A stretch of 64,000 bases of DNA, from the NCBI GenBank assembly GCA_004764695.1, contig SMSO01000031.1:3457048-3521047 (forward strand), in the 5' to 3' direction. The stretch comes from Schizochytrium sp. TIO01. Lineage: Eukaryota > Sar > Bigyra > Thraustochytrida > Thraustochytriidae. The notes under the pieces are model-generated. The model did no database searches. It was given only the letters and a program-made list of their open reading frames with translations, and was not told where the DNA came from. The number at the start of each line of letters is the position of its first letter. Positions within the stretch are counted from its first letter, which is position 1. Shown one piece after another: positions 1-64,000 of this stretch. The translations under genes were made by a program, and so were the position numbers.

Positions 1-2079
1 GGTATAAACACCAGATCAAAAGAATCGAACCGAGATCCGGAGGGTGACTGGAGGGAAACCGAGGAAGACCACAAAAATCCTCGCTCGCATTATGCTTCTC
101 GTGATGATGATGCATCAGTTGATTTACACCAACCTCCAAACCGACTAGAGTCCCCTGACCCTCGGATTTCTGCAGATCCCTCCAAGCTTCCTCGGGAGTT
201 AAATGTACCTCCGTTGCAATTTTCCAGCCGTGGTGATTCTTCGAAAAAACGGACCGATGAAGCAGACAGTAACGAACAGTATCCGACAAGCCGTGGGGAT
301 GAAGAATTTCCCACCGTTGACAATAGCTCTCGATTCGCTGAGACAAAATCACCACATTCCAGTATCGCGCAATGTCCTGCTTCAGTAAGAAGTCAGGATT
401 CAATGCAAAAATCTCCTCGGAGCGCATTGAACAATGGAGGAAAGAATGATGCCGGTCGTGTTAGTGAGAATGGCGATGTTGATGATAGCACAGATGTGCC
501 TGGAAAAATATCGCATCGTGAACCAACAGGAGATCCACCAAGAGCCGTTGATAGGGAAGGATCTTTTGATTTTCGGCAAATAGATGATAGCTTGGATGAT
601 GGGAATAGTCGAGGGCCACGAATTGTGAAACCATTAAAGAGCACTGCTGAAAACAGCAATGAACCTGCACCAAATGTTTCAATAAGAATCCCAAGTGACA
701 TCGATACCAACGAAGAGAGCATTGATAAAGATATTACAGAACGGGTTGGTGAGATCGGTAAGAGTGGCTTAGTTAGGGTGTATACAATCACTTATAACGC
801 TGGTTGGGCATGGAATTTGCCAAAAAAACTATTGAAAGATCTTATCCCATTTGGATACGATATTTATTGTATTGCGCTACAAGCGCTGAACATGGATTCG
901 AGGAGTGTTTGTGGAGCTATTATGGCTGTAATGCCGCATGGGTTTGCTGAATTGCGTACGGTATCAGTGAACAATATGCACACAGTCGTTCTGGCCCATG
1001 CTGTATTGTTCCCGCTTCTTTCTGATATATCAAGTGACTACATACCGATAGGGTGTGATGATGATACAAACAACAATAGAGATGCCGACATAGATAGTAC
1101 CGTACCGGAGCTCACAACTTCTGCGCAAAACCGAGAGAGTCGTTTGAAGGGCGCACAAGCGGTGACCTTTGCGCTATTGACAAAGACTTTTCTATTTGTC
1201 AACTGTTTCCTAGAGCCAAGCCATAGTGCAAGTGGCGATCTATCGCGCAAATTCAATTATTCTGAAGTTAACTCACGCGTGCGAGCACCAACAGGGAGGT
1301 ATGAGTTGAGTAAACCTTTAGCTAAACGCGCTGATTATGTTTGGTGGATGGGTGGTTTCAATTATCGCCTTAATATGAACGACTACAGCAGTGGGTGGAG
1401 ACTGCTTCAGAGTGGCAAGCTTTCCGAGCTCTTGAGGAAGTTCGATGGACTGCATAATAGTGGGATGTACACGGACTATGAAGAAATGCAAATAAGATTC
1501 CCTCCAACATACCCATATACATATACAAGACGTGATTCCTCGCCCAAAATACCAGTGCTTGATGAGGAAAAGTTATCCGGCTTGGGTGAGGAAGAACCTT
1601 CTATTGATACTGGGAAGGCAAAGACAAATCAAGATAGCGATGAAGCAACGCCTAGAGAAGAGGACACTAGAGATGAAGAGGTCGAAGGCCCAGCTAACTT
1701 TAGCGATGCTGAATTTCCTGCATGGTGTGATCGAATTTTGGTCAATCAAATCCTTTCTGGAGAAGAAGGTCAAGAGTCTCGATCAGAGCGCAGGGCCTTG
1801 GATTACATGAGCTCTGATGGGCAACACTTTTCTTCTCATCACGCAGTTTATGCCCTATTCGAGGTTCGAATTAGCGAGCCTCGAAGCCTTTTCTTAACTT
1901 GGGCTGGGAAGAACGCTATTTTCCAAGAGGCATTAGAAATTGGATTTGAGGAAATAAACAAGCATGATATTGCTGAGAAGAAAGCTACTCAAAAGGCCGC
2001 TCAAAAGGCCGCCCAGAAGAACCGAAAAGTTGCTGCTATTAAAGACAGCACGAAGTCGAAGGTGTGCGCCATTCAGTAG
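1..2079 (+). CDS. Inositol polyphosphate 5-phosphatase homologue, probably inactive, 5' partial
   Basis: The frame is open from base 1 with no stop, so the gene starts outside the window; 692 codons are seen. The N-terminal third is polar and acidic. From codon about 258 the 5-phosphatase fold is recognisable: YTITYNAGWAWN, DIYCIALQAL, KGAQAVTFALLTKTFLFVN, WWMGGFNYRLN (about 447-457), and PAWCDRIL (about 573-580), followed by FSSHHAVYALF. Active family members hydrolyse the 5-phosphate of phosphoinositides or inositol phosphates using a Mg-binding Glu (LQE), His (NxHL), Asp (GDxNYR) and Asp-His (SDH). Here these read LQA, NCFL, GGFN and SSH, so four catalytic positions are changed while the Asn residues, the PAWCDR motif and the final His remain. 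An insert of about 60 acidic residues lies before PAWCDR. The end is lysine-rich and finishes CAIQ, a plausible prenylation box. I infer a membrane-anchored pseudophosphatase. Family assignment is firm; loss of activity is inferred. Confidence 0.85.
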   Translation, partial: GINTRSKESNRDPEGDWRETEEDHKNPRSHYASRDDDASVDLHQPPNRLESPDPRISADPSKLPRELNVPPLQFSSRGDSSKKRTDEADSNEQYPTSRGDEEFPTVDNSSRFAETKSPHSSIAQCPASVRSQDSMQKSPRSALNNGGKNDAGRVSENGDVDDSTDVPGKISHREPTGDPPRAVDREGSFDFRQIDDSLDDGNSRGPRIVKPLKSTAENSNEPAPNVSIRIPSDIDTNEESIDKDITERVGEIGKSGLVRVYTITYNAGWAWNLPKKLLKDLIPFGYDIYCIALQALNMDSRSVCGAIMAVMPHGFAELRTVSVNNMHTVVLAHAVLFPLLSDISSDYIPIGCDDDTNNNRDADIDSTVPELTTSAQNRESRLKGAQAVTFALLTKTFLFVNCFLEPSHSASGDLSRKFNYSEVNSRVRAPTGRYELSKPLAKRADYVWWMGGFNYRLNMNDYSSGWRLLQSGKLSELLRKFDGLHNSGMYTDYEEMQIRFPPTYPYTYTRRDSSPKIPVLDEEKLSGLGEEEPSIDTGKAKTNQDSDEATPREEDTRDEEVEGPANFSDAEFPAWCDRILVNQILSGEEGQESRSERRALDYMSSDGQHFSSHHAVYALFEVRISEPRSLFLTWAGKNAIFQEALEIGFEEINKHDIAEKKATQKAAQKAAQKNRKVAAIKDSTKSKVCAIQ

Positions 2080-3014
2080 TGAAGGCTCTGAGGCTGAACA
2101 TATTTGTGTTTACTATAGACAGATACATCACTCCAAACTTATTACTTTACCTTCAATCATTTCAATCACGCTTCTTTATAGCATGGGACCTACTTCATAG
2201 AATTAAAGAATAAGCCCCAGTTGGACATGTGTACTACAACACGCAATGCCCCTCATCATGTGAAAAAGCTTCCCCTTTCATGAAAAAAGAACAGAAGAGC
2301 TTTTTATAACAAGGGCGCACTGTAGAAGCTAAATAGTTAACGAGGAAACTCTTTGCCATATGGCCTTCCTAACATCTATTAGAAAATGGGCAGTCTCATT
2401 AGGATGCGTTTTTTCTAACATAGCTCATCTTTGTCTTTATTAATTAGTTCACATTTATCATAGATAGCTGAGTGGGTAATGTAGGGTTTGCAAGCGCGGT
2501 CGCAAAGGTATCATACAAACCAATTTGCAGTATCAGATCCGAAAGAAAAGGCTCATTTCATTCTTCAACACTGTAACTCACATTGACCATGTGTCTACAT
2601 GGTACAATTGTTATTTCTGACCAATACGATCCTTTGTTCAAATTCAGGGACTCCCCGGGCTATCCTTACTGGGTCCGGCACTGATCACCCAAAGATGAGT
2701 CATCTAAGGACAAAGTCGCTTTACAGGAAATATCAAACTCATCATTTTTAGCTTCGGTCAGAAGAGTTCAAACAATGTTAATAGAACTCATTTCAGGCTA
2801 ACCATATTATGCCCTTATTGTTGCCGAGTTATTTGGATGTCAATTCACTGAATGTCCTGCCCTCATACACTTTTCCAGTTATGATTATTTTGGAATCACA
2901 CGTTTCATACTTCGTTGGTACAACCAACATACAGTTCAGCTTGGAAAGCCCAGATTCAACTTTAGTCAGGCTATCTTTTATGCAGAGTCTGACCATTAGA
3001 CATGACAGACTCTT
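2080..3014. other. Intergenic region between convergent genes
   Basis: About 0.9 kb between the ends of the 5-phosphatase homologue and TAF11. It is AT-rich and full of stops in all frames. I see no RNA gene or repeat. It presumably holds both 3' untranslated regions. Confidence 0.6.
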
Positions 3015-3521
3015 TTAGTCGATGAGCCCCCTAGGCGGGGCGGGAAGGTACGGGATCTTGCCGGCTTGGCGCAACTTTCTGTACGCATTGCGAATATGCA
3101 TGGGATGAATGGGGCCTTTAAAATCGCTCATATCCTCCCTCGCCAGCTCAATAAGCTCTCCCGCAAAGATCTTGGCTACACCACCAAGAGCTACAGCCAT
3201 TTCATTGCTCACAGAGTCCACACCTGCAACACGTTGAATAACTTTCTTCACCTTATTCTTATCAAAGTGCGACCTGCGGAAGGCCTCATAGCGCTCCATC
3301 TGATCCGTAGAAAACGTCGCTAGAAGTGCCGTTAGACGCTGACGGTCTTCGAGCTCTGCGTCACGCTCTGCCTTGGTAGATCCAATGCCGCCTCCACCAG
3401 GCATCGCAGCGGTGGTAGCGGGGTCGATGGCCTTCTTCTTCTTGCCAAGCTTCTTCTTCTTGGCCGAGGGCATGTCCGCATCCGAGAGCCGCCTTTTCAG
3501 GCCAGCTGAAGAGTCCTCCAT
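3015..3521 (-). CDS. TAF11: Transcription initiation factor TFIID subunit 11 (TAF11)
   Basis: A 168-residue protein. TAF11 pairs with TAF13 through a histone fold inside TFIID, the RNA polymerase II promoter-recognition complex in the nucleus. Residues 19-30 are a lysine-rich nuclear-localisation-type cluster, followed by a flexible Gly-rich stretch. The conserved histone fold runs from about 75 to 152 and contains ERYEAFRRSHFDKNKVKKVI, VSNEMAVALGGVAKIFAGEL and GPIHPMHIRNAYRKL, all close to the family consensus. The ATG at 3521 was chosen; the frame runs 16 codons further upstream, but with no ATG. It is divergent from AAR2, with 355 bases between the two starts. The protein is short at the N terminus compared with animal TAF11 but complete over the functional domain. 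Confidence 0.95.
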   Translation of the reverse strand: MEDSSAGLKRRLSDADMPSAKKKKLGKKKKAIDPATTAAMPGGGGIGSTKAERDAELEDRQRLTALLATFSTDQMERYEAFRRSHFDKNKVKKVIQRVAGVDSVSNEMAVALGGVAKIFAGELIELAREDMSDFKGPIHPMHIRNAYRKLRQAGKIPYLPAPPRGLID

Positions 3522-3876
3522 CGTAAGAGAGCAAGGATGGCCAAGGCTTGCACTGGTGAAGACCTTCAATAGCTTTTCGCAACCGTCGCTCGCCGCTACC
3601 CTTGGGGCGTCTTCAGGTTGTGAGTTTGATTGTGATTTGACAGCTATATCAAAGGAAGGAAGGTATTGATTTTTTTCATCATTTTTACCTAAGTACGTAA
3701 ATAGGTACCTAGTAGGTATATTGTTATTATTTTTTTACCTTCGCCAATTTTTCTCAAATGCAGGCTAGGTACTATGAACGAACGATTTCCACAGAAAGTA
3801 TTCACAAAAGGTTTACATACACTTGGTTTGGAAAACTGCTGATTGTGCGTTCACAGAGGCTCGCTCTAAGGCAGAG
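3522..3876. promoter_or_regulatory. Shared divergent upstream region of TAF11 and AAR2
   Basis: Only 355 bases separate the two ATGs, so both promoters must lie here. The most distinctive sequence is a run of GTAC-centred words at 3687-3720, including the perfect palindrome TAGGTACCTA at 3702-3711, with a further CTAGGTACTA at 3764-3773. A regulatory role is inferred from position and from recurrence of similar words in other intergenes. Confidence 0.4.
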
Positions 3877-5316
3877 ATGTCGCAAGAGGTCTCTAGTGAC
3901 GCAGCTGCTTTGGCAGAAGCGTTAGCAGCTGCTGCGGACAGTAGTGAATATGGCGATGGCGATTCCATGAGCGCCCTGATGAACAGCGCTTCATGTGCCA
4001 TAGCATGTCTCGAAGCTCCGACAGGACTCCAAGCAGGCGTAGATATAAAGTCCTTCACTGTTGGCAGATCATTCATGGGTATCAGAGGAATTCCACCTGG
4101 TATTCGCATGTTTCATTATCGTCAAAAAGGCTCAGAAGGACCTTCGCGAGCAGTTTTTGTAAAGCTGGGAAACGCTTCGCAACTTGGTGAAGGTGCTCTC
4201 AGGGTAAAGGCTTTGAGGTGGAGGCCAGAACTGGAGGACTTTGTTGAAGTTGATGAGGAAGATAATGCTCGCGTTGAGGCTGCCGTACTCCGTCATGAGC
4301 TCGATGCTAATCTAGGTCCATATGATCAAGAGCATTTTGCAAGGTGGCAGGTCCTAACAAACTACTGGGATGACCAAGTTCTCGCAAGAGTCGGTATTCG
4401 GTTTGGAGCTATTGTGTTGAATGCAATCCCTGATGACGTCTCTAAGTTTTCAGCTGAAGAATCTTTGGCATATTGTGCTCCACAATTTACTGTCCTGCCG
4501 GACCTCGCAAGAGTGAGCAAAAATCTCCGGTCTATGGAGACTGATTCAACTAGCAGAGGCACAGAATTTTTCAAAAGCTCCAAGGGCATTTGGCTTACAC
4601 CAGCCGAAATCACTGCACTCCAACTGGACCCTTCCCGACTGATTCTGCGTTTGCTTGAGCTCAGCTACGAAAATCACTTCACTCAATTCATGGGTGAGAT
4701 CCAGCTTGCCTTTATTTGCTTTGTCTATCTCTCAAGTCTTCAGGGTCTCGAGTTTTGGAAAACTGCGATCCACATGGTATCCTCAAGTACAGCCCTGAAA
4801 AGCACTCATTCGAAATCTATTTCTGACTTCTGCGATCTCATGGCAAATCAACTTTTTCTTCTTCCAAAGGATCTTTTTCAGAACGAGTTACTCATCGACA
4901 ATTTCCTTTGTAGGGCGTTGTCATCTCTGATACAAATAGATGAGGCACCAGTAGCTCTGAAGCCAGCTGTAAATGGGCTTCGAAATGCCTTGAAAAAACA
5001 GTACGGTGCCTCTTTGTTAAACCGTCTTGACACTTTCGCCGACGACGAGGAGCGTGCATTTGATGCAGCTGCTCTTCAGTCTGCTCTACCACACACCCGA
5101 CCTTCTACAACGACGCACGAAGATATGATCGAGGGAATCTCGTCCTCCAGACTTGAAGATAGAGACGGGGATGATGAACAGCATGCTACAGATACCCATG
5201 AAGACCCAATGGATACCTCCTCTACCCCGCCACCGGCGTCTGAATCTTCAATTAATAATATCCGGGGTGGGCGTGCTCCTGTGAAATTAGAGCGCATGGC
5301 TTGGATGCTTCCCTAA
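3877..5316 (+). CDS. AAR2: AAR2 pre-mRNA splicing factor homologue
   Basis: A 479-residue protein. AAR2 is a U5 snRNP assembly factor that holds PRP8 in the cytoplasmic precursor particle before BRR2 binds. The N-terminal beta-domain carries the family hallmark at about 56-82, FTVGRSFMGIRGIPPGIRMF followed by HYR. The helical C-terminal domain includes YENHFTQFMGEIQLAFICFV and continues to about residue 400. The tail is acidic and Ser/Thr-rich with no conserved motif. The ATG at 3877 was taken; the open frame extends 18 codons upstream without another ATG. It is divergent from TAF11. Presence of AAR2 agrees with retention of spliceosomal introns, one of which is seen in cyclin H. Confidence 0.88.
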   Translation: MSQEVSSDAAALAEALAAAADSSEYGDGDSMSALMNSASCAIACLEAPTGLQAGVDIKSFTVGRSFMGIRGIPPGIRMFHYRQKGSEGPSRAVFVKLGNASQLGEGALRVKALRWRPELEDFVEVDEEDNARVEAAVLRHELDANLGPYDQEHFARWQVLTNYWDDQVLARVGIRFGAIVLNAIPDDVSKFSAEESLAYCAPQFTVLPDLARVSKNLRSMETDSTSRGTEFFKSSKGIWLTPAEITALQLDPSRLILRLLELSYENHFTQFMGEIQLAFICFVYLSSLQGLEFWKTAIHMVSSSTALKSTHSKSISDFCDLMANQLFLLPKDLFQNELLIDNFLCRALSSLIQIDEAPVALKPAVNGLRNALKKQYGASLLNRLDTFADDEERAFDAAALQSALPHTRPSTTTHEDMIEGISSSRLEDRDGDDEQHATDTHEDPMDTSSTPPPASESSINNIRGGRAPVKLERMAWMLP

Positions 5317-6119
5317 TAAGGCGTTTGACCTTTTGATCATTGATGACATATGTACAAGTACCACATAATACAGAACTGCACTTTGGAATTCAACGCCGTT
5401 TTCATCTCTTTGAGGTTTCCACTAAACCTAAGCTAGCATAGAGCGATGGTTAGTTTATCCTCACTTCAGAAACGACAGAGCCCTAGTTTTATACCTACTC
5501 TTCAGACCAACCCCGTTTGATATTTTTCTTGCTCAGCCACCCAGATTTAGCATTGCTCATCAAATTCCTTCAAGGTTTACTTTCAGCATTTCTACTCAAT
5601 TAAGACTCCAACTCTTTCTATATCCCGCGAAGCAACTTGAAACCTCAGCAGTTGAAACACTAATAATTATTCCAGCATTCCCCATGTTCCCTTCTACTCA
5701 ACTACCGCGAGACGATTAAAAAGAAAAGAAAAAAAGAAATAAGTAATAAAAGTGCCACTGGTATATGGTAATGCAATACGCAATACAGTTAAAATCCCTG
5801 TCTTGTGCGTGCTAGTGCCAGACCTACATCGCTTGCGTTGAACTCACAAGCATTATTGGATTTCTTGGCGGACAGGTCTGTGCCAGCTTGGTCTTGCGAA
5901 GTCGCTTCAGTAGCGGCCTGTGGCTGAGAACAGAGTTGGTGCGGACTAGTCTCGATTGAGTTCTTCTGAGTCCTCGAAACGAGGAACTGCAACACAACGG
6001 AGCGAAAGGACATTGACAGCGGTATCATCAAGCGAAACAAAAGCATAACTTCTGTCTGATCCAGGGGTGTGGAAACTGCGTGCCATTTAGATTGTATCAA
6101 ATTATAGAGAAAACACGGG
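5317..6119. other. Intergenic region downstream of AAR2
   Basis: About 0.8 kb, AT-rich with a purine-rich run near 5718-5750. Apart from a weak minus-strand frame (listed separately) I see no gene. Confidence 0.5.
5789..6046 (-). CDS. Possible small protein, unrecognised
   Basis: An ATG at 6046 opens 85 codons beginning MLLFRLMIPLSMSFRSVVLQ. The N terminus is hydrophobic with interspersed Arg, resembling a mitochondrial presequence or a membrane anchor. The rest is polar with no recognised motif. It is divergent from the gene starting at 6120, only 73 bases away, and the frame stays open further upstream into that gene, which weakens the case. It could be chance. Confidence 0.25.
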   Translation of the reverse strand: MLLFRLMIPLSMSFRSVVLQFLVSRTQKNSIETSPHQLCSQPQAATEATSQDQAGTDLSAKKSNNACEFNASDVGLALARTRQGF

Positions 6120-7037
6120 ATGGATAATTTGCGTCGCACTCCTAAACGTGCAAGGGTCACGAGCAGGCCGCTCCAGAATGCAAGCAACGAAAATATGCAA
6201 GAGGAAGGTTTTCAAAGGGCCAACGAAAGTGAAGGTTATGATTGTGCCATTTCAGGTAATCTTAAGCGCAGCAAACTCCCATTCAAAAGCCGCCGACGCA
6301 AACGACGCAGCCTTGGTAGCAATGATGAAGATGAAGATGATGATTTTGATGACGATGAAAACGACGACGCTGAGGAGCTTCTCACATGTGAATCCATGGC
6401 CGAGCTTGAGAAAAAAAGATGTTTGCAGATGCAAGAAGAGGAGCGAGCGCGGCAGGATAAATCTGTGCGAACGCTTCTCAGCAATCTGCCGACATTTGGA
6501 ACCTTCACCCGAGTGAACAAAGAAAATGCAATGGAATACAGTAAATCGTATGGCCCCCTGCGGTCGCTTCAACCTACGAGGCGCAACACAAGTGGGCGGT
6601 GTAAGACAGTCAAGAATGACGATATGAACATCCTTGTTCGTGCACTACGTTTGAAGAAACGAAAAGATCGAGAAGAACGTAAAAGACACCGCAGTGAGAC
6701 AAGCAGTCCGAGCCCATCTGTTTCGCCAAGATCAGCTTCAGCTGACCAACCCCATCAAAGCGCGGATAACCATGATATTGATTACAGTGGCACTGCCAAG
6801 TCTGGAGATGTCGTAGCAGCCAAGCTGCCTTTATCTCGCGGCTCGCCTCGCCGTCATGTTGATGCCAACATCGCAGACAACAGAATTGGTGATTCTGTAG
6901 AGTCTGATAAAACTGTTCAAAATCAAGCCTCATCGCCATCACCATCAGCAGCACCAGCAACCACTCGCGCAGGTGAGAAAGTCGAGAATGCAGCTCAAAG
7001 TCAAAGGAATTTTGAGAGTGCCAATCAAACCAAGTAG
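6120..7037 (+). CDS. Hypothetical low-complexity nuclear-type protein
   Basis: A 305-residue open frame with an ATG and no recognised domain. The N terminus is rich in Arg/Lys (residues 5-15, and RRRKRR near 59-64), typical of nuclear localisation signals. An acidic Asp/Glu run follows (about 69-85). A short, more ordered segment lies around residues 95-150 (RARQDKSVRTLLSNLPTFGT, then FTRVNKENAMEYSKSYGP). A second Arg/Lys-rich helix is near 175-195 (LRLKKRKDREERKRHR), and a Ser/Pro-rich tail ends the protein. The layout resembles chromatin- or RNA-associated proteins, but no function can be given. It is convergent with the RanBP1-domain gene. Confidence 0.65.
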   Translation: MDNLRRTPKRARVTSRPLQNASNENMQEEGFQRANESEGYDCAISGNLKRSKLPFKSRRRKRRSLGSNDEDEDDDFDDDENDDAEELLTCESMAELEKKRCLQMQEEERARQDKSVRTLLSNLPTFGTFTRVNKENAMEYSKSYGPLRSLQPTRRNTSGRCKTVKNDDMNILVRALRLKKRKDREERKRHRSETSSPSPSVSPRSASADQPHQSADNHDIDYSGTAKSGDVVAAKLPLSRGSPRRHVDANIADNRIGDSVESDKTVQNQASSPSPSAAPATTRAGEKVENAAQSQRNFESANQTK

Positions 7038-7976
7038 TAATCGTAAAAGACATTTTTCCTTTCTCTGTAAAGATGGGGGAACTTCATTTCTCACAGTGTT
7101 TTCAATTATCATATCTCTTGTTTCTTGTTTCGTTCTTGTCATTTCTTTAAGTAGACCTTGCCATATATCATATGTGCTCATCCAAAGCTTCACTGTAATA
7201 GGATGGATAATTGACCTGATTTACGTAGCCTAGCCTTGGTATTTGCCTGACGCTTCCCATCCGGTTGTGGTTGAACATATTTCAGCTGTCCATATAATAT
7301 GAGAATCAGTGGAGCTACTGTGGGCAGGCGGGCGTTCAGATATGTAATTTGGACTGCACAATTCTTGTGCAATGGACAAAGTACATAACCATGATACTGA
7401 TTTAAATCAGTAGGTGTGAAAGGCATTCTCAAAGGTCGGTACCTCATTTTACGTATAAAGGCAAGTCGGTGGTTAAAATCTGCTCATGCTTGGAAAAGAT
7501 AGCTCAAGCAAAAACAGAATAACTTAGTTTTGCATGGGGTGCTTTTCCTCGCAAATCTGGAGAGCATCGTTAAGAAGTGCATAGACAAATACATAGAATC
7601 ATCTTGCCTTATCTGGTACACAGATCCATACTCATTTTCTTAAGCAAAAAAGCAGAGAGCGGTCCATGAAAATGGGAAATGAGGCAGGAAAACCTACACT
7701 ATAAAGTCAATAGAAAGGGCGATGACACAGCCAGGCACAGGCCGAATAGAACCACCATTGAAGACTTCTGATAGTGCTACACAAGTCATTGTGGTCAGAG
7801 AAAATGTCAATTTGAAGGGGGAGTCAACAAAAGCATACCTATAAGTCGACAAGAAGAAGGTAAATTCCCACCGAAAGGCAGATGGCGCAGTGTTATTATT
7901 GATAGGCATGTGGCCTTCTACGCTGTTCTTGCACAAAAAAAGGGTGGCATTGGTTTGCATGCAAGAAGCAATAAAA
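7038..7976. other. Intergenic region between convergent genes
   Basis: About 0.94 kb with short frames only and no repeats. It presumably carries the two facing 3' untranslated regions. Confidence 0.55.
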
Positions 7977-9563
7977 TTAAGGGCACATATCCCGCGCCTT
8001 CATTAGCTGCTTGTACAAGTCAGAACACATATCGGCACGAGGCAGCTTGAATACATACGTTTCAGGTCCCTGGGCCTGGTGATCATCGATAACGGACTTG
8101 CATGTGAAGCGAATTACCTTTTCAGAGGCGAGCTCAAGAGGCATGTTCTTCCACATAACGGCATTCAACAAAAGCTTCAGAACACCCTCACGACGCATTA
8201 CTAAACGCGGAGGGTGCGCAGCGCTGCTGGAGTCCTGAAGCCATTCAGATCCGCGAGGAATATTGATATGCACAGTGCCAGCGCCCATTTCCTTGTACAC
8301 TCGTTTCACAGGCTTTGGAGGTTCTTCGGCGGATTTGTCATTTCCGGACTTATCGGGATCCTCGACGGTGAGACGGTAAAGCTTTGCCCGAGTTCTGAAC
8401 ATGCACTCCTCTTCTTCTTCTCCTGTGATAACATCTGTAGGCTCTGCGCTGTTTTCCATGGCCTGAGAACCCTCTCCACCGAAGACGGCGTTTTCATCAG
8501 GTTCGTTCTCACTTTCAGTCTTGGCTCTGTTGGTGTTGTTGCTACCACTGTTTTCCATCCCACTATCGCTCTTGTCATCAGCGTTACTGGAAGCATCGTC
8601 ATCGTCATCCTTCTTCTTACTGGAGGCAGCTCCAGAGTTACCGCCAAAGATGGACGAAGATCCTTTTTGCGAGGCAAGTTGTCCAAACCCGGATGTGCTA
8701 CCGGCGAAGGTGGCAAATGGCGACGGGCCGCCAGTGCCAGCAGAGGCAAAGGGAGAGGGACCACCAGTACCAGCTGATGCGAACGGAGATGGTCCGCTTG
8801 AGCTGGCTGACGCAAAGGGAGAAGGACCTCCGGTGCCTGCTGCAGCAAATGGGGATGCAGATTTTCCAGCTAAAGCTGCAAACGGTGATGCCTTAAACAT
8901 ATCAAAGCCTTTGTTGGCAGGGGCTGAGATCTTGTCAGTAGATTCAGAGGCCGACTCGCCCTTTTCATTGATCATCTCATCATCTTTGTCATTTTCGGCT
9001 ACTTCCTTTTGCTTTGCGTCAGCAACTTCATCTACCTCGACACTATCATCTTCGTTGTTGTTTTCATCATCATTCTTGACCATGTCATCTTGGTTTTCGT
9101 CTTCCGGTGCAATGCTGCTCTTTTTGGACTTCTCGCCAGCAAGTTCGTTTTCTTCACCTTCCAGACGCTTACGTTTAAGCTGCTGCCCTGTACTACCATT
9201 GCTGCTAGCATCCCCGCCGTCATCACCGGGCTGCTTCTTGTCATCGTCGTTGTCTTCCCCCTCCATGGCATCGTCTCCTTCGCTGCTTTCAGCCTTTCCC
9301 TTATCATCACTGTCATTTTTGTCATCATCCCCATTGTCATCGTCGGCGCTGGGTCCTAGGAGCTCATCCTCCTCGTCCTTAGACACTTCAACGGCACTGG
9401 GGCCAGTTCCAAGGATTGCATCTTCGTCATCATCCTCGGCTTGGATATTGTTGGTGTTGCTGCTCGCCGGAACTTCTTCCGATTCTTCTTGCTGCTGCTG
9501 ATTCTTTTCCTCCTCCGTCTTTCCGGACATCGTTACAACTTCTTCAACACCTTCCGTCGCCAT
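7977..9563 (-). CDS. RanBP1-domain protein with SPFA repeats (Nup50/RanBP3-like)
   Basis: A 528-residue protein. Residues 1-210 are strongly acidic and Gln/Ser-rich, with a basic nuclear-type signal LKRKRLEGE at about 129. Residues 224-285 hold six tandem copies of an SPFA-type repeat separated by Gly/Ser/Ala linkers, followed by single GF and IFG dipeptides, which resembles the FG regions of nucleoporins. After another acidic linker, the C-terminal 140 residues form a RanBP1-type pleckstrin-like domain: FRTRAKLYRL, then YKEMGAGTVHINIPRG, LVMRREGVLKLLLNAVMW and VIRFTC. Such proteins bind Ran-GTP and assist nuclear import or export. The order FG-like repeats then terminal RanBP1 domain fits Nup50/Nup2 or RanBP3; I cannot separate these. 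It is divergent from RRS1. Confidence 0.85.
   Translation of the reverse strand: MATEGVEEVVTMSGKTEEEKNQQQQEESEEVPASSNTNNIQAEDDDEDAILGTGPSAVEVSKDEEDELLGPSADDDNGDDDKNDSDDKGKAESSEGDDAMEGEDNDDDKKQPGDDGGDASSNGSTGQQLKRKRLEGEENELAGEKSKKSSIAPEDENQDDMVKNDDENNNEDDSVEVDEVADAKQKEVAENDKDDEMINEKGESASESTDKISAPANKGFDMFKASPFAALAGKSASPFAAAGTGGPSPFASASSSGPSPFASAGTGGPSPFASAGTGGPSPFATFAGSTSGFGQLASQKGSSSIFGGNSGAASSKKKDDDDDASSNADDKSDSGMENSGSNNTNRAKTESENEPDENAVFGGEGSQAMENSAEPTDVITGEEEEECMFRTRAKLYRLTVEDPDKSGNDKSAEEPPKPVKRVYKEMGAGTVHINIPRGSEWLQDSSSAAHPPRLVMRREGVLKLLLNAVMWKNMPLELASEKVIRFTCKSVIDDHQAQGPETYVFKLPRADMCSDLYKQLMKARDMCP
8700..8895 (-). repeat. In-frame tandem repeat encoding SPFA units
   Basis: About 195 bases inside the RanBP1-domain gene made of near-identical units of about 30-33 bases encoding Gly-Pro-Ser-Pro-Phe-Ala-Ser-Ala-Gly-Thr-Gly. 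Unit similarity at DNA level suggests recent expansion or homogenisation. Confidence 0.75.
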
Positions 9564-10983
9564 TTTTTTTTGGCCACCAAATCAGTCACAAGTAGTCACA
9601 GTCACAAGCAATTAATCAATCCACTAGTCACAAGCCACACCAATCAGTCGTCAAGCAAGGGTACAAGGTCCGCAAGATTGATCTGATTTGACTTTAGCCC
9701 TCGCAGATTGACGAAAGCTTGAACCTTAAGGCTTCTTTTCTTCCTTCGTTAACAAACTCACCTGTGCGCCAAGGCCTTTTTGGGATGGCTGCAGAATGAG
9801 CAAGGCTTTGGAGTTTCAAGGCTTTTGCGATCTCTCAGACTGATTCACCGAGCTAAAGCACTAAACAATCGTCCAGACCAATGGTCTCAGGAACAGGCGA
9901 GCAAAGGTCCGATCGAAATGGTGCACTTGACGTAGCTACCAAACGCAGCAGAGGTTTGCTTCTAACCTCGATCAAGCAATGAACGAATGAGCCAATCCGT
10001 GAGTGCACGTTTGCCTAGCCCGCTTACACAGAGAAGATGCAAAGGAGAGCACGAGGTGCTCTTCCTCAGCTCCTAAGAGACGCGCCGTCGCCACAAGCCC
10101 TCCCGCAACCACGCTCGAGCTCCGCTCCACCGCCTCTCTTGCCGCTTCTGCTGCTTGCCGACGAGTATTGATGTATTGATTGAATCATTATCTGCCATTT
10201 TCAATCAAAAGTTAATGAATTTTACCTTCTTAGCTATCTATCTATCTATCTATCTATTTTGGTATGCATTTCTCTCTGCTACATATTGCTACCTTAGTAA
10301 TATGCTCCCATTGAAAAGAGAAATGAAAGAAACGTGTTAGTTAGTTGGTCAGTTAGTTAGTTAGTTACTACGTACCCTTTTGTCTTTCTTTCCCTTCGAG
10401 TTAGTTATTCATAATCTCCCGTGCCTACCGAGTACTACTAGGGCACTGCCATAAGAACGTCACCGGAGCACCAATACCGTACAGTAGATTATAGACATCG
10501 TACAAGTGTAGTATAGGCTGTATACCCCATAGTAAGCAGCGTATAGTTCACTTACACCACCAGCCAGGCAAAGGAAAAAGCGCCGAGTCTATCCTGTGAG
10601 GGCCTGTATAGGATATACCTTACGGCGGAGGGTAGATTGTAGTACTGTGCATTGCTTATACAATAGGTTGTTAGTATAACCTATTGTGGAGTAAAGTGGA
10701 AAGTATGGAGCGGAAGTGGAGTTTTAAAACTACAAGTGAGTTATGGGTCTGGACTTGAGGAAAAAAAGGTCTATTGGGGTTGGACCACTTTGCAGCGAGT
10801 GGCCCTTGTGCAGCGACAGCAGAACCACGAGTCCGAGTTGGTCGCGGGCATCGTGGAGCGCAACGTGGATTAGGAGAAAGAATCCGGGAGATAATTCTTC
10901 ATTGGCTTGGTCTTGAAGCCTTGTTTTGTGAGACTCCTGTCGAGAACTTGCTGTAGTTTAGCAGGTATATAGTACCAGCCAAG
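9564..10983. promoter_or_regulatory. Divergent upstream region of the RanBP1-domain gene and RRS1
   Basis: About 1.4 kb containing both promoters. It includes a (CTAT)6 tract at 10234-10257, GTTA repeats at 10335-10367, and an imperfect hairpin at 10421-10446 in which GTGCC pairs with GGCAC around a GAGTACTACT core. Several GTAC/TATAG-rich words follow at 10480-10560. No coding frame is convincing. Confidence 0.45.
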
Positions 10984-12150
10984 ATGCCCGCCAAGACCAC
11001 GCGGCCTGCCAAGAAGGCTGGCAAGAAGGTCTCCAAGCCTGTTGTGGAGGAGGTCATTGAGGAATCTGAAATCGTGGAAGAGGAATTGCCAGAAGATGAT
11101 GTTGAGGAGAGTGAGTCTGATGCAGAGATGGAGGGCCAAGAAGATGATGAAGACGATGAGGAGGAAGCTGGTCAAAATGGTGTCAGCCAATTCGAGGACT
11201 CCTCTGATGATGGCGAGGATGACGATGAGGACGATGAGGATGACTCCGATGATGAGGAGGTCGAAGGAGAGCCTGGAACTTCAACCTCCAGACGTGGAGG
11301 ACTCGCTGTTGCTGCCAACAGCTTCACTGCAGACCTTGGCCATGTAGCTGCTTTTAACACGACACCTCTGGATCCTTCCAAGGTCTCGAGCAACGCCTAC
11401 CTTCGCGAGATGGCTTTGCAGAACGTGAACCTGCTCTTCCGCGATCTTATGAACCTCCCTGGAGTTGAAGGTAGCAAGGTTCTCAAGGAGCTTCCTGCAC
11501 CTCAATTTAAGCTTCCCCGCCACAAGCCTCTGCCCAAGCCTAAGCCTGAAACCCGTTGGGAGAAGTACGCACGTGATCAAGGCATTGAGAAGCGTAAGCG
11601 TGATCGCATGATTTGGGACGAGGCCAAACAGGAGTGGGCCCCTCGTTGGGGTTACAAGCGTGGAAATGATGACCAGCATGACTGGCTCATCGAGGTCAAG
11701 GACTCTGAGAACCCCGACACTGACAAGTTCGCCGAGAGACGCAATGCCAAGAAGCTCCGCGTGCTCAAGAACCGCAAAAACTACCTTCGCAACAGGTCCG
11801 AGGCTGGTGACGCTTCAGCTGTTCACGCTGTTGAGAACCTCAACGTCAAGGGCGCTCGTGGAGGTGCCTCTAAGCGCGGCAAGGACAAGGTCATGAGCCG
11901 CCTGCAAACAGCTCAAGTATCTACGGCCTCGCTTGGTCGATTTGATGCAGCCATGGAAGGAGAGCCTACGCGCCAGCTTAAGACCAGCAAGAAGCGTAAG
12001 TTTGATCCCTCCGAGAAGACCAACGATCACGACCGTGACAAGCAGATCCTCTCCAAGCTTCTCGGTAAGCACATTGGAGGCAGCTCTGAGAAGGCTGCTC
12101 CTGCAAGGAAAAAGCCCGCAAAGGGTAAGGCCAAGAAGGCCAAGAAGTAA
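10984..12150 (+). CDS. RRS1: Ribosome biogenesis regulatory protein RRS1
   Basis: A 388-residue protein. RRS1 works with RPF2 to load the 5S RNP (5S rRNA, uL18, uL5) onto pre-60S particles in the nucleolus. A basic N terminus and a long acidic Glu/Asp run (about 20-95) precede the conserved RRS1 domain (about 100-265), recognisable by NAYLREMALQNVNLLFRDL, ETRWEKYARDQGIEKRKRD and the signature DEAKQEWAPRWGYKRGN. A Lys/Arg-rich C terminus follows (about 265-388). The ATG at 10984 is the first in frame. Codons strongly prefer C or G at third positions, more than in most neighbours, which suggests high expression. The long acidic N-terminal extension is unusual against the compact yeast protein. 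Confidence 0.93.
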   Translation: MPAKTTRPAKKAGKKVSKPVVEEVIEESEIVEEELPEDDVEESESDAEMEGQEDDEDDEEEAGQNGVSQFEDSSDDGEDDDEDDEDDSDDEEVEGEPGTSTSRRGGLAVAANSFTADLGHVAAFNTTPLDPSKVSSNAYLREMALQNVNLLFRDLMNLPGVEGSKVLKELPAPQFKLPRHKPLPKPKPETRWEKYARDQGIEKRKRDRMIWDEAKQEWAPRWGYKRGNDDQHDWLIEVKDSENPDTDKFAERRNAKKLRVLKNRKNYLRNRSEAGDASAVHAVENLNVKGARGGASKRGKDKVMSRLQTAQVSTASLGRFDAAMEGEPTRQLKTSKKRKFDPSEKTNDHDRDKQILSKLLGKHIGGSSEKAAPARKKPAKGKAKKAKK

Positions 12151-13224
12151 AGTCACCGACAGCAAACAAAGCAAACAAGCAAGTTTATGTGTCAACGTAT
12201 TAAAAACCTGCCTTCCTTCTGCGTGAACAACACTCTCCACGCAAACGCGCGAGAACCACCTTGATGCATAAATCAGGGCTTTTAAAATGCTCCTCTATGA
12301 CGACAGTCCAATTGCGATTCTAAGATGCAGCCACAAAACCCTTCCACGGAAGCTGCGAGCTATATATCCAGCAATGGGGATGTAAAGGCCTGTCGCGAGA
12401 AAGGGCTGGAAAGCATTATATTTGATATTGCTAGCAGGCTCTGTATTTTGCGAAGGGGGAATCACCATATACATCTAAAAACGATCTATCATCAGCCACC
12501 AGCAACATACTTTCACATCTGCTCTATACTCTCTTTTCGTCTGTTTTCTTCTTTTTGAAGGAAGTCAAATAAGACGGGACAAAAGAGATCTAGTGCACTA
12601 AACACATATAAATGTTATTCTCGTTTACCTTTTTAATAATTTTTCAATGCTTCCCCACGACTGCCTGCAACAGAAAGTTCAGAATTTATTTTGAGCAGAG
12701 CTAGTAAATTACTTATTGCAAAGACGGCTCTAAGTATATACAACACACTACCCATAACTTGAACTGTACCACGTTTCTGCTCTCTTGATCTCACTTTCTA
12801 CAGATGTCATGCTCTGTGGAACCTAAGCAAACACAAGGATAAGGATGCGATTGCGGAAGTTGCTGCTGATATTTTACTTTTCTTTAAAGAGGTGTTTCGG
12901 CTTTGATTAAAAAGAAGAATGACCGCATTCTGAGGTATCATGAAGGGAAAAAGAAGAGGTCTACTTTTTTCTTCCCATACAGGGTCGCATGTAACAGTAT
13001 GACCGACGTGGGCTTGGGGGTTAGAGGAGGAGGAGGTGAGTGAAGGCTCCCATTCAATAATTCAATGGGTAGCTAAACTAGCGCTAATGTTTGGCAAATG
13101 GCTTGCTCATAGTCCTAAACTATCGCATGCCCAAGCTAACATCTGTTATGAAGGCAAGTGCTAAAGAATAAAAACACTTTCTACACTAGCATTCATAATG
13201 GTTTTAATACGTAGAAGATATAAT
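12151..13224. other. Intergenic region between convergent genes
   Basis: About 1.1 kb between RRS1 and the TTL-family gene. Only short frames; no repeat or RNA gene recognised. Confidence 0.5.
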
Positions 13225-15639
13225 TTACCGCCTAGACTTCTGTCGATCCTCATAGACCTGCTCGAGGTGCATAAGAATATCATGCAGTGCAAGGCGAGTC
13301 GGGTTGCGCTTTTGCTGCTCGAGAAATGTGGAATGGATCTTTTGGTTTTCCAGGTTCGGGTATACCTTTTGCCAAAGGCCACGAGCTTGACGCTCCTTGT
13401 AGTACTCCAAGAGGTATTCCCATTCTTGCTTGGTGAGTGCTTGAAGCATTTCACCATCAATCTCCTTGAGATCTGTCAAGAGATCATCAGCTACGGAAGA
13501 GTCAGCACCAAACAGCATAGCGACCATATCGGACATCATTCGCATTTTGGTAATGGAATAATGGTCAGTCTTGTCCTTTGAAAGCTTCATACTTGGCTGG
13601 CCGTTTACCTCAATAACACGTGGATTCATGTTGGAATCCACAATCAAGTCAACACCCATGATCTGAAAGCAGTTCGGGCAGTGCGACTCAGAGTGGCTAC
13701 TGTAGTAGCGACGCCACTCCTGTTCTGCACTGAGCATAACAATAGAGATGGCAATCTGTATACGCTTGAACAGCGTATCATAGTCCTGGCCGACCTTGTT
13801 GAGATACTTTTGCAAGTCCTCGAAAGCCCAGGTGATCTCGGTCACGTTCTGGTTCACGTACTTCTTGTTTACTGATGTGTTAGTCAAGTACTGAGAACGA
13901 CGACCTCCCTTGCGTGCATTGGGGTCGTACTCGCTGGAAGCAAAACGAATAATTCCGCGAGAGAAAACATAAGCGCGCATAGGTACAGTCGAAGTCACGA
14001 GAACGTATGTACGGATGTCCCACTTATGGTTCTGGATAAGGTGAGGATTACTCAAGTAGTTCTGCACGATGTGCGTCTTGAGGCGAATTTTACTCAGCTC
14101 CTTCTCGCCATCAACAACAGTGATGCCCTTACCGCCACCCATGGTCAGCGGCTTAACAATGAAGGAGTCATCCGGGTGCTGCTGAGCATACTCTTTGGCC
14201 GAGCTCCACTCGCTGGGGAAAAGCCAGCAGTGGAAAGTATAATCAGCGAAGATTGGCTCACCCTGCGTTCCCTGCGATACAGTTTTACAGAAGCTGTCCT
14301 TACTCCAGAGTACAGCGCGAAGGCCAAGAACTCGATTGATGCGCTGGTAGCGGTCGACCTTTGAGAGACCGCTGGAGGAAAAGCAATCGTCATTCTTAAG
14401 AGCAAGACAAATAAGAACAGGATGCTCATCGGCAGCAAGTGTTTTTGAAGGGATTGGGCCTTCCTTTTTGCGACGCTCGACCTCCCATCCAAATTGCTGG
14501 AAGCTGCGGATATAAGTTTCCTGATCACGACCAACATAGGCTTTGCTGCCCCACATGTAAACGGACTTGGAAGTTGTGTGAGCCCAGAATGAAATCTCTT
14601 TTTCAATGCGACGGACCTCATCGGCAAACTGACCAACATCACCCTTGATGACAACCTTGGGCTGAGTAGTAACTGCATGGCGCTTAGGTTCGTGTGCAGC
14701 TCCGGCGTGGGAGGACCCTCCATGATTGTTGCCGTTGCCGTTGCTACTGCTGTCATCTTCATCATCACCGGAGTCATTATCAGCTTCGCCCTCAGTCAGT
14801 GCATAGAAGTCTGGTTCCTGAACCTCGGTACCGGTGATGGTTTCAAAGCTCTCTTCGCGAATAACCTCACGCAGACGCTTGAGTTCCTGCTCCTCCCAAA
14901 GAAGCTGGTCATGTACCTTGGCACGCCACTTGGGTTCTGCTGCAAGGTTTGGGTCATTGTGGGTAATGCGGTCAAGCTCTTCCAGCTCGGCAGTCCACTT
15001 CTTCATCTCCTCCTTGAGCTTTTCTGCAAACTCAAGTTCCTCATCGTCCATATCAGATGTATCAGTCAGAGCACCAGGCTCATGCGAAACCGCAAACGAG
15101 AAACGGGTCTCAGCAGGGAGAATTCCACGCTCATCAGCCTTGTGCATATCATCGAGTTTCATCTCAAGAAGGAGACTTTCAAGCATCTTGTTGCGAGCCT
15201 CCTCGGCAGCCTTGACTTTCTCCTCTTGAAAGGCAGCCATCGCCTCTGCGGAAGGTCCGTCATTGCTGTTGCCATTGTCATTGTCATTATCTCCGTCTCC
15301 GCCATCTCCGCCATCTTCAGGCATATCTTCTTCTCCTCCATCATCAGGCATGCCTTCGTTATCGCCAGAATCCTCCTCACCGGCAGCAGCGGCATCATCA
15401 TCATCATCACCATTTCCTTCACCGTCGCCGCTCTTAGCCGAATTCGCTTGCTCATTTTCCAAGTTGATAGACGCAAAGCTTCCGAGCGGGTTGACAAGTA
15501 CGTGCGGGAAAGTCTCTTCATGACGTCTTAAATTGTCATGAAGGTCATGGTAGATTTTAGTGTTCGTGCCAAAGTTCCACGTACCGACAAAGATTACAAT
15601 CCCCAGCAAGTACAAGTAATCCAGTCTTGAGAGCTGCAT
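13225..15639 (-). CDS. Membrane-anchored tubulin-tyrosine ligase family protein
   Basis: An 804-residue protein. Residues 6-24 (LDYLYLLGIVIFVGTWNFG) form a single hydrophobic segment near the N terminus, read as an uncleaved signal anchor. Residues 65-125 are very acidic. A charged helical region with probable coiled coil spans about 130-290. The TTL ATP-grasp domain occupies about 415-700: FIVKPLTMGGGKGI (nucleotide-binding lysine and Gly loop, about 490), IVQNYLSNPHLI, HKWDIRTYVLVTS, YLTNTSVNKKY, and GVDLIVDSNMNPRVIEVNGQ with its metal-binding Glu and Asn. TTL enzymes ligate amino acids to tubulin or other acceptors. The anchor suggests a variant with its catalytic domain in the ER lumen or at a membrane; TTLL15-like proteins have such N termini, but this subfamily call is tentative. 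It is divergent from POC16/WDR90. Confidence 0.85.
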   Translation of the reverse strand: MQLSRLDYLYLLGIVIFVGTWNFGTNTKIYHDLHDNLRRHEETFPHVLVNPLGSFASINLENEQANSAKSGDGEGNGDDDDDAAAAGEEDSGDNEGMPDDGGEEDMPEDGGDGGDGDNDNDNGNSNDGPSAEAMAAFQEEKVKAAEEARNKMLESLLLEMKLDDMHKADERGILPAETRFSFAVSHEPGALTDTSDMDDEELEFAEKLKEEMKKWTAELEELDRITHNDPNLAAEPKWRAKVHDQLLWEEQELKRLREVIREESFETITGTEVQEPDFYALTEGEADNDSGDDEDDSSSNGNGNNHGGSSHAGAAHEPKRHAVTTQPKVVIKGDVGQFADEVRRIEKEISFWAHTTSKSVYMWGSKAYVGRDQETYIRSFQQFGWEVERRKKEGPIPSKTLAADEHPVLICLALKNDDCFSSSGLSKVDRYQRINRVLGLRAVLWSKDSFCKTVSQGTQGEPIFADYTFHCWLFPSEWSSAKEYAQQHPDDSFIVKPLTMGGGKGITVVDGEKELSKIRLKTHIVQNYLSNPHLIQNHKWDIRTYVLVTSTVPMRAYVFSRGIIRFASSEYDPNARKGGRRSQYLTNTSVNKKYVNQNVTEITWAFEDLQKYLNKVGQDYDTLFKRIQIAISIVMLSAEQEWRRYYSSHSESHCPNCFQIMGVDLIVDSNMNPRVIEVNGQPSMKLSKDKTDHYSITKMRMMSDMVAMLFGADSSVADDLLTDLKEIDGEMLQALTKQEWEYLLEYYKERQARGLWQKVYPNLENQKIHSTFLEQQKRNPTRLALHDILMHLEQVYEDRQKSRR

Positions 15640-16702
15640 TTTGTAGAAACCTCTGAAGAGAAATCAATGTTTTCGGATGCCCAAATTATGATATGCTGCT
15701 TTGAGGAGGCTCTGATATGAATCCTCGTGCCCTTCTCTACTGTCTTGTGAGATAGGGTTATTGGACCCTATATTTTATGAGGAGTCAAGCAGACGAAATG
15801 GCCTCGGGACTGGCTGGATGCCTCTATGCACGCAGGTTTCGAGGCCGCGGCACCGGTATGGACGCCAGTAAAGGGTCCCAGAAGGCCTTTTCTGGGCCAG
15901 AGTGCTCTTTTGCGCTCTGTAACGCCACCTCAGCGCCAGAGCAACCCGAGCCCGCCTTCGAGCCGACGTTGATCGAAGTATTGATTGAGCGACGATGGAG
16001 GTGGACTCCGTTTGCCAATTGTCCACCCAAGATCACTATTATTCATTACATTTACCTATATTCCATTTTATCCTTGATCTTGGGATGTATAAGAGCTCTT
16101 ACATAAAAAACATAGGATAGTCCTATTTAAGGACTACCTAGTACCGAGTACCTGGTGGTGTAGCCTTGCAGAGCAGATCTAAAGAGAAATACAACAAATG
16201 AGGAGGCGGTGGAGTACATGTCAAAGAGCTTAGAAGACGCCCTAAAAGCACCAGATAGTGGATGCTGCGAATTTGAATACTATCTACTGCTTATGCAAAG
16301 ATATTCCTTCGGAGGCTGAACATCGAAATGTAGAGAACATGAAAAACGTTGAATTTTTTTTCCACCGGCTGATACAACACAAATTATATTTAGAATAATA
16401 AGGACAGAGTGAAAACCGACAATGCTAAGGAAAGATAAGATGATTCATAGCAGGTACTATTGTCTAATCCTAAGATCGACAAAGTTTATTATAGTGAACA
16501 AAACGCTTGAAGAGCAACCTTGATAACTTTCACCATCACTTCATACTCCAGATACCAAGGTTTCGCTCCTTGTAGGTCAAGGTAGCTCACACTCAAGCTA
16601 AGGGTTATTTGGGTTCGAGGTTGCTGAGTGCTTGTTAAGTTTTGGCAGATAGTGTCAGTTGAAGTTCCTTGCCAAAGACGCGTACGATTGGCGGAAAATA
16701 CC
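15640..16702. promoter_or_regulatory. Divergent upstream region of the TTL-family gene and POC16/WDR90
   Basis: About 1.06 kb. A GC-rich islet at about 15775-16025 is open in frames on both strands and contains a hairpin with CCCAGAA at 15877-15883 and TTCTGGG at 15890-15896. A second perfect hairpin has TAGTCCT at 16118-16124 and AGGACTA at 16130-16136, followed directly by CTAGTACCGAGTACC. No gene is assigned. Confidence 0.4.
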
Positions 16703-19700
16703 ATGGCATCTGCAAGGAGCTCGACAGCGTCGAGCATTTGGCAACGGCCTTTTGTTGATGTCTTTAAACTTGTGGGCCTAAGCACGGGTGTTTGGTCTAA
16801 TTGTGAGCGTGAAGGAAACGTAAAGCAAGTTCTGGACAAGGCTATTGGCAAAAATGTGGTTCGAGTTGCAGGAGCTGTTGCTACAGCGAACACCCTGCAG
16901 ATCCCGAGCAAGAAGCACACCGGGCTTGGACTTACGGGAAGTTTTATCTACGTTCAAGTTCGCCCTTTGCCGCATCAGCTATTTACCATCATCATTGAAG
17001 TTCTTTGCAAGGACGGGACTGCAACACGCATCACCTTGAGCAATATGTTTAGAGTTTATGGTCGCAGAGGCCCACGAATTCTTGTTCCGCTTGATCTAGC
17101 AGACGAATGGTACACTGTAGGTCTTGATGTGCCAAGCTTGCTAGACCGCTATAAAGATCCAGCAAGACCCAGCGAGTACTGGTGTTTAAAGTCAATCACT
17201 GTGCATGCAGGTGTACAGTTGCGTAATGTATATACTTCTGAAACACCATATCGTTCTACACCAGACCTCAATGAAGATAGTGAAATGGTCAATCTGGAGT
17301 CCATGCCTTCCGCAATGCAAATGTCCAGAACTTCAACGAACACGGTGATTTGGGCACCCTCCATCCCCCAAATATCAACATATTCTTCCGCGACATCGGT
17401 GCCAATTCGCTCACTTGCAGCTGGCCAAGGAGATGGCCTTCCTTCTCCTCTGATTACACCCGACGCTGCCAGTGTTGCAAGTAAAGATGTTTTCTCTGTC
17501 AATAACAAATCCAAAACATCTAGATTTGAAACCGGGCAAACACCAATGAGTAACTCGAGTGGTAGCAGCTCGAGGAGAAAAGGAGCTCCTGGATCATCTA
17601 CAAGAAGCCAATCTCACCAAACAAATGGTTCTCAGAAGTTTTCACCTCGTATTGGTTTGTCACAGAGAGCAATTAGTGAAAACATTCATGGGGAGGGCAA
17701 CCAACTTGCCAGTGAGCCCCGAAGGATTAGTTCCATCAAAAAGGCATCGCCGAACAATATGCGTAAAGGGTCACAGTCATCAGCAATGAAGCCATCCTCA
17801 CCTTCCTCTGTAAGAAATTCACCATCTATCGCCAGCTCAACAGCCCCCCCTGCATTACGCCCAGACCCTATTATGCGTCTTCATACCTATGTTGGACATT
17901 CCTGCGCCCTTGATAGTGCAACACCTATCTGGTCTCGCGATGGCAAGAGCATCATTTACGCGAGTGCATGTAACATAATTATAGGTAAGGTTGACAACCC
18001 GAAACGGCAGCAGCGCATGCTTTTTGGACATACCGCCCGCGTGAACTGCCTAGCGTTAGATACGATTGGGTCTACTTTAGCATCTAGCCAAGATGGTCGA
18101 AACCCGGTTATACGTCTATGGGATACGGAGTCTGGTAGATGTACTTCTGTACTTGCTACGTGCCCTGGAGGCGATCTTCGTTCGTTAGATTTTAGTAGTG
18201 ACGGGAGTTTTCTTTGTGCTGTTGGCCGTGACGAGCATAATCGTATGCAGCTTTGTGTATGGAGCATCTCAGGGGTTCAAAGTAAGCGAACTGTTGGTAG
18301 CACATCCACTGTTGTCCAACATCAGGGCCAGCAGGGGGCATATTCGGCCGATACTCGGATTTCGTTAGTGGCACGACAGACCTGCGAATTCGATATTGCA
18401 CGCGTTCGCTTTTCCCCTTATGACGCATATCAGCTAGTATCTGGTGGCCGAGAGAATATCCGATTCTGGCGCATTCGCAACCGGCACCTTCCTGGCACTC
18501 CGGTGGTACTGAACGATTTTGCTCGTAAAGCAACATTTACTGATCTGGCGTTCGAGAGCTCATTCGGAGGCACAACACCTGGAATCAGTGGCTCAGCTCC
18601 CGGATCAACACTTGATAAACGTGTTTTCTTTGCCACTAATCTTGGAACAGTGATGGCTGTCCATTATGAGCGTCGTGCAGTTTTATGCATCTATCGGCTT
18701 CACGATGGACCAATTCACGCCATTGCGATTAACGAAGGATTCTGCGTTACCGCTTCAGAGGATCAGCATGTTCGTGTATGGCCGTTAGACTTTGGAGACT
18801 TTTTCTTGGAAGCACGCCACGAATCTCCCGTTGGGTCAGTTGATGTGTCTCCTGATGGGTTGGAGATTCTCACCAACACAATAGCCGGGGTTATGGGTGT
18901 TCTTCATGTTTCATCCCATTCGTACACTGCTAAACTACGTGCGCATGGAGGAGATGTATCTTGCATTAGTTTTCGCACAGGTCCCCACGGTGAGAATGAA
19001 ATGGCGACAGCATCTTCAGATGGCACAGTTCGTGTTTGGTCAGTGCCTGGTTGTGAGCAGATGTACGAATTTGCATCTGATGAGGACGAGGCGCTATGTT
19101 GTGCGTACCATCCAGATCCGAACCAAAACCTGCTCGTCTGCGGCTACCGGTCCGGGGCTCTTCGCGTTTTTGATGTATGCGCTACAGCTCTTATTTACGA
19201 GTACAAACAGCACGTTGGAGCGGTATATGGCGTGGGGATCCACGCCAATGGGCATTGCGTGTTCTCCCTTGGTGATGATGGTCACATCTGTGTATACGAT
19301 AGCTCTCAATTTTTTCAACCGACCAAGATGATTCCTCTTGATGAAGCTGGGACATCTTTTGGTGTTCCAAAAATAGAGAACAAGAGTTGGTCCCCTAAAT
19401 GTATGGCACTTGATCCTACTGGGAAGCTTCTTGCTGCGGTTCATCCGATCAAGCAAGAAATTGTTTTAGTTAATACTAAACCAGGGCTGAGCCTCGTGGA
19501 TATGCATGTTGTTATGCAGATTAAGCGCGCGTCGCGTAGTTTTGGTCGAGAGGCTGTGTTCTTGGCATTAACCTTCTCTTCTGATGGTACAGAACTGATT
19601 GCCTCTACGGCCGATAATCGCATTATAAAATATCGCATATTGTATAGCTCTGATCAAGGATGGGATGCAACACTAGTACGTGATACACATTCCATGCACC

Positions 19701-22243
19701 CTGCTTCTGTCAGTGCTTTGGCGCTTAGTCCACATGGTTCGGACTATCTTGCTACTTCAGGGAGTGATAACATGCTACAGATATGGGATGCGCGTTTAAG
19801 TGGCGCAGCGCCAACATTGCAGCGGTTTATTGGACATGCATCGGAAGTCCTTGATTCTAATTTCTCACAAGATGGGCGTTTCTTTGCTTCTGTCGGTCGG
19901 GACCAGACAATGCTCTTGTGGGAGTTTTTGGGGGAGCCAAGTGAGAATCCTTGGGCAGCAGCAGATGACATTGCAATCGGATGCATCACGTCGGGACAGA
20001 ACCAGGAATGCCTTGTAGATGAGCTGACCTTTGACTCTCAAACTGAAATAACAGAGGAAGGTATGAAATATCACCCAAGCCTTGAGGAGGTAAACACGAT
20101 GAGACATGCTGAAGTAACCGGTCTGAATGTCGTTGGGACATCGTTGTCTCCTGCATCACCTCTCACTACAGAAAGTTCCACGAGTATTGCATGGGCTGAT
20201 GGATCGAACGTAAAATTTTGCCCACCAAGACGGCAGCTTGCTGCAGACGACACAGAAAATCTTAAAGCAGCACGCTGCATCCCCACTCATACGGATAGTC
20301 TCCGAGTCACTGGTTTGAATATCTCGTCAGCATCAGTCATGGGATGGCACCCGAGCTCAGGTCTATTTGTTTATACATGTGGACGCCACGTGATCTTTGA
20401 AGATCTTAGTTCTCAAGCTCAGGAGACTTTTGTAAAGCATCATAGTACGGTGTCAGCCGTCACGGTAGGAGCTTCTGGTCGATATGTCGCTACAGGGGCA
20501 GGTCTTGCAACTGCTGGGGGCGCTGCAGCAGCTTCTGGCGAAGGAAAATGCGCCGAAATTATTATATATGAGGCAGCAGACAATATCTGCGTTCTTCATG
20601 TTATGATTGGACACCTGCATGCTGGAGTTCAAGCTCTACAGTTTTCATCTGATGAAAAAAGGTTGGCATCTCTTGGCGCCGTGGATAATGGGATGCTTTG
20701 TGTCTGGGATGTGGAGCACGGTACCTTGCAAGCGAGCCATCGACTTGTAGATGGCATTGCATTTGACTTACTGTGGACCTCTCTTTCATCTCTCGTAACT
20801 GTAGGTCTGTGTGGACAGCTAGCATTTTGGGATGTGCCTGCAGAGCATGGAAGTAAATTGTCTTTGGACACGATCCAACACTTGCGCCGGCTGAACGACG
20901 ATGGCACGCATCTCACATGTGTGGCGCGTGCTCCACGTTGGCTAACTCGTGCACACGAGGCTGACTGCGTTTTTGCTATCGGTGATACTCATGGAGAGAT
21001 CTATGTTATGGCGTTACCAGAGCGTATCGAACTAGCAAGATGGCAAGCTGCGGAAGATGAAGTAACCGCAATTGCATGGTGCGAAAAGCATATTGTTGTT
21101 GGTGTCTGTACGGGTGTGGTCGTTTTGTGGGATGTGAGTGAAGAGTATCCTGATGCTGGCTGTATTCCTGCGCATGTTTTTAGCTATAAGAATCCAATTG
21201 TAGATTTATGTTGGCAAGCGCAGGGTAACGATGGCTTAGTGGCAACTGCTGCTAGTTCGTGCATATATACCAGCGTGGTACATGAGCAACTAGTTCCGAT
21301 TCTGCGTGGACATGAACACCCACTCGATGAACTATGCATTAGTTCAAATGGTAGTCTCCTGGCAACTTGTTCGAAGCGAAGCACATCAGGGATCCTTCTT
21401 TGGGAACCATCTACAATGGAAGTACTCGCTCAAGTAAGCATTGGTGATGAGTTCACCAGAATTTTGAGTGTAGGATTTCTCCACCATCCTGAAGATGCAA
21501 TGCATGCTGTGCCCTCGTTTTTAAATACTCCTACGATGTGCGTCTTGGGCTGCTCAGATGGAAGCCTTCGTGTAGTTGACTTCGCTTCATCAGGGAACGT
21601 TTCAAGCATGCAAGTATTTGCACCGTCTGATAGCGTTGTTTCTGTTTGCGCTATTGGATCTTGGATTGCTGCAGCCTCGTGCTTTGGAGAAGCTGTAATG
21701 GTTCGAGTCAATCTTGAAAATGGTACTTTGGACGAGTCCATACGGATTCCAGTGAGTTCTCAAGATCACAGTAAGGGAGGGAGGGCAGCTTTTCTTTGCG
21801 CAGATACCCGAATGCTGGATATCTTTGCCGTCGCTGACAAAAAAGGAACAGTTACTCTTTTCGAATTAGGTGCTGCACATGTGGAGCCTGTGTTGAAATT
21901 GTCACAGCTGGATTTTAAATTCGTAGGATTTGCAAATTCAGACTCCGATGTCCTCATTTGCGCGACAGAGAATTCGGTCTGCCAAATTGCGTTTGGAGTA
22001 TCGCCTGACGCCAGCCTTTCTGAAGAAGTACTTCTTCCTCCTGGCGAATTAATTACAGCGCTTGCAGGTGACTTGCTAGGTACGGACCGCGGCAGAGTTC
22101 TTCGATTTGTTAATGGGACCCGGCTCGAAATTATTTATGACGGCCACATCAGTGCTGTGAGCAGTCTTGTTGTAGATTTGAATAAAGGTCTAGTATTCTC
22201 TGCCTCGGATATCGAGGTAGTACGGTCTACTATAATTCAATAA
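16703..22243 (+). CDS. WDR90: POC16/WDR90 centriole WD40 protein
   Basis: A 1,846-residue protein, close to animal WDR90 in length. Residues about 10-185 form the CFA20-like (DUF667) domain: WQRPFVDVFKLVG, VVRVAGAVATANTLQIPSKK, GLTGSFIYVQVRPLPHQLFT and, at its end, LRNVYTSE, all matching the WDR90/POC16 N terminus. This domain binds tubulin in the inner junction or inner scaffold of centrioles and axonemes. A Ser-rich linker follows (about 190-390), then many WD40 repeats to the end, with repeated GH...S.DG...A..D..V..W patterns. The protein ends inside a terminal GHISAVSSLVV repeat as in homologues, so it looks complete. The ATG at 16703 sits in a good context (ACCATGG). The gene implies a lineage that builds centrioles or flagella. 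Confidence 0.93.
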   Translation: MASARSSTASSIWQRPFVDVFKLVGLSTGVWSNCEREGNVKQVLDKAIGKNVVRVAGAVATANTLQIPSKKHTGLGLTGSFIYVQVRPLPHQLFTIIIEVLCKDGTATRITLSNMFRVYGRRGPRILVPLDLADEWYTVGLDVPSLLDRYKDPARPSEYWCLKSITVHAGVQLRNVYTSETPYRSTPDLNEDSEMVNLESMPSAMQMSRTSTNTVIWAPSIPQISTYSSATSVPIRSLAAGQGDGLPSPLITPDAASVASKDVFSVNNKSKTSRFETGQTPMSNSSGSSSRRKGAPGSSTRSQSHQTNGSQKFSPRIGLSQRAISENIHGEGNQLASEPRRISSIKKASPNNMRKGSQSSAMKPSSPSSVRNSPSIASSTAPPALRPDPIMRLHTYVGHSCALDSATPIWSRDGKSIIYASACNIIIGKVDNPKRQQRMLFGHTARVNCLALDTIGSTLASSQDGRNPVIRLWDTESGRCTSVLATCPGGDLRSLDFSSDGSFLCAVGRDEHNRMQLCVWSISGVQSKRTVGSTSTVVQHQGQQGAYSADTRISLVARQTCEFDIARVRFSPYDAYQLVSGGRENIRFWRIRNRHLPGTPVVLNDFARKATFTDLAFESSFGGTTPGISGSAPGSTLDKRVFFATNLGTVMAVHYERRAVLCIYRLHDGPIHAIAINEGFCVTASEDQHVRVWPLDFGDFFLEARHESPVGSVDVSPDGLEILTNTIAGVMGVLHVSSHSYTAKLRAHGGDVSCISFRTGPHGENEMATASSDGTVRVWSVPGCEQMYEFASDEDEALCCAYHPDPNQNLLVCGYRSGALRVFDVCATALIYEYKQHVGAVYGVGIHANGHCVFSLGDDGHICVYDSSQFFQPTKMIPLDEAGTSFGVPKIENKSWSPKCMALDPTGKLLAAVHPIKQEIVLVNTKPGLSLVDMHVVMQIKRASRSFGREAVFLALTFSSDGTELIASTADNRIIKYRILYSSDQGWDATLVRDTHSMHPASVSALALSPHGSDYLATSGSDNMLQIWDARLSGAAPTLQRFIGHASEVLDSNFSQDGRFFASVGRDQTMLLWEFLGEPSENPWAAADDIAIGCITSGQNQECLVDELTFDSQTEITEEGMKYHPSLEEVNTMRHAEVTGLNVVGTSLSPASPLTTESSTSIAWADGSNVKFCPPRRQLAADDTENLKAARCIPTHTDSLRVTGLNISSASVMGWHPSSGLFVYTCGRHVIFEDLSSQAQETFVKHHSTVSAVTVGASGRYVATGAGLATAGGAAAASGEGKCAEIIIYEAADNICVLHVMIGHLHAGVQALQFSSDEKRLASLGAVDNGMLCVWDVEHGTLQASHRLVDGIAFDLLWTSLSSLVTVGLCGQLAFWDVPAEHGSKLSLDTIQHLRRLNDDGTHLTCVARAPRWLTRAHEADCVFAIGDTHGEIYVMALPERIELARWQAAEDEVTAIAWCEKHIVVGVCTGVVVLWDVSEEYPDAGCIPAHVFSYKNPIVDLCWQAQGNDGLVATAASSCIYTSVVHEQLVPILRGHEHPLDELCISSNGSLLATCSKRSTSGILLWEPSTMEVLAQVSIGDEFTRILSVGFLHHPEDAMHAVPSFLNTPTMCVLGCSDGSLRVVDFASSGNVSSMQVFAPSDSVVSVCAIGSWIAAASCFGEAVMVRVNLENGTLDESIRIPVSSQDHSKGGRAAFLCADTRMLDIFAVADKKGTVTLFELGAAHVEPVLKLSQLDFKFVGFANSDSDVLICATENSVCQIAFGVSPDASLSEEVLLPPGELITALAGDLLGTDRGRVLRFVNGTRLEIIYDGHISAVSSLVVDLNKGLVFSASDIEVVRSTIIQ

Positions 22244-23060
22244 ATCTCACATATTACATTGCATGCAAGGGCAAAACCCGAAATCATCGCTTAAAGTAAA
22301 ACATATAATGTCTCATTATAATGAGATTGTAGAAACAAATGAAACCAAAGAAATAAAGATACTTTTTGTATTAGAAGAAGAGATGTTTCCCAACTATTAA
22401 TGATGCTTTGTTGGGAGAGAAGTATTTGTGAATAGTAGTTTGCAAATTACACACTATAGCTCCTTCAAGAATAAAAATGTGAAAATGTGAATGCCTTTTT
22501 ATATTTCCAAAGTAATGAGGGATTTGATATGAATTCGTCATGGATCCAGTCGTATCTTTGCTTCTGATTTGAGCTGACATAACGGGACCCCTTAGTTTTA
22601 GCCATGGTGTTTCGTGAAGGTTCTGAGGGAATGGCAAGTTGGTCAGGGAAAAGGAAGATACGTTTAGGTAAAAAGAGCAAAAGTTGGTTTGTTTTATTTT
22701 CTTTGCATAAAGGAAGGGTTCCGAGCATGTCAATAATTCACATTTTGGGGAAGGTGCATGCAGTAAGGCATTTCTTGACTTGAGCCAAAGACAGACTGTC
22801 TCGGTGTAAGAGTTAGTAAAGAAAACAAAAAAAAGGGTCAGAACTGCCATAGTGATGGCCCAGGTCTAGGCGAAAGTAGTTGCATAGAAACAAGGGATAA
22901 ATGTATATTGGAGCTTGTAGGCGAGCGGCATCCATCTGACCTGAATCTTCGAGCGGAGGTTTCTATTGGCTCGAGATGGCCGAAGAGAGCGAGTATATAA
23001 AGCGTTAGAAAGTATATATGTATGAATGAAATATAAGCGACCAAAATCTCACCACCAGAA
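22244..23060. other. Region downstream of POC16/WDR90, no clear gene
   Basis: About 0.8 kb, AT-rich. A 159-codon frame with an ATG lies on the minus strand (22371-22850), but its composition is unlike neighbouring proteins and no motif is recognised. It may be 3' untranslated sequence of the small gene at 23061-23330. Confidence 0.4.
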
Positions 23061-23330
23061 TCATTGCTGACCTGATGGGACCTGGGTGCTATCCGAGGTG
23101 AAAAGAAGTTTGACGGATATGAGGCACTCTGTGACAATAGCAGCTCCAATCAGAGCGCCACTGACAGTTTTCGCTACGCAGGACCTGCACATGGTCGCTG
23201 GGTTGCACGAGCCATCACTGTCATCCCTGGTTTCCACAATCGCATTATCAACACGAGCAAGAAGTTCACGATAGTACTCGTCATCGCGACTGGAACCTCG
23301 AGGAGCACCGGCCTCATTTAGGCTCGCCAT
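23061..23330 (-). CDS. Small single-pass membrane protein, unrecognised
   Basis: An 89-codon frame from an ATG. Residues 1-40 are polar and acidic (DDEYYRELLARVDNAIVE suggests an amphipathic helix). A CNPATMCRSC cluster of three Cys follows. Residues about 52-77 (AKTVSGALIGAAIVTECLIS and following) form one hydrophobic, Gly/Ala-rich segment resembling a mitochondrial or ER membrane helix. The balanced composition and Gly/Ala helix make it look real. I do not recognise the family. GT-starting words near the stop leave open that it is the first exon of a longer gene. Confidence 0.5.
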   Translation of the reverse strand: MASLNEAGAPRGSSRDDEYYRELLARVDNAIVETRDDSDGSCNPATMCRSCVAKTVSGALIGAAIVTECLISVKLLFTSDSTQVPSGQQ

Positions 23331-24860
23331 TTTCCAGCTGTCTGGGCCTTATGTCAAGGCTTCTTTTCCTTCGCAACAAGGCTCAATCCCGCACTCCGCG
23401 AGCTAAAATCTGGTTTTGTGCAAGGCAATTCACAACCTGTTCTTCACCCTACTGCCCAATGCCAAAGAGATTGCCAGTGCCAGGTTTTCGAGATTGGCTT
23501 CGCGTTCGTTTCTTTCATTCATGGCTCCTACTCATATGAAACACGTCAATCCTCCATCATTAGCACTCCTTTACTATTTACTAGTAGGCACTACATGTTC
23601 AATCATCATGGCCAGGTAGAATAGGGAAACCATGGAAGAAAATTTTCATCCTTCGCAGCACCTGAAGCAGAACCTGAGGTGCATAAAATGGGAAATCCAG
23701 CCAGACCTTCTTCATATGGCTCGACAAAAGCACATGCTCTTGAGTGTGCTTCAAATAAGTCCGATGTTTCAAGTTGACAAGGCATCAAGGGGCACTTCAA
23801 GTTTTGTACGATTGTTGGAGATATTATTCTTGCTCTGAACATAGACTGTTTTACTATGACGATGAAGAGATGATCACTGGTACCAATAGTGTTGTAGTGG
23901 ATTGACTTGCTCTCATAATGATCAGATCAGGTTTCCGCACCGAGTCGCTTAGCTTTCTGGTTGCTGAAGGTTATCTAATACCTACAATTTTGATTGATTA
24001 ACATAGTCACAGACCTTGATGGTAATGGCTTTTATGAAATTTTAGTTGCAGGTGGCCAATTGTCTACTACTATTAATTCCGTGTAGAGGCTCGTAGCATG
24101 GATGATTCTTGATGGAGAGTGGGAAGGTATAAAAGCATGGCATAGACCTGAGGAGATAGATTGGGCGGCAAGTGCTGATGGTTTTTATTTAAGAATGATA
24201 TGGATAGTGTGTGTAAGAGGGGGGGGGTTATAAATGTGGGGGAGAAGCTACAGATGCTACAGGTGTTAAGGACAGAAGGAGCTAAAGAAAGGAGTCCTCA
24301 CCTGGAAACAAGGCAGTTATGAGAAAGTATGACACAAGAAAGAAATTCTTATTAATCATTCTGCACAAATTTCCTGAAAGTCCATGATAATGAGACAAAA
24401 TGCATTGATGCAAACACTCCAATAGAATTGCAAAATGAAAATTCTCTATGCTCGAAAATATCAAATACAAAAAAGCGTAAGGGGCGCAAGGGAAGCTGGA
24501 AAAAGGTCAATGATGTGTTAATCTAGTACTTCTTCATCATATTGTGTGCAATTTGTACTAACTACCTGCATACAATATTTCCATTGGAATATCTTCAAAC
24601 CTATTCGAGTGCAATCAAAACCCTTTATATTGTGTTTGCTCTATAAATTGCTGAATGATGCTCAACCTGGAAAATCGTAAAGTTGGCAAATATATGAAAT
24701 CAAGATATCACTCTAACGATGCATTCTTGTATTGTTACCATAACTCCAGTTGTGAGTGAGAGTGAATTGTAAAGTCAAAGTATTCACAATAAGCCTGCAG
24801 AAAAGGACGCGACCTGCACCTCCAGCAAATGAAAAACGCGGATAGGAATGTGACCAAACT
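23331..24860. other. Intergenic region, no gene seen
   Basis: About 1.5 kb of AT-rich sequence with a G run at 24221-24228. Small overlapping frames near 23350-23840 show no conserved features. It includes the promoter of the 89-codon gene and the 3' flank of the TLC gene. Confidence 0.45.
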
Positions 24861-25697
24861 TTATTCAGTTTTCTTTTCAAGCTTTGAGCGGCTAGCATAA
24901 GAGGCCTCAGGGAGTTTAGACTCCTTTGCCACAAAAGCGTTAAAGCACATCTTAAGCAAATCAGACCACCACATCCAATTAAGGAGAGTGAGAAAGATGA
25001 TACTGATCATGCTAGTTACGCCGACAACAAAGTTCGACTTGTCTGTGCCGAACGCAGGCGATTCGTCATGCACAAAAAGCCATAGATAGTTGAAGTACGT
25101 AAAGAGCGCCACACGGAGAGGGAAGAGAAAGAACAGAAGAGCGCCGCCAATATACATGGGCTTCTTCATACCATCCGCTCTGGCAATCTCAATACAAGCC
25201 ACAAGCGGCGTCGTAAACTCCGAAAGGCCTACTGCAGCCCCAAACATTCCACTCTGACCGAAGAAGAGCGCATTAGCCAGGCCTACAATGCAAGCCACAT
25301 GATGCACAACAAAGGTCGGTCGAAAGTTCTTCCAAATCAGCCTGCCCACGAGATCTTGTGCCATGTATGCGAGCATTGTGGCATGCACCACGGCGGCCTG
25401 GTACTCTTCAAAACGATTCATCTTAATTTCACCCTTAAGAACCTTAACAAATCCCTCAATAGTGCCGCCACCGGCCTGCACAACCACGATGGAATAATAA
25501 ACCACAGAAACCACGCAGCAAAAGGTCGCGCAGAAGAGGTTGCTAAACCTCAAGAGAAGCTTTCCGTATTTCTTCTCCTCGACGTCATCAAGGTATCTCG
25601 CAAAGATGCCTACAAACGATACAATTACCGCCGACACGACCCAGAGTGTCGTCTCGTTTGCCTCAAGGTTCGCTACATCTCGCATGGGCACCGACAT
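24861..25697 (-). CDS. TLC-domain membrane protein
   Basis: A 278-residue multi-pass protein with about six to seven hydrophobic segments, starting with LWVVSAVIVSFVGIFARYL. The TLC (TRAM/LAG1/CLN8) domain is indicated by the order of segments and by FVVHHVACIVGLANALFFG, the His-His pair of the family, then GLSEFTTPLVACIEIARADG, matching the TLC-domain S-E-x-(S/T)-T/P-x motif near the next helix. The C terminus is Lys-rich (SRSKLEKKTE), a possible ER-retrieval tail. TLC proteins act in membrane lipid metabolism. This one is shorter than ceramide synthase and lacks its Lag1 motif, so TMEM56/TLCD-like is the safer label. The ATG at 25697 was chosen; a second lies 12 bases further in. Confidence 0.82.
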   Translation of the reverse strand: MSVPMRDVANLEANETTLWVVSAVIVSFVGIFARYLDDVEEKKYGKLLLRFSNLFCATFCCVVSVVYYSIVVVQAGGGTIEGFVKVLKGEIKMNRFEEYQAAVVHATMLAYMAQDLVGRLIWKNFRPTFVVHHVACIVGLANALFFGQSGMFGAAVGLSEFTTPLVACIEIARADGMKKPMYIGGALLFFLFPLRVALFTYFNYLWLFVHDESPAFGTDKSNFVVGVTSMISIIFLTLLNWMWWSDLLKMCFNAFVAKESKLPEASYASRSKLEKKTE

Positions 25698-27083
25698 TGT
25701 TAAAGTCAAACCCAGCACCTGCAACTCCAACGAAACAGTACTTGTTGAACCTCAAAGATCCGATCCGCAACGACCAGAGAATGCGTTTTGCAGACTCCCC
25801 TGTGCACGAAATCAATGTAAAGTGGCGTCGTTGCCACCAGACAGACACTGAGTCAAACCTCTGAGTTATCGTTTTGCTTTGCTGACTCTCAGGAAAGAAA
25901 AGACATCACAATCATACTATGAAGATTGACTGACCTACTTCTGAGTTATAATACCTACATACAGAGGCCTATCATTTTAGGTAATAACAACAACACGCAA
26001 CCAACCTGATTATCACCACTCCAAATTGAAGTACTTTGGCACGCTCGACAATATCACGCCACCTTCAGCATAATCACTCGCTCGCCCAAAGCTCATTCTA
26101 CGAGAACAGCATTTATAGCATAGCGGTCAACAGGAGGTAACGAAGAGCTGCAAGCGAAGCTTAAGCTCTTATTCATCAAAGCGTCATGAGTTCCTATTGT
26201 TTGCGCTCGAATTCTTCCTAATCCACTTACTCAAAATGCACAATCTCTGACTGCATGTATATATACCTACTATAGACTAAACGAGACGAAAGGGCTTTAT
26301 ACAGACTCACACTATAGGGATTAGAGCATAAGTAGGTTATTTCCGGAGCGAAAGATTGATCTCGAGTTCTGTCTCTTATCTTACATCGATTCGAGGCTCG
26401 CTGAGGTCGCGCGAAGAGTGGTGAGAGAGGTCGATGTGACATTTCTTGCGTCGACGATGGATTGGGTTGGCTCCAGAGTATCGGGGAATCTATGAAAACA
26501 CCCTGCTTGAGCCTTATTAGAGAGAAGGATGAGGAAATCGAGTTTGTTTCGATCAATTGAGGATACCTACTAAAAATGAGATCTCAAACTCATGGGTGGC
26601 AAATAGTCCAGCAGAAGCCGCAAGATCCGGCGGATCTGAAGATTAGGTGCGGTCTAAGGCTTGTGAAAGCATCTTTGAGACCCTTCTGGCACTAATTTGC
26701 GAGTTTTGATCCACTAGGGGCCGGTCGCTATGGAGCAAAGCGCGAACTCTCTTGGAGCCGGAAATCACAATTCTTTGAAAACGCAGATCTTGCTCTTCTT
26801 TGTGCTCCTGCTGCCGATCTAGGCAAAATCCCGACAGGCGGGCCTTGCAGTCGTGTACCTCCGACATATCTACTTTAAACGAGGTGCCATTCGCCTCCGT
26901 TCAAGCAGCTTCACCCTCTTGCGGCCTTCGGCATTGGCATCTTCAATATCCAGGTTCCTGTGCCTCATTGCCTGACTAGGCCCTTGCGAGGGTTCTGAGG
27001 TACTTTAAAGATCTCCGCGACACATCGTGAGGCGTGGAAATCTTTGAGGAACATCCATACGAACTTGAAGCAAAATTCTGGCG
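25698..27083. promoter_or_regulatory. Divergent upstream region of the TLC gene and the SfsA-family gene
   Basis: About 1.4 kb. It holds both promoters, a weak minus-strand frame (26643-26867, listed separately) and a GTAC/ACCTAC-type word cluster near 26262-26276. No repeat or RNA gene recognised. Confidence 0.4.
26643..26867 (-). CDS. Possible small charged protein, unrecognised
   Basis: A 74-codon frame from an ATG beginning MSEVHDCKARLSGFCLDRQQ, predicted mostly helical, with two early Cys and many Arg/Lys/Gln. It is divergent from the SfsA-family gene. No family is recognised and the frame could be chance. Confidence 0.3.
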   Translation of the reverse strand: MSEVHDCKARLSGFCLDRQQEHKEEQDLRFQRIVISGSKRVRALLHSDRPLVDQNSQISARRVSKMLSQALDRT

Positions 27084-28430
27084 ATGGTCGTGAAAAGGTC
27101 TTCGTCTTCGTCTGCGACATCGTCTTCGACATCTTGCTCGTCAGAGTCAAAGAGACCTTCGAAGAGTCGCCGCCGAAACCAAAAATCTGAGGTAGCAAGT
27201 GAGTCTTCAGAACGAGTCTTACGCTCACACTCTCGCTCGAAGAATCTGCAAAAGAGCAGCGACAGCTGCAAATCTGAAAGCAAGAGTTCTGTGGTAAAGG
27301 TTGAAAACGGTAGTGAAACGACTATGATGAAAGGCACAACATCAGGTATCCCCAGGCTTCTTACGGATCTTGGCAAACTCGTTTCTGGCAAGGTTATCGC
27401 AAGGCCGTCAAAAGTCGTACGTACGCCGTATGTGGCCGATGTAATGCTCTTGGACGGGTCGGAGAAGATTGTGCAAGCCCATGCGCCGTCACTAGGTTGT
27501 GCAGGAATGGTAGACAAAGGCCGCATTGTGGAGATGAGCGAGGTTCCTCAGAAAAATGATAAATCTAGGAAAACAACGCACACAGTCTCTTTATGCTTTG
27601 ATGCACCGCGACTCGATGGCACCAGTCCGCGTGTTGGAGCTCTGCCAGCCTTGGCAGAGTCCTTCGTGCAAAAATCCCTAGAAGAAGGCTGGTTTCCTGA
27701 GTTTGAGCCGGGATACTCTGTGACAAGTCAAAAGACCTACGGCGGCAGCCGTGTAGACTTTGTCCTGGACTATGGAAGTTCTGGTCGCAAGACTCTGATT
27801 GAGGTCAAGAATGCTGTTTGTGCAGATTACTTGCCGGAGGAAATGCCTGGCGGCAAGTCGAAAGGCGAGCTCGAGGCAAGGCTACCATCTTGTCTTGTAA
27901 ATATTGATACTGGTGCCCCATTGCGATCTGCAGTATTCCCTCATGGTGGCACACAGAAGCCGAAGATTAAAGTGTTATCTTCACGCGCCATCAAGCACGT
28001 ACACGAGTTGACACAGATCCATGCATCAAGAACTGTCGAACATGAAAATTTAGATAGTGCCATTATATTTCTGGTCAATCGAAATGACTGTGACCGATTT
28101 CGGCCTGCTCACGAGTCTTGCCCGTTGTTCGCGCGAGTTCTTTATGAGTCAATTCTGTGCGGCGTCCGTGTGTTGGCTTATGCTGTGGATTGGAGGGATA
28201 GCAAGGCATATCTTGCTGAGCGTTTACCAGTAGAATTTGCTGATGAGACCAAAGACCACCCATTGAACAGGGTCTGGCTGGACCAGGTGTTAGCATATGA
28301 AGCGGGTCCCAAGCTTGATTCCTTGGGCTCATCGAGCAAGACTAAGTCGGGTGATAAAAAGTCAAAAAAGTCAAAGTCCTCCCGTAAATCTCGCCGACGC
28401 GAAGTTGAAGATCCAGATTATGAAAGATAA
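27084..28430 (+). CDS. SfsA-family DNA-binding/nuclease-like protein
   Basis: A 448-residue protein with an N-terminal Ser/Arg/Lys-rich extension (1-80) and a basic C-terminal tail (about 410-448), both absent from bacterial SfsA. The core shows the SfsA order: VRTPYVADVMLLDG (an RF-ADV-type start), AHAPSLGCAGM (in place of HCPNTGSM), GGSRVDFVLD with Asp at about 225, and TLIEVKNAV with Glu240 and Lys242. Together the last two form a PD-(D/E)XK-like nuclease core. SRAIKHVHEL, SAIIFLVNRNDCDRF and YESILCGVRVLAYAVDW follow as in the family. SfsA is best known from bacteria, where it is linked to sugar-fermentation regulation and binds DNA; its role in eukaryotes is not established. The basic tails suggest nuclear location. 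Family assignment is solid; function is open. Confidence 0.85.
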   Translation: MVVKRSSSSSATSSSTSCSSESKRPSKSRRRNQKSEVASESSERVLRSHSRSKNLQKSSDSCKSESKSSVVKVENGSETTMMKGTTSGIPRLLTDLGKLVSGKVIARPSKVVRTPYVADVMLLDGSEKIVQAHAPSLGCAGMVDKGRIVEMSEVPQKNDKSRKTTHTVSLCFDAPRLDGTSPRVGALPALAESFVQKSLEEGWFPEFEPGYSVTSQKTYGGSRVDFVLDYGSSGRKTLIEVKNAVCADYLPEEMPGGKSKGELEARLPSCLVNIDTGAPLRSAVFPHGGTQKPKIKVLSSRAIKHVHELTQIHASRTVEHENLDSAIIFLVNRNDCDRFRPAHESCPLFARVLYESILCGVRVLAYAVDWRDSKAYLAERLPVEFADETKDHPLNRVWLDQVLAYEAGPKLDSLGSSSKTKSGDKKSKKSKSSRKSRRREVEDPDYER

Positions 28431-28817
28431 TTTTATAACAATGGTATATCAAGCATTTCTCAAGATCATTCACGTAGAGCGCGTTTCAATGTGGAGCTAG
28501 GGTATTTCATCGCTATGATAAATCATGTGGTGATGTTCATTGACTCGTTTCTGTTGTTCTACCTCGATGGGTTCTCTTTGTTTAGTTTGACGAAAGCAAG
28601 CAATTCCTTGCAGTCATATTGCTGCAAAGCATTATTACCACTGTTGCTACTTGCTGTAGTAGTACCTACTCCTATTTATTGGCACTATGTCTAGCCAGAG
28701 CATACTCATTTCCCCTCCATGGTGTTTATTTCTGACTGCTTTTTAGCTGAGTTCATTCATTCCTTCAGTTCCCTGTTAAATATATGTGCCTTAGTGTTTG
28801 CATATTCTATCCGTAGT

Positions 28818-28980
28818 GTTGACGGCTAAGTCGCCGGACGACATGAGTTCTGAAGTCGTGCGCGGCTCTGATGCTCGTTGTTGAAAGCAGAAAAATTGGT
28901 GGCATACGACTTCTCATGAAGCGTGCTCCCACGAGACTGTCTACACTTATGTGGAATCATTTTTCCACCACTGAAAGAAA
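28818..28980 (+). ncRNA. Candidate structured RNA or inverted-repeat element
   Basis: CATGA (28842-28846) pairs with TCATG (28914-28918), and GAAGTCGT (28852-28859) pairs with ACGACTTC (28906-28913), giving a 13-bp stem interrupted by one 5-base bulge. A second hairpin follows, GTGGAA (28951-28956) with TTCCAC (28963-28968) around a 6-base loop. Strand is arbitrary because the fold is symmetrical. No known RNA family is recognised. Confidence 0.35.
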
Positions 28981-29399
28981 AAGAAATGCTTTAAAACTAA
29001 CAAAGCAAAGTGTGTCTAACTACCAATCTGACCTATATTTGCCCGACTAGTGAAAGAAAAAGGAACTAGGGAATGCAAAAAAGCCCCTTTTCAGATGCTT
29101 GCTCACCAGATGTGAAACATACAAGCAAACAGACAAACAAAAACAGCAGATTGATTGTTTTCTAAATTATTCTGATAAGGGAGCAATGCGCCGTCAAGAA
29201 TATGTTAATCTCTAGCGCTCACTAAGGGAGGGTGGGTATCGAGCTTGCTGCTTGAAGTATTTATTTTTGCAAACGTCATGGCGTGCCAAGGCGTAGGTAG
29301 GGCGACAATTGTAGTTTGACAGGGAGGCAATCATTATAGACAGCGAAGAATATTTTCTAACATTCCATAATAAAAGAAAGGAATAACTTTGAAAATAAC

Positions 29400-29426
29400 A
29401 AATTAAATTAAATTAAATTAAATTAA
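29400..29426. repeat. AAATT pentanucleotide microsatellite
   Basis: Five uninterrupted copies in an AT-rich patch of the gene-poor region. Confidence 0.9.
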
Positions 29427-29866
29427 CGTCGTTTTGCCACTGACTCTTTCAATGGTCACTGTCAGGAATGCATCGCAACATCATTGGTACTGGTCAATAA
29501 GGTTCTTTGACTCTTATAGGAAAGTTGAACTGATATTGCGCGCTCTAGTTTTTCACAGGAGTAAATAGATGTGTTGATGGCAGCTTCCTTGCAGTAAATT
29601 TGAGTGAAACTAGCAAAAGAAGACTGCGATTTGGAGTGAGTATACGCTATTTATCATTATCAATCTTAATTTTACATTAAACGCTCTCGTATCTTCCCTT
29701 CTAATTTATTCTTGAAACTTTACAAACTTGTTAAAAATATGAAACAACATAGTTCCACGGAAAGTCTAACTAAAAGCGTTTCCCACAATTACAGCATCAG
29801 TTTTTTATACCACTGCAACTTTGAATTCTATTCTAAGCAAGATGATCAAACGATGGTCCTGAATCC

Positions 29867-30118
29867 ATGAGATTTGTGCGTATTGACATCATTGAAGAGT
29901 GCTCGCACGGCAAAGCACGCGATTTCACGCGAAGCCACGCTCCGCCCATGCGTCATTTAAGCTCCAAATCCTTTCGCAGCATTTTTTCACTTAAAGTTCC
30001 CGTAACGCCCGACAAGATGCCCGAGGATGGCATTATTACCATGAAGCCCGGTCCGCCCTACCTTCTAAGATGGTCCTGCGAGGAGTGTCATATTTGTTGT
30101 GTTGATGTAATAGAATAA
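29867..30118 (+). other. Isolated 83-codon frame, possible gene relic
   Basis: An ATG-started frame with balanced amino acids, including KVPVTPDKMPEDGIITMKPG and a Cys-rich end (CEECHICC). No family is recognised and no flanking exon is evident. It could be a decayed gene or chance. Confidence 0.2.
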
Positions 30119-31256
30119 GGTCAAAGCTAAACCCTTGAGAGTTATATCATTTGGCATAATAGAGGGAAGGAAGCCCTGCGTCATATGTTTGCAGACTATC
30201 AACAAGGTCCTTTTCGCTTACAACTCTGCATGAGCACCACTATAGAGGGCTCATCGAAATGGGTCTATCAGTTTCGTTATTCTGTAAGTCCTTGCTATGA
30301 CAAGCATTCTTTATCTCAAGATTCGTCTTGTTGTACATGTCAGCTTTCTCAATCTGAAGAAGAAGCAAAGATCGTCAATCTCTGCTGACGTTGTTGTTCG
30401 TAGCTCACTCACTCACTCGCTGTTGCGACCTGGGATTACGCATCAGCTGTCGGAATGCAACAATAAATTGAATGAAAGAAGCTGTGTTTCTGATGTCATC
30501 TACGCAACTACTACAAGAGAAATGAAGTGCCTGTCCTTCTTTCATGATTCTATAAAAAGTAAGAGGTAAGTCTTAAGCCCATATTCATTATTTTTGGGTC
30601 GCATTCAAGCATTCCTAATACCTTTCTATATTCCTGTGTAAAAGAAATAAAATTAAAATTAAAAAAATTAAAGAAAGCAAAAATAAAAACTTGTCTCTGG
30701 TCCTTCTTAGTGTTCATAACCCTTCTTCAAAAACAGCAAACAACTATTAAATCGACATAGTGTTCTGTGGCTGTGAGCTTTCCGGCCTCCGTTCCCACGG
30801 CGCTCTCCCTCTCCCTTGCTGGCAGGAGGTGTTTTATTGCCACTTTAAAGCGGCGCTGGTCAAGAAAACCAAACATAGACGCCCAATGCTTTGTCTTTGT
30901 CCACCTCGCTTCTTCGGCCATTGATCGTGGTTTTCAAGATCAGCGTAGACAACAAAGAGAAGAGAGAAGAAAACGATTGAGCTTCTGCGGTCACAAATCA
31001 CCTCTTCGATTGCTTGCTTGCTTACTTACTTGCGTTCTCTCTTTCTTTAGTTCAAAGTCCAACGGAGCGGACTAAAGTCCCATCTACCGTAAACGATTAA
31101 CGCTTGAAACTAAAACGCCTTTCAGTACGGCCAGTGATTTCTAAAAACTTTATTCTTCAATTTAAAATCTCTTATGTTAGTTACATTAAAATATGCAAAT
31201 TGAAGAACCAAAACATGTAAAATAAGCGAGTTGAGAAAAAATAAAATTAAAAAAAA

Positions 31257-31274
31257 ATATATATATATATATAT
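31257..31274. repeat. AT dinucleotide tract
   Basis: A pure AT repeat directly following an A run. Confidence 0.9.
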
Positions 31275-31446
31275 GTAGTATTATTTAAAATAGGCCCAGA
31301 TGAAGTGTTTTATTTTCTCTGCCGTTTAAACACATTTTCCCATGTGCAAAAACACGTACTACTTCCCGGCACCTACTGTTTAGATACTTTATGTTTTAAA
31401 GCTAGCGAGCCAAGGAAGCAAGAATCGAAACTTCGCTTCGCTCGTT

Positions 31447-31470
31447 CAATCGATCGATCGATCAATCAAT
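31447..31470. repeat. ATCG to ATCA microsatellite
   Basis: Copies of ATCG pass into ATCA copies, one base substitution changing the unit. Confidence 0.8.
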
Positions 31471-31604
31471 AGAACAATTGACGCACTCTCTTCAACGCGT
31501 CTTGTTCTTTGCTTATTTTCTTCTTTTTGGACTCTGGCGCATCCAAAACCTTCAAAAGACCCACAAGAACCGGTTATTTTCTCCTTCCCGCTGCTTCTTC
31601 AATC

Positions 31605-31688
31605 AATGAATGAATGAATGAATGAATGAATGAATCAATTAATGAATATATGAATGAATGAATGAATGAATGAATGAATGAATGAATG

Positions 31689-31735
<47 letters not shown>
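31605..31735. repeat. Composite AATG/AATC microsatellite
   Basis: A tetranucleotide array about 130 bases long. The left part is AATG with one short interruption (about 31635-31650); the right part, from about 31690, is pure AATC with about eleven copies. The switch between units is abrupt. This is the longest simple repeat in the window. Confidence 0.95.
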
Positions 31736-32278
31736 GCCTTCGGAAAAGACCGTGAGAACGTGAAAAACCGTTCTTCCCATCATCCCTGCTTAGAAAGTAG
31801 ACCCCTTCTAGGTACCCACCTATCAGAATCACTAAGACTCACATTAATCCCCCGCGTTACCTTTAGGGGATGCTATCGTTTGCGGTATTCGTCGCGAGGA
31901 TAGGAGTGGATTGAAGATCCTAATATCTTTCTTCAATCTTTGTCCAATCCTTGGATATCTGTCTCTGTTTCGATCTGGTCCTGGAGAAGAAGCTCCGGCG
32001 CTCAGGCGAAGGCGGTGAAGTCGCGCTGCCCAAGCTCCTTTCAGCTGCCTCTGGTCGGCCTCGAGGGCGATTAGCCGCCGATCTGAGGAGGATCCTGAGC
32101 AGGCAAGTTCGGGGTTCTTCTGCGAGGTCTCTTATAGATAGGAAAGAGAATGTGGGTAGGTAGGCATATTAGGCAGGTATAGACGGGTAGGGTGTACCTA
32201 CGCACGGCATAGGAGCTCATGATGGAATTGTATCTGTCTTTGCTTCTTTTTCTTTTTGCATATTTTTTGCAGGGTCGC

Positions 32279-32302
32279 ACTAACTAACTAACTAACTAAC
32301 TA
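32279..32302. repeat. ACTA microsatellite
   Basis: Six copies, uninterrupted. Confidence 0.9.
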
Positions 32303-32967
32303 TCATACGCATAGGTTTCGGGTTGAAATCTTTTCAGCCAAAAGAATCGATCACCGATTGTGATTGATTGGGGCGTCTACGCGCGGGTATAGAGAGGTAA
32401 TCGAGCACTTTGAGCCCACATCTTTATCTTTCTTCTTCTTCATCATCATCTTCTCCTTCTTCAAGATCTTGTGATGAGTGTTCCACCAAAAATACCGATG
32501 TTTGCTCAACTCATTTCTCTCTTCCTGCTTAATTTAAAGTAGTAGTTTAATTTTCCTTAGAAAGTGAGAAGAGGCATTTTTTTCATCTCCACTTGAAAGA
32601 GATCTTCTTTTAATTTTACTAAATCAAAGAAACAAATTATAGCCTGTGAACGCCTCATTCGCTCATTCGATGGAGGGAAGGAAAGAGGACGAAGCTGCTC
32701 GCGCGTTCCTCCGATGCAGCCTCGGCAGGTGAAGAACAGCGCTTAACGCGGCCTCTCTGCACCGAAGAAACGCTCGAAAGGGCCTTAATCACCATTGTAG
32801 GCGAGCTTCTTCGAAGCCGGCAACCTCTACTACCCCGAAATACACGCACAACTTGCGTTAGTAAAGGCCTTTGTTTTTATATTTAGGGACCATGTAAAAG
32901 ATCGTTTTCGAAGTTGATAGTGTAGATAGTTACAAAACCAGTTTTTCTTTTATCACATCGAAACCAC

Positions 32968-32969
32968 AA

Positions 32970-33008
<39 letters not shown>

Positions 33009-33009
33009 A
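32968..33009. repeat. AATA microsatellite
   Basis: About ten and a half pure copies. Confidence 0.95.
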
Positions 33010-33454
33010 CGAAACGAAAATAAATGCACGAAAATACACCTACTTACCACGATTCACAGGTGCGCTCTTAATTCCGCGGTTTTCCTACTGTAGACTTTCA
33101 GTTTGTTCCACTTGCGCCCCATTTTGTTCTACAGTAGAGGGCGGCCTATAAGTCCTTTCCTGCAGCCTCGGCGCTGATGCGCTTCGCGCCGAGGCTCGCG
33201 AGGTCCCGAGCGCGGGCGAAGGCTGCTTGCTGCCAAGCCGCGCCAGGCCGCCTGTCAGGCCTGCTCCAAGCGGCCTCGCGCGGCCTCCGAGCGATCCGCC
33301 TGAGCCGACCCCGCCAATCAGAGGCACAGCGGCAACGCAGCCGTGGAGGAGGTGACCTTTGTCGTTCTTGGTTCTTGTCGAAGTCGATTTGCAGAGGAAC
33401 AAACGCATATTAGCGCAATGATCACTTGTTCTCCTCGCTCTTTCCTGCATATAT

Positions 33455-33535
33455 AATAAATAAATAAATAAATTAATAAACAAATATATGTCATACATAC
33501 ATACATTAATTTATTAATTAATTTATTAATTTATT
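33455..33535. repeat. AATA/ATAC/ATTA mixed simple repeat
   Basis: Short AATA, CATA and TTAATTTA tracts follow one another in a low-complexity AT block. Confidence 0.8.
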
Positions 33536-35189
33536 AGTATATGCGGGCTTCCTCTTGATTTAAAAAAGACGAGAATTAGGACCAGAAATCAGGAGATAAG
33601 CGCTTTTGAGCGCCCTTTTACCTCCCAGAACTTGGAGGGCGTGCCAGATTCATGGCCTTGTGCAGGTTTTCGAGCAGATGCATCTATTGATTGAGAAATA
33701 TCGCGGGTTTGTCCGAAGAGGAATCGCCGTTCGAAGCCGTTTAAGGAGCGAGTGAGCGAGCGAGTACATGTTCATTTTCTTCGCTTTATTTACTATTATG
33801 CTGTTTCTATTTTCTTTTAATTAATAAAAAGTCAATTAAAGTTAAATTGTAATATTAAAAAAATAGAATAAAAAAAGAGCTCAAGTAAAAGCTGCTCTGC
33901 TGTTTTCTTCGAATCCACGTAGAATAAGAAAAACTAAAATGGAAAGGGCAATATGAATAGAAGGCTCAGTCAGCGCACGTGCGCTGAGCTGCTTTTGCAT
34001 TTGCAAAGCCTTCGGCGATTTTTTGGAGTGTACAGAGGAACGAGGATTTGCTGTGATTCTAAGTGGGTCCCTTTCTTTTTCCAAATCGATCGAGCAAGAA
34101 GAAAAAGCACAAGAAAGGAAGGAAGGAAGGAGCCTTTCAACCTCTGCTTTGGAATAAAGAAAGCCCGCCGGTAGAAAAGGGGGAAGGCGAAGGATGAGGG
34201 TGTGCATCGTGGACCTAAGAACCAGCCATGCAATAAGTCGTAAGCTTCTTCGTTCCTGACTCCTTCGTAGGAGCCTTACTCAACGGCGCTTCTGTCGTGG
34301 TGATCCGAGTTTCCCTCTCGCGCAAAGGTCACGATTTCGTGGCACACTCGTTTCCATTAAATCAAGAAAGGCGCCATCGCTTCTTTCTAAAAACATCATC
34401 GTTTGGTGCTGTTTGCGGATCTCAGTTCTGCTCTGCTCTGCTTCTACTTCCGGCTTACCGGACACTTAATCTACCTAGCTTGCTCCTTAAAGTAAGGAGA
34501 AGCGTTTCTTTCTTCATTCGTTTTGTTTTTTATTATTAAAGTTTAGTATTTAAATGCAAAAAACTAAAAAAGAACAAGTGTAATAATAAATAGAATGATA
34601 ACAATAAAATACTGCTATTATTTTATTATATTATATTATTTTCACTAAAATTTAACACCATGGGATGAGTTAGCGATCCCGGAATGGGGATTCGCAGACG
34701 CTTTGAGGTTCACCTGAAATGCATACACTATGGATAAGGATGCGCTTCCTCGCGTTTGGCTTGACTTCTGTTGGGATGTGCTTTCCTAGCGGATCTTCTT
34801 TCATATCGCGCAATCAAAGTAGACGCAAACAATCAAATCTGACTGACTGGTCCCGCCAGAACCCAGGCAAAAAACCCAAGTTAACAGCCAACCACAACCG
34901 CGCTCTCCAAAACGAGTGCCCCAAATCAACCCACGAACTTGGCGAGGCAGCTTGCTTCAAGGCATGCGCTTGCATTCGCCCTCGTCTCCATCAGCGTGCC
35001 ACGGACCGGCGTTCCCAAAACCCAAGAGAACTCGTGCGATCGATCTTCTCCACATTGACCGTAACATCTACAATCCAACTTTGGAGCTCACAGTTCGCTC
35101 TCCTCCAAATCAATCATTCAATAAATGAATGACTAAATGAATAAATGCGTGTGCGCCATAATTTAATTAAAGCCAAAGTGAGCGTGCAT

Positions 35190-35600
35190 TAGAGAAGAAG
35201 GGGAATCCGCGACCCTGGATCTTGCCGCCGACGATTCCGAGGCCATTCCCAACGACCTTCCACCCCCGTGCTTCGCAGGCAACCACCCATACGAAGCTTC
35301 TTTCGCCAGCCCCAGGCCGATATCCGCAGCGTCCACGAGGCCGTTGCGCATCATCATCCCAGAGCACAATCTCAGAACGAGCTCTCCGCTAAGATCTCTC
35401 TCGCACCGCGACCAGAACACGGCCTCGGGGACAGACTTCTTGTGTCCCAAAGCCTTCTCGCAAGTGCGTCATTCCGGCACCCTTCTAGTTGGAGCTCGCT
35501 TCATGTTTCTGGGTCCCACCGGTTCACGGGCGGTGCGCGTGCTTAAGTGGGGACGGCTGTGTCCCATTATCTGGCACCGCGAGGGCTGCTGAGTAAGTTT
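35190..35600. other. GC-rich islet without recognisable gene
   Basis: About 0.4 kb clearly richer in GC than its surroundings and open on both strands for 65-95 codons. None of the six readings gives a familiar protein. It could be a gene relic or a non-coding RNA locus. Confidence 0.35.
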
Positions 35601-36064
35601 GTATGAGGCGGATAAGTGCGGCGAGACACAGGCTTGCTGTGCTGTGAGGGACGATGGCTATGGTTAAGGATAGGAGGCGTGTAGGACCCAGCGCTGGCGC
35701 CTGTGAGGAGGAGGAGGAGGAGGGTCCAGTACAGTCGCGAGGGGCTAAGCAGAGCTTAGGGTGTGCTAAGAGGAGCGTGCATACATACCATATATGATGT
35801 GATGGGTACTTACGCTTACTTAGCTACTCAGCTTTAGGACTCCTCTGTGTACTTTATGTTCTTTATGTTTGGCGTCGCGCTTTGAGCGATGGAAAGCCCA
35901 CCAAGCGAAGAAAGGGCTGCAGAAAGGGCGTTATTTGCTGCGCTGTTTGGGACTCTGAGGAGGCGTGGACTCGAAGGAGGAGCTTTTGCTCAGATCTCTT
36001 CGGTAGTAGCTTCGGCATCGTCGTGGCCCTTCTGTTTCTCCTGTGGTGGTCTCTCCGCAACCAA

Positions 36065-36122
<58 letters not shown>
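36065..36122. repeat. CTAT microsatellite
   Basis: About fourteen pure copies; the same unit occurs at 10234-10257. Confidence 0.95.
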
Positions 36123-36797
36123 GTCTCTATCGCCACGGATGACGAGTCCTTTCAACACCAGCAAACACAAAACGTGGTGAGTTTGCGGTAGCTGGTGCTT
36201 ATGAAGTGCTACGCACCATGAACCTCTCTTTCTTTCTTCTTTTCTTCTTCTACTTTTAATGAAGTTATAAAGATGGAAAGAATAACTTTTGTCTTTTTTT
36301 AAAGTTGACATGTATAGAGTAGTTAGGTTTATAGAACAAGCAAACCAACAATCTGACTGACAACCATCATTTGCTTCATTGTATGTATATATTGATTATT
36401 TGTGGTATTTTTTTTTTCAAAGATTGTCTTCTAAAAGCTACATAGGTACATACATACATATTAGAAAATGATGCTTCAATTGTCTGCCTCATTTCGAGGT
36501 GAGAGTCGAAAGAAGAAGGATTCGCAAAGTTTACTTGCTTTCAAAGGAGGGAAACCCATCCATCTCAAGGTTGAGCTTACTTGCTGACTAGTTTGCTTGC
36601 TAGCTGTAATATTAAACACGCCCTGGGCCTGAATCTGCTGTTTCCGGGCATCGAATGTCGAGTACGAGCGTAAGAGCGTGCAGCTTCGCAAGTCTCAAAT
36701 GCCCTTTGGTTTTCGCAAACTTGGTTTGTTTATCGTTTCCTGCTTTCTTTCTTTCTCACTCTCGAGGTTTGCTTAGCTCTCAGTGTGGGAAAAAAGA

Positions 36798-36850
36798 AAA
36801 CGAAAGAAAACAAAAGAGAAAAAACAAAAGAGAAAAAACAAAAGAGAAAG
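36798..36850. repeat. 14-base minisatellite
   Basis: About three and a half copies of AAAACAAAAGAGAA, purine-only except for one C per unit. Confidence 0.8.
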
Positions 36851-36879
36851 GACCCGCGCCCTTCCTTTCTTTATTCCTG

Positions 36880-36898
36880 CTCTCTCTCTCTCTCTCTC
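36880..36898. repeat. CT dinucleotide tract
   Basis: Nine pure CT copies. Confidence 0.9.
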
Positions 36899-37090
36899 AT
36901 AACAGCATCACTTTACTTCTCCGTAAAGAGAGCAAGAAGCTCTTCAAATCGACCATTCGCATCATCACAGCCGACGTGAGGTGGCCCGCTATAGTATGAT
37001 GCACACTGATGGAGGCCTTTCCGAAGAGAGAGCTCGCGACTTTTCCGCCTTTGCTTGAGTTTCCGATTGATTAATTCCTGAGTTTTCGAT

Positions 37091-37158
37091 CATCGATCGA
37101 TCGATTCATTCATTCATTCATTCATTCATTCATTCATTCATTCATTCATTCATTCATT
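37091..37158. repeat. Composite ATCG/ATTC microsatellite
   Basis: Three ATCG copies switch directly into about thirteen ATTC copies. This is the complement family of the AATG arrays. Confidence 0.95.
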
Positions 37159-37515
37159 TCTTTCACGCCTCTTTTTCTTTCTTTTTGTTTGTTTGTTTGC
37201 TTTTGGGCGAAGGAGAAGGGGAATTCTCGCTCCATCCAGCTCCGCCCGAGTAGTCTCCGGCGTGCGCATTGATTCCGTCCGCCATTCCCGACGGCGGCGC
37301 AGGCCACCCATCCCTCCCATCCACGGCGCCGAGGAGCTCCGCCTTGCTCTCTGCCCTCCAGTCTGCTCCGTCTCGTCTCTGTTCTGGCGGCCACGATCGA
37401 TCGACGAGTGAGTGACTGATTCATTGATTCATCGACTCATTGATTGAATAACCATTGAGTGATTGATCGAATAATCATTGATGAGTGACTGAGCTTTCAC
37501 CTTCTGAAGAAGAAG

Positions 37516-37537
37516 GAATGAATGAATGAATGAATGA
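37516..37537. repeat. AATG microsatellite
   Basis: Five copies. Confidence 0.9.
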
Positions 37538-37901
37538 GTTGAAGTTTGAATTTGTTTTAAATTTTGAATTGCTGGAGTGTTGACGCAAAGGTGTGAGAGA
37601 AAGAGAGAGAGAGAGAAAGAGTAGAACAGGAGACAAGGAGAACAGAGAACAGGAAGGGCGAAAAGAACAGCGAAGCGACGGTCCCTCGAGGTGATCCGAG
37701 GTCGAAGAAACCGAGGCTGGCAGCGGTTGAGGCGGACAGGGAGGCGATAAGGCAGCGGGGCAAGGGGGAAAGGCGGCTTTGGGTGCGCCCGTGGCCGTCT
37801 AAGGACCTGAGAGCGCACTTAGAGAGCAGCGCTTGCCAAAGAGGGAGGCGAAGCGTCAGCGTCAGCGTCGGCGGGAATTCAAATTCTTCGAGGCGAAGCG
37901 C

Positions 37902-37952
37902 TTCGTTCTTTCGTTCTTTCGTTCTTTCGTTCTTTCGTTCTCTCGTTCGCTC
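37902..37952. repeat. TTCGTTCT octanucleotide repeat
   Basis: About five copies of an 8-base unit, with the last copies diverged. Confidence 0.85.
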
Positions 37953-38016
37953 ACTGGCGTTCCTTTTAAAATTAAATTTTAGTTGTAGTTTTTTATTTTT
38001 ACGTGAAAATGACTGT

Positions 38017-38060
38017 ACTAACTAACTAACTAAATAACTAACTAACTAACTAACTAACTA
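38017..38060. repeat. ACTA microsatellite with one interruption
   Basis: About eleven copies, one carrying AAATAACT. The same unit occurs at 32279-32302. Confidence 0.9.
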
Positions 38061-38137
38061 GATGAATAAGCATTTGTTTAACTTTGAAGGAAATGTAATG
38101 GGAATGATTTGATGAGTTTAGTTCTATAGCGGGGAAT

Positions 38138-38206
38138 TTGCCTTTGCCTTTGCCTTTGGGTTTGGGTTTGCCTTTGGTTTGGGTTTGATTTGGGTTTGAT
38201 TTGGCT
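38138..38206. repeat. TTTGCC/TTTGGG hexanucleotide repeat
   Basis: A run of 6-base units alternating TTTGCC, TTTGGG and TTTGAT. TTTGGG copies look like a variant of the TTAGGG telomere unit, but no TTAGGG copy is present. Confidence 0.75.
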
Positions 38207-38314
38207 TGAATGGCTTTGATTCGGATGCTTGTGTGTTTGCTTTGAAGCTTGGAAGAGGAGAACTTGTGGCAATTTATAGATGGACTCGCCCATCAGTCCG
38301 GCAAGAGACGCATT

Positions 38315-38356
38315 CTTTTTTTTTTTTTTTTTATTCATTCATTCATTCATTCATCC
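38315..38356. repeat. Poly-T followed by ATTC microsatellite
   Basis: An 18-base T run passes into about six ATTC copies. Confidence 0.9.
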
Positions 38357-38430
38357 AGAAGGTTATAAAAATGTTTATTTACATAGTGAGATAGGTAGGT
38401 ACCTCCCTTGCTTGACAAAGATGAGATTCT

Positions 38431-38465
38431 GAGAAAAAAGAAAAAAGAAAAAAGAAAAAAAAAAG
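38431..38465. repeat. GAAAAAA tract
   Basis: Purine-only 7-base units ending in an A run. Confidence 0.85.
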
Positions 38466-39215
38466 AATGGACCGATGGATTGAGTGAAGAAGAGGGATAA
38501 AAGAGAGGACGATAAGAATGGTGGTATTTATGGCATGTTGATTATATGTATATGTAAATATGTTTAATTTTATTGTTTAAAATTATTGTTTCGAAGTTGT
38601 AAAGTTTAATAAGAAATAGGAGGGAATAAAAGGTGTAGCCGAGAGGAAGAAAAGAAAAACAAGTAGTTTGAACATTCAAAAGAGAAAGAAGGGAAGAAAC
38701 AAAGACTCGCGACAAATTAGCAATCAAAACCCGAGTTCTGCGCCTCGAGCGAGGCAGCCTCGCGCAGCGGTGAGTGATGGTGGAGCGGTGCTTTGGTGCA
38801 AGCAGCGAGGAGCGGGCGAAGGAGCTTCAATGGTGGGAGGATAACAATGCAGGCAGCTCGTCCTGGCACGGTGTACGGAGCTGCCGATGAAGATGTCCTG
38901 CGTTATACTGAGTGTTGATGTTGATGACTCAAATGGTTGAATGTATGGATGAACGATATGGAGGACTTCAGAAGTACGTAAGCGAGCGGAGAATAAAGCA
39001 ATGCGCTGCCAGTACAGTCGAGATGACGCGTGAGAGTGTGCGTAAACACCAGCGAGGGGACATTATACCTAGTGGTGGCAACAGCACATTTTAGGCGTAC
39101 TCGTACGCTACTTTGGATGGAAACATGAAGAGCACGTTGGGTGGCTTGCCATAGTTTTTCCAATTGTTTGTCTTCTTATGCCTTATTAAAGTGCTTTTAC
39201 GCGCTTTCTTTGCTC

Positions 39216-39262
39216 GTCTTCTTCTTCTTCTTCTTCTTCTTCTTTTTCTTCTTTTTCCTTCT
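39216..39262. repeat. CTT-rich pyrimidine tract
   Basis: About nine CTT copies followed by T-rich interruptions, about 0.4 kb upstream of the glucose-6-phosphate dehydrogenase ATG. Confidence 0.9.
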
Positions 39263-39573
39263 TTGGTTTCTACTTTGCGTGTTTTCTTTGGTTGTCAGTG
39301 GAGTGGTTGGGAGTGAATGGCGAGAGACTCTGTTGAACCGGGGATAGAACAGAATTGGATTTGGCAATGCAAAGGAGGACAATGGCAACTAACGAGGTTG
39401 TTGGTGAATGAATGACTGGCCCCTCACACATACGCACACACGCTTGGACTGGTTATCGTGGGCATTAATAAATTTAACAGGATTATTAAAGACAACAGGA
39501 GTCTTGCCGACTTCGCTTGCTAGCTAGTTCTTGCTTGCTTGCTTGCTTTCTCGCTCGCATAAAGACACACCAG

Positions 39574-39588
39574 CTGCCTGCGAGGCAG
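39574..39588 (+). promoter_or_regulatory. Hairpin just upstream of the G6PD start
   Basis: CTGCCT and AGGCAG form a perfect 6-bp stem with a GCG loop 65 bases before the ATG at 39653. It probably lies in the 5' untranslated region. Function is unknown. Confidence 0.4.
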
Positions 39589-39652
39589 GAAACCCAAACG
39601 ATATTGAGATTTAATTCACATATTTGACGGAAGTCCCACCTGTTTAGACAAA

Positions 39653-41251
39653 ATGCTCAAAAGCTTTATCTCCGAGGAGGAGTACCATGTGGCAGACTTT
39701 CTTGACCTGAAGCAGGAGCCATGGCTCGAGGAAAAGCTCTCTGTGGTCGTTTTCGGCGCATCTGGTGATCTTGCCAAGAAAAAGACTTACCCTTCAATCT
39801 TTGATTTGCACCGCGTTGGTGCATTGCCCCGTGAGACCATCGTCATGGGCTACGCTCGGTCCAAGATGAGTGACGAGGACTTTCGCCAGCGCATCCGCGA
39901 CTACCTTAAGGATCGTGGCACCGAGGAGGATGTTGAGCGCTTCTTGGACATCTGTATCTACCGTAACGGACAGTACGACGGCGTGGAGGAGTTCCAAGCG
40001 ATCTCAGATGAGCTTCGTGAACTTCACGAATGTGAAAAGGAGGACGTCGAGAACCGCATGTTCTACCTTGCCATTCCTCCTGCTCAGTTCCTCAACTCCG
40101 TACAAACCACTCGTGAGGCTGGCATGGCTAAAAATGGCTGGACCCGCGTCGTTGTGGAGAAGCCCTTTGGTCATGACACCGAGTCCGCCAAGAAACTCGG
40201 CATTGACATGGCCGAGTTCTTTGATGAGTCTCACCTCTACCGCATCGACCACTACCTTGGCAAGGAGATGGTTCAGAACCTTGTCACCCTTCGCTTCGGC
40301 AACGCCTTCCTCGAACCTCTATTTAATCGTGACCACATTGCATCCGTAATCATCTCTTTCAAGGAGCCCTTCGGCACAGAAGGTCGCGGTGGCTACTTTG
40401 ACTCCAACGGAATTATCCGTGACGTCATGCAGAACCACCTCATGCAACTTCTCAGTATTATCGCAATGGAGCCCCCCGTCAAGGTTGCAGGACACACCAA
40501 CGACGGCACTGATTACTCTCGCTACGTTCGCGACGAAAAGGTCAAGGTCCTTTCTGCCATCGCGCCCTGGAGGCTCGAAGATGTTGTCCTTGGCCAATAT
40601 GTTTCCAACGGTACCGACCCCGGTTACCTCGACGACGACACCGTGCCTCCTGACTCAAACATCCCCACTTACGCAGCTGTACGTATGTTCATTGATAACA
40701 AACGCTGGGATGGCGTGCCCTTCATCATGAAGGCAGGAAAGGCTCTCGATGAGAAGAAATGCGAGGTCCGTATCCAGTTTAAAGATCCTGCAGGAGCTGC
40801 TGCCATGTTTGGCCAGAGCGAGATCCCTCGCAACGAACTCGTGCTTGTTCTTCAGCCCCAGGAGAGCATCTACATGAAGCTTAACGTGAAGAAGCCCGGT
40901 CTCGCCACAAGCATTCTTCAGAGCGAGCTTGACCTAAACTACCACGACCGCTACGACAAGCACGCCATTCCTGAGGCCTACACTCGCCTCTTGCTTGATG
41001 TCCTTCGTGGAAAGCAGGCCACCTTTGTGCGCGATGATGAACTTGTCGCAGCATGGGAGATTGTCACCCCTCTGCTTGAGGCTATCGAGAGCGGTGGAGT
41101 CAAGCCCATCCCGTACACTTACGGTTCGCGTGGACCTGCTGAGGCCGATGAGCTCGTGCGCGAATCTGGATACCGTCGCAACGCCAAGTACGCTGATCAT
41201 TACAATGACTGGAAGACCAAAAAATCGAAGCAGCATGGCAAGAGTAAGTAA
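39653..41251 (+). CDS. G6PD: Glucose-6-phosphate 1-dehydrogenase
   Basis: A 532-residue enzyme of normal family length. It oxidises glucose 6-phosphate to 6-phosphogluconolactone, the first NADPH-making step of the oxidative pentose phosphate pathway, in the cytosol. The Rossmann motif GASGDLAKKKTYPSIFDL starts at residue 35. The active-site signature RIDHYLGKE covers 197-205, with the catalytic His region and substrate-binding Lys204. WEGVPF-type WDGVPFIMKAGKAL and NELVLVLQP follow. There is no obvious transit peptide; the first 30 residues are acidic. Codons prefer C at third positions, as in RRS1 and the SAM carrier, indicating high expression. The supply of NADPH would serve lipid synthesis. 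It is the first gene after the 11-kb gene-poor region. Confidence 0.97.
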   Translation: MLKSFISEEEYHVADFLDLKQEPWLEEKLSVVVFGASGDLAKKKTYPSIFDLHRVGALPRETIVMGYARSKMSDEDFRQRIRDYLKDRGTEEDVERFLDICIYRNGQYDGVEEFQAISDELRELHECEKEDVENRMFYLAIPPAQFLNSVQTTREAGMAKNGWTRVVVEKPFGHDTESAKKLGIDMAEFFDESHLYRIDHYLGKEMVQNLVTLRFGNAFLEPLFNRDHIASVIISFKEPFGTEGRGGYFDSNGIIRDVMQNHLMQLLSIIAMEPPVKVAGHTNDGTDYSRYVRDEKVKVLSAIAPWRLEDVVLGQYVSNGTDPGYLDDDTVPPDSNIPTYAAVRMFIDNKRWDGVPFIMKAGKALDEKKCEVRIQFKDPAGAAAMFGQSEIPRNELVLVLQPQESIYMKLNVKKPGLATSILQSELDLNYHDRYDKHAIPEAYTRLLLDVLRGKQATFVRDDELVAAWEIVTPLLEAIESGGVKPIPYTYGSRGPAEADELVRESGYRRNAKYADHYNDWKTKKSKQHGKSK

Positions 41252-41869
41252 TAAGCAGCGTTTTTGTTTTTTGAAACTATATTTTTCGTTATTGAATTGT
41301 TTTGGCGTCCAACTTGAGACTTCTTCTTCATCAACTTCATGTTGAGACTTGTGAGACGCAGAAATTCAAAAGCTTGAAATCCAACCTCTCTGGAAAAAAA
41401 CAAAATATACATATATATACTCTTTGGTAACCCAGGTTCATTTCGACCTGAGATTTGAGAGATTTATTTGGAACAGTATCAGGGCTTAACTCAACGACTA
41501 CTATGCGAGTTCCTTCATGGTCGCTTGTGGCAAAAGTTTGACATATCGTGGAAGAACTGCTGCAACAAGAATAAGCTACAAATGTAACTTCATGTCATAA
41601 TGCTTGTCAGAAATTCATACACATCGCTTTCACAAGACATTTCTGATTGAATGATTGCCTAAAAATTGGTTTTACTTGGTACATTCTCTTTATATCTTTA
41701 AATCTTTATATCTTTTACAGGAGCAAACAGACAACTCTTACTATCCTCAAGTGATCCCTTCTTTGCGAAGTAGGAGCCGCAGCAGCAATATTGCTTTTTC
41801 AAGAGAAAAATATAAGTCGAAGAGCGACGTCAAAAAACTTGATCAAGCACCACTCTATCTAAACCCACC
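41252..41869. other. Intergenic region between convergent genes
   Basis: About 0.6 kb between G6PD and cyclin H, AT-rich, holding both 3' ends. No RNA gene or repeat seen. Confidence 0.5.
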
Positions 41870-43474
41870 TCAAGCATCATCTTCTTGCTTAACCATCTTT
41901 TCTTTCTTAATTTTAGCCTCCTTCTTGTCCTTCTTGTCCTTCTTTCTTTTCTTCTTTACGGGCTCTGCACCAGGTTCCTCCTTAATTTTCGGCTCCTTCT
42001 TCACTTTAACTTCCTTTGTCTCTTCTTCTATCTTGGCATCTGCGTTGTCACCTTTATTTCCATCTTCACCATCCTTGTGCTTGCGCTTCACAGGTTTGTT
42101 CGCAGGTAGCTTCGCACAATGCTTCGTCCATTTCCGGACCCAATTTTCCGCATTGGGGCTTGCACGCAAAAGTACGCCAACCTTCTTCACAACACCCTTG
42201 TTTTCCTTTAGACTCTCGCCAAGCTGAACGAGGTCTTCTTTCAAAGATTCTGGAGCTTCAATACCCTCTGGAAGAAGCCATTGGAAGAGTTCATCGATAG
42301 TAAAGTCTGGCTTCTTCTTGGCCTCGCCGTGTGCTGCGAGAATGGCAGCAAAGGCTATCCTGGATGGGCTGTGCAGAAATATCACATCAGAAAATATGCA
42401 GTTCTGTAAAATTGTATTTGCCACAGTCTCTAAAGACTTCCATATCTTAGCTTTGGAAGGCTCGCGTGCACGAAGGTCCTCGAAAAGCCCATCCAAAGGT
42501 CGCTGAGGAGAGAACACAGAAAGTTCAAAATCAATTCCTCCGAGAAAGGCGATCTCGCTTTCAACAATCATTTCTGGCGCTGTGTTTGCCAAGGTTCCAA
42601 GACGATCAACTCGGACACCACGCAAGTCACTCGTTAATGGAATCTCCTCTACCTTTCCTGCAACGTAGACTGCTACAGCACGCATGATGAAGGGATTGTA
42701 TTTGAGCATGCAATTTTTTAAGAAGAACCGCTTGAGGTAAATCACTGATGTCCAAAATAAAGTTTTAGCGTAGCTCGAGGATTTCACTGCGTCTGCGGCA
42801 CTCGGATCCTCCAAAACGAGGCGTTCATTCATTGTGCGGGCTTCTTTAGGGTCAAGGCACCACGACTTAATCTTATTCAGATACAAAGCTTCCACAGCCT
42901 GCATCTCCTCCAATGTCAGTAAAGTATCCCTACTCACACCTTTTTTTTCTGCCCGAGATACTTGTGACTTGCGGGCTTTCTTGCGTAAGCGATCTGTTAT
43001 GCCACGCGCAAGCGGAAACCAAACACATTTTACATCAAGCCAGTCACAATGCAAATTAAGCGTATTCACACATAGCCGAAGGAGTTACAGGTATCTTGTC
43101 AGTTTCCCGTGTCTCTTTGAGCACCTATACAAAAATGATCATTGCACAGATTTTCTAAAACTCTCACAATATCGATCTTCAAAATCAGGATAGCATTGTC
43201 GGATGCATGTTGTAGACCTCCCTTTTGCAAGTCCTTTCCATAATTAAATTTCTACTCGTGGCAAAAATACACGAAACCAAGTGTACGCCAAGTTTATCGC
43301 GCTGGCTTGTCATCAACCCTTCAAGGCGCCCAAGTCCCGCTCAGCGAGCGCACAGCAAAGCTCTTGTGCCACAGCAAAACCTCAAAGCCCATCCTCAGTC
43401 GGCAACCTACCAATATCTTCTTGCCTGGCAAACGTCCAGTGGGACTTTTGCGTGGACTGATCATAGTGTGCCAT
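41870..43474 (-). CDS. CCNH: Cyclin H (CAK/TFIIH subunit), two exons
   Basis: Exon 1 is 43411-43474 and exon 2 is 41870-42993; together they encode 395 residues. Exon 1 encodes MAHYDQSTQKSHWTFARQED and the next Ile, matching the conserved cyclin H N terminus (S-T/S-Q-x-x-x-W-x-F). Splicing in phase 1 makes a new Asp and joins exactly into RLRKKARKSQ, which corresponds to the basic segment after that motif in cyclin H. The first cyclin box follows from about 95 (SVIYLKRFFLKNCMLKYNPF, then AVAVYVAGKVEE), and the second box extends to about 300. The tail from about 335 is Lys/Glu-rich. Cyclin H activates CDK7 in the CDK-activating kinase and TFIIH, phosphorylating the RNA polymerase II tail and cell-cycle CDKs. 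Confidence 0.9.
42994..43410 (-). other. Spliceosomal intron in cyclin H
   Basis: 417 bases on the minus strand, beginning GTAGGT and ending ATAACAG. Removal restores the reading frame and the conserved protein across the junction. Reading through instead leaves exon 2 with no in-frame ATG before a stop. Confidence 0.88.
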
Positions 43475-44345
43475 CGTCCAAAGGCGCCGCCCGTGTTGCG
43501 GCAGTTAGCGCAACGACGGTGAATACGGCCTCGCGGCGAGAGCAGTTTGCGAGCGAATGAATGTGAACGCCACGATGATCTTTCACTTTTCATTCTCATG
43601 TACAGGAAAATGGATATTTAACCTTTAAATAGAACGTTTAAAGAACCAACCAGGAACATACCGAGTCTCAGACTACCATTGTAAATAAAGATGGATATTG
43701 AGCAAGCCAACAAATGTTCTCAGATGCGTGTGCTGACGACACGAGTTGTCTTAAAGGGGTTCTGCAGAAAGCCCAAGAATAAAATTACTGTATTCGCAGC
43801 TAGTTCTAATTCAGAAAAGTGACCGTGAAAACTCAAAACGTGGATGGCTTAGTTTTGTATAGAACCGCATTGCAATAGGCGGCCCTACCAAATCAACATT
43901 CTTCGTAATCATCGGTTTCACCCCAAGGAAAACCTTATACATGTCAGCTTGAGGATCATGAAGTTATAACGCATCAGGATCTGCTCAACTACAGCTGCTT
44001 CGGGGAACAAGTTTGGGGAAGAAGAGGACAAGAGAACCTGAAGTGGACAACGCGAAAGGGAAAGAAAAGCTTGAAAGACACAAACCACAGTGAGATCGCA
44101 ATAGTATCAAATTGAAAGAAATAAAGTAAAAGTGATGACCTAGATGAAACTACTAAGGTGTTGTGGACATTGCAGTATTTATGAGCGAAACTTTGAATTG
44201 AACTTTTTTAATTTTAATTTTTTTTAATTAAATTCACAAAACTCTTCAAAGCGAAATCGGGAAAAGGCACTTCAAGAAATCAATCAGCGCACGGCGCGAG
44301 CACAACCGAGGCTTTTCCTGCGCTGCATAGGCTTGGAAGGACCTC
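43475..44345. promoter_or_regulatory. Divergent upstream region of cyclin H and the TBC gene
   Basis: About 0.87 kb containing both promoters. An A/T-only block lies at about 44206-44232. No repeat or RNA gene is recognised. Confidence 0.4.
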
Positions 44346-46205
44346 ATGCTGTCTCGCAAAGAGCGCTGGTTTGTGCTGAGCGGAGGCTCAAGCCTCTGCT
44401 CTCAGGCCGCTACGGCTGCCAAAGAGGCTGCCAAGCTTCGCGAGGCGGGCATCCGAGCGGAATTCACCGCTGCTACAGACACGCCTCAACCTTCGTCGAG
44501 CAACGCAGTAACGGTCCATGCGCAAGACTTGCAAGACGCCAACTTAGCTGAGTCAAGTGCTGGCACACAGAATTGTGGAGAGACGCATCCTCGCAAAATT
44601 TGCACGTATGAAGAGTATTTACGGAACCGGGGAGACTCAGAGGATGTTCTTGAGGAGGACGAGCAGATCGATAGGGATCTAGAACGTGTCAAACAGGAAT
44701 TCATCCAGCATCTCTGGGCACAGCATGGGGAATATGACCAGGAGGTGATTCTCGAGAGTGCTCGTAAAATCTTGCGGGCATTTGGTACACGTAATCCGGA
44801 CCTTGGATATGTGCAAGGGTTTCACCATATGACCATGGTCCTTTTGTCAGAGTTCTATGACGACTCCAGCCCAGAAGCCACGGCTTACGAGGAGCAGCGT
44901 GCGTTTTGGGTCCTCTGTGCACTCTGTGAGACCATTATGGGCTGTCAGTTTTATGCTAAAGGGCCTCGGAAACTAAAAGGCTTTATGGATGCAGTAGAAT
45001 CTGTCACAGAAACAGTTAGCCCGCGCAAATTTGCAGGAGTAAAGAGTGTAGATAAGGATGGAGTCATCCAACTCCTTGCGCTCAAATGGCTATTGCAGGT
45101 TTGGGCTGATGATGACGTTGTTGCTGACCCAGTTGTACTGAAGCGAATCTGGGATTGCATGTTTCTGTCTTCGGCAGGATGTGGGAGCATGAATCCTCCA
45201 GAAAGCGCGCTTCGTTCTGTATTTAGAGGTAGCCGCCCTCCTCACCCTCGCGCCACTGATTTTCACCTGCGCCTTGCTGTCGCAATGATTGAGGACACCC
45301 CTATTCTCTCTATACCTAATGAGTTCGTAGAAGAAGCCGAGGAAGTTGAAGAAAGCGTCGGTGACCACCAGACAGGTCTATTGCGATGCGCAAGCGAGGT
45401 CGGTCTTCATCGCAATCGACATACCTCTTTCAGCTCTATCGCCTCACCTATGTCAGCATCGCCCCCAAGAGACTCGGAATCAGCGGGTAATAGCTCCGAG
45501 ACTCACAGTTTAGTGCGAATTCGCCAAAACCGGAAGCTACAGAGTATGCACGAAATGCCATCTCTTCGGCGAAAGGCAAGCATCGAAGACATGGGTGCCC
45601 ATGCCACTGGTTTTGTATATAATGCTATTCTTAAGCGCATCAGACGGCTGAGTCCGCGTAAGATCGAGGATCTTATTATGCTAGCAGAGCAGATTACGTT
45701 AGTTCGTCCAAAACCTGCCGAGAGCAAGGAAGAAAACGAAAAGCCCCACCGCAATGCGTCTCTCTCTAGTCAAGACTCTCTCACTCAAGAGGACGCTGCC
45801 TCTAAGGCAGTACTTGAGTTCATCGAGAAGCTGAGTGCTTCGCGCAGCCGCAGTATTCCTATACGCTACAGCACTTTTAAGCGTCTGGCACAATCTGCTT
45901 GCCCATCATGGAACACATCCGATATTATGACTGTGTTTTCAACTCTTGATGTGAGCCGTAATGGGCAAATTCCATCTCATTTCCTCATCCAGCAACTCCC
46001 GTACAGATTTTCTGACCGTCCTGTGCAAGAAATTGAGCAGCTTGCGACGGCAGTCTACACATACACAACAGCGGCGCAGGAGAAGTTGAACGACGCTGGA
46101 AACCTGGGCAACACCAATAGCAGCCTAAATTCAATATTTGGCATGGTTTATCCAAATGAGGAGTCGTGTTCTGCCGGTACAGGCTCGTCTTGTAACCTGC
46201 AATAA
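44346..46205 (+). CDS. TBC-domain Rab GTPase-activating protein
   Basis: A 619-residue protein. TBC domains accelerate GTP hydrolysis by Rab GTPases in membrane traffic. Both catalytic fingers are present: the Arg finger in IDRDLER (Arg114) and the Gln finger in LGYVQGFHHM (Gln157). FWVLCALCETIM and LALKWLLQVWADD follow in family order, and FHLRLAVAMIEDTP comes after a short linker, placing the TBC domain at about 90-320. A Ser/Arg-rich linker (about 335-430) follows. A C-terminal helical part at about 490-590 includes TVFSTLDVSRNGQIPSHFLI, which looks like a degenerate EF-hand (DVSRNGQI). The ATG at 44346 is the first in frame. It is divergent from cyclin H. The Rab substrate cannot be told. 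Confidence 0.88.
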   Translation: MLSRKERWFVLSGGSSLCSQAATAAKEAAKLREAGIRAEFTAATDTPQPSSSNAVTVHAQDLQDANLAESSAGTQNCGETHPRKICTYEEYLRNRGDSEDVLEEDEQIDRDLERVKQEFIQHLWAQHGEYDQEVILESARKILRAFGTRNPDLGYVQGFHHMTMVLLSEFYDDSSPEATAYEEQRAFWVLCALCETIMGCQFYAKGPRKLKGFMDAVESVTETVSPRKFAGVKSVDKDGVIQLLALKWLLQVWADDDVVADPVVLKRIWDCMFLSSAGCGSMNPPESALRSVFRGSRPPHPRATDFHLRLAVAMIEDTPILSIPNEFVEEAEEVEESVGDHQTGLLRCASEVGLHRNRHTSFSSIASPMSASPPRDSESAGNSSETHSLVRIRQNRKLQSMHEMPSLRRKASIEDMGAHATGFVYNAILKRIRRLSPRKIEDLIMLAEQITLVRPKPAESKEENEKPHRNASLSSQDSLTQEDAASKAVLEFIEKLSASRSRSIPIRYSTFKRLAQSACPSWNTSDIMTVFSTLDVSRNGQIPSHFLIQQLPYRFSDRPVQEIEQLATAVYTYTTAAQEKLNDAGNLGNTNSSLNSIFGMVYPNEESCSAGTGSSCNLQ

Positions 46206-47341
46206 CCAAGCCCCTTGCCTGCATGTGTCGTGGCAAAGGCCCTTGAACCTCACAAGGCCCGCCGCCGGTCCCCTAAAGTATGAAATAAATGCGCATTCAT
46301 CGCGAAGAACCATTGTTACCACTGCAGCATCCATGCAGCATGGAGCATGGCGCAAAGGTTTCCGGCGTGGAATTTCTCGTCGCCACCTCTAGGGCCATTT
46401 TCAGTCTATCCAGCTGACTTACTCCCAGTTTCCTTTCGTGAAAAGGAAATCATTTGGTAAAAGTGAAGTAACAGTGAGTTAGTCCCTCAGAGGAGACACA
46501 CGTCACTTCGCCAGAGTGTACCTTTGCAGGTCTGTACGTATGTGTTCCCTGATCTCGGGTGACTTGCCTCCTTGCTCACTTGCTTTGATAAAGTCATGTG
46601 TACCACACATCGCCATGCATCATCGTCATCATAAACACCGTCATAGACGTCAAGGAAGGAAGCAAGCAAGCAAACGTCTTGTATAATGTCGTGGAATGTG
46701 CTCTAGGGCGCTCTCGATGAACTTGCGACCGCCGCTACGAGAGTGCGGGTCTGTGAGAATGATTGTGAGTGTTGTGACCAGGTAGCAAGTCCCAGTCTGG
46801 TCGGAAGACAGCCACTCATCTGGCAGAATGATAGCAAGTAGGCACCCAGCCAAATGACGGAACGAACTGAAGGAAAATCTCAGCATTCGCAGCTCTTCGT
46901 GGACGCTAGCAGTTTGCTCTCTGCTGGCAAGCCCTGCTGGCGCAAAATAAGTTCGCAATCAATCGCTCAAAAAGCAAATTCCATCGTCGAATTGCGATTT
47001 GCTCAATTAAATAAACTAAATTTTACAAAAGTGGTAAGAAAGTCGCGATAAACTAAGAATATAAAAAATTATTGGAAATGGAAAATGAATAGAGAAAAGC
47101 TGAGGGTTAAAACATTAAAATGAGGCAGCCATTCATACAGCAGCCTGATCAACGTGGATCATACCAACCAGAGCTTCCAAACCTGCGTCAAGACTGTGGA
47201 ACAAGTAATACTTCGATCGTAAACAATCTCGATTGCCAAAGTCCTCGAATTGGCACCATCCATCGCAATAGATACCTCTTGAGTCAGCTCTTCTTCAAGC
47301 GTCTGGAGCGTAAAGAAGAGTACATGATGATATAGTAGTCC

Positions 47342-47361
47342 GTAAGTAGGTTCCTACTTAC
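47342..47361. repeat. Perfect 9-bp inverted repeat
   Basis: GTAAGTAGG and CCTACTTAC separated by two bases. It belongs to the AGTA/CCTA word family recurring in intergenes. Confidence 0.85.
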
Positions 47362-47545
47362 TACCTATGAAACACTGAGACCTCTCGCGATCGACTTGAC
47401 ACCTGCTCTGTGTCCTGCAATGCATGAGAGGAAGTGCACAGGGGTGTATATTGGCACCTTATTTCCTAAACGATGTTCAGCCAGAAGTCTTCAAGTTATC
47501 TATACTATATCTAAACTGGATTCCTCCTAATACATGTTTTCGTAA

Positions 47546-47581
47546 TATACCCCCCTTCGTGGCTAGTGATGAGGGGGTATA
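47546..47581. repeat. Hairpin-forming inverted repeat
   Basis: TATACCCCC at 47546-47554 pairs perfectly with GGGGGTATA at 47573-47581 around an 18-base loop. It could be a transcript-end hairpin or a miniature element remnant; no target-site duplication is evident. Confidence 0.8.
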
Positions 47582-48798
47582 GTGGGAGTGTGGTTTATAA
47601 TATCACCTGATTGGATAAAAGTACTAATATGAGAGAATAGAGGTAAGTACGGAAAGAGTTCCATAATACTCACCCTCTCCGAAAGGGTTGCGATTGAGAA
47701 AGAGGGAAAGAACGCAAAAGAAAGAAAGAAGAATAATGCAATGAATCGGTGAAAGAACGAAAGTCTGGAAACAGGAAAAGAAATAGTTATCGAAAGAAAC
47801 CTGCTTTAAAACAGGAGGCGTGCGACCCCAAAAGCAGCCAACGCGAAACAAAATCATGGCGGCCGATGCGCTGAGGTGGGGCTGCGAATTAGTTGGGGGT
47901 CGAGCAGTAGGAGGAGCGGCGGAATACACAGTTAGTTAGTGGAGTTGTTAAACTTATGAACGAATTGAAGGAAAGCAAAGAGGAAAAAGCCTACTGAATA
48001 AGAAAGAGAAGAAAGAAGAAAGAAAAGCGCTATGGACCCTAATGAGAGGAATATCAAGTTTGTGTTTTTAATTAGGTGTAAGAAGAGGAAGCGATGTAGG
48101 CGTGGCTATCCGACTCTTAGACCATAAAATTTTGAAATAAGTTAAAGTAACTTCTTGGAATGTGAAAGAAAGAATCAATGAACGAACAATCAAACATTCG
48201 TCATAATTGGAGAAAGAAAGCCCTGGAGACCATTCTCGCACAGCAAAAACAGAACTCGAGCTGCTCCAGCAAGCCGGCACTGTGGAAAGGTGCGACGCAG
48301 TCTTGGGCAAGTGCACGCGCTGGGTCTGCTTCGAAGGGGAGCTCGAGGCGAAACTCAGTCTGAGGCGAGAGTCCGAAAGTCCGCAAACTTGGCCAGGTCA
48401 CGAGCGTCACGATTTCTGACTCCTCGCCTGTTTATAGAAAGTGAAGCGGAAGGCAGTTCCGCGTCAGCTTTCGTTGCTAAGGTTGTTCTGAGGCCCCACT
48501 CGTGAACGCTACTGCTTGGGCTGCTTGTCTGCTTTGCATTGCGAAACTGCCTCGTAGTAGGTGCGTAACGAATTGAGCTTGTGTGGAACAAGGTAGTATT
48601 GTAGTACTTCCTATCGTCTTCCTTTTTGAGCAGAAAAAGATAGATTGTTATACCCGTGGCGTGTGTCCTCCACAAGTACCTACCTCACTTAGTTCACATT
48701 TGAGCACGAAACAGGTGTTGAAATCACTAAAACTTGACAGAGATTTGGCAGCGAACCTAAGGTAGAGTTTAGCAGTCAAATTGATTACTATCCTAAAG

Positions 48799-50517
48799 AT
48801 GGGTCAAGTCTTCACAGCACTTACGCGGGACCGCCGTCTTCCGTTTGTAGCACTCGCTTTGGCTTTGTTTAGGGCTCGCCAGAGCAAGCATGGCTATCAT
48901 GAAAATATCTTGACAGCATTTTCGCACCTCTTCACGCAAAATTCATACTACCTTAGGATTATTGGCGACGTTGTGGGTATTTACACCATTGTGGCATGCA
49001 TCCGTTGGTTGATCACTCTTCGTCGGGAGCTGCGTACTCTCACATTCAAACGTTTAAAGGATATGATTGGCTCAGATGTTGCTGACTACCTTAAGCAAAT
49101 CCCTATTGTGAAGGATAAAATCGCTGCCGAGTATGCCAAAGTTGAAAAAGACCTGGAGAAGTCGCTTAAAGACCCCGAGCGCGAGCAGCGTTTCGAGCTC
49201 CCATCGGAAGGTGTTCCTAAAGAGCAAATCCTCGCCAAGATGCGTACCCTATACGGCAAGGAAAAAAGCAAGTGGCACGATGGCTGGGTCAGTGGTGCCG
49301 TTTACCACGGTGGTGATGAGCACATTGAGATGCAAAGCGAGGTGTTCGGGCTCTTCAACATTACCAACCCTCTCCACCCGGATATTTGGCCAAGTGTAAT
49401 GCAGTTCGAAGCTGAAATTGTAGCCATGACGTCTAATCTTGTTAACGGTGGAGACAAAGGCGTTACTGGTACAATGACTTCTGGTGGAACGGAGTCTATC
49501 ATCATGGCGGCTAAGACTCATCGTGAATGGGCTTACAAGGAGCGTGGAATCACGCGTCCGGAAATCGTTGCTTGTGTAACAGCTCATGCTGCAATTGATA
49601 AGGCATGCGAACTTCTTAACATTAAGCTTGTTCACGTTCCTATGGATGAGAGCACATGTGCCGTAGACCCACGTGTCCTGGAAAAATATGTCACGCCTGA
49701 TACGATCATGATTTATGCATCTGCGCCACAGTACCCGCACGGTGTGATTGACCCTGTATCTGCTCTTTCTGAGATTGCTGTTCGCGCTGGATGTGGCCTC
49801 CATGTGGACTGCTGCCTTGGTGGTTTTGTGCTTCCCTTCGCGAAGAAGCTTGGTTATGATATTCCTGAGTTCGACTTCAGTCTCCCTGGTGTAACTTCGA
49901 TGAGCTGTGACACTCACAAGTACGGCTATGCAGCAAAGGGAACGAGCGTTGTCCTTTACCGTAGCTCGCAGCTCCGATCCTACCAGTATTTTAGCTACCC
50001 GTCGTGGCTTGGTGGAGTCTATGTTACTCCTAGTACTGCTGGCAGCCGTCCTGGTGCTTTGTCTGCTTGCACGTGGGCTTCAATGGTTGCCATGGGTGAA
50101 AAGGGCTTTCTTGCGGCAACTAAGAAGATCATGGACACTGCCGCAAAAATCCGCAAAGCAGTTTCAGAGATCGAGGGCATTCACATTGTTGGCCATGCAC
50201 AAGCTATGATTGTAGCCTTTGGATCCACAAAATTTTCAATCTACATGCTTGCTGATAAAATGGGCCACCGTGGGTGGTCACTGAACACCTTGCAACGCCC
50301 GGCTGCAGTTCATATTTGTGTAACTCTTCCTGTTGTCCCCAACGCTGACCGCTTCATTACAGACGTTCGTGAATGCACTCTGGAGTGCCTCAATGACCCT
50401 AATCCTACTGGTAAGGATGATGGTCACGGTCGTGTGTATGGCGCTGCTTCTGCACTTCCTGCCGGTCCTGTGAAGGACGTCCTTAATACTTACACGAACG
50501 TTGTCCTCAAGGTGTAA
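48799..50517 (+). CDS. SGPL1: Sphingosine-1-phosphate lyase
   Basis: A 572-residue pyridoxal-phosphate enzyme of the ER membrane. It cleaves sphingosine 1-phosphate to phosphoethanolamine and a long-chain aldehyde, the exit step of sphingolipid breakdown. Residues about 50-75 (IIGDVVGIYTIVACIRWLIT) form the N-terminal membrane anchor. The PLP domain shows GWVSGAVYHGG, GTMTSGGTESIIMAAKTHRE, HVDCCLGGFVLP with the cofactor-binding Asp, and SCDTHKYGYAAKG with Lys374 as the Schiff-base lysine. YVTPSTAGSRPG follows as in the family. The length matches human and yeast enzymes. The ATG at 48799 was taken as the first in frame. All key residues are present, so it should be active. Confidence 0.96.
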   Translation: MGQVFTALTRDRRLPFVALALALFRARQSKHGYHENILTAFSHLFTQNSYYLRIIGDVVGIYTIVACIRWLITLRRELRTLTFKRLKDMIGSDVADYLKQIPIVKDKIAAEYAKVEKDLEKSLKDPEREQRFELPSEGVPKEQILAKMRTLYGKEKSKWHDGWVSGAVYHGGDEHIEMQSEVFGLFNITNPLHPDIWPSVMQFEAEIVAMTSNLVNGGDKGVTGTMTSGGTESIIMAAKTHREWAYKERGITRPEIVACVTAHAAIDKACELLNIKLVHVPMDESTCAVDPRVLEKYVTPDTIMIYASAPQYPHGVIDPVSALSEIAVRAGCGLHVDCCLGGFVLPFAKKLGYDIPEFDFSLPGVTSMSCDTHKYGYAAKGTSVVLYRSSQLRSYQYFSYPSWLGGVYVTPSTAGSRPGALSACTWASMVAMGEKGFLAATKKIMDTAAKIRKAVSEIEGIHIVGHAQAMIVAFGSTKFSIYMLADKMGHRGWSLNTLQRPAAVHICVTLPVVPNADRFITDVRECTLECLNDPNPTGKDDGHGRVYGAASALPAGPVKDVLNTYTNVVLKV

Positions 50518-52108
50518 GAATCACATGCAACAGTTGAGATTAACTCAACAGAGGTTTTTTGGCGCTATCTTCAATTTTGTTGATCTCATGGGTGGTTTGT
50601 ATAGCATCCCATTGATTGTCAAACCAAGGTGGGTGATTTGCACCGCGTGCTACCTTCAGTCATAGCATGGTCTGGTGATCATCAATTGTTAAGATTACTT
50701 GGTACTGTGCTTTAATTTCTTTTATTCATACTGTCAAGTCTTGGAAAGAGAGCCAACGCCATCCAGACTTCCAAAGAAACAATTTAAACTACACTGAGAA
50801 CCATAAAGTGAAGTGCTCCTTCCCTGGCATTTTCTTTTTTGCAGGCGCATAATTTCACCCAACGTTGGCATTTCTCATATTATACTACCGAGTGCACCTC
50901 AGCTTACACAGATTCTTTTTTAAAATATATAATATACTTGACGATACCCAACAACATACTCCAAGTTGCTAAATTTCTTTGCTAGTTTATTATACGAATA
51001 ATGAAAATCCCAAACGCATAATCCCGTATATTCAAATGAAGGTCTGTTCCCATCAAATCCACAGAAAAGTAGTTTAACCTATAAGAGGCATTTGTCACCC
51101 TATTAGATAGTGTTAATGCTCCTCTTAGGCAACGTCCTGCTCACATATCTTTCATTCATTAAGTGACACATAGCTTGTCACCTCCTACGATACCAAAAGG
51201 CTCTCCGATACCATTTGTTGATGGTGTTTATCTTGCCTACAGCATGCAACAGCGACCATTCAAGTTAAGCTCGCATAGGCTGTATTCCACAAGTCGAATC
51301 TTGGCAGTGCACGAGTTGTGAGCTATGTGACTTTATGAGTGAGATTGTACTTTCCAAGTTTTGTAAGGAAGAAATCTTTTTCTTTTTCCTTTCTAACGCC
51401 ACGTGTGGTCAAACGAGAGACGCAATGCTTCTTGCCAATTTAGTGAGGCAGCCAACTGACCTATCAACCACCATGAAACATGAAACCAAATCAAGCGCGA
51501 ATGATCTTCTTCTTAAGCCAGCCCGCGATAATACATTTATTCAGTATTTTCCCTCAAAAGCTCCGAACTTCATGACGGAGTCAGTAAATTTATTTTATTT
51601 ATTTCTTAATTTTTAAAATGAAACTAATCATGATATTATATATATAATTGTATTTAAATAATTATTATTTTAATAATAATAATAATAATAATAATAAAAC
51701 TCTAGCTAGAGAACTAAAAATAGTTTTTATGTTAACTTTAATTTCTAAAGGATTAATCATCATATTAATAACCACAATAGCAATGATAATAAGTAATAAT
51801 TTAAAAGTAGTTTTTAGCATTGTACTTTGAAGAAGTACCTAATTATCTTAATAGTCTTTCGTCATAAATGTGAAAGAAGAAAAAATCAATCAACGAAACG
51901 AAGTGAAAACAATCTAACCTTGAAGACAAGATTGCTTCATCGTGTAATAACAGTGACAATACTCATTGTAGCAAAACCAATACAAAACTAGAACCCCATC
52001 CGCACGCCTGCGACGACGTGGTCACGTCGCATTGTGCGGAAGGCGCGGGACACTCGGCTCACGTGGGGAACTGCGTCTTTTCCAGCGAGACGAAGCTGCA
52101 AAGATCTC
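50518..52108. other. Intergenic region with an extreme AT-rich islet
   Basis: About 1.6 kb without a gene. At 51575-51830 base composition drops to almost pure A/T, including an AAT tract at 51675-51702. No recognisable protein or RNA is encoded there. Confidence 0.5.
51675..51702. repeat. AAT trinucleotide tract
   Basis: About nine AAT copies within the AT-rich islet. Confidence 0.9.
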
Positions 52109-55100
52109 ATGGAGACTGGCAACCAATCAGGTTCAAACCTATGGCCCGTGTCTGAGGTACGAGAGCCGAGTTCATCAGGATCTCCAAGCTCTGGGTGGAG
52201 CGGGAAAGGCGGCCAAGATGCAGAAACTGACGAAGATCAAGACCTTAACTGGGATCAACAGCACCAGCGGCGAAATAATGAGAATCTTGAGACGGCTCGA
52301 CTGTTGGAGCAACAATCGATTTCAGGTATTTCAGGGTACCAAAGTCTGCCAAGTTTGGCGGATGCTGCGGATAGCGTGTTCGCAAATGTCAGCGCAACAC
52401 ATTACTCAGATGTGAGCGATATAAGCGATGATGGGATGGTGGTGCAGCGAAGGTTGCATGCAGTTCGTGTCGCGGCAATGTACATAAAGGCTGCGCTCTT
52501 TGATCGCAGAATTTCGTATCTCACAGACCCGGAGTCATTATGGCTTGTGCGAATCTATGAGAGCACCGGCATGCGCATGCTTGTTGATGCAGCGCTTATT
52601 GCATACTTACTTATTACGTTTTATGAGAAAAACGATGGCACACAACCAGTGTGGACATATATTGTAGAAGCCCTGTCCTGGAGCTACCTTGCACTGATGT
52701 TTTCGCTGCGTATTCGATTCACCGACTTTAAACAGCTGCAGCGCAGCCGCTTCGCTAAAATCCATGCAACAGCCCTTGCAATTGCATTAGTAGATCTCTT
52801 GGCGAGTGTTTTCTTTGCTGTCATATGCAAAAAACCTTACTATCGATTTGCCCGCGTTGTACGACCAGTGTTTCAGCTTGAGTATTCTCACCTTGTCCGA
52901 CGCCGCGTGCTCGATATATTACGAACATGTTGGCGCGTGAGGGCGGTATTTTTATTGCTGGCTTTCGAAATCACCTTCTTTGCGGTTGTTGCGATTTTTC
53001 TGTTCTACGGCTCACCAGAAGGTGACCAGTTCTTTAATTCTATGGGACAATCCATTGTAACCCTGGTCATTCTTTTGTCGACATGTAATTCACCTTCAGT
53101 GATGGTTCCTGCTTACAAATCAAATCCATGGAGCGCTTTATTCTTTGTTTGTTATTTGGTGGTCTCTGTTTTTCTAATGCTGAACTTGACTTTAGCTGTC
53201 ATTTATAAAGAGCATCGACGTCATTTATTATGGGAAGCAAAACGTCAGGCGATTCGTAAACGCGCTTGCACCTCTGCAGCATTCCGCGTGCTGCGACAGG
53301 AATACATCCAAAGCATGGAGCCCATTCTGCGTCCAACAAATCTACGTGGGGTCGGTCTTCCCGATGGACTCGTGGTAGACTTAATGATTGAATTAGGTGT
53401 CCGTGTTGAAGATGCCCCAGTGCTCGTCACTCTTCTGGGCGATGGTCGCCGACCGGGCTTTGTATTTCGTGACGAATTTGAGGATGTTCTCCTTGTAGTG
53501 CACTTCACAATTAAGGAACATGTTTCTGAGGAAGAAGAAGTAGAGGCCATACTCGGAGAAAATGATATGGTTGCTGCTGCAGATGCAGAAGCAGTTGCTA
53601 CGGCTGACCGTGTTAGGGCTACTGAGGATGCTGAGCAAAGCACTGACCAGGATGGAAATGTTGGGGAGAATACCTACACAAGCCAGGGCACAAACAACAG
53701 CCAGTATTTTTCAAATTTCAACTATAGCAACGGCGGCACGCCTACGAGTTCTTTGTATGGTCTTGAAAATGAGTTTGACACTGGAAGTATTGCTCCTGGC
53801 CTCCACCACCCATACTACAATGGCCGCCGTACCCATGAAGGTAGCACTGCTAATATGAATACTAGCTCGAGATCAATGCGGTCCTCATCTTTTACACGTA
53901 GTTCTGATGCCCCTCGAACACCACTAACGGAGAGCGACTTTGACGAATCGACACCCACTTCAATGCGAACAGCTCTCAAAAAGGCGGCCCGAATGTCTTC
54001 TAGCCGACGCATGGCGATTCGTGTTGTAAAACACAGGACCTGGGTACCCTTCTTTGGTAAGGTTCAGACACTAGACTTTGCTGTCAACGCGCTACTAGTA
54101 GTTTCTGGATGCATCACAGTTACCGCCCTTACGATTGACATTGACGTCATCATTTATGATGATCCCCTGCCGTTCCGCATCATCAACACGTGCTGCACGC
54201 TCTTATTCTCCGCCGAAGTAGCGATCCGGATGCATGCTGCTCGCCCACGGCGCTTCTTTGAGTCTTCTTGGAATACATTCGAATTTTGTGTTGTGGTTTC
54301 TTCCCTAGTGGGAACGCTCTCGCAAATTCTTCGACTGCGTCTCGGTGGTCACACGCATCTCTTTTTGTTTTTACGAAAGCTTCGTTTACTGCGCTTACTG
54401 CGATCGGTTTCACAATTTCGCCTCCTTACAGAAATGATTGTGTACCTGCTTCCAGCTCTGTATGTATTTTCTCGAGTCATTTTCTTTTTTATGTACATCA
54501 CCGCGATTGTAGCTATGGGATCGCTCAAGATGCAGCTTGAAAATGAGGCCGAATTCGGTGCTACAAATTTTATCACTTTTGCCAATTCTTTGCTTACACT
54601 CTTTCAGCTCTTAGTCGTAAATGACTGGAATATGACAATGAATGGGTATTATAAGGCAACTGGCAACGCTCTGGTATATGTCTTCTTCATTCTCAATTAT
54701 CTCTTTAGTGTTATCGTTGTCCTCAATGTCATCACATCGTTCGCACTGGAGGCCCTCGACAAGAGTATCTCGGAGTTTGCTCTTTTGCAGGATGCTAACC
54801 CGAGCAACCCCGATGAAACCTCCTTCATCAATGGTAGCGATAGTCAAGAGAAAATTATACGTGAGCAGGCACGTATAATGGAGCGGCGTCATAACTCACG
54901 TCGCGAGCGTGAGCTATTCAGTCGTTCGAAGGCAGGTTCTGGTCATGTTCATGAGGAACGTGAACTCAAGCGCACATTTAGTTACGTAGAAAGACTTCCA
55001 ACTTTGCGTAAGGTGGGCCGAGTCATCCGAACCTCGCCTCGTGAATCGCACTTGGTTCGGCTTTTGCGCGAGGTCTTTGACAACGAGATGGACGAGCCTT

Positions 55101-55192
55101 CGATGGCAGAGGTTAATCGAGAACTTCATCGCAACGGTTTGGCAAACCTACTTGCTCGCCCCAATCAATCATCCCAGTCCCAGGTCACGTAA
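52109..55192 (+). CDS. Two-pore channel (TPC) family cation channel
   Basis: A 1,027-residue protein with two six-helix ion-channel domains, the TPC arrangement. Domain I begins near residue 150. Its pore is FNSMGQSIVTLVILLSTCNS followed by PSVMVPAYKSNP (about 305-335), closely matching the TPC pattern F-S...LLTTANNPDVMMPAY. The last helix is VSVFLMLNLTLAVIYKEHRR. A 350-residue linker is acidic, then Ser/Tyr/Asn-rich. Domain II starts near residue 665; its S4 contains RKLRLLRLLRSVSQFRLL with regularly spaced Arg. Its pore is ITFANSLLTLFQLLVVNDWN (Asp839) and the last helix is FSVIVVLNVITSFALEALDK. TPCs conduct Na or Ca across vacuolar or endolysosomal membranes under voltage, lipid or NAADP control. 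EF-hands of the plant type are not evident. The ATG at 52109 is the first in frame. Confidence 0.92.
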   Translation: METGNQSGSNLWPVSEVREPSSSGSPSSGWSGKGGQDAETDEDQDLNWDQQHQRRNNENLETARLLEQQSISGISGYQSLPSLADAADSVFANVSATHYSDVSDISDDGMVVQRRLHAVRVAAMYIKAALFDRRISYLTDPESLWLVRIYESTGMRMLVDAALIAYLLITFYEKNDGTQPVWTYIVEALSWSYLALMFSLRIRFTDFKQLQRSRFAKIHATALAIALVDLLASVFFAVICKKPYYRFARVVRPVFQLEYSHLVRRRVLDILRTCWRVRAVFLLLAFEITFFAVVAIFLFYGSPEGDQFFNSMGQSIVTLVILLSTCNSPSVMVPAYKSNPWSALFFVCYLVVSVFLMLNLTLAVIYKEHRRHLLWEAKRQAIRKRACTSAAFRVLRQEYIQSMEPILRPTNLRGVGLPDGLVVDLMIELGVRVEDAPVLVTLLGDGRRPGFVFRDEFEDVLLVVHFTIKEHVSEEEEVEAILGENDMVAAADAEAVATADRVRATEDAEQSTDQDGNVGENTYTSQGTNNSQYFSNFNYSNGGTPTSSLYGLENEFDTGSIAPGLHHPYYNGRRTHEGSTANMNTSSRSMRSSSFTRSSDAPRTPLTESDFDESTPTSMRTALKKAARMSSSRRMAIRVVKHRTWVPFFGKVQTLDFAVNALLVVSGCITVTALTIDIDVIIYDDPLPFRIINTCCTLLFSAEVAIRMHAARPRRFFESSWNTFEFCVVVSSLVGTLSQILRLRLGGHTHLFLFLRKLRLLRLLRSVSQFRLLTEMIVYLLPALYVFSRVIFFFMYITAIVAMGSLKMQLENEAEFGATNFITFANSLLTLFQLLVVNDWNMTMNGYYKATGNALVYVFFILNYLFSVIVVLNVITSFALEALDKSISEFALLQDANPSNPDETSFINGSDSQEKIIREQARIMERRHNSRRERELFSRSKAGSGHVHEERELKRTFSYVERLPTLRKVGRVIRTSPRESHLVRLLREVFDNEMDEPSMAEVNRELHRNGLANLLARPNQSSQSQVT

Positions 55193-56653
55193 TTAAAACA
55201 TAACCTTATTCGAGTTTTCCTAATACTTTGCAGTGGCTCTCGGTTTTCTTCTTTACGATTTGGAGAAGGAGACAGAGCACTTCGTGCAATGCACTTAAGT
55301 ACCAGGTACCCACTTACTAGTACACTGAAGAATAAAAGAGTCGTTCTTTTGACATGGCGTAGGACAGTGTTGTTTCTTCTCCCACAAGCATGGTGCTTGA
55401 AGTCTTTGTACAATTGAACAGTTTTTGCTGCCAAAGCATAGGAATTAGGACCTCTCAAATCGTTGCTCCTTGCTGCCCATCTTACCAAGGTGGCCTTGAA
55501 TCAGCCAATCAATTGCTTCTGAGCACGACTTAAAATCACTCGGGTTGTAGCACCTCTGCAATACCTACATTCTGCCACCTAACCTTATAACCTCAAAAGC
55601 TGTAAAACACAATTCTCAAGGAAAGCACACGCAGAAGCAAAAAAATACAACTAGCTAGCACCCGCATACGGCCCTGCTTCCGATTAAGTTTCCTCTCTCG
55701 AACATCCCTGAAGATCTACCAACCTGCCATCCAATCGCTTCCGTGCTTCGCCTACCTGGTACTATGTGTAATCCCCCTTACAGTTCGTTCAAGTCTTGAC
55801 CATAATCGATGAACCTCAGTCTTGAATTTTGATGACGACAGCGAGATGCAGCTTGAACTTCTTCGTGCACCCTGTGGTCAAGCTTCATGAACCCCAATCA
55901 CTGGTCCAAGAGACCTAAAGACAGCACCATTTAACATCAATCGTTGTGCACTGCAATAGTCCCGAGGTGGTAGGTAGTAGTAGTAGAAGTCGTAGTACCT
56001 ATCTAGGTACCTGTAGGCCTCTTCTGTGGCAGACAGACATCATTAGTTCTGACTCTGAAATCGCAATACAACTTTATTCTGAAGGCCAACAATGTTTCTG
56101 GCCGGCCGGCTGTCTATCTGGCTTGCCCTAGGCCGAGGCGCCTTGCAAGAACGTGACCACCGCCAGCCCTCACCCCCCTTTCGATGGCACAAACGCAGGT
56201 TTGGGTGGCTTGATGTAGTCCTACCCATGTAATATGTTTAGTATTTGATAAGTAAACTGAAGATGTAATGCGGATGATGTATGTGATAGCATTTGAGAAC
56301 CAACCACAGAAGAAGAAGAACCGGTGCTGTCTTCGCAGTGGAAGCGCGATCTTTCCTTCGCTCCTCGATGCACTCACTCTGCTTTGGCCGCGGGCCGAGG
56401 CTCGTCTGAAAGCTGCGAGTTTTGTCCACGCTGGGTGTCGATAATTATGTCTGGTTTCCAATTGATGTCTTAGTTCCATCCATCGTCATCGGAGCCATCG
56501 TCGTCACCGCTGTTATCACGTTGTAATAAGCCATTCCAAGAGCCTTCTTGAGGAAGTCCGCTGCGCTCAGGACTGCGAGCTCGCACCGATTGTGGCCACG
56601 AGCGTACGCATTTGGGAGCCTCAGCTCATTTGCATTTGATCTGGTCGCGACGC

Positions 56654-56699
<46 letters not shown>
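56654..56699. repeat. GCAA microsatellite
   Basis: About eleven pure copies of GCAA. Confidence 0.95.
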
Positions 56700-57011
56700 T
56701 CTGGGTATCGATGGCATGAAACACACGAGTTCTTGACGACGGATTGCTTAGGTTTCTGCAGTTTCGATGAGGTCAGTCAGTCAGTCGTCAGTCACCCATT
56801 CATTTCCTCTTTGTCTTCAATTGCACGGCAATCGAAGGTGTTATATGCCTTTAAGCGAACTTGCATTGAAGGAGACTCTGCAAAGCGAGTTATCCTCCCG
56901 CAAAACTTTCGATGTGCGCGAAGCTTTCTACTGAATGACTCATGTCCAAAATAATTCAAGAGGAAGCTTTGAAGAGGACATCTGATTCTTCCTATGAATA
57001 GGTGAATGAAC

Positions 57012-57048
57012 CAATGAATGAATGAATGAATGAATGAATGAATGAATG
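57012..57048. repeat. AATG microsatellite
   Basis: About nine pure copies, the same unit as in the gene-poor region. Confidence 0.95.
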
Positions 57049-57976
57049 TATATGCAATGAACAAGTAGTTTTCACCATCCCTCGTGGAGGTGATGTGGCG
57101 CGAGGCTGCTTTGAGCCGGAAGAAGTACGCTCTGTGGCGTGCGGGATCAAAGACGAGGACGTCTCCACGACACCAGCTTGCACAGATCTTTGGACACCTT
57201 TTTATTTGATTGCTTGTGGAGAAATACTTTTCATTACCAGGCTATTATTACTTTAAGCCGGAGCCTGAGTGTAATTTTATTAAATTATAAACAATAACAT
57301 TGGATTCTTGTCCTCCTTTTATGCACTTACAAATACATATACATCTATATCTATAGATAGATACCTGCCTAGACACTCCATTTCTTCTTACCCCTCTTTC
57401 TGCTCGTTTCTTTTCACTTTCTTCAAGTACTTTTTGCTTTCTTTCTTTTTAAGATTGCTGTCTTTCTATTTCTTCTGCGCTTCCAAGGACTGTTCAAAGA
57501 AAGGGTGAAAGAACTTTTGAGAGGGAGAGAGAAAGAGAAGAGAATGAGAGGGGCAGGAGATGAGAGAGAAGATCAAGATACCACGATCTGGCAACCAAAA
57601 CCATATTTGATCTCGGAGTGCACTCGGGGCCACTTTGTGGCGCTACTGCGTGATAGAACCTTCGCTGGTGGCCCGAGAATAACTGTAATATCAGAAAGCT
57701 TGTGCTGAAGGTGCAACAGGGGGGACCTCAACCCGCAACTGAGCCGGCTCATCGGCTTACTTTCACTGTTGACTACTTGCGTTTGCTCGTTTTGAAGAGT
57801 AACTTCGGATAACCCGAGGAATCAGGAACCCGAAATTTGGAGAGAGAAGCAAAGTCTATTCCACAGCGATCGTTTAGATCTGTCTTCTGAAGCAGGAATT
57901 GTGTTTGAGATCGAGACTTGGCTGAAGTTAATCTCGTCCGATCTGCTTTAGCATAGTATAGATTGATCTAGGCAGG

Positions 57977-59632
57977 ATGACTACCACTACGGGAGGTGGC
58001 ATGAGCCGGGATGACATCACATCGATGAGCTTTGACTCACACCTTGACGAGATGGCTCAGCTTGAGCCTGAAATGCATCATCCAGACCGCCAGAGTTCTC
58101 GGAGCTCATCGGTGTTTAGCCTTGTCGCCACCATGGTCGGCGGAGGTGTCCTATCTCTGCCGTATGCCCTTCAACGCACCGGCGTTGCCCTGGGTTTGGT
58201 CTACCTCTTTGGAAGTGGCGTGATCAGTGCATTTTCAATCCGTTTACTCATATCTGCATCGAGACGAAGTGGTGCTCAATCCTATGAAGAGGTAGTGGAA
58301 CGCAGCTTTGGTGTACCTGCCAAATATCTGACAATGCTTTTGCTCATCGCAATGACCTTCCTCGCAAGTGTTGCTTATCTTGTGCTTGGCCGCGACTTGG
58401 CAGTCCCGCTTGTGGAAGCTTACATTGCAGGTAATAGCGGCCTTTCCAAACAAGGTCACAACCTGGTTGCCATTTGCTGTCTGATTCCTGTGATCCCTCT
58501 CTGCTATGCAAAGTCTCTCCATTCCCTGCGCTTTACTAGCCTTAGCTGCCTCCTGGCTCTTTTTCTTCTCACAGGTGCTGTTATCTGGCGCTGTGTCGAT
58601 CGTGCTGAGCATGTCCGGCCTATCGAAGCCGATGATATCAAGTGGGTTTCTACGGATATCGAATCCTCCCTTTACGCGATGCCTTTCTTTGAACTCTCCT
58701 TTATGTGCCACTTCAATGTTCTCCCAGTCCATTCCGGCCTGCGAAAGCCTACGCGTCACCGCCTTGACTGCGTTGTCTTCTCCACTATCATGTCGGCTGT
58801 TTGCTTTTACACGATTGTCTCCATCGCCGGATATCTCTTCGCTTACGACCACAAGTGCGATGCGCAGTCTTCGTCTACTTGCGTGGACAATGTGCCAGAT
58901 AATATTCTTAACGCCTTCAATCGTGATGATGCTCTCATTAATGTCGGTCGCGCAGGATTTCTCTCTTCTCTCATGTTGAGTTACCCTTTGCTTGTACTCC
59001 CATGCCGTGATACAGCCATTCGTCTTGGTACTCTTCTGTTCGTTGGCGACAAGAAACGTCGTGCTGCGTCCGAAGCTGATGAGCGTCTGTTGAGCCGTGG
59101 CCACCATGATGATGAGATCAATGCCGATGGTGAAGCTGATGGAGCGTCTGGGGAGGCGGCCAACGCCAGAAGTTCTGCAGCTGTCCGACCGGGATCGCTG
59201 GACTATCTTGAAACTCCATACAATGAAGAGGTGCTGGAGATTATCGATAGTTCTGATTCACCAGAATTCCGCACCCCGCAACTCGAACGTACCCGTCGTC
59301 GTCTTGCACGTACAATCATGAAGCCTTTACAACTGTGGACCAAGGAAGGCCTCTTACATGTTTTGGTCACGTCTGTAATCCTCATTTTGTCAGTTTTTAG
59401 CATGGTGGCAGTGCCCGGTGTTGCTGTTGTGTGGAACCTAGCAGGCTCGTCGGTGTCAATGCTTCTGGGATTTATTCTCCCTGCAGCTAGTTATATTGCC
59501 CTTCGTAGCCCCGACGGTTTTTTCAAGCCAAGCTCGCACGATTTCCGTTTCTATGCTGCTTGGGCCCTCTTGATCTTTTCCATTATCATGGGTATCGTGT
59601 GCACCTTTGAATCGATCAAACAAGTAATCTAG
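57977..59632 (+). CDS. Amino acid/auxin permease family transporter
   Basis: A 551-residue membrane protein of the AAAP (SLC32/36/38) family, which couples amino acid movement to protons or sodium at the plasma membrane or vacuole. The N-terminal 45 residues are polar. TM1 contains SVFSLVATMVGGGVLSLPYA, the family hallmark. About eleven hydrophobic segments follow, including YLTMLLLIAMTFLASVAYLV, MSAVCFYTIVSIAGYLFAYD and GFLSSLMLSYPLLVLPCRDT. A long cytosolic loop (about 360-450) rich in Asp/Glu/Ser precedes the last helices, a pattern seen in fungal AVT and SLC38 members. A Cys pair in the extracytoplasmic loop (CDAQSSSTC) may form a disulfide. The start ATG at 57977 is the first in frame. 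Substrate cannot be told from sequence. Confidence 0.9.
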   Translation: MTTTTGGGMSRDDITSMSFDSHLDEMAQLEPEMHHPDRQSSRSSSVFSLVATMVGGGVLSLPYALQRTGVALGLVYLFGSGVISAFSIRLLISASRRSGAQSYEEVVERSFGVPAKYLTMLLLIAMTFLASVAYLVLGRDLAVPLVEAYIAGNSGLSKQGHNLVAICCLIPVIPLCYAKSLHSLRFTSLSCLLALFLLTGAVIWRCVDRAEHVRPIEADDIKWVSTDIESSLYAMPFFELSFMCHFNVLPVHSGLRKPTRHRLDCVVFSTIMSAVCFYTIVSIAGYLFAYDHKCDAQSSSTCVDNVPDNILNAFNRDDALINVGRAGFLSSLMLSYPLLVLPCRDTAIRLGTLLFVGDKKRRAASEADERLLSRGHHDDEINADGEADGASGEAANARSSAAVRPGSLDYLETPYNEEVLEIIDSSDSPEFRTPQLERTRRRLARTIMKPLQLWTKEGLLHVLVTSVILILSVFSMVAVPGVAVVWNLAGSSVSMLLGFILPAASYIALRSPDGFFKPSSHDFRFYAAWALLIFSIIMGIVCTFESIKQVI

Positions 59633-60525
59633 ACCTGCTGCTGTTTTGTCCAAAACTCCGTTAAAATATACAAAATTTAACTTTTTTAAGTTCATTGCAA
59701 AGTTCTTGTGTTATTCATTTACAACTGATCATCAACTTTCTAGTGCCTCCTTACTGTATTTTATTGTGTGATGTATTTGTTCAATTGAAAACGCCCTCTC
59801 AATCCTCAAGAATTAATCCCCATCATGCACCACCTGCCCCCTATCATCTATCGACATTTCATCTTTCACAGTAACATTTCATCTTCGCATATAACTTGAA
59901 CAATACCCACAAACTGATTCAACTATCTCCTCCTACATTGAATTTTTCAAACCCACGGTTTGATCTTTTTAGCTAACTCCTATTCTTTTCTCCGCAATTT
60001 ACTATTCTCAACAACTGGTCAACAGAATGTCTTCATCATGGTCTCTTCCAGGATGTTCGAAGCCATTGCGCATTTGTTCCTGCAACGACCCAGTACTAAT
60101 TAGAAGGTAGCCATGCTTAGAAGCTCCTATGAGTTGTGCAGACCGCGGCGAGGGACCTCTCTATTTGCACTTACATTGCGAATGGAGGCCAAGAAAAGTA
60201 AAAAGATCACTCCATCACAGCTGGCGAACCTAAATCAACTCCTCCTGGCCGCAAGCTTGGTTGGGCCGGCGTATACACCTGAGGAGCCTAATCTTCATCT
60301 TCTCTTTCTGTTTACCTGCAGGTTTCTCGTCTCTCACAAAGGCGTGAGTCACGAGCTGATTGGGGATTGGCGCAGATTGCCTTAGTCTGCAAAATATTCG
60401 ACTTCACCTATTAGCTACTAGAAAGGGCTATTTGACGGACGATTCTGTTGAGATCAAAGTCACTTCTCTATTGAACAAATTTGCGAGATTCGTAGACTTG
60501 AGTTCATAAATTTAGCTTGATCAAG
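59633..60525. other. Intergenic region, no clear gene
   Basis: About 0.9 kb. A 90-codon frame at 60113-60385 has no recognised motif. The promoter of the S-adenosylmethionine carrier lies here. Confidence 0.45.
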
Positions 60526-61326
60526 ATGGGCCTCGACACGACTGCTCTTGTGGCAGGCGGTATCGCCGGTTTTGCCGTAGATACCAGCCTCATGCCTCTG
60601 GATTCACTCAAGACGCGTCTCCAGTCCCCCATGGGTTTCCGTGCTGCTGGTGGATTCTCTAACCTCTTCGCTGGTGTTGGTGTGGCTGCTTTGGGTTCTG
60701 TGCCTGGTGCTTCGCTGTTTTTCTGTACCTACGAGACCACTAAGTCCACCCTCTCCGGCCACATGAGTGACACTAAGGCTCAGATGGCTGCTGCATCTCT
60801 CGGTGAAATGGCTGCTTGCCTCATCCGTGTGCCTGTTGAGAACATCAAACAGAAGCGCCAGGCGGGTCTCTACCCTGACAACGGCAGCGCTGTGCGTGGT
60901 ATTGTTGGCAAGCAAGGTTACGCTGGTTTCTACACGGGTTACTGGACCACTGTCCTTCGTGAAATTCCCTTCTCCATGATTCAGTTCCCGCTCTGGGAGG
61001 CCATCAAGGTCGAGATTGGACGTCGTCGTGGAGATGGAACTGTCCACTCGTGGGAATCTGCGGCTGCCGGTTCGATGTCTGGAGCGTTCGCTGCTGCGCT
61101 CACCACCCCTCTCGACGTTGTTAAGACCCGCCTCATGCTTGGCCATGACCCCAAGGGAGTGCCTTACGATGGAGCCGTCTCTACATTGCAGAGAATTGTT
61201 CGCGATGAGGGCGCTGGCAAGCTCATGTCTGGTGTGGGACCCCGTGTGTTCTGGATTGGTATTGGTGGCTTTGTGTACTTTTTCGCATACCAAAAGACCC
61301 GCTATTTAATGGAAGGATCTAAGTAA
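60526..61326 (+). CDS. SLC25A26: Mitochondrial S-adenosylmethionine carrier
   Basis: A 266-residue carrier, matching SLC25A26 in length. It exchanges cytosolic S-adenosylmethionine for mitochondrial S-adenosylhomocysteine in the inner membrane. Three repeats are present with signatures PLDSLKTRL (from residue 24), PVENIKQKR and PLDVVKTRL. Subfamily-specific sequence includes VDTSLMPLDSLKTRLQSPMG near the N terminus, GSVPGASLFFCTYETTK and RVPVENIKQKRQAG. The first repeat's short loop and the VENIKQ variant in repeat 2 are typical of SAM carriers. The ATG at 60526 was chosen. Codons are strongly C-ending, suggesting high expression. Its coding end overlaps the convergent PNGase A gene by 8 bases. 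Confidence 0.93.
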   Translation: MGLDTTALVAGGIAGFAVDTSLMPLDSLKTRLQSPMGFRAAGGFSNLFAGVGVAALGSVPGASLFFCTYETTKSTLSGHMSDTKAQMAAASLGEMAACLIRVPVENIKQKRQAGLYPDNGSAVRGIVGKQGYAGFYTGYWTTVLREIPFSMIQFPLWEAIKVEIGRRRGDGTVHSWESAAAGSMSGAFAAALTTPLDVVKTRLMLGHDPKGVPYDGAVSTLQRIVRDEGAGKLMSGVGPRVFWIGIGGFVYFFAYQKTRYLMEGSK

Positions 61327-63106
61327 TTTCGAGCCGTATGTGGCTCTCTCTTTTTTCTTCAACTAACTTTGTGCAAAAACTTGCGCCGCAAGGCACAACT
61401 TGAAGCTCACCACTATCGCAAGTCATCAAGCTGCTATTTCCTTGTTCTGTCACATTCCCACCTCGAACCTGGCCTTGTCTCTCGAGGATACGGGAACCGT
61501 TTACTTGAGATTCTGTACGCTGAAAGCAGGGTTGGACATTGTCATCTAATTGCCTGTCCCACACAGTGATAGATTGGGTAGCGGAGGAAGCTCTGTGCCC
61601 CCCTTTGGACATATTGTAATAAGCACGTCCGCTATAGGTGCTCTCCAGGGCAATGTAGCCCGTACCTTTGCGACTTTCACGGGAGATAAATCGTGTCTCG
61701 TTCACATTTGCTGCAATCCAACCATCCCCATCTTTTTCCATCACCGCAAATTTGTATATTTGATGCTCGATAGCGTCCACAGTTTGCAATGTAGTGTGCA
61801 AATGCCCATAAACTACATCATCTTCGACTAAATTTGACATTTCAATATGGACGTGGTCATCCCCATTGGACATGTCGTGTGATTGAGTTCGAGAGGTACT
61901 TCCAGATAGTGTTGTCATCTCAGTTGTAATATAAGGTGAGTTCCAACTCCGCGGCGGCCCAACATGCAAACCTAGACTTTTGTATGAGCCTGGAGGACGG
62001 TGATAAACGATAAGTACTGGGTCTACATACCACACCCCCTTTTCACTGTTCTTTAGAACTTCTATCTCCAAAGTATGGTCTTCTGATTTGCCCCGCACCC
62101 TTTCTAGGAGAAAGCTCACGTCAAGCTCATAGGGCGCTACGTCAAGCGCAAGAATACCTGTCAAAGGTCTCCACAGAAGAGGGTTGATGCCTCCAGTGTA
62201 CACCACTGGGAACGGAACGATGGCAGTGACTGGGCTCCCGTCAAAGTGGACAATAAACTCTCTAAAAGGAGAGCCGCCAGGAGCTTCGAGATAATAAAAC
62301 TCCTCGGAGCCACCGTGCCCAGAAGCAAACAAGAGGATCTTCAGCTGGCAATCATTCTGTACACATGAGCGAAGGGCCTGGCTTGGAAATTTCACTTGCA
62401 GGCGCTCAGTCCCAATCAACGTTCCCCCCTCCCAGGGTTTCGTAGGATCTTTAAAAGGGGCACGCAAAGCAATTGCCATAGGTAAAGGCTGTCTCCTTAT
62501 GCCTCCGTGATAGATTAACGCTCTGACAGTTGCATTTATCACGCCTGTGTACGGACCTGTAACAACGTTCGGAATGTCAAGAATAGCCTGGAAAGGAGCT
62601 CGACGGCCCACGATGCTGCGTGCAAGCTCTGTGATATCCCGTTCCACAAACCACCTGATTTTCCCTGGGTTGAGTGGCTCGGGGGTAGACAGGTGAAGGA
62701 GTTTGAGATTATCAATCCAGAAACCCCCAATCCGATCAAACTGGCGGCCTTTGACAGTAGCATTGAGTTCTAACACAACCATGCTCACTGTATGCACATC
62801 GTGAGCACAGCCAGGTACTGAAACTTTCTGTACATGAGCTTTTCGTGATAGCCCAAAGTGAGCGTTAGTTACAAGATCCACGACGCAGGGTTCTACATTT
62901 TGAGGGCGTTGTAGAGGAACCTCAACAGCTATAGGGTCCGTCTTGTACGAATCATCATCTAGATTGGGTATATGCCCGAAATCAAGATTAGATCTGTATC
63001 CACGACTTTCTGCCTCTACCCAACAGAAGCTAACAAACAGGTAAAGCTGGAGTGCTAGACAGCAAAAGAAGCAGTATCGAGGTCTCGGGACGGAGGCCAT
63101 GACCAT
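61319..63106 (-). CDS. Peptide-N4-(N-acetyl-beta-glucosaminyl)asparagine amidase A-like secreted protein
   Basis: A 595-residue protein with a hydrophobic N terminus (CFFCCLALQLYLFVSFCWVE, about 12-31), read as a signal peptide. The PNGase A domain is recognised by FDRIGGFWIDNLKLLHLSTP, ILLFASGHGGSEEFYYLEAP, PFREFIVHFDGSPV and PFPVVYTGGINPLLWRPLTG. Members release N-glycans from glycopeptides and act in acidic or secretory compartments. Several N-glycosylation sites (such as NATV, NETR, NMSK) support passage through the ER. The C-terminal 180 residues form a more variable beta-rich domain. The first of two close ATGs (63106, 63100) is used. It is convergent with the SAM carrier and the two stops interleave. 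Confidence 0.88.
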   Translation of the reverse strand: MVMASVPRPRYCFFCCLALQLYLFVSFCWVEAESRGYRSNLDFGHIPNLDDDSYKTDPIAVEVPLQRPQNVEPCVVDLVTNAHFGLSRKAHVQKVSVPGCAHDVHTVSMVVLELNATVKGRQFDRIGGFWIDNLKLLHLSTPEPLNPGKIRWFVERDITELARSIVGRRAPFQAILDIPNVVTGPYTGVINATVRALIYHGGIRRQPLPMAIALRAPFKDPTKPWEGGTLIGTERLQVKFPSQALRSCVQNDCQLKILLFASGHGGSEEFYYLEAPGGSPFREFIVHFDGSPVTAIVPFPVVYTGGINPLLWRPLTGILALDVAPYELDVSFLLERVRGKSEDHTLEIEVLKNSEKGVWYVDPVLIVYHRPPGSYKSLGLHVGPPRSWNSPYITTEMTTLSGSTSRTQSHDMSNGDDHVHIEMSNLVEDDVVYGHLHTTLQTVDAIEHQIYKFAVMEKDGDGWIAANVNETRFISRESRKGTGYIALESTYSGRAYYNMSKGGHRASSATQSITVWDRQLDDNVQPCFQRTESQVNGSRILERQGQVRGGNVTEQGNSSLMTCDSGELQVVPCGASFCTKLVEEKRESHIRLEIT

Positions 63107-64000
63107 CCTACCACGGGGATGACCTTGATGAAAGCTGCAAAGAATGTTCTACAACGATGAGATCAGCTAAGACCCAAGCTCAAAGCATGCGACAAGTAAA
63201 GCACTATTGCGTGTTTGATTGTGTCTGGCCTCAATTCGAAAATCAACGATTAACAAGTCTATCTATCTTCTCGGGATGGAGATCCTGGAGATGATTTTTC
63301 TTTCTTTCGCACTGTTCTTATTTGTTCCATTACAATGCGATTGAATAAAGAACAGCACGAACGAGTTTTTCGCTCACTCACTTCAACCATGCTTTTGATT
63401 AAAGACTAGGATTGAGTTTGTTTCATTTTGGTCTTGTCTTTATCGACTTGCACTACAAACCAGACCTCTGAAAATAACATACAGGAAACTCGTAGCTCTG
63501 GTTGTGTCGAAGCTTGTTTTGAAGAGGCCACACAATCGCTTTTTATGCTGCTACTGCTACTACTGTCTTACTTGCCGCTTGTATATCTGCGCGTTGCTTG
63601 CACGATGAAATCGATGTTTAAGGGAGAGAAAGCGCATACAAACGAAGATGGTTGTTCACTCAGTGTCCTGGCTTTCACAACAGCGCCTGTGCCGAAGGAC
63701 ATGAAGACTTCAAGCCTATTATATGTATGCCATCCAAGAGCATTTGTATCAAGTAGAACAAGAGCAAGCTGCTCTGCCAAGTAAAGAAGTTTCATCGCGT
63801 TCTAGACCCTTTGAGGCCTCCCCAGGCAATCGATACAGCATCTTGAATAGTCCTTAATCACTGAGCTGCCGCCATTATTTATGGACACCCGCAGTCCTGG
63901 TGAAGAGGAAAACACAACGCATCTGCTTCTTCAAGTACTGCGAAAACTTCTGTTCGCTCTCTCACAATAAAACAGCAAAAGGTACCTCCTCGCTGATGTC
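63107..64000. other. Upstream of the PNGase A-like gene to the window edge
   Basis: About 0.9 kb. Frames open on both strands at 63428-63795 but no family is recognised, so neither is called. The PNGase A promoter should be at the left end. Confidence 0.4.

Follow-up and report, generated by a model that had tools for sequence, protein, structure and literature searches.

A pseudo-5-phosphatase at the left edge of the window

The window analysed here, a stretch of 64,000 nucleotides (C30:3457048-3521047), opens with a gene whose product belongs to the inositide 5-phosphatase family and which, judging from its residues, has almost certainly lost catalysis. On balance, we favour the view that selection has kept this pseudo-5-phosphatase as a prenylated, membrane-tethered scaffold or adaptor that works without catalysis. 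The homology of the domain, the loss of the catalytic residues and of several residues that grip the substrate, the intact frame, and the CaaX-like end can all be read from the sequence.

Within the window, the gene (1-2079, +) forms a frame of 692 amino acids that runs off the left edge and stops with TAG at 2077-2079. In the genome (64.06 Mb searched, in 37 contigs), the frame runs on upstream, and the coordinates given in the first-pass annotation were therefore a partial view of the gene. The full frame has 868 codons from stop to stop and 863 amino acids counted from the first ATG (C30:3456535), with the start of the open reading frame 513 bases upstream of the window. The part inside the window corresponds to residues 172-863, which leaves the first 171 residues upstream of it; residue r of the full-length protein has the window coordinate -512 + 3(r-1). 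A run of 868 codons without a stop has a chance of ~1e-23 in random sequence of the same composition. The codon-usage score of the gene, 0.0017 against values from -0.005 to 0.106 in a set of 21 genes, is uninformative as a coding test. The first 249 residues in the window are rich in Ser, Asp, Pro, Arg, and Glu, and from this composition, the linker at 1-765 (+) is probably disordered. It is followed by the 5-phosphatase domain with its degenerate active site (Exo_endo_phos2, PF22669; 766-1872, +), whose limits were set by eye on the alignments. A single-sequence AlphaFold prediction for window positions 748-1950 gave an unusable model (mean pLDDT 35.1, pTM 0.21).

The window has the gene content of a eukaryote, perhaps a stramenopile. 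Nine of its proteins were scanned, and the families found include AAR2, RanBP1, tubulin-tyrosine ligase, and the mitochondrial carrier. There is a homologue of peptide-N-glycanase A at 61319-63106 (-) (PNGaseA, E 6e-42) and a protein with two Ion_trans stretches at 52034-55192 (+), which we presume may be a two-pore-type channel. ARAGORN reports a tRNA-Ser with the anticodon ACT at 19719-19815 (+), inside the open frame 16628-22243; this is probably a false positive.

Family membership and paralogues

The relationship with the 5-phosphatases, proposed in the first-pass annotation, is borne out by two profile comparisons. The full protein matches PF22669 with 70.7 bits (E 2e-19), against a curated cut-off of 27, and this is its sole Pfam domain over the cut-off. 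The hhalign comparison with the paralogues gives a probability of 99.1 over 290 columns. In the PDB, the best match of the window protein is OCRL (4cmn, E 8.8e-9), followed by SHIP2 chains and by 1i9y, which is named there as a phosphatidylinositol phosphate phosphatase. NCBIfam gave no match for the protein. Viral contigs scanned with the window protein returned no pattern match, and scanning them with the alignment of the six paralogues returned 13, of which none was confirmed; the same alignment gave 30 pattern matches in bacterial and archaeal genomes, again with none confirmed.

The search of the host genome with the PF22669 profile gave 11 matches that make up seven genes, in a reading of six frames that ignored introns and may miss intron-split genes. 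The pseudo-5-phosphatase is one of the seven and is the weakest of the 11 matches (56.3 bits). The other six genes all have LQE or TQE, xHL or xHF, GDxNYR, and SDH. Among these paralogues, one carries an OCRL-type ASH + RhoGAP domain, one has two SH3 domains, and two have C2-like matches under the cut-off. Core identity between the pseudo-5-phosphatase and the paralogues is 22-28%, and it has no near relative among them. The tree of the seven genes gave no single nearest paralogue. The pseudo-5-phosphatase has the longest end branch of this tree (5.23).

Loss of the catalytic residues

We aligned the protein with the six paralogues of the same genome using MAFFT in two modes (L-INS-i and E-INS-i) and, separately, by hhalign profile alignment. 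The four catalytic substitutions listed in the first-pass annotation hold in both MAFFT alignments and in hhalign, and the Glu, His, Asp, and Asp that are replaced are present in all six paralogues. LQE has become LQA, the Glu, which we take to be a Mg2+ ligand, being replaced by Ala (GCG, 883-885, +). NxHL has become NCFL, with Phe in place of the His that contacts the 5-phosphate (TTC, 1207-1209, +), and GDxNYR has become GGFNYR, with Gly in place of the general-base Asp (GGT, 1354-1356, +). SDH has become SSH, with Ser in place of Asp (TCT, 1834-1836, +), and the next residue, His, is kept. The roles of the second and third positions come from the structure of synaptojanin with PIP3, in which, according to the available text of PMC7781601, D730 serves as the general base, the water is oriented by N732, and H689 and H859 contact the 5-phosphate. 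The same text gives the family motifs as WxGDxN(Y/F)R and P(A/S)W(C/T)DR(I/V)L. For the first, the pseudo-5-phosphatase reads WMGGFNYR, without the general-base Asp. For the second, it reads PAWCDRIL, and the PAWCDR motif at 1717-1734 (+) is kept, as had been noted earlier. The excerpted text of PMC5550278 terms SHIP2 with the substitution D607A (the catalytic base) catalytically inactive, and the SHIP2 chain 5okn, which has Ala at that motif position in the PDB, aligns to the changed general-base site.

The first-pass annotation had raised two artefacts that might mimic such losses, a shifted alignment and a sequencing error. The first is ruled out: Ala, Phe, Gly, and Ser stay in register with Glu, His, Asp, and Asp in all three alignments, and inspection of the flanks by eye showed no stand-in Glu, His, or Asp. 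As for the second, to reach the substitutions from codons for Glu, His, Asp, and Asp takes no fewer than six nucleotide changes, in four separate motifs and with two of the codons needing two each, which makes a base-calling slip an unlikely source, and we rejected it.

The changes are not confined to these four positions. Of the 38 columns without variation among the six paralogues under E-INS-i, the pseudo-5-phosphatase keeps 24 and changes 14; with L-INS-i, it keeps 22 of 34. Leaving out each paralogue in turn (E-INS-i), we find 39 to 45 columns that are identical in the remaining five; the omitted paralogue matches 38 of them in every case, and the pseudo-5-phosphatase matches 25 to 27. 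We compared the active-site columns (N437, E466, H574, D623, N625, R627, D748, D783, and H784 in full-length numbering) with the remaining invariant columns of the E-INS-i alignment. By this grouping of our own, 4 of 9 active-site columns are changed versus 10 of 29 others; no concentration is seen, and a loss aimed at catalytic columns only was therefore rejected. Since the losses are spread over the domain, general divergence accounts for them no less well than targeted inactivation.

The C-terminal tail and the N-terminal segment

The protein ends in CAIQ, a CaaX-like box (2065-2076, +), preceded by a lysine-rich tail with 10 Lys, 1 Arg, and 3 Asp/Glu in 36 residues (1957-2064, +). Given the composition of the window protein and residue classes of our own choosing, a CaaX-like end would arise by chance with a probability of ~3e-4. 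Two of the six paralogues, both with intact catalytic residues, also have such ends (CVIS and CSLQ). These CaaX-bearing paralogues are found at L013 2295-4895 (-) and L016 790-3936 (-). The genome also has three genes over the cut-off for the prenyltransferase family PF00432, with open frames of 380-427 codons; three genes are expected for the beta subunits of the farnesyl, geranylgeranyl-I, and Rab geranylgeranyl transferases. The CaaX-like ends of the two paralogues and the three PF00432 genes make the CAIQ end credible, and the earlier reading of the lysine-rich CAIQ tail as a plausible prenylation signal is upheld. A terminal Gln in a CaaX box favours farnesyl. The tail is plausibly prenylated, probably by farnesyl.

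Upstream of the window, residues ~99-160 of the protein weakly match repeats in very long frames of the same genome. The best of these matches has an E of 0.0027 and 30% identity; not counting the gene itself, there are 39 with E no higher than 10. The matching frames, of 1818-3228 codons, lie on C33, C13, C3, C31, C5, and C30, and several contain tandem matches. We made a profile of the segment and the seven of the 39 repeat matches for which loci were given; four of the seven come from one frame on C13. Against the PDB, this eight-member profile finds PHF20 and PHF20-like chains (E 4.7e-5 to 6.6e-5), and its two top matches have names other than PHF20: 2ldm ('Uncharacterized protein', 1.5e-5) and 3p8d (3.5e-5). 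Six of the eight profile members match Pfam Tudor_5, and the segment of the pseudo-5-phosphatase is not among the six. On its own, this segment matches PF23044 (E 0.0034) and Agenet (E 0.021), both under the cut-off, and a phmmer search of the PDB at E 10 gave no match. Because the segment itself is under all Pfam cut-offs and finds nothing in the PDB, a Tudor-like domain is likely rather than certain.

The CaaX-like ends of the paralogues also bear on the suggestion that the protein regulates an active paralogue. By analogy with the myotubularin pseudophosphatases, it would dimerise with a CaaX-bearing 5-phosphatase, localise it, or activate it. The 5-phosphatases are not known to require heterodimers, and this counts against such a role, as does the lack of a near relative among paralogues that share 22-28% core identity with the protein. 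On the other hand, the CaaX-like boxes on two catalytically intact paralogues make co-location with the pseudo-5-phosphatase possible, and MTMR5 and MTMR13 provide a precedent among inositide pseudophosphatases in the available text of PMC10944118, PMC6716428, and PMC6737944. We regard the regulation of a paralogue as doubtful but worth keeping in view.

Substrate-gripping regions

A membrane-bound inositide sensor was the other role put forward in the first-pass annotation; it would bind PI(4,5)P2 or PIP3 without cutting it. The CaaX-like tail would suit such a sensor. The pseudo-5-phosphatase also retains the Asn and Arg of GxFNYR, the Tyr of PTY, the Lys of KG, PAWCDR, and the His of SSH, and with this Asn and Arg, the Tyr, the Lys, and the His in place, some ligand binding is possible.

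The positions that grip the phosphates argue against a sensor that uses the phosphatase pocket. In synaptojanin, the passages available from PMC7781601 have Y784, K798, and R800 binding the 4-phosphate and N668 and K669 binding the 1-phosphate. All six paralogues have a basic residue directly after PTY or PTF (four Lys, two Arg), whereas the pseudo-5-phosphatase has Pro (PTYP). Positions 4 and 2 before PAWCDR, where synaptojanin has K798 and R800, are Asp and Glu. Each of the two is basic in 4/6 paralogues, and no paralogue lacks a basic residue at both. The basic motif that interacts with the 4-phosphate thus reads Pro, Asp, Glu. The loop between PTY and PAW has 68 residues and a net charge of -12; the corresponding loops of the six paralogues run to 16-24 residues, with net charges of +1 to +5. 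This acidic loop (1513-1716, +), which replaces the basic 4-phosphate loop, starts with the Pro after PTY and ends in D-A-E-F just before PAWCDR. The Asn of GNKG, a 1-phosphate ligand, is Leu according to hhalign; with MAFFT, an Asn falls ahead of a 24-residue insert instead. Where active relatives have the last part of the second lipid-chain loop and GNKG, the protein carries an acidic insert (1054-1146, +) that ends in the RL of RLKG (role of the loop from the excerpt of PMC7781601).

An intron may account for the length of the acidic loop or for the second lipid-chain insert. The acidic loop contains 66 GT..AG pairs of at least 40 nt, of which 25 are in frame; none of them removes D-A-E-F, and an in-frame intron was rejected as the source of these residues before PAWCDR. 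In the second lipid-chain insert, 3 of 17 pairs are in frame.

With gripping residues lost and the 4-phosphate loop turned acidic, the sensor loses much of its structural basis, and the earlier proposal is weakened to the point that we consider it improbable. As residues for cutting the substrate and for gripping it have both been lost, the pseudo-5-phosphatase is probably a membrane-anchored scaffold rather than an enzyme. A prenyl-anchored scaffold is placed ahead of the sensor as the leading model, and a regulator of a paralogue would be a special case of it.

Decay or selection

An unexpressed gene, or a recent pseudogene whose frame is still open by chance, would fit the longest end branch of the seven, the change of about one third of the otherwise invariant columns, and the uninformative codon score. 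The first-pass annotation had held that the long intact frame speaks against a decayed gene, and a rough estimate agrees with it. We used a neutral model on the gene's own codons, with a transition weight of 2 and Poisson counts, which assumes that the ancestor had the residues in question and leaves out frameshifts. Under this rough model, the expectation is about 96 stops for each substitution per site, and the chance of the frame surviving stop-free falls to 5% at d = 0.031. At this distance, the probability of at least 4 changes in 10 active-site codons is ~0.006 and that of at least 14 changes in the 38 invariant columns is ~9e-7. From these figures, neutral decay of the frame seems very unlikely. 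The 868 codons are intact at a divergence at which, by the same rough estimate, neutral drift gives many stops, and the C-terminal box and several fold motifs are retained. We therefore give the pseudogene very little weight.

We give almost no credence to neofunctionalisation, in which the old pocket would bind a different small ligand, by analogy with Cimex nitrophorin. There is a precedent (PMC4773796, in its available text), and salivary nitrophorin chains are among the PDB matches of paralogue C31b, but the 14 PDB matches that the window protein has with E up to 10 include no such chain, nor do those of its domain, and the sequence suggests no ligand.

A proposed prenyl-anchored scaffold

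For the pseudo-5-phosphatase we infer an absence of activity, prenylation, a membrane location, and protein binding. Under the scaffold model, the lysine-rich CAIQ tail, prenylated and probably farnesylated, would hold the protein at the membrane. The degenerate 5-phosphatase fold, the acidic loops, and the Tudor-like N-terminus would bind proteins. Inositides would not be hydrolysed, and their headgroup would probably not be gripped in the usual pocket. A more specific version, which we put forward tentatively, is a non-secreted, prenyl-tethered adaptor that combines a Tudor-like segment with a dead 5-phosphatase domain and in which protein binding has replaced inositide binding. Its role would perhaps be to place or tune the paralogues with CaaX-like boxes, making it the equivalent, among 5-phosphatases, of the myotubularin pseudophosphatases.

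If the gene is maintained, there would be a membrane-targeted dead 5-phosphatase beside six catalytically intact relatives in one genome. Such a genome would be a clean system for asking what the 5-phosphatase fold does without catalysis.

Comparison with known systems

Pseudoenzymes are well documented among kinases and myotubularins. Inositide pseudophosphatases are already known too, as is the derivation of nitrophorin from the 5-phosphatase fold. For dead 5-phosphatases, the literature searched yielded only the insect nitrophorin, a descendant of an inositol phosphatase; the nitrophorin of Cimex binds haem. The myotubularins have a cysteine-based 3-phosphatase fold that is unrelated to the 5-phosphatase fold. 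The inositide pseudophosphatases named in the available text of PMC10944118, PMC6716428, and PMC6737944 are myotubularins. The excerpt of PMC2175518 concerns protein pseudophosphatases, and that of PMC11311582 deals with SHIP1 as an adaptor and touches on pseudoenzymes as a class. On dead 5-phosphatases, the available passages of a review of inositol signalling in oomycetes (PMC9694693) offer no help.

MTMR5 and MTMR13 resemble the pseudo-5-phosphatase in having a dead inositide-phosphatase domain in an intact protein (excerpts of PMC10944118, PMC6716428, and PMC6737944). They differ in that they bind the active MTMR2, whereas the pseudo-5-phosphatase is without a known partner. The nitrophorin of Cimex lectularius is alike in being an inositol-phosphatase descendant that now has another function (PMC4773796, in part), but it is a salivary NO donor, whereas the pseudo-5-phosphatase, with its CaaX-like tail, gives no hint of a ligand of this kind. 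Compared with the active 5-phosphatases (OCRL, INPP5B, INPP5E, SHIP1/2, and synaptojanin; PF22669), it shares the domain, GxFNYR, PTY, PAWCDR, and the His of SDH. It is unlike them in the replacement of four catalytic residues and of the phosphate-gripping loop and in its probable Tudor-like N-terminus. According to the available text of PMC7860134, a prenyl moiety keeps human INPP5E at the ciliary membrane, and this C-terminal prenyl anchor is the counterpart, among the active enzymes, of the CaaX-like end of the pseudo-5-phosphatase.
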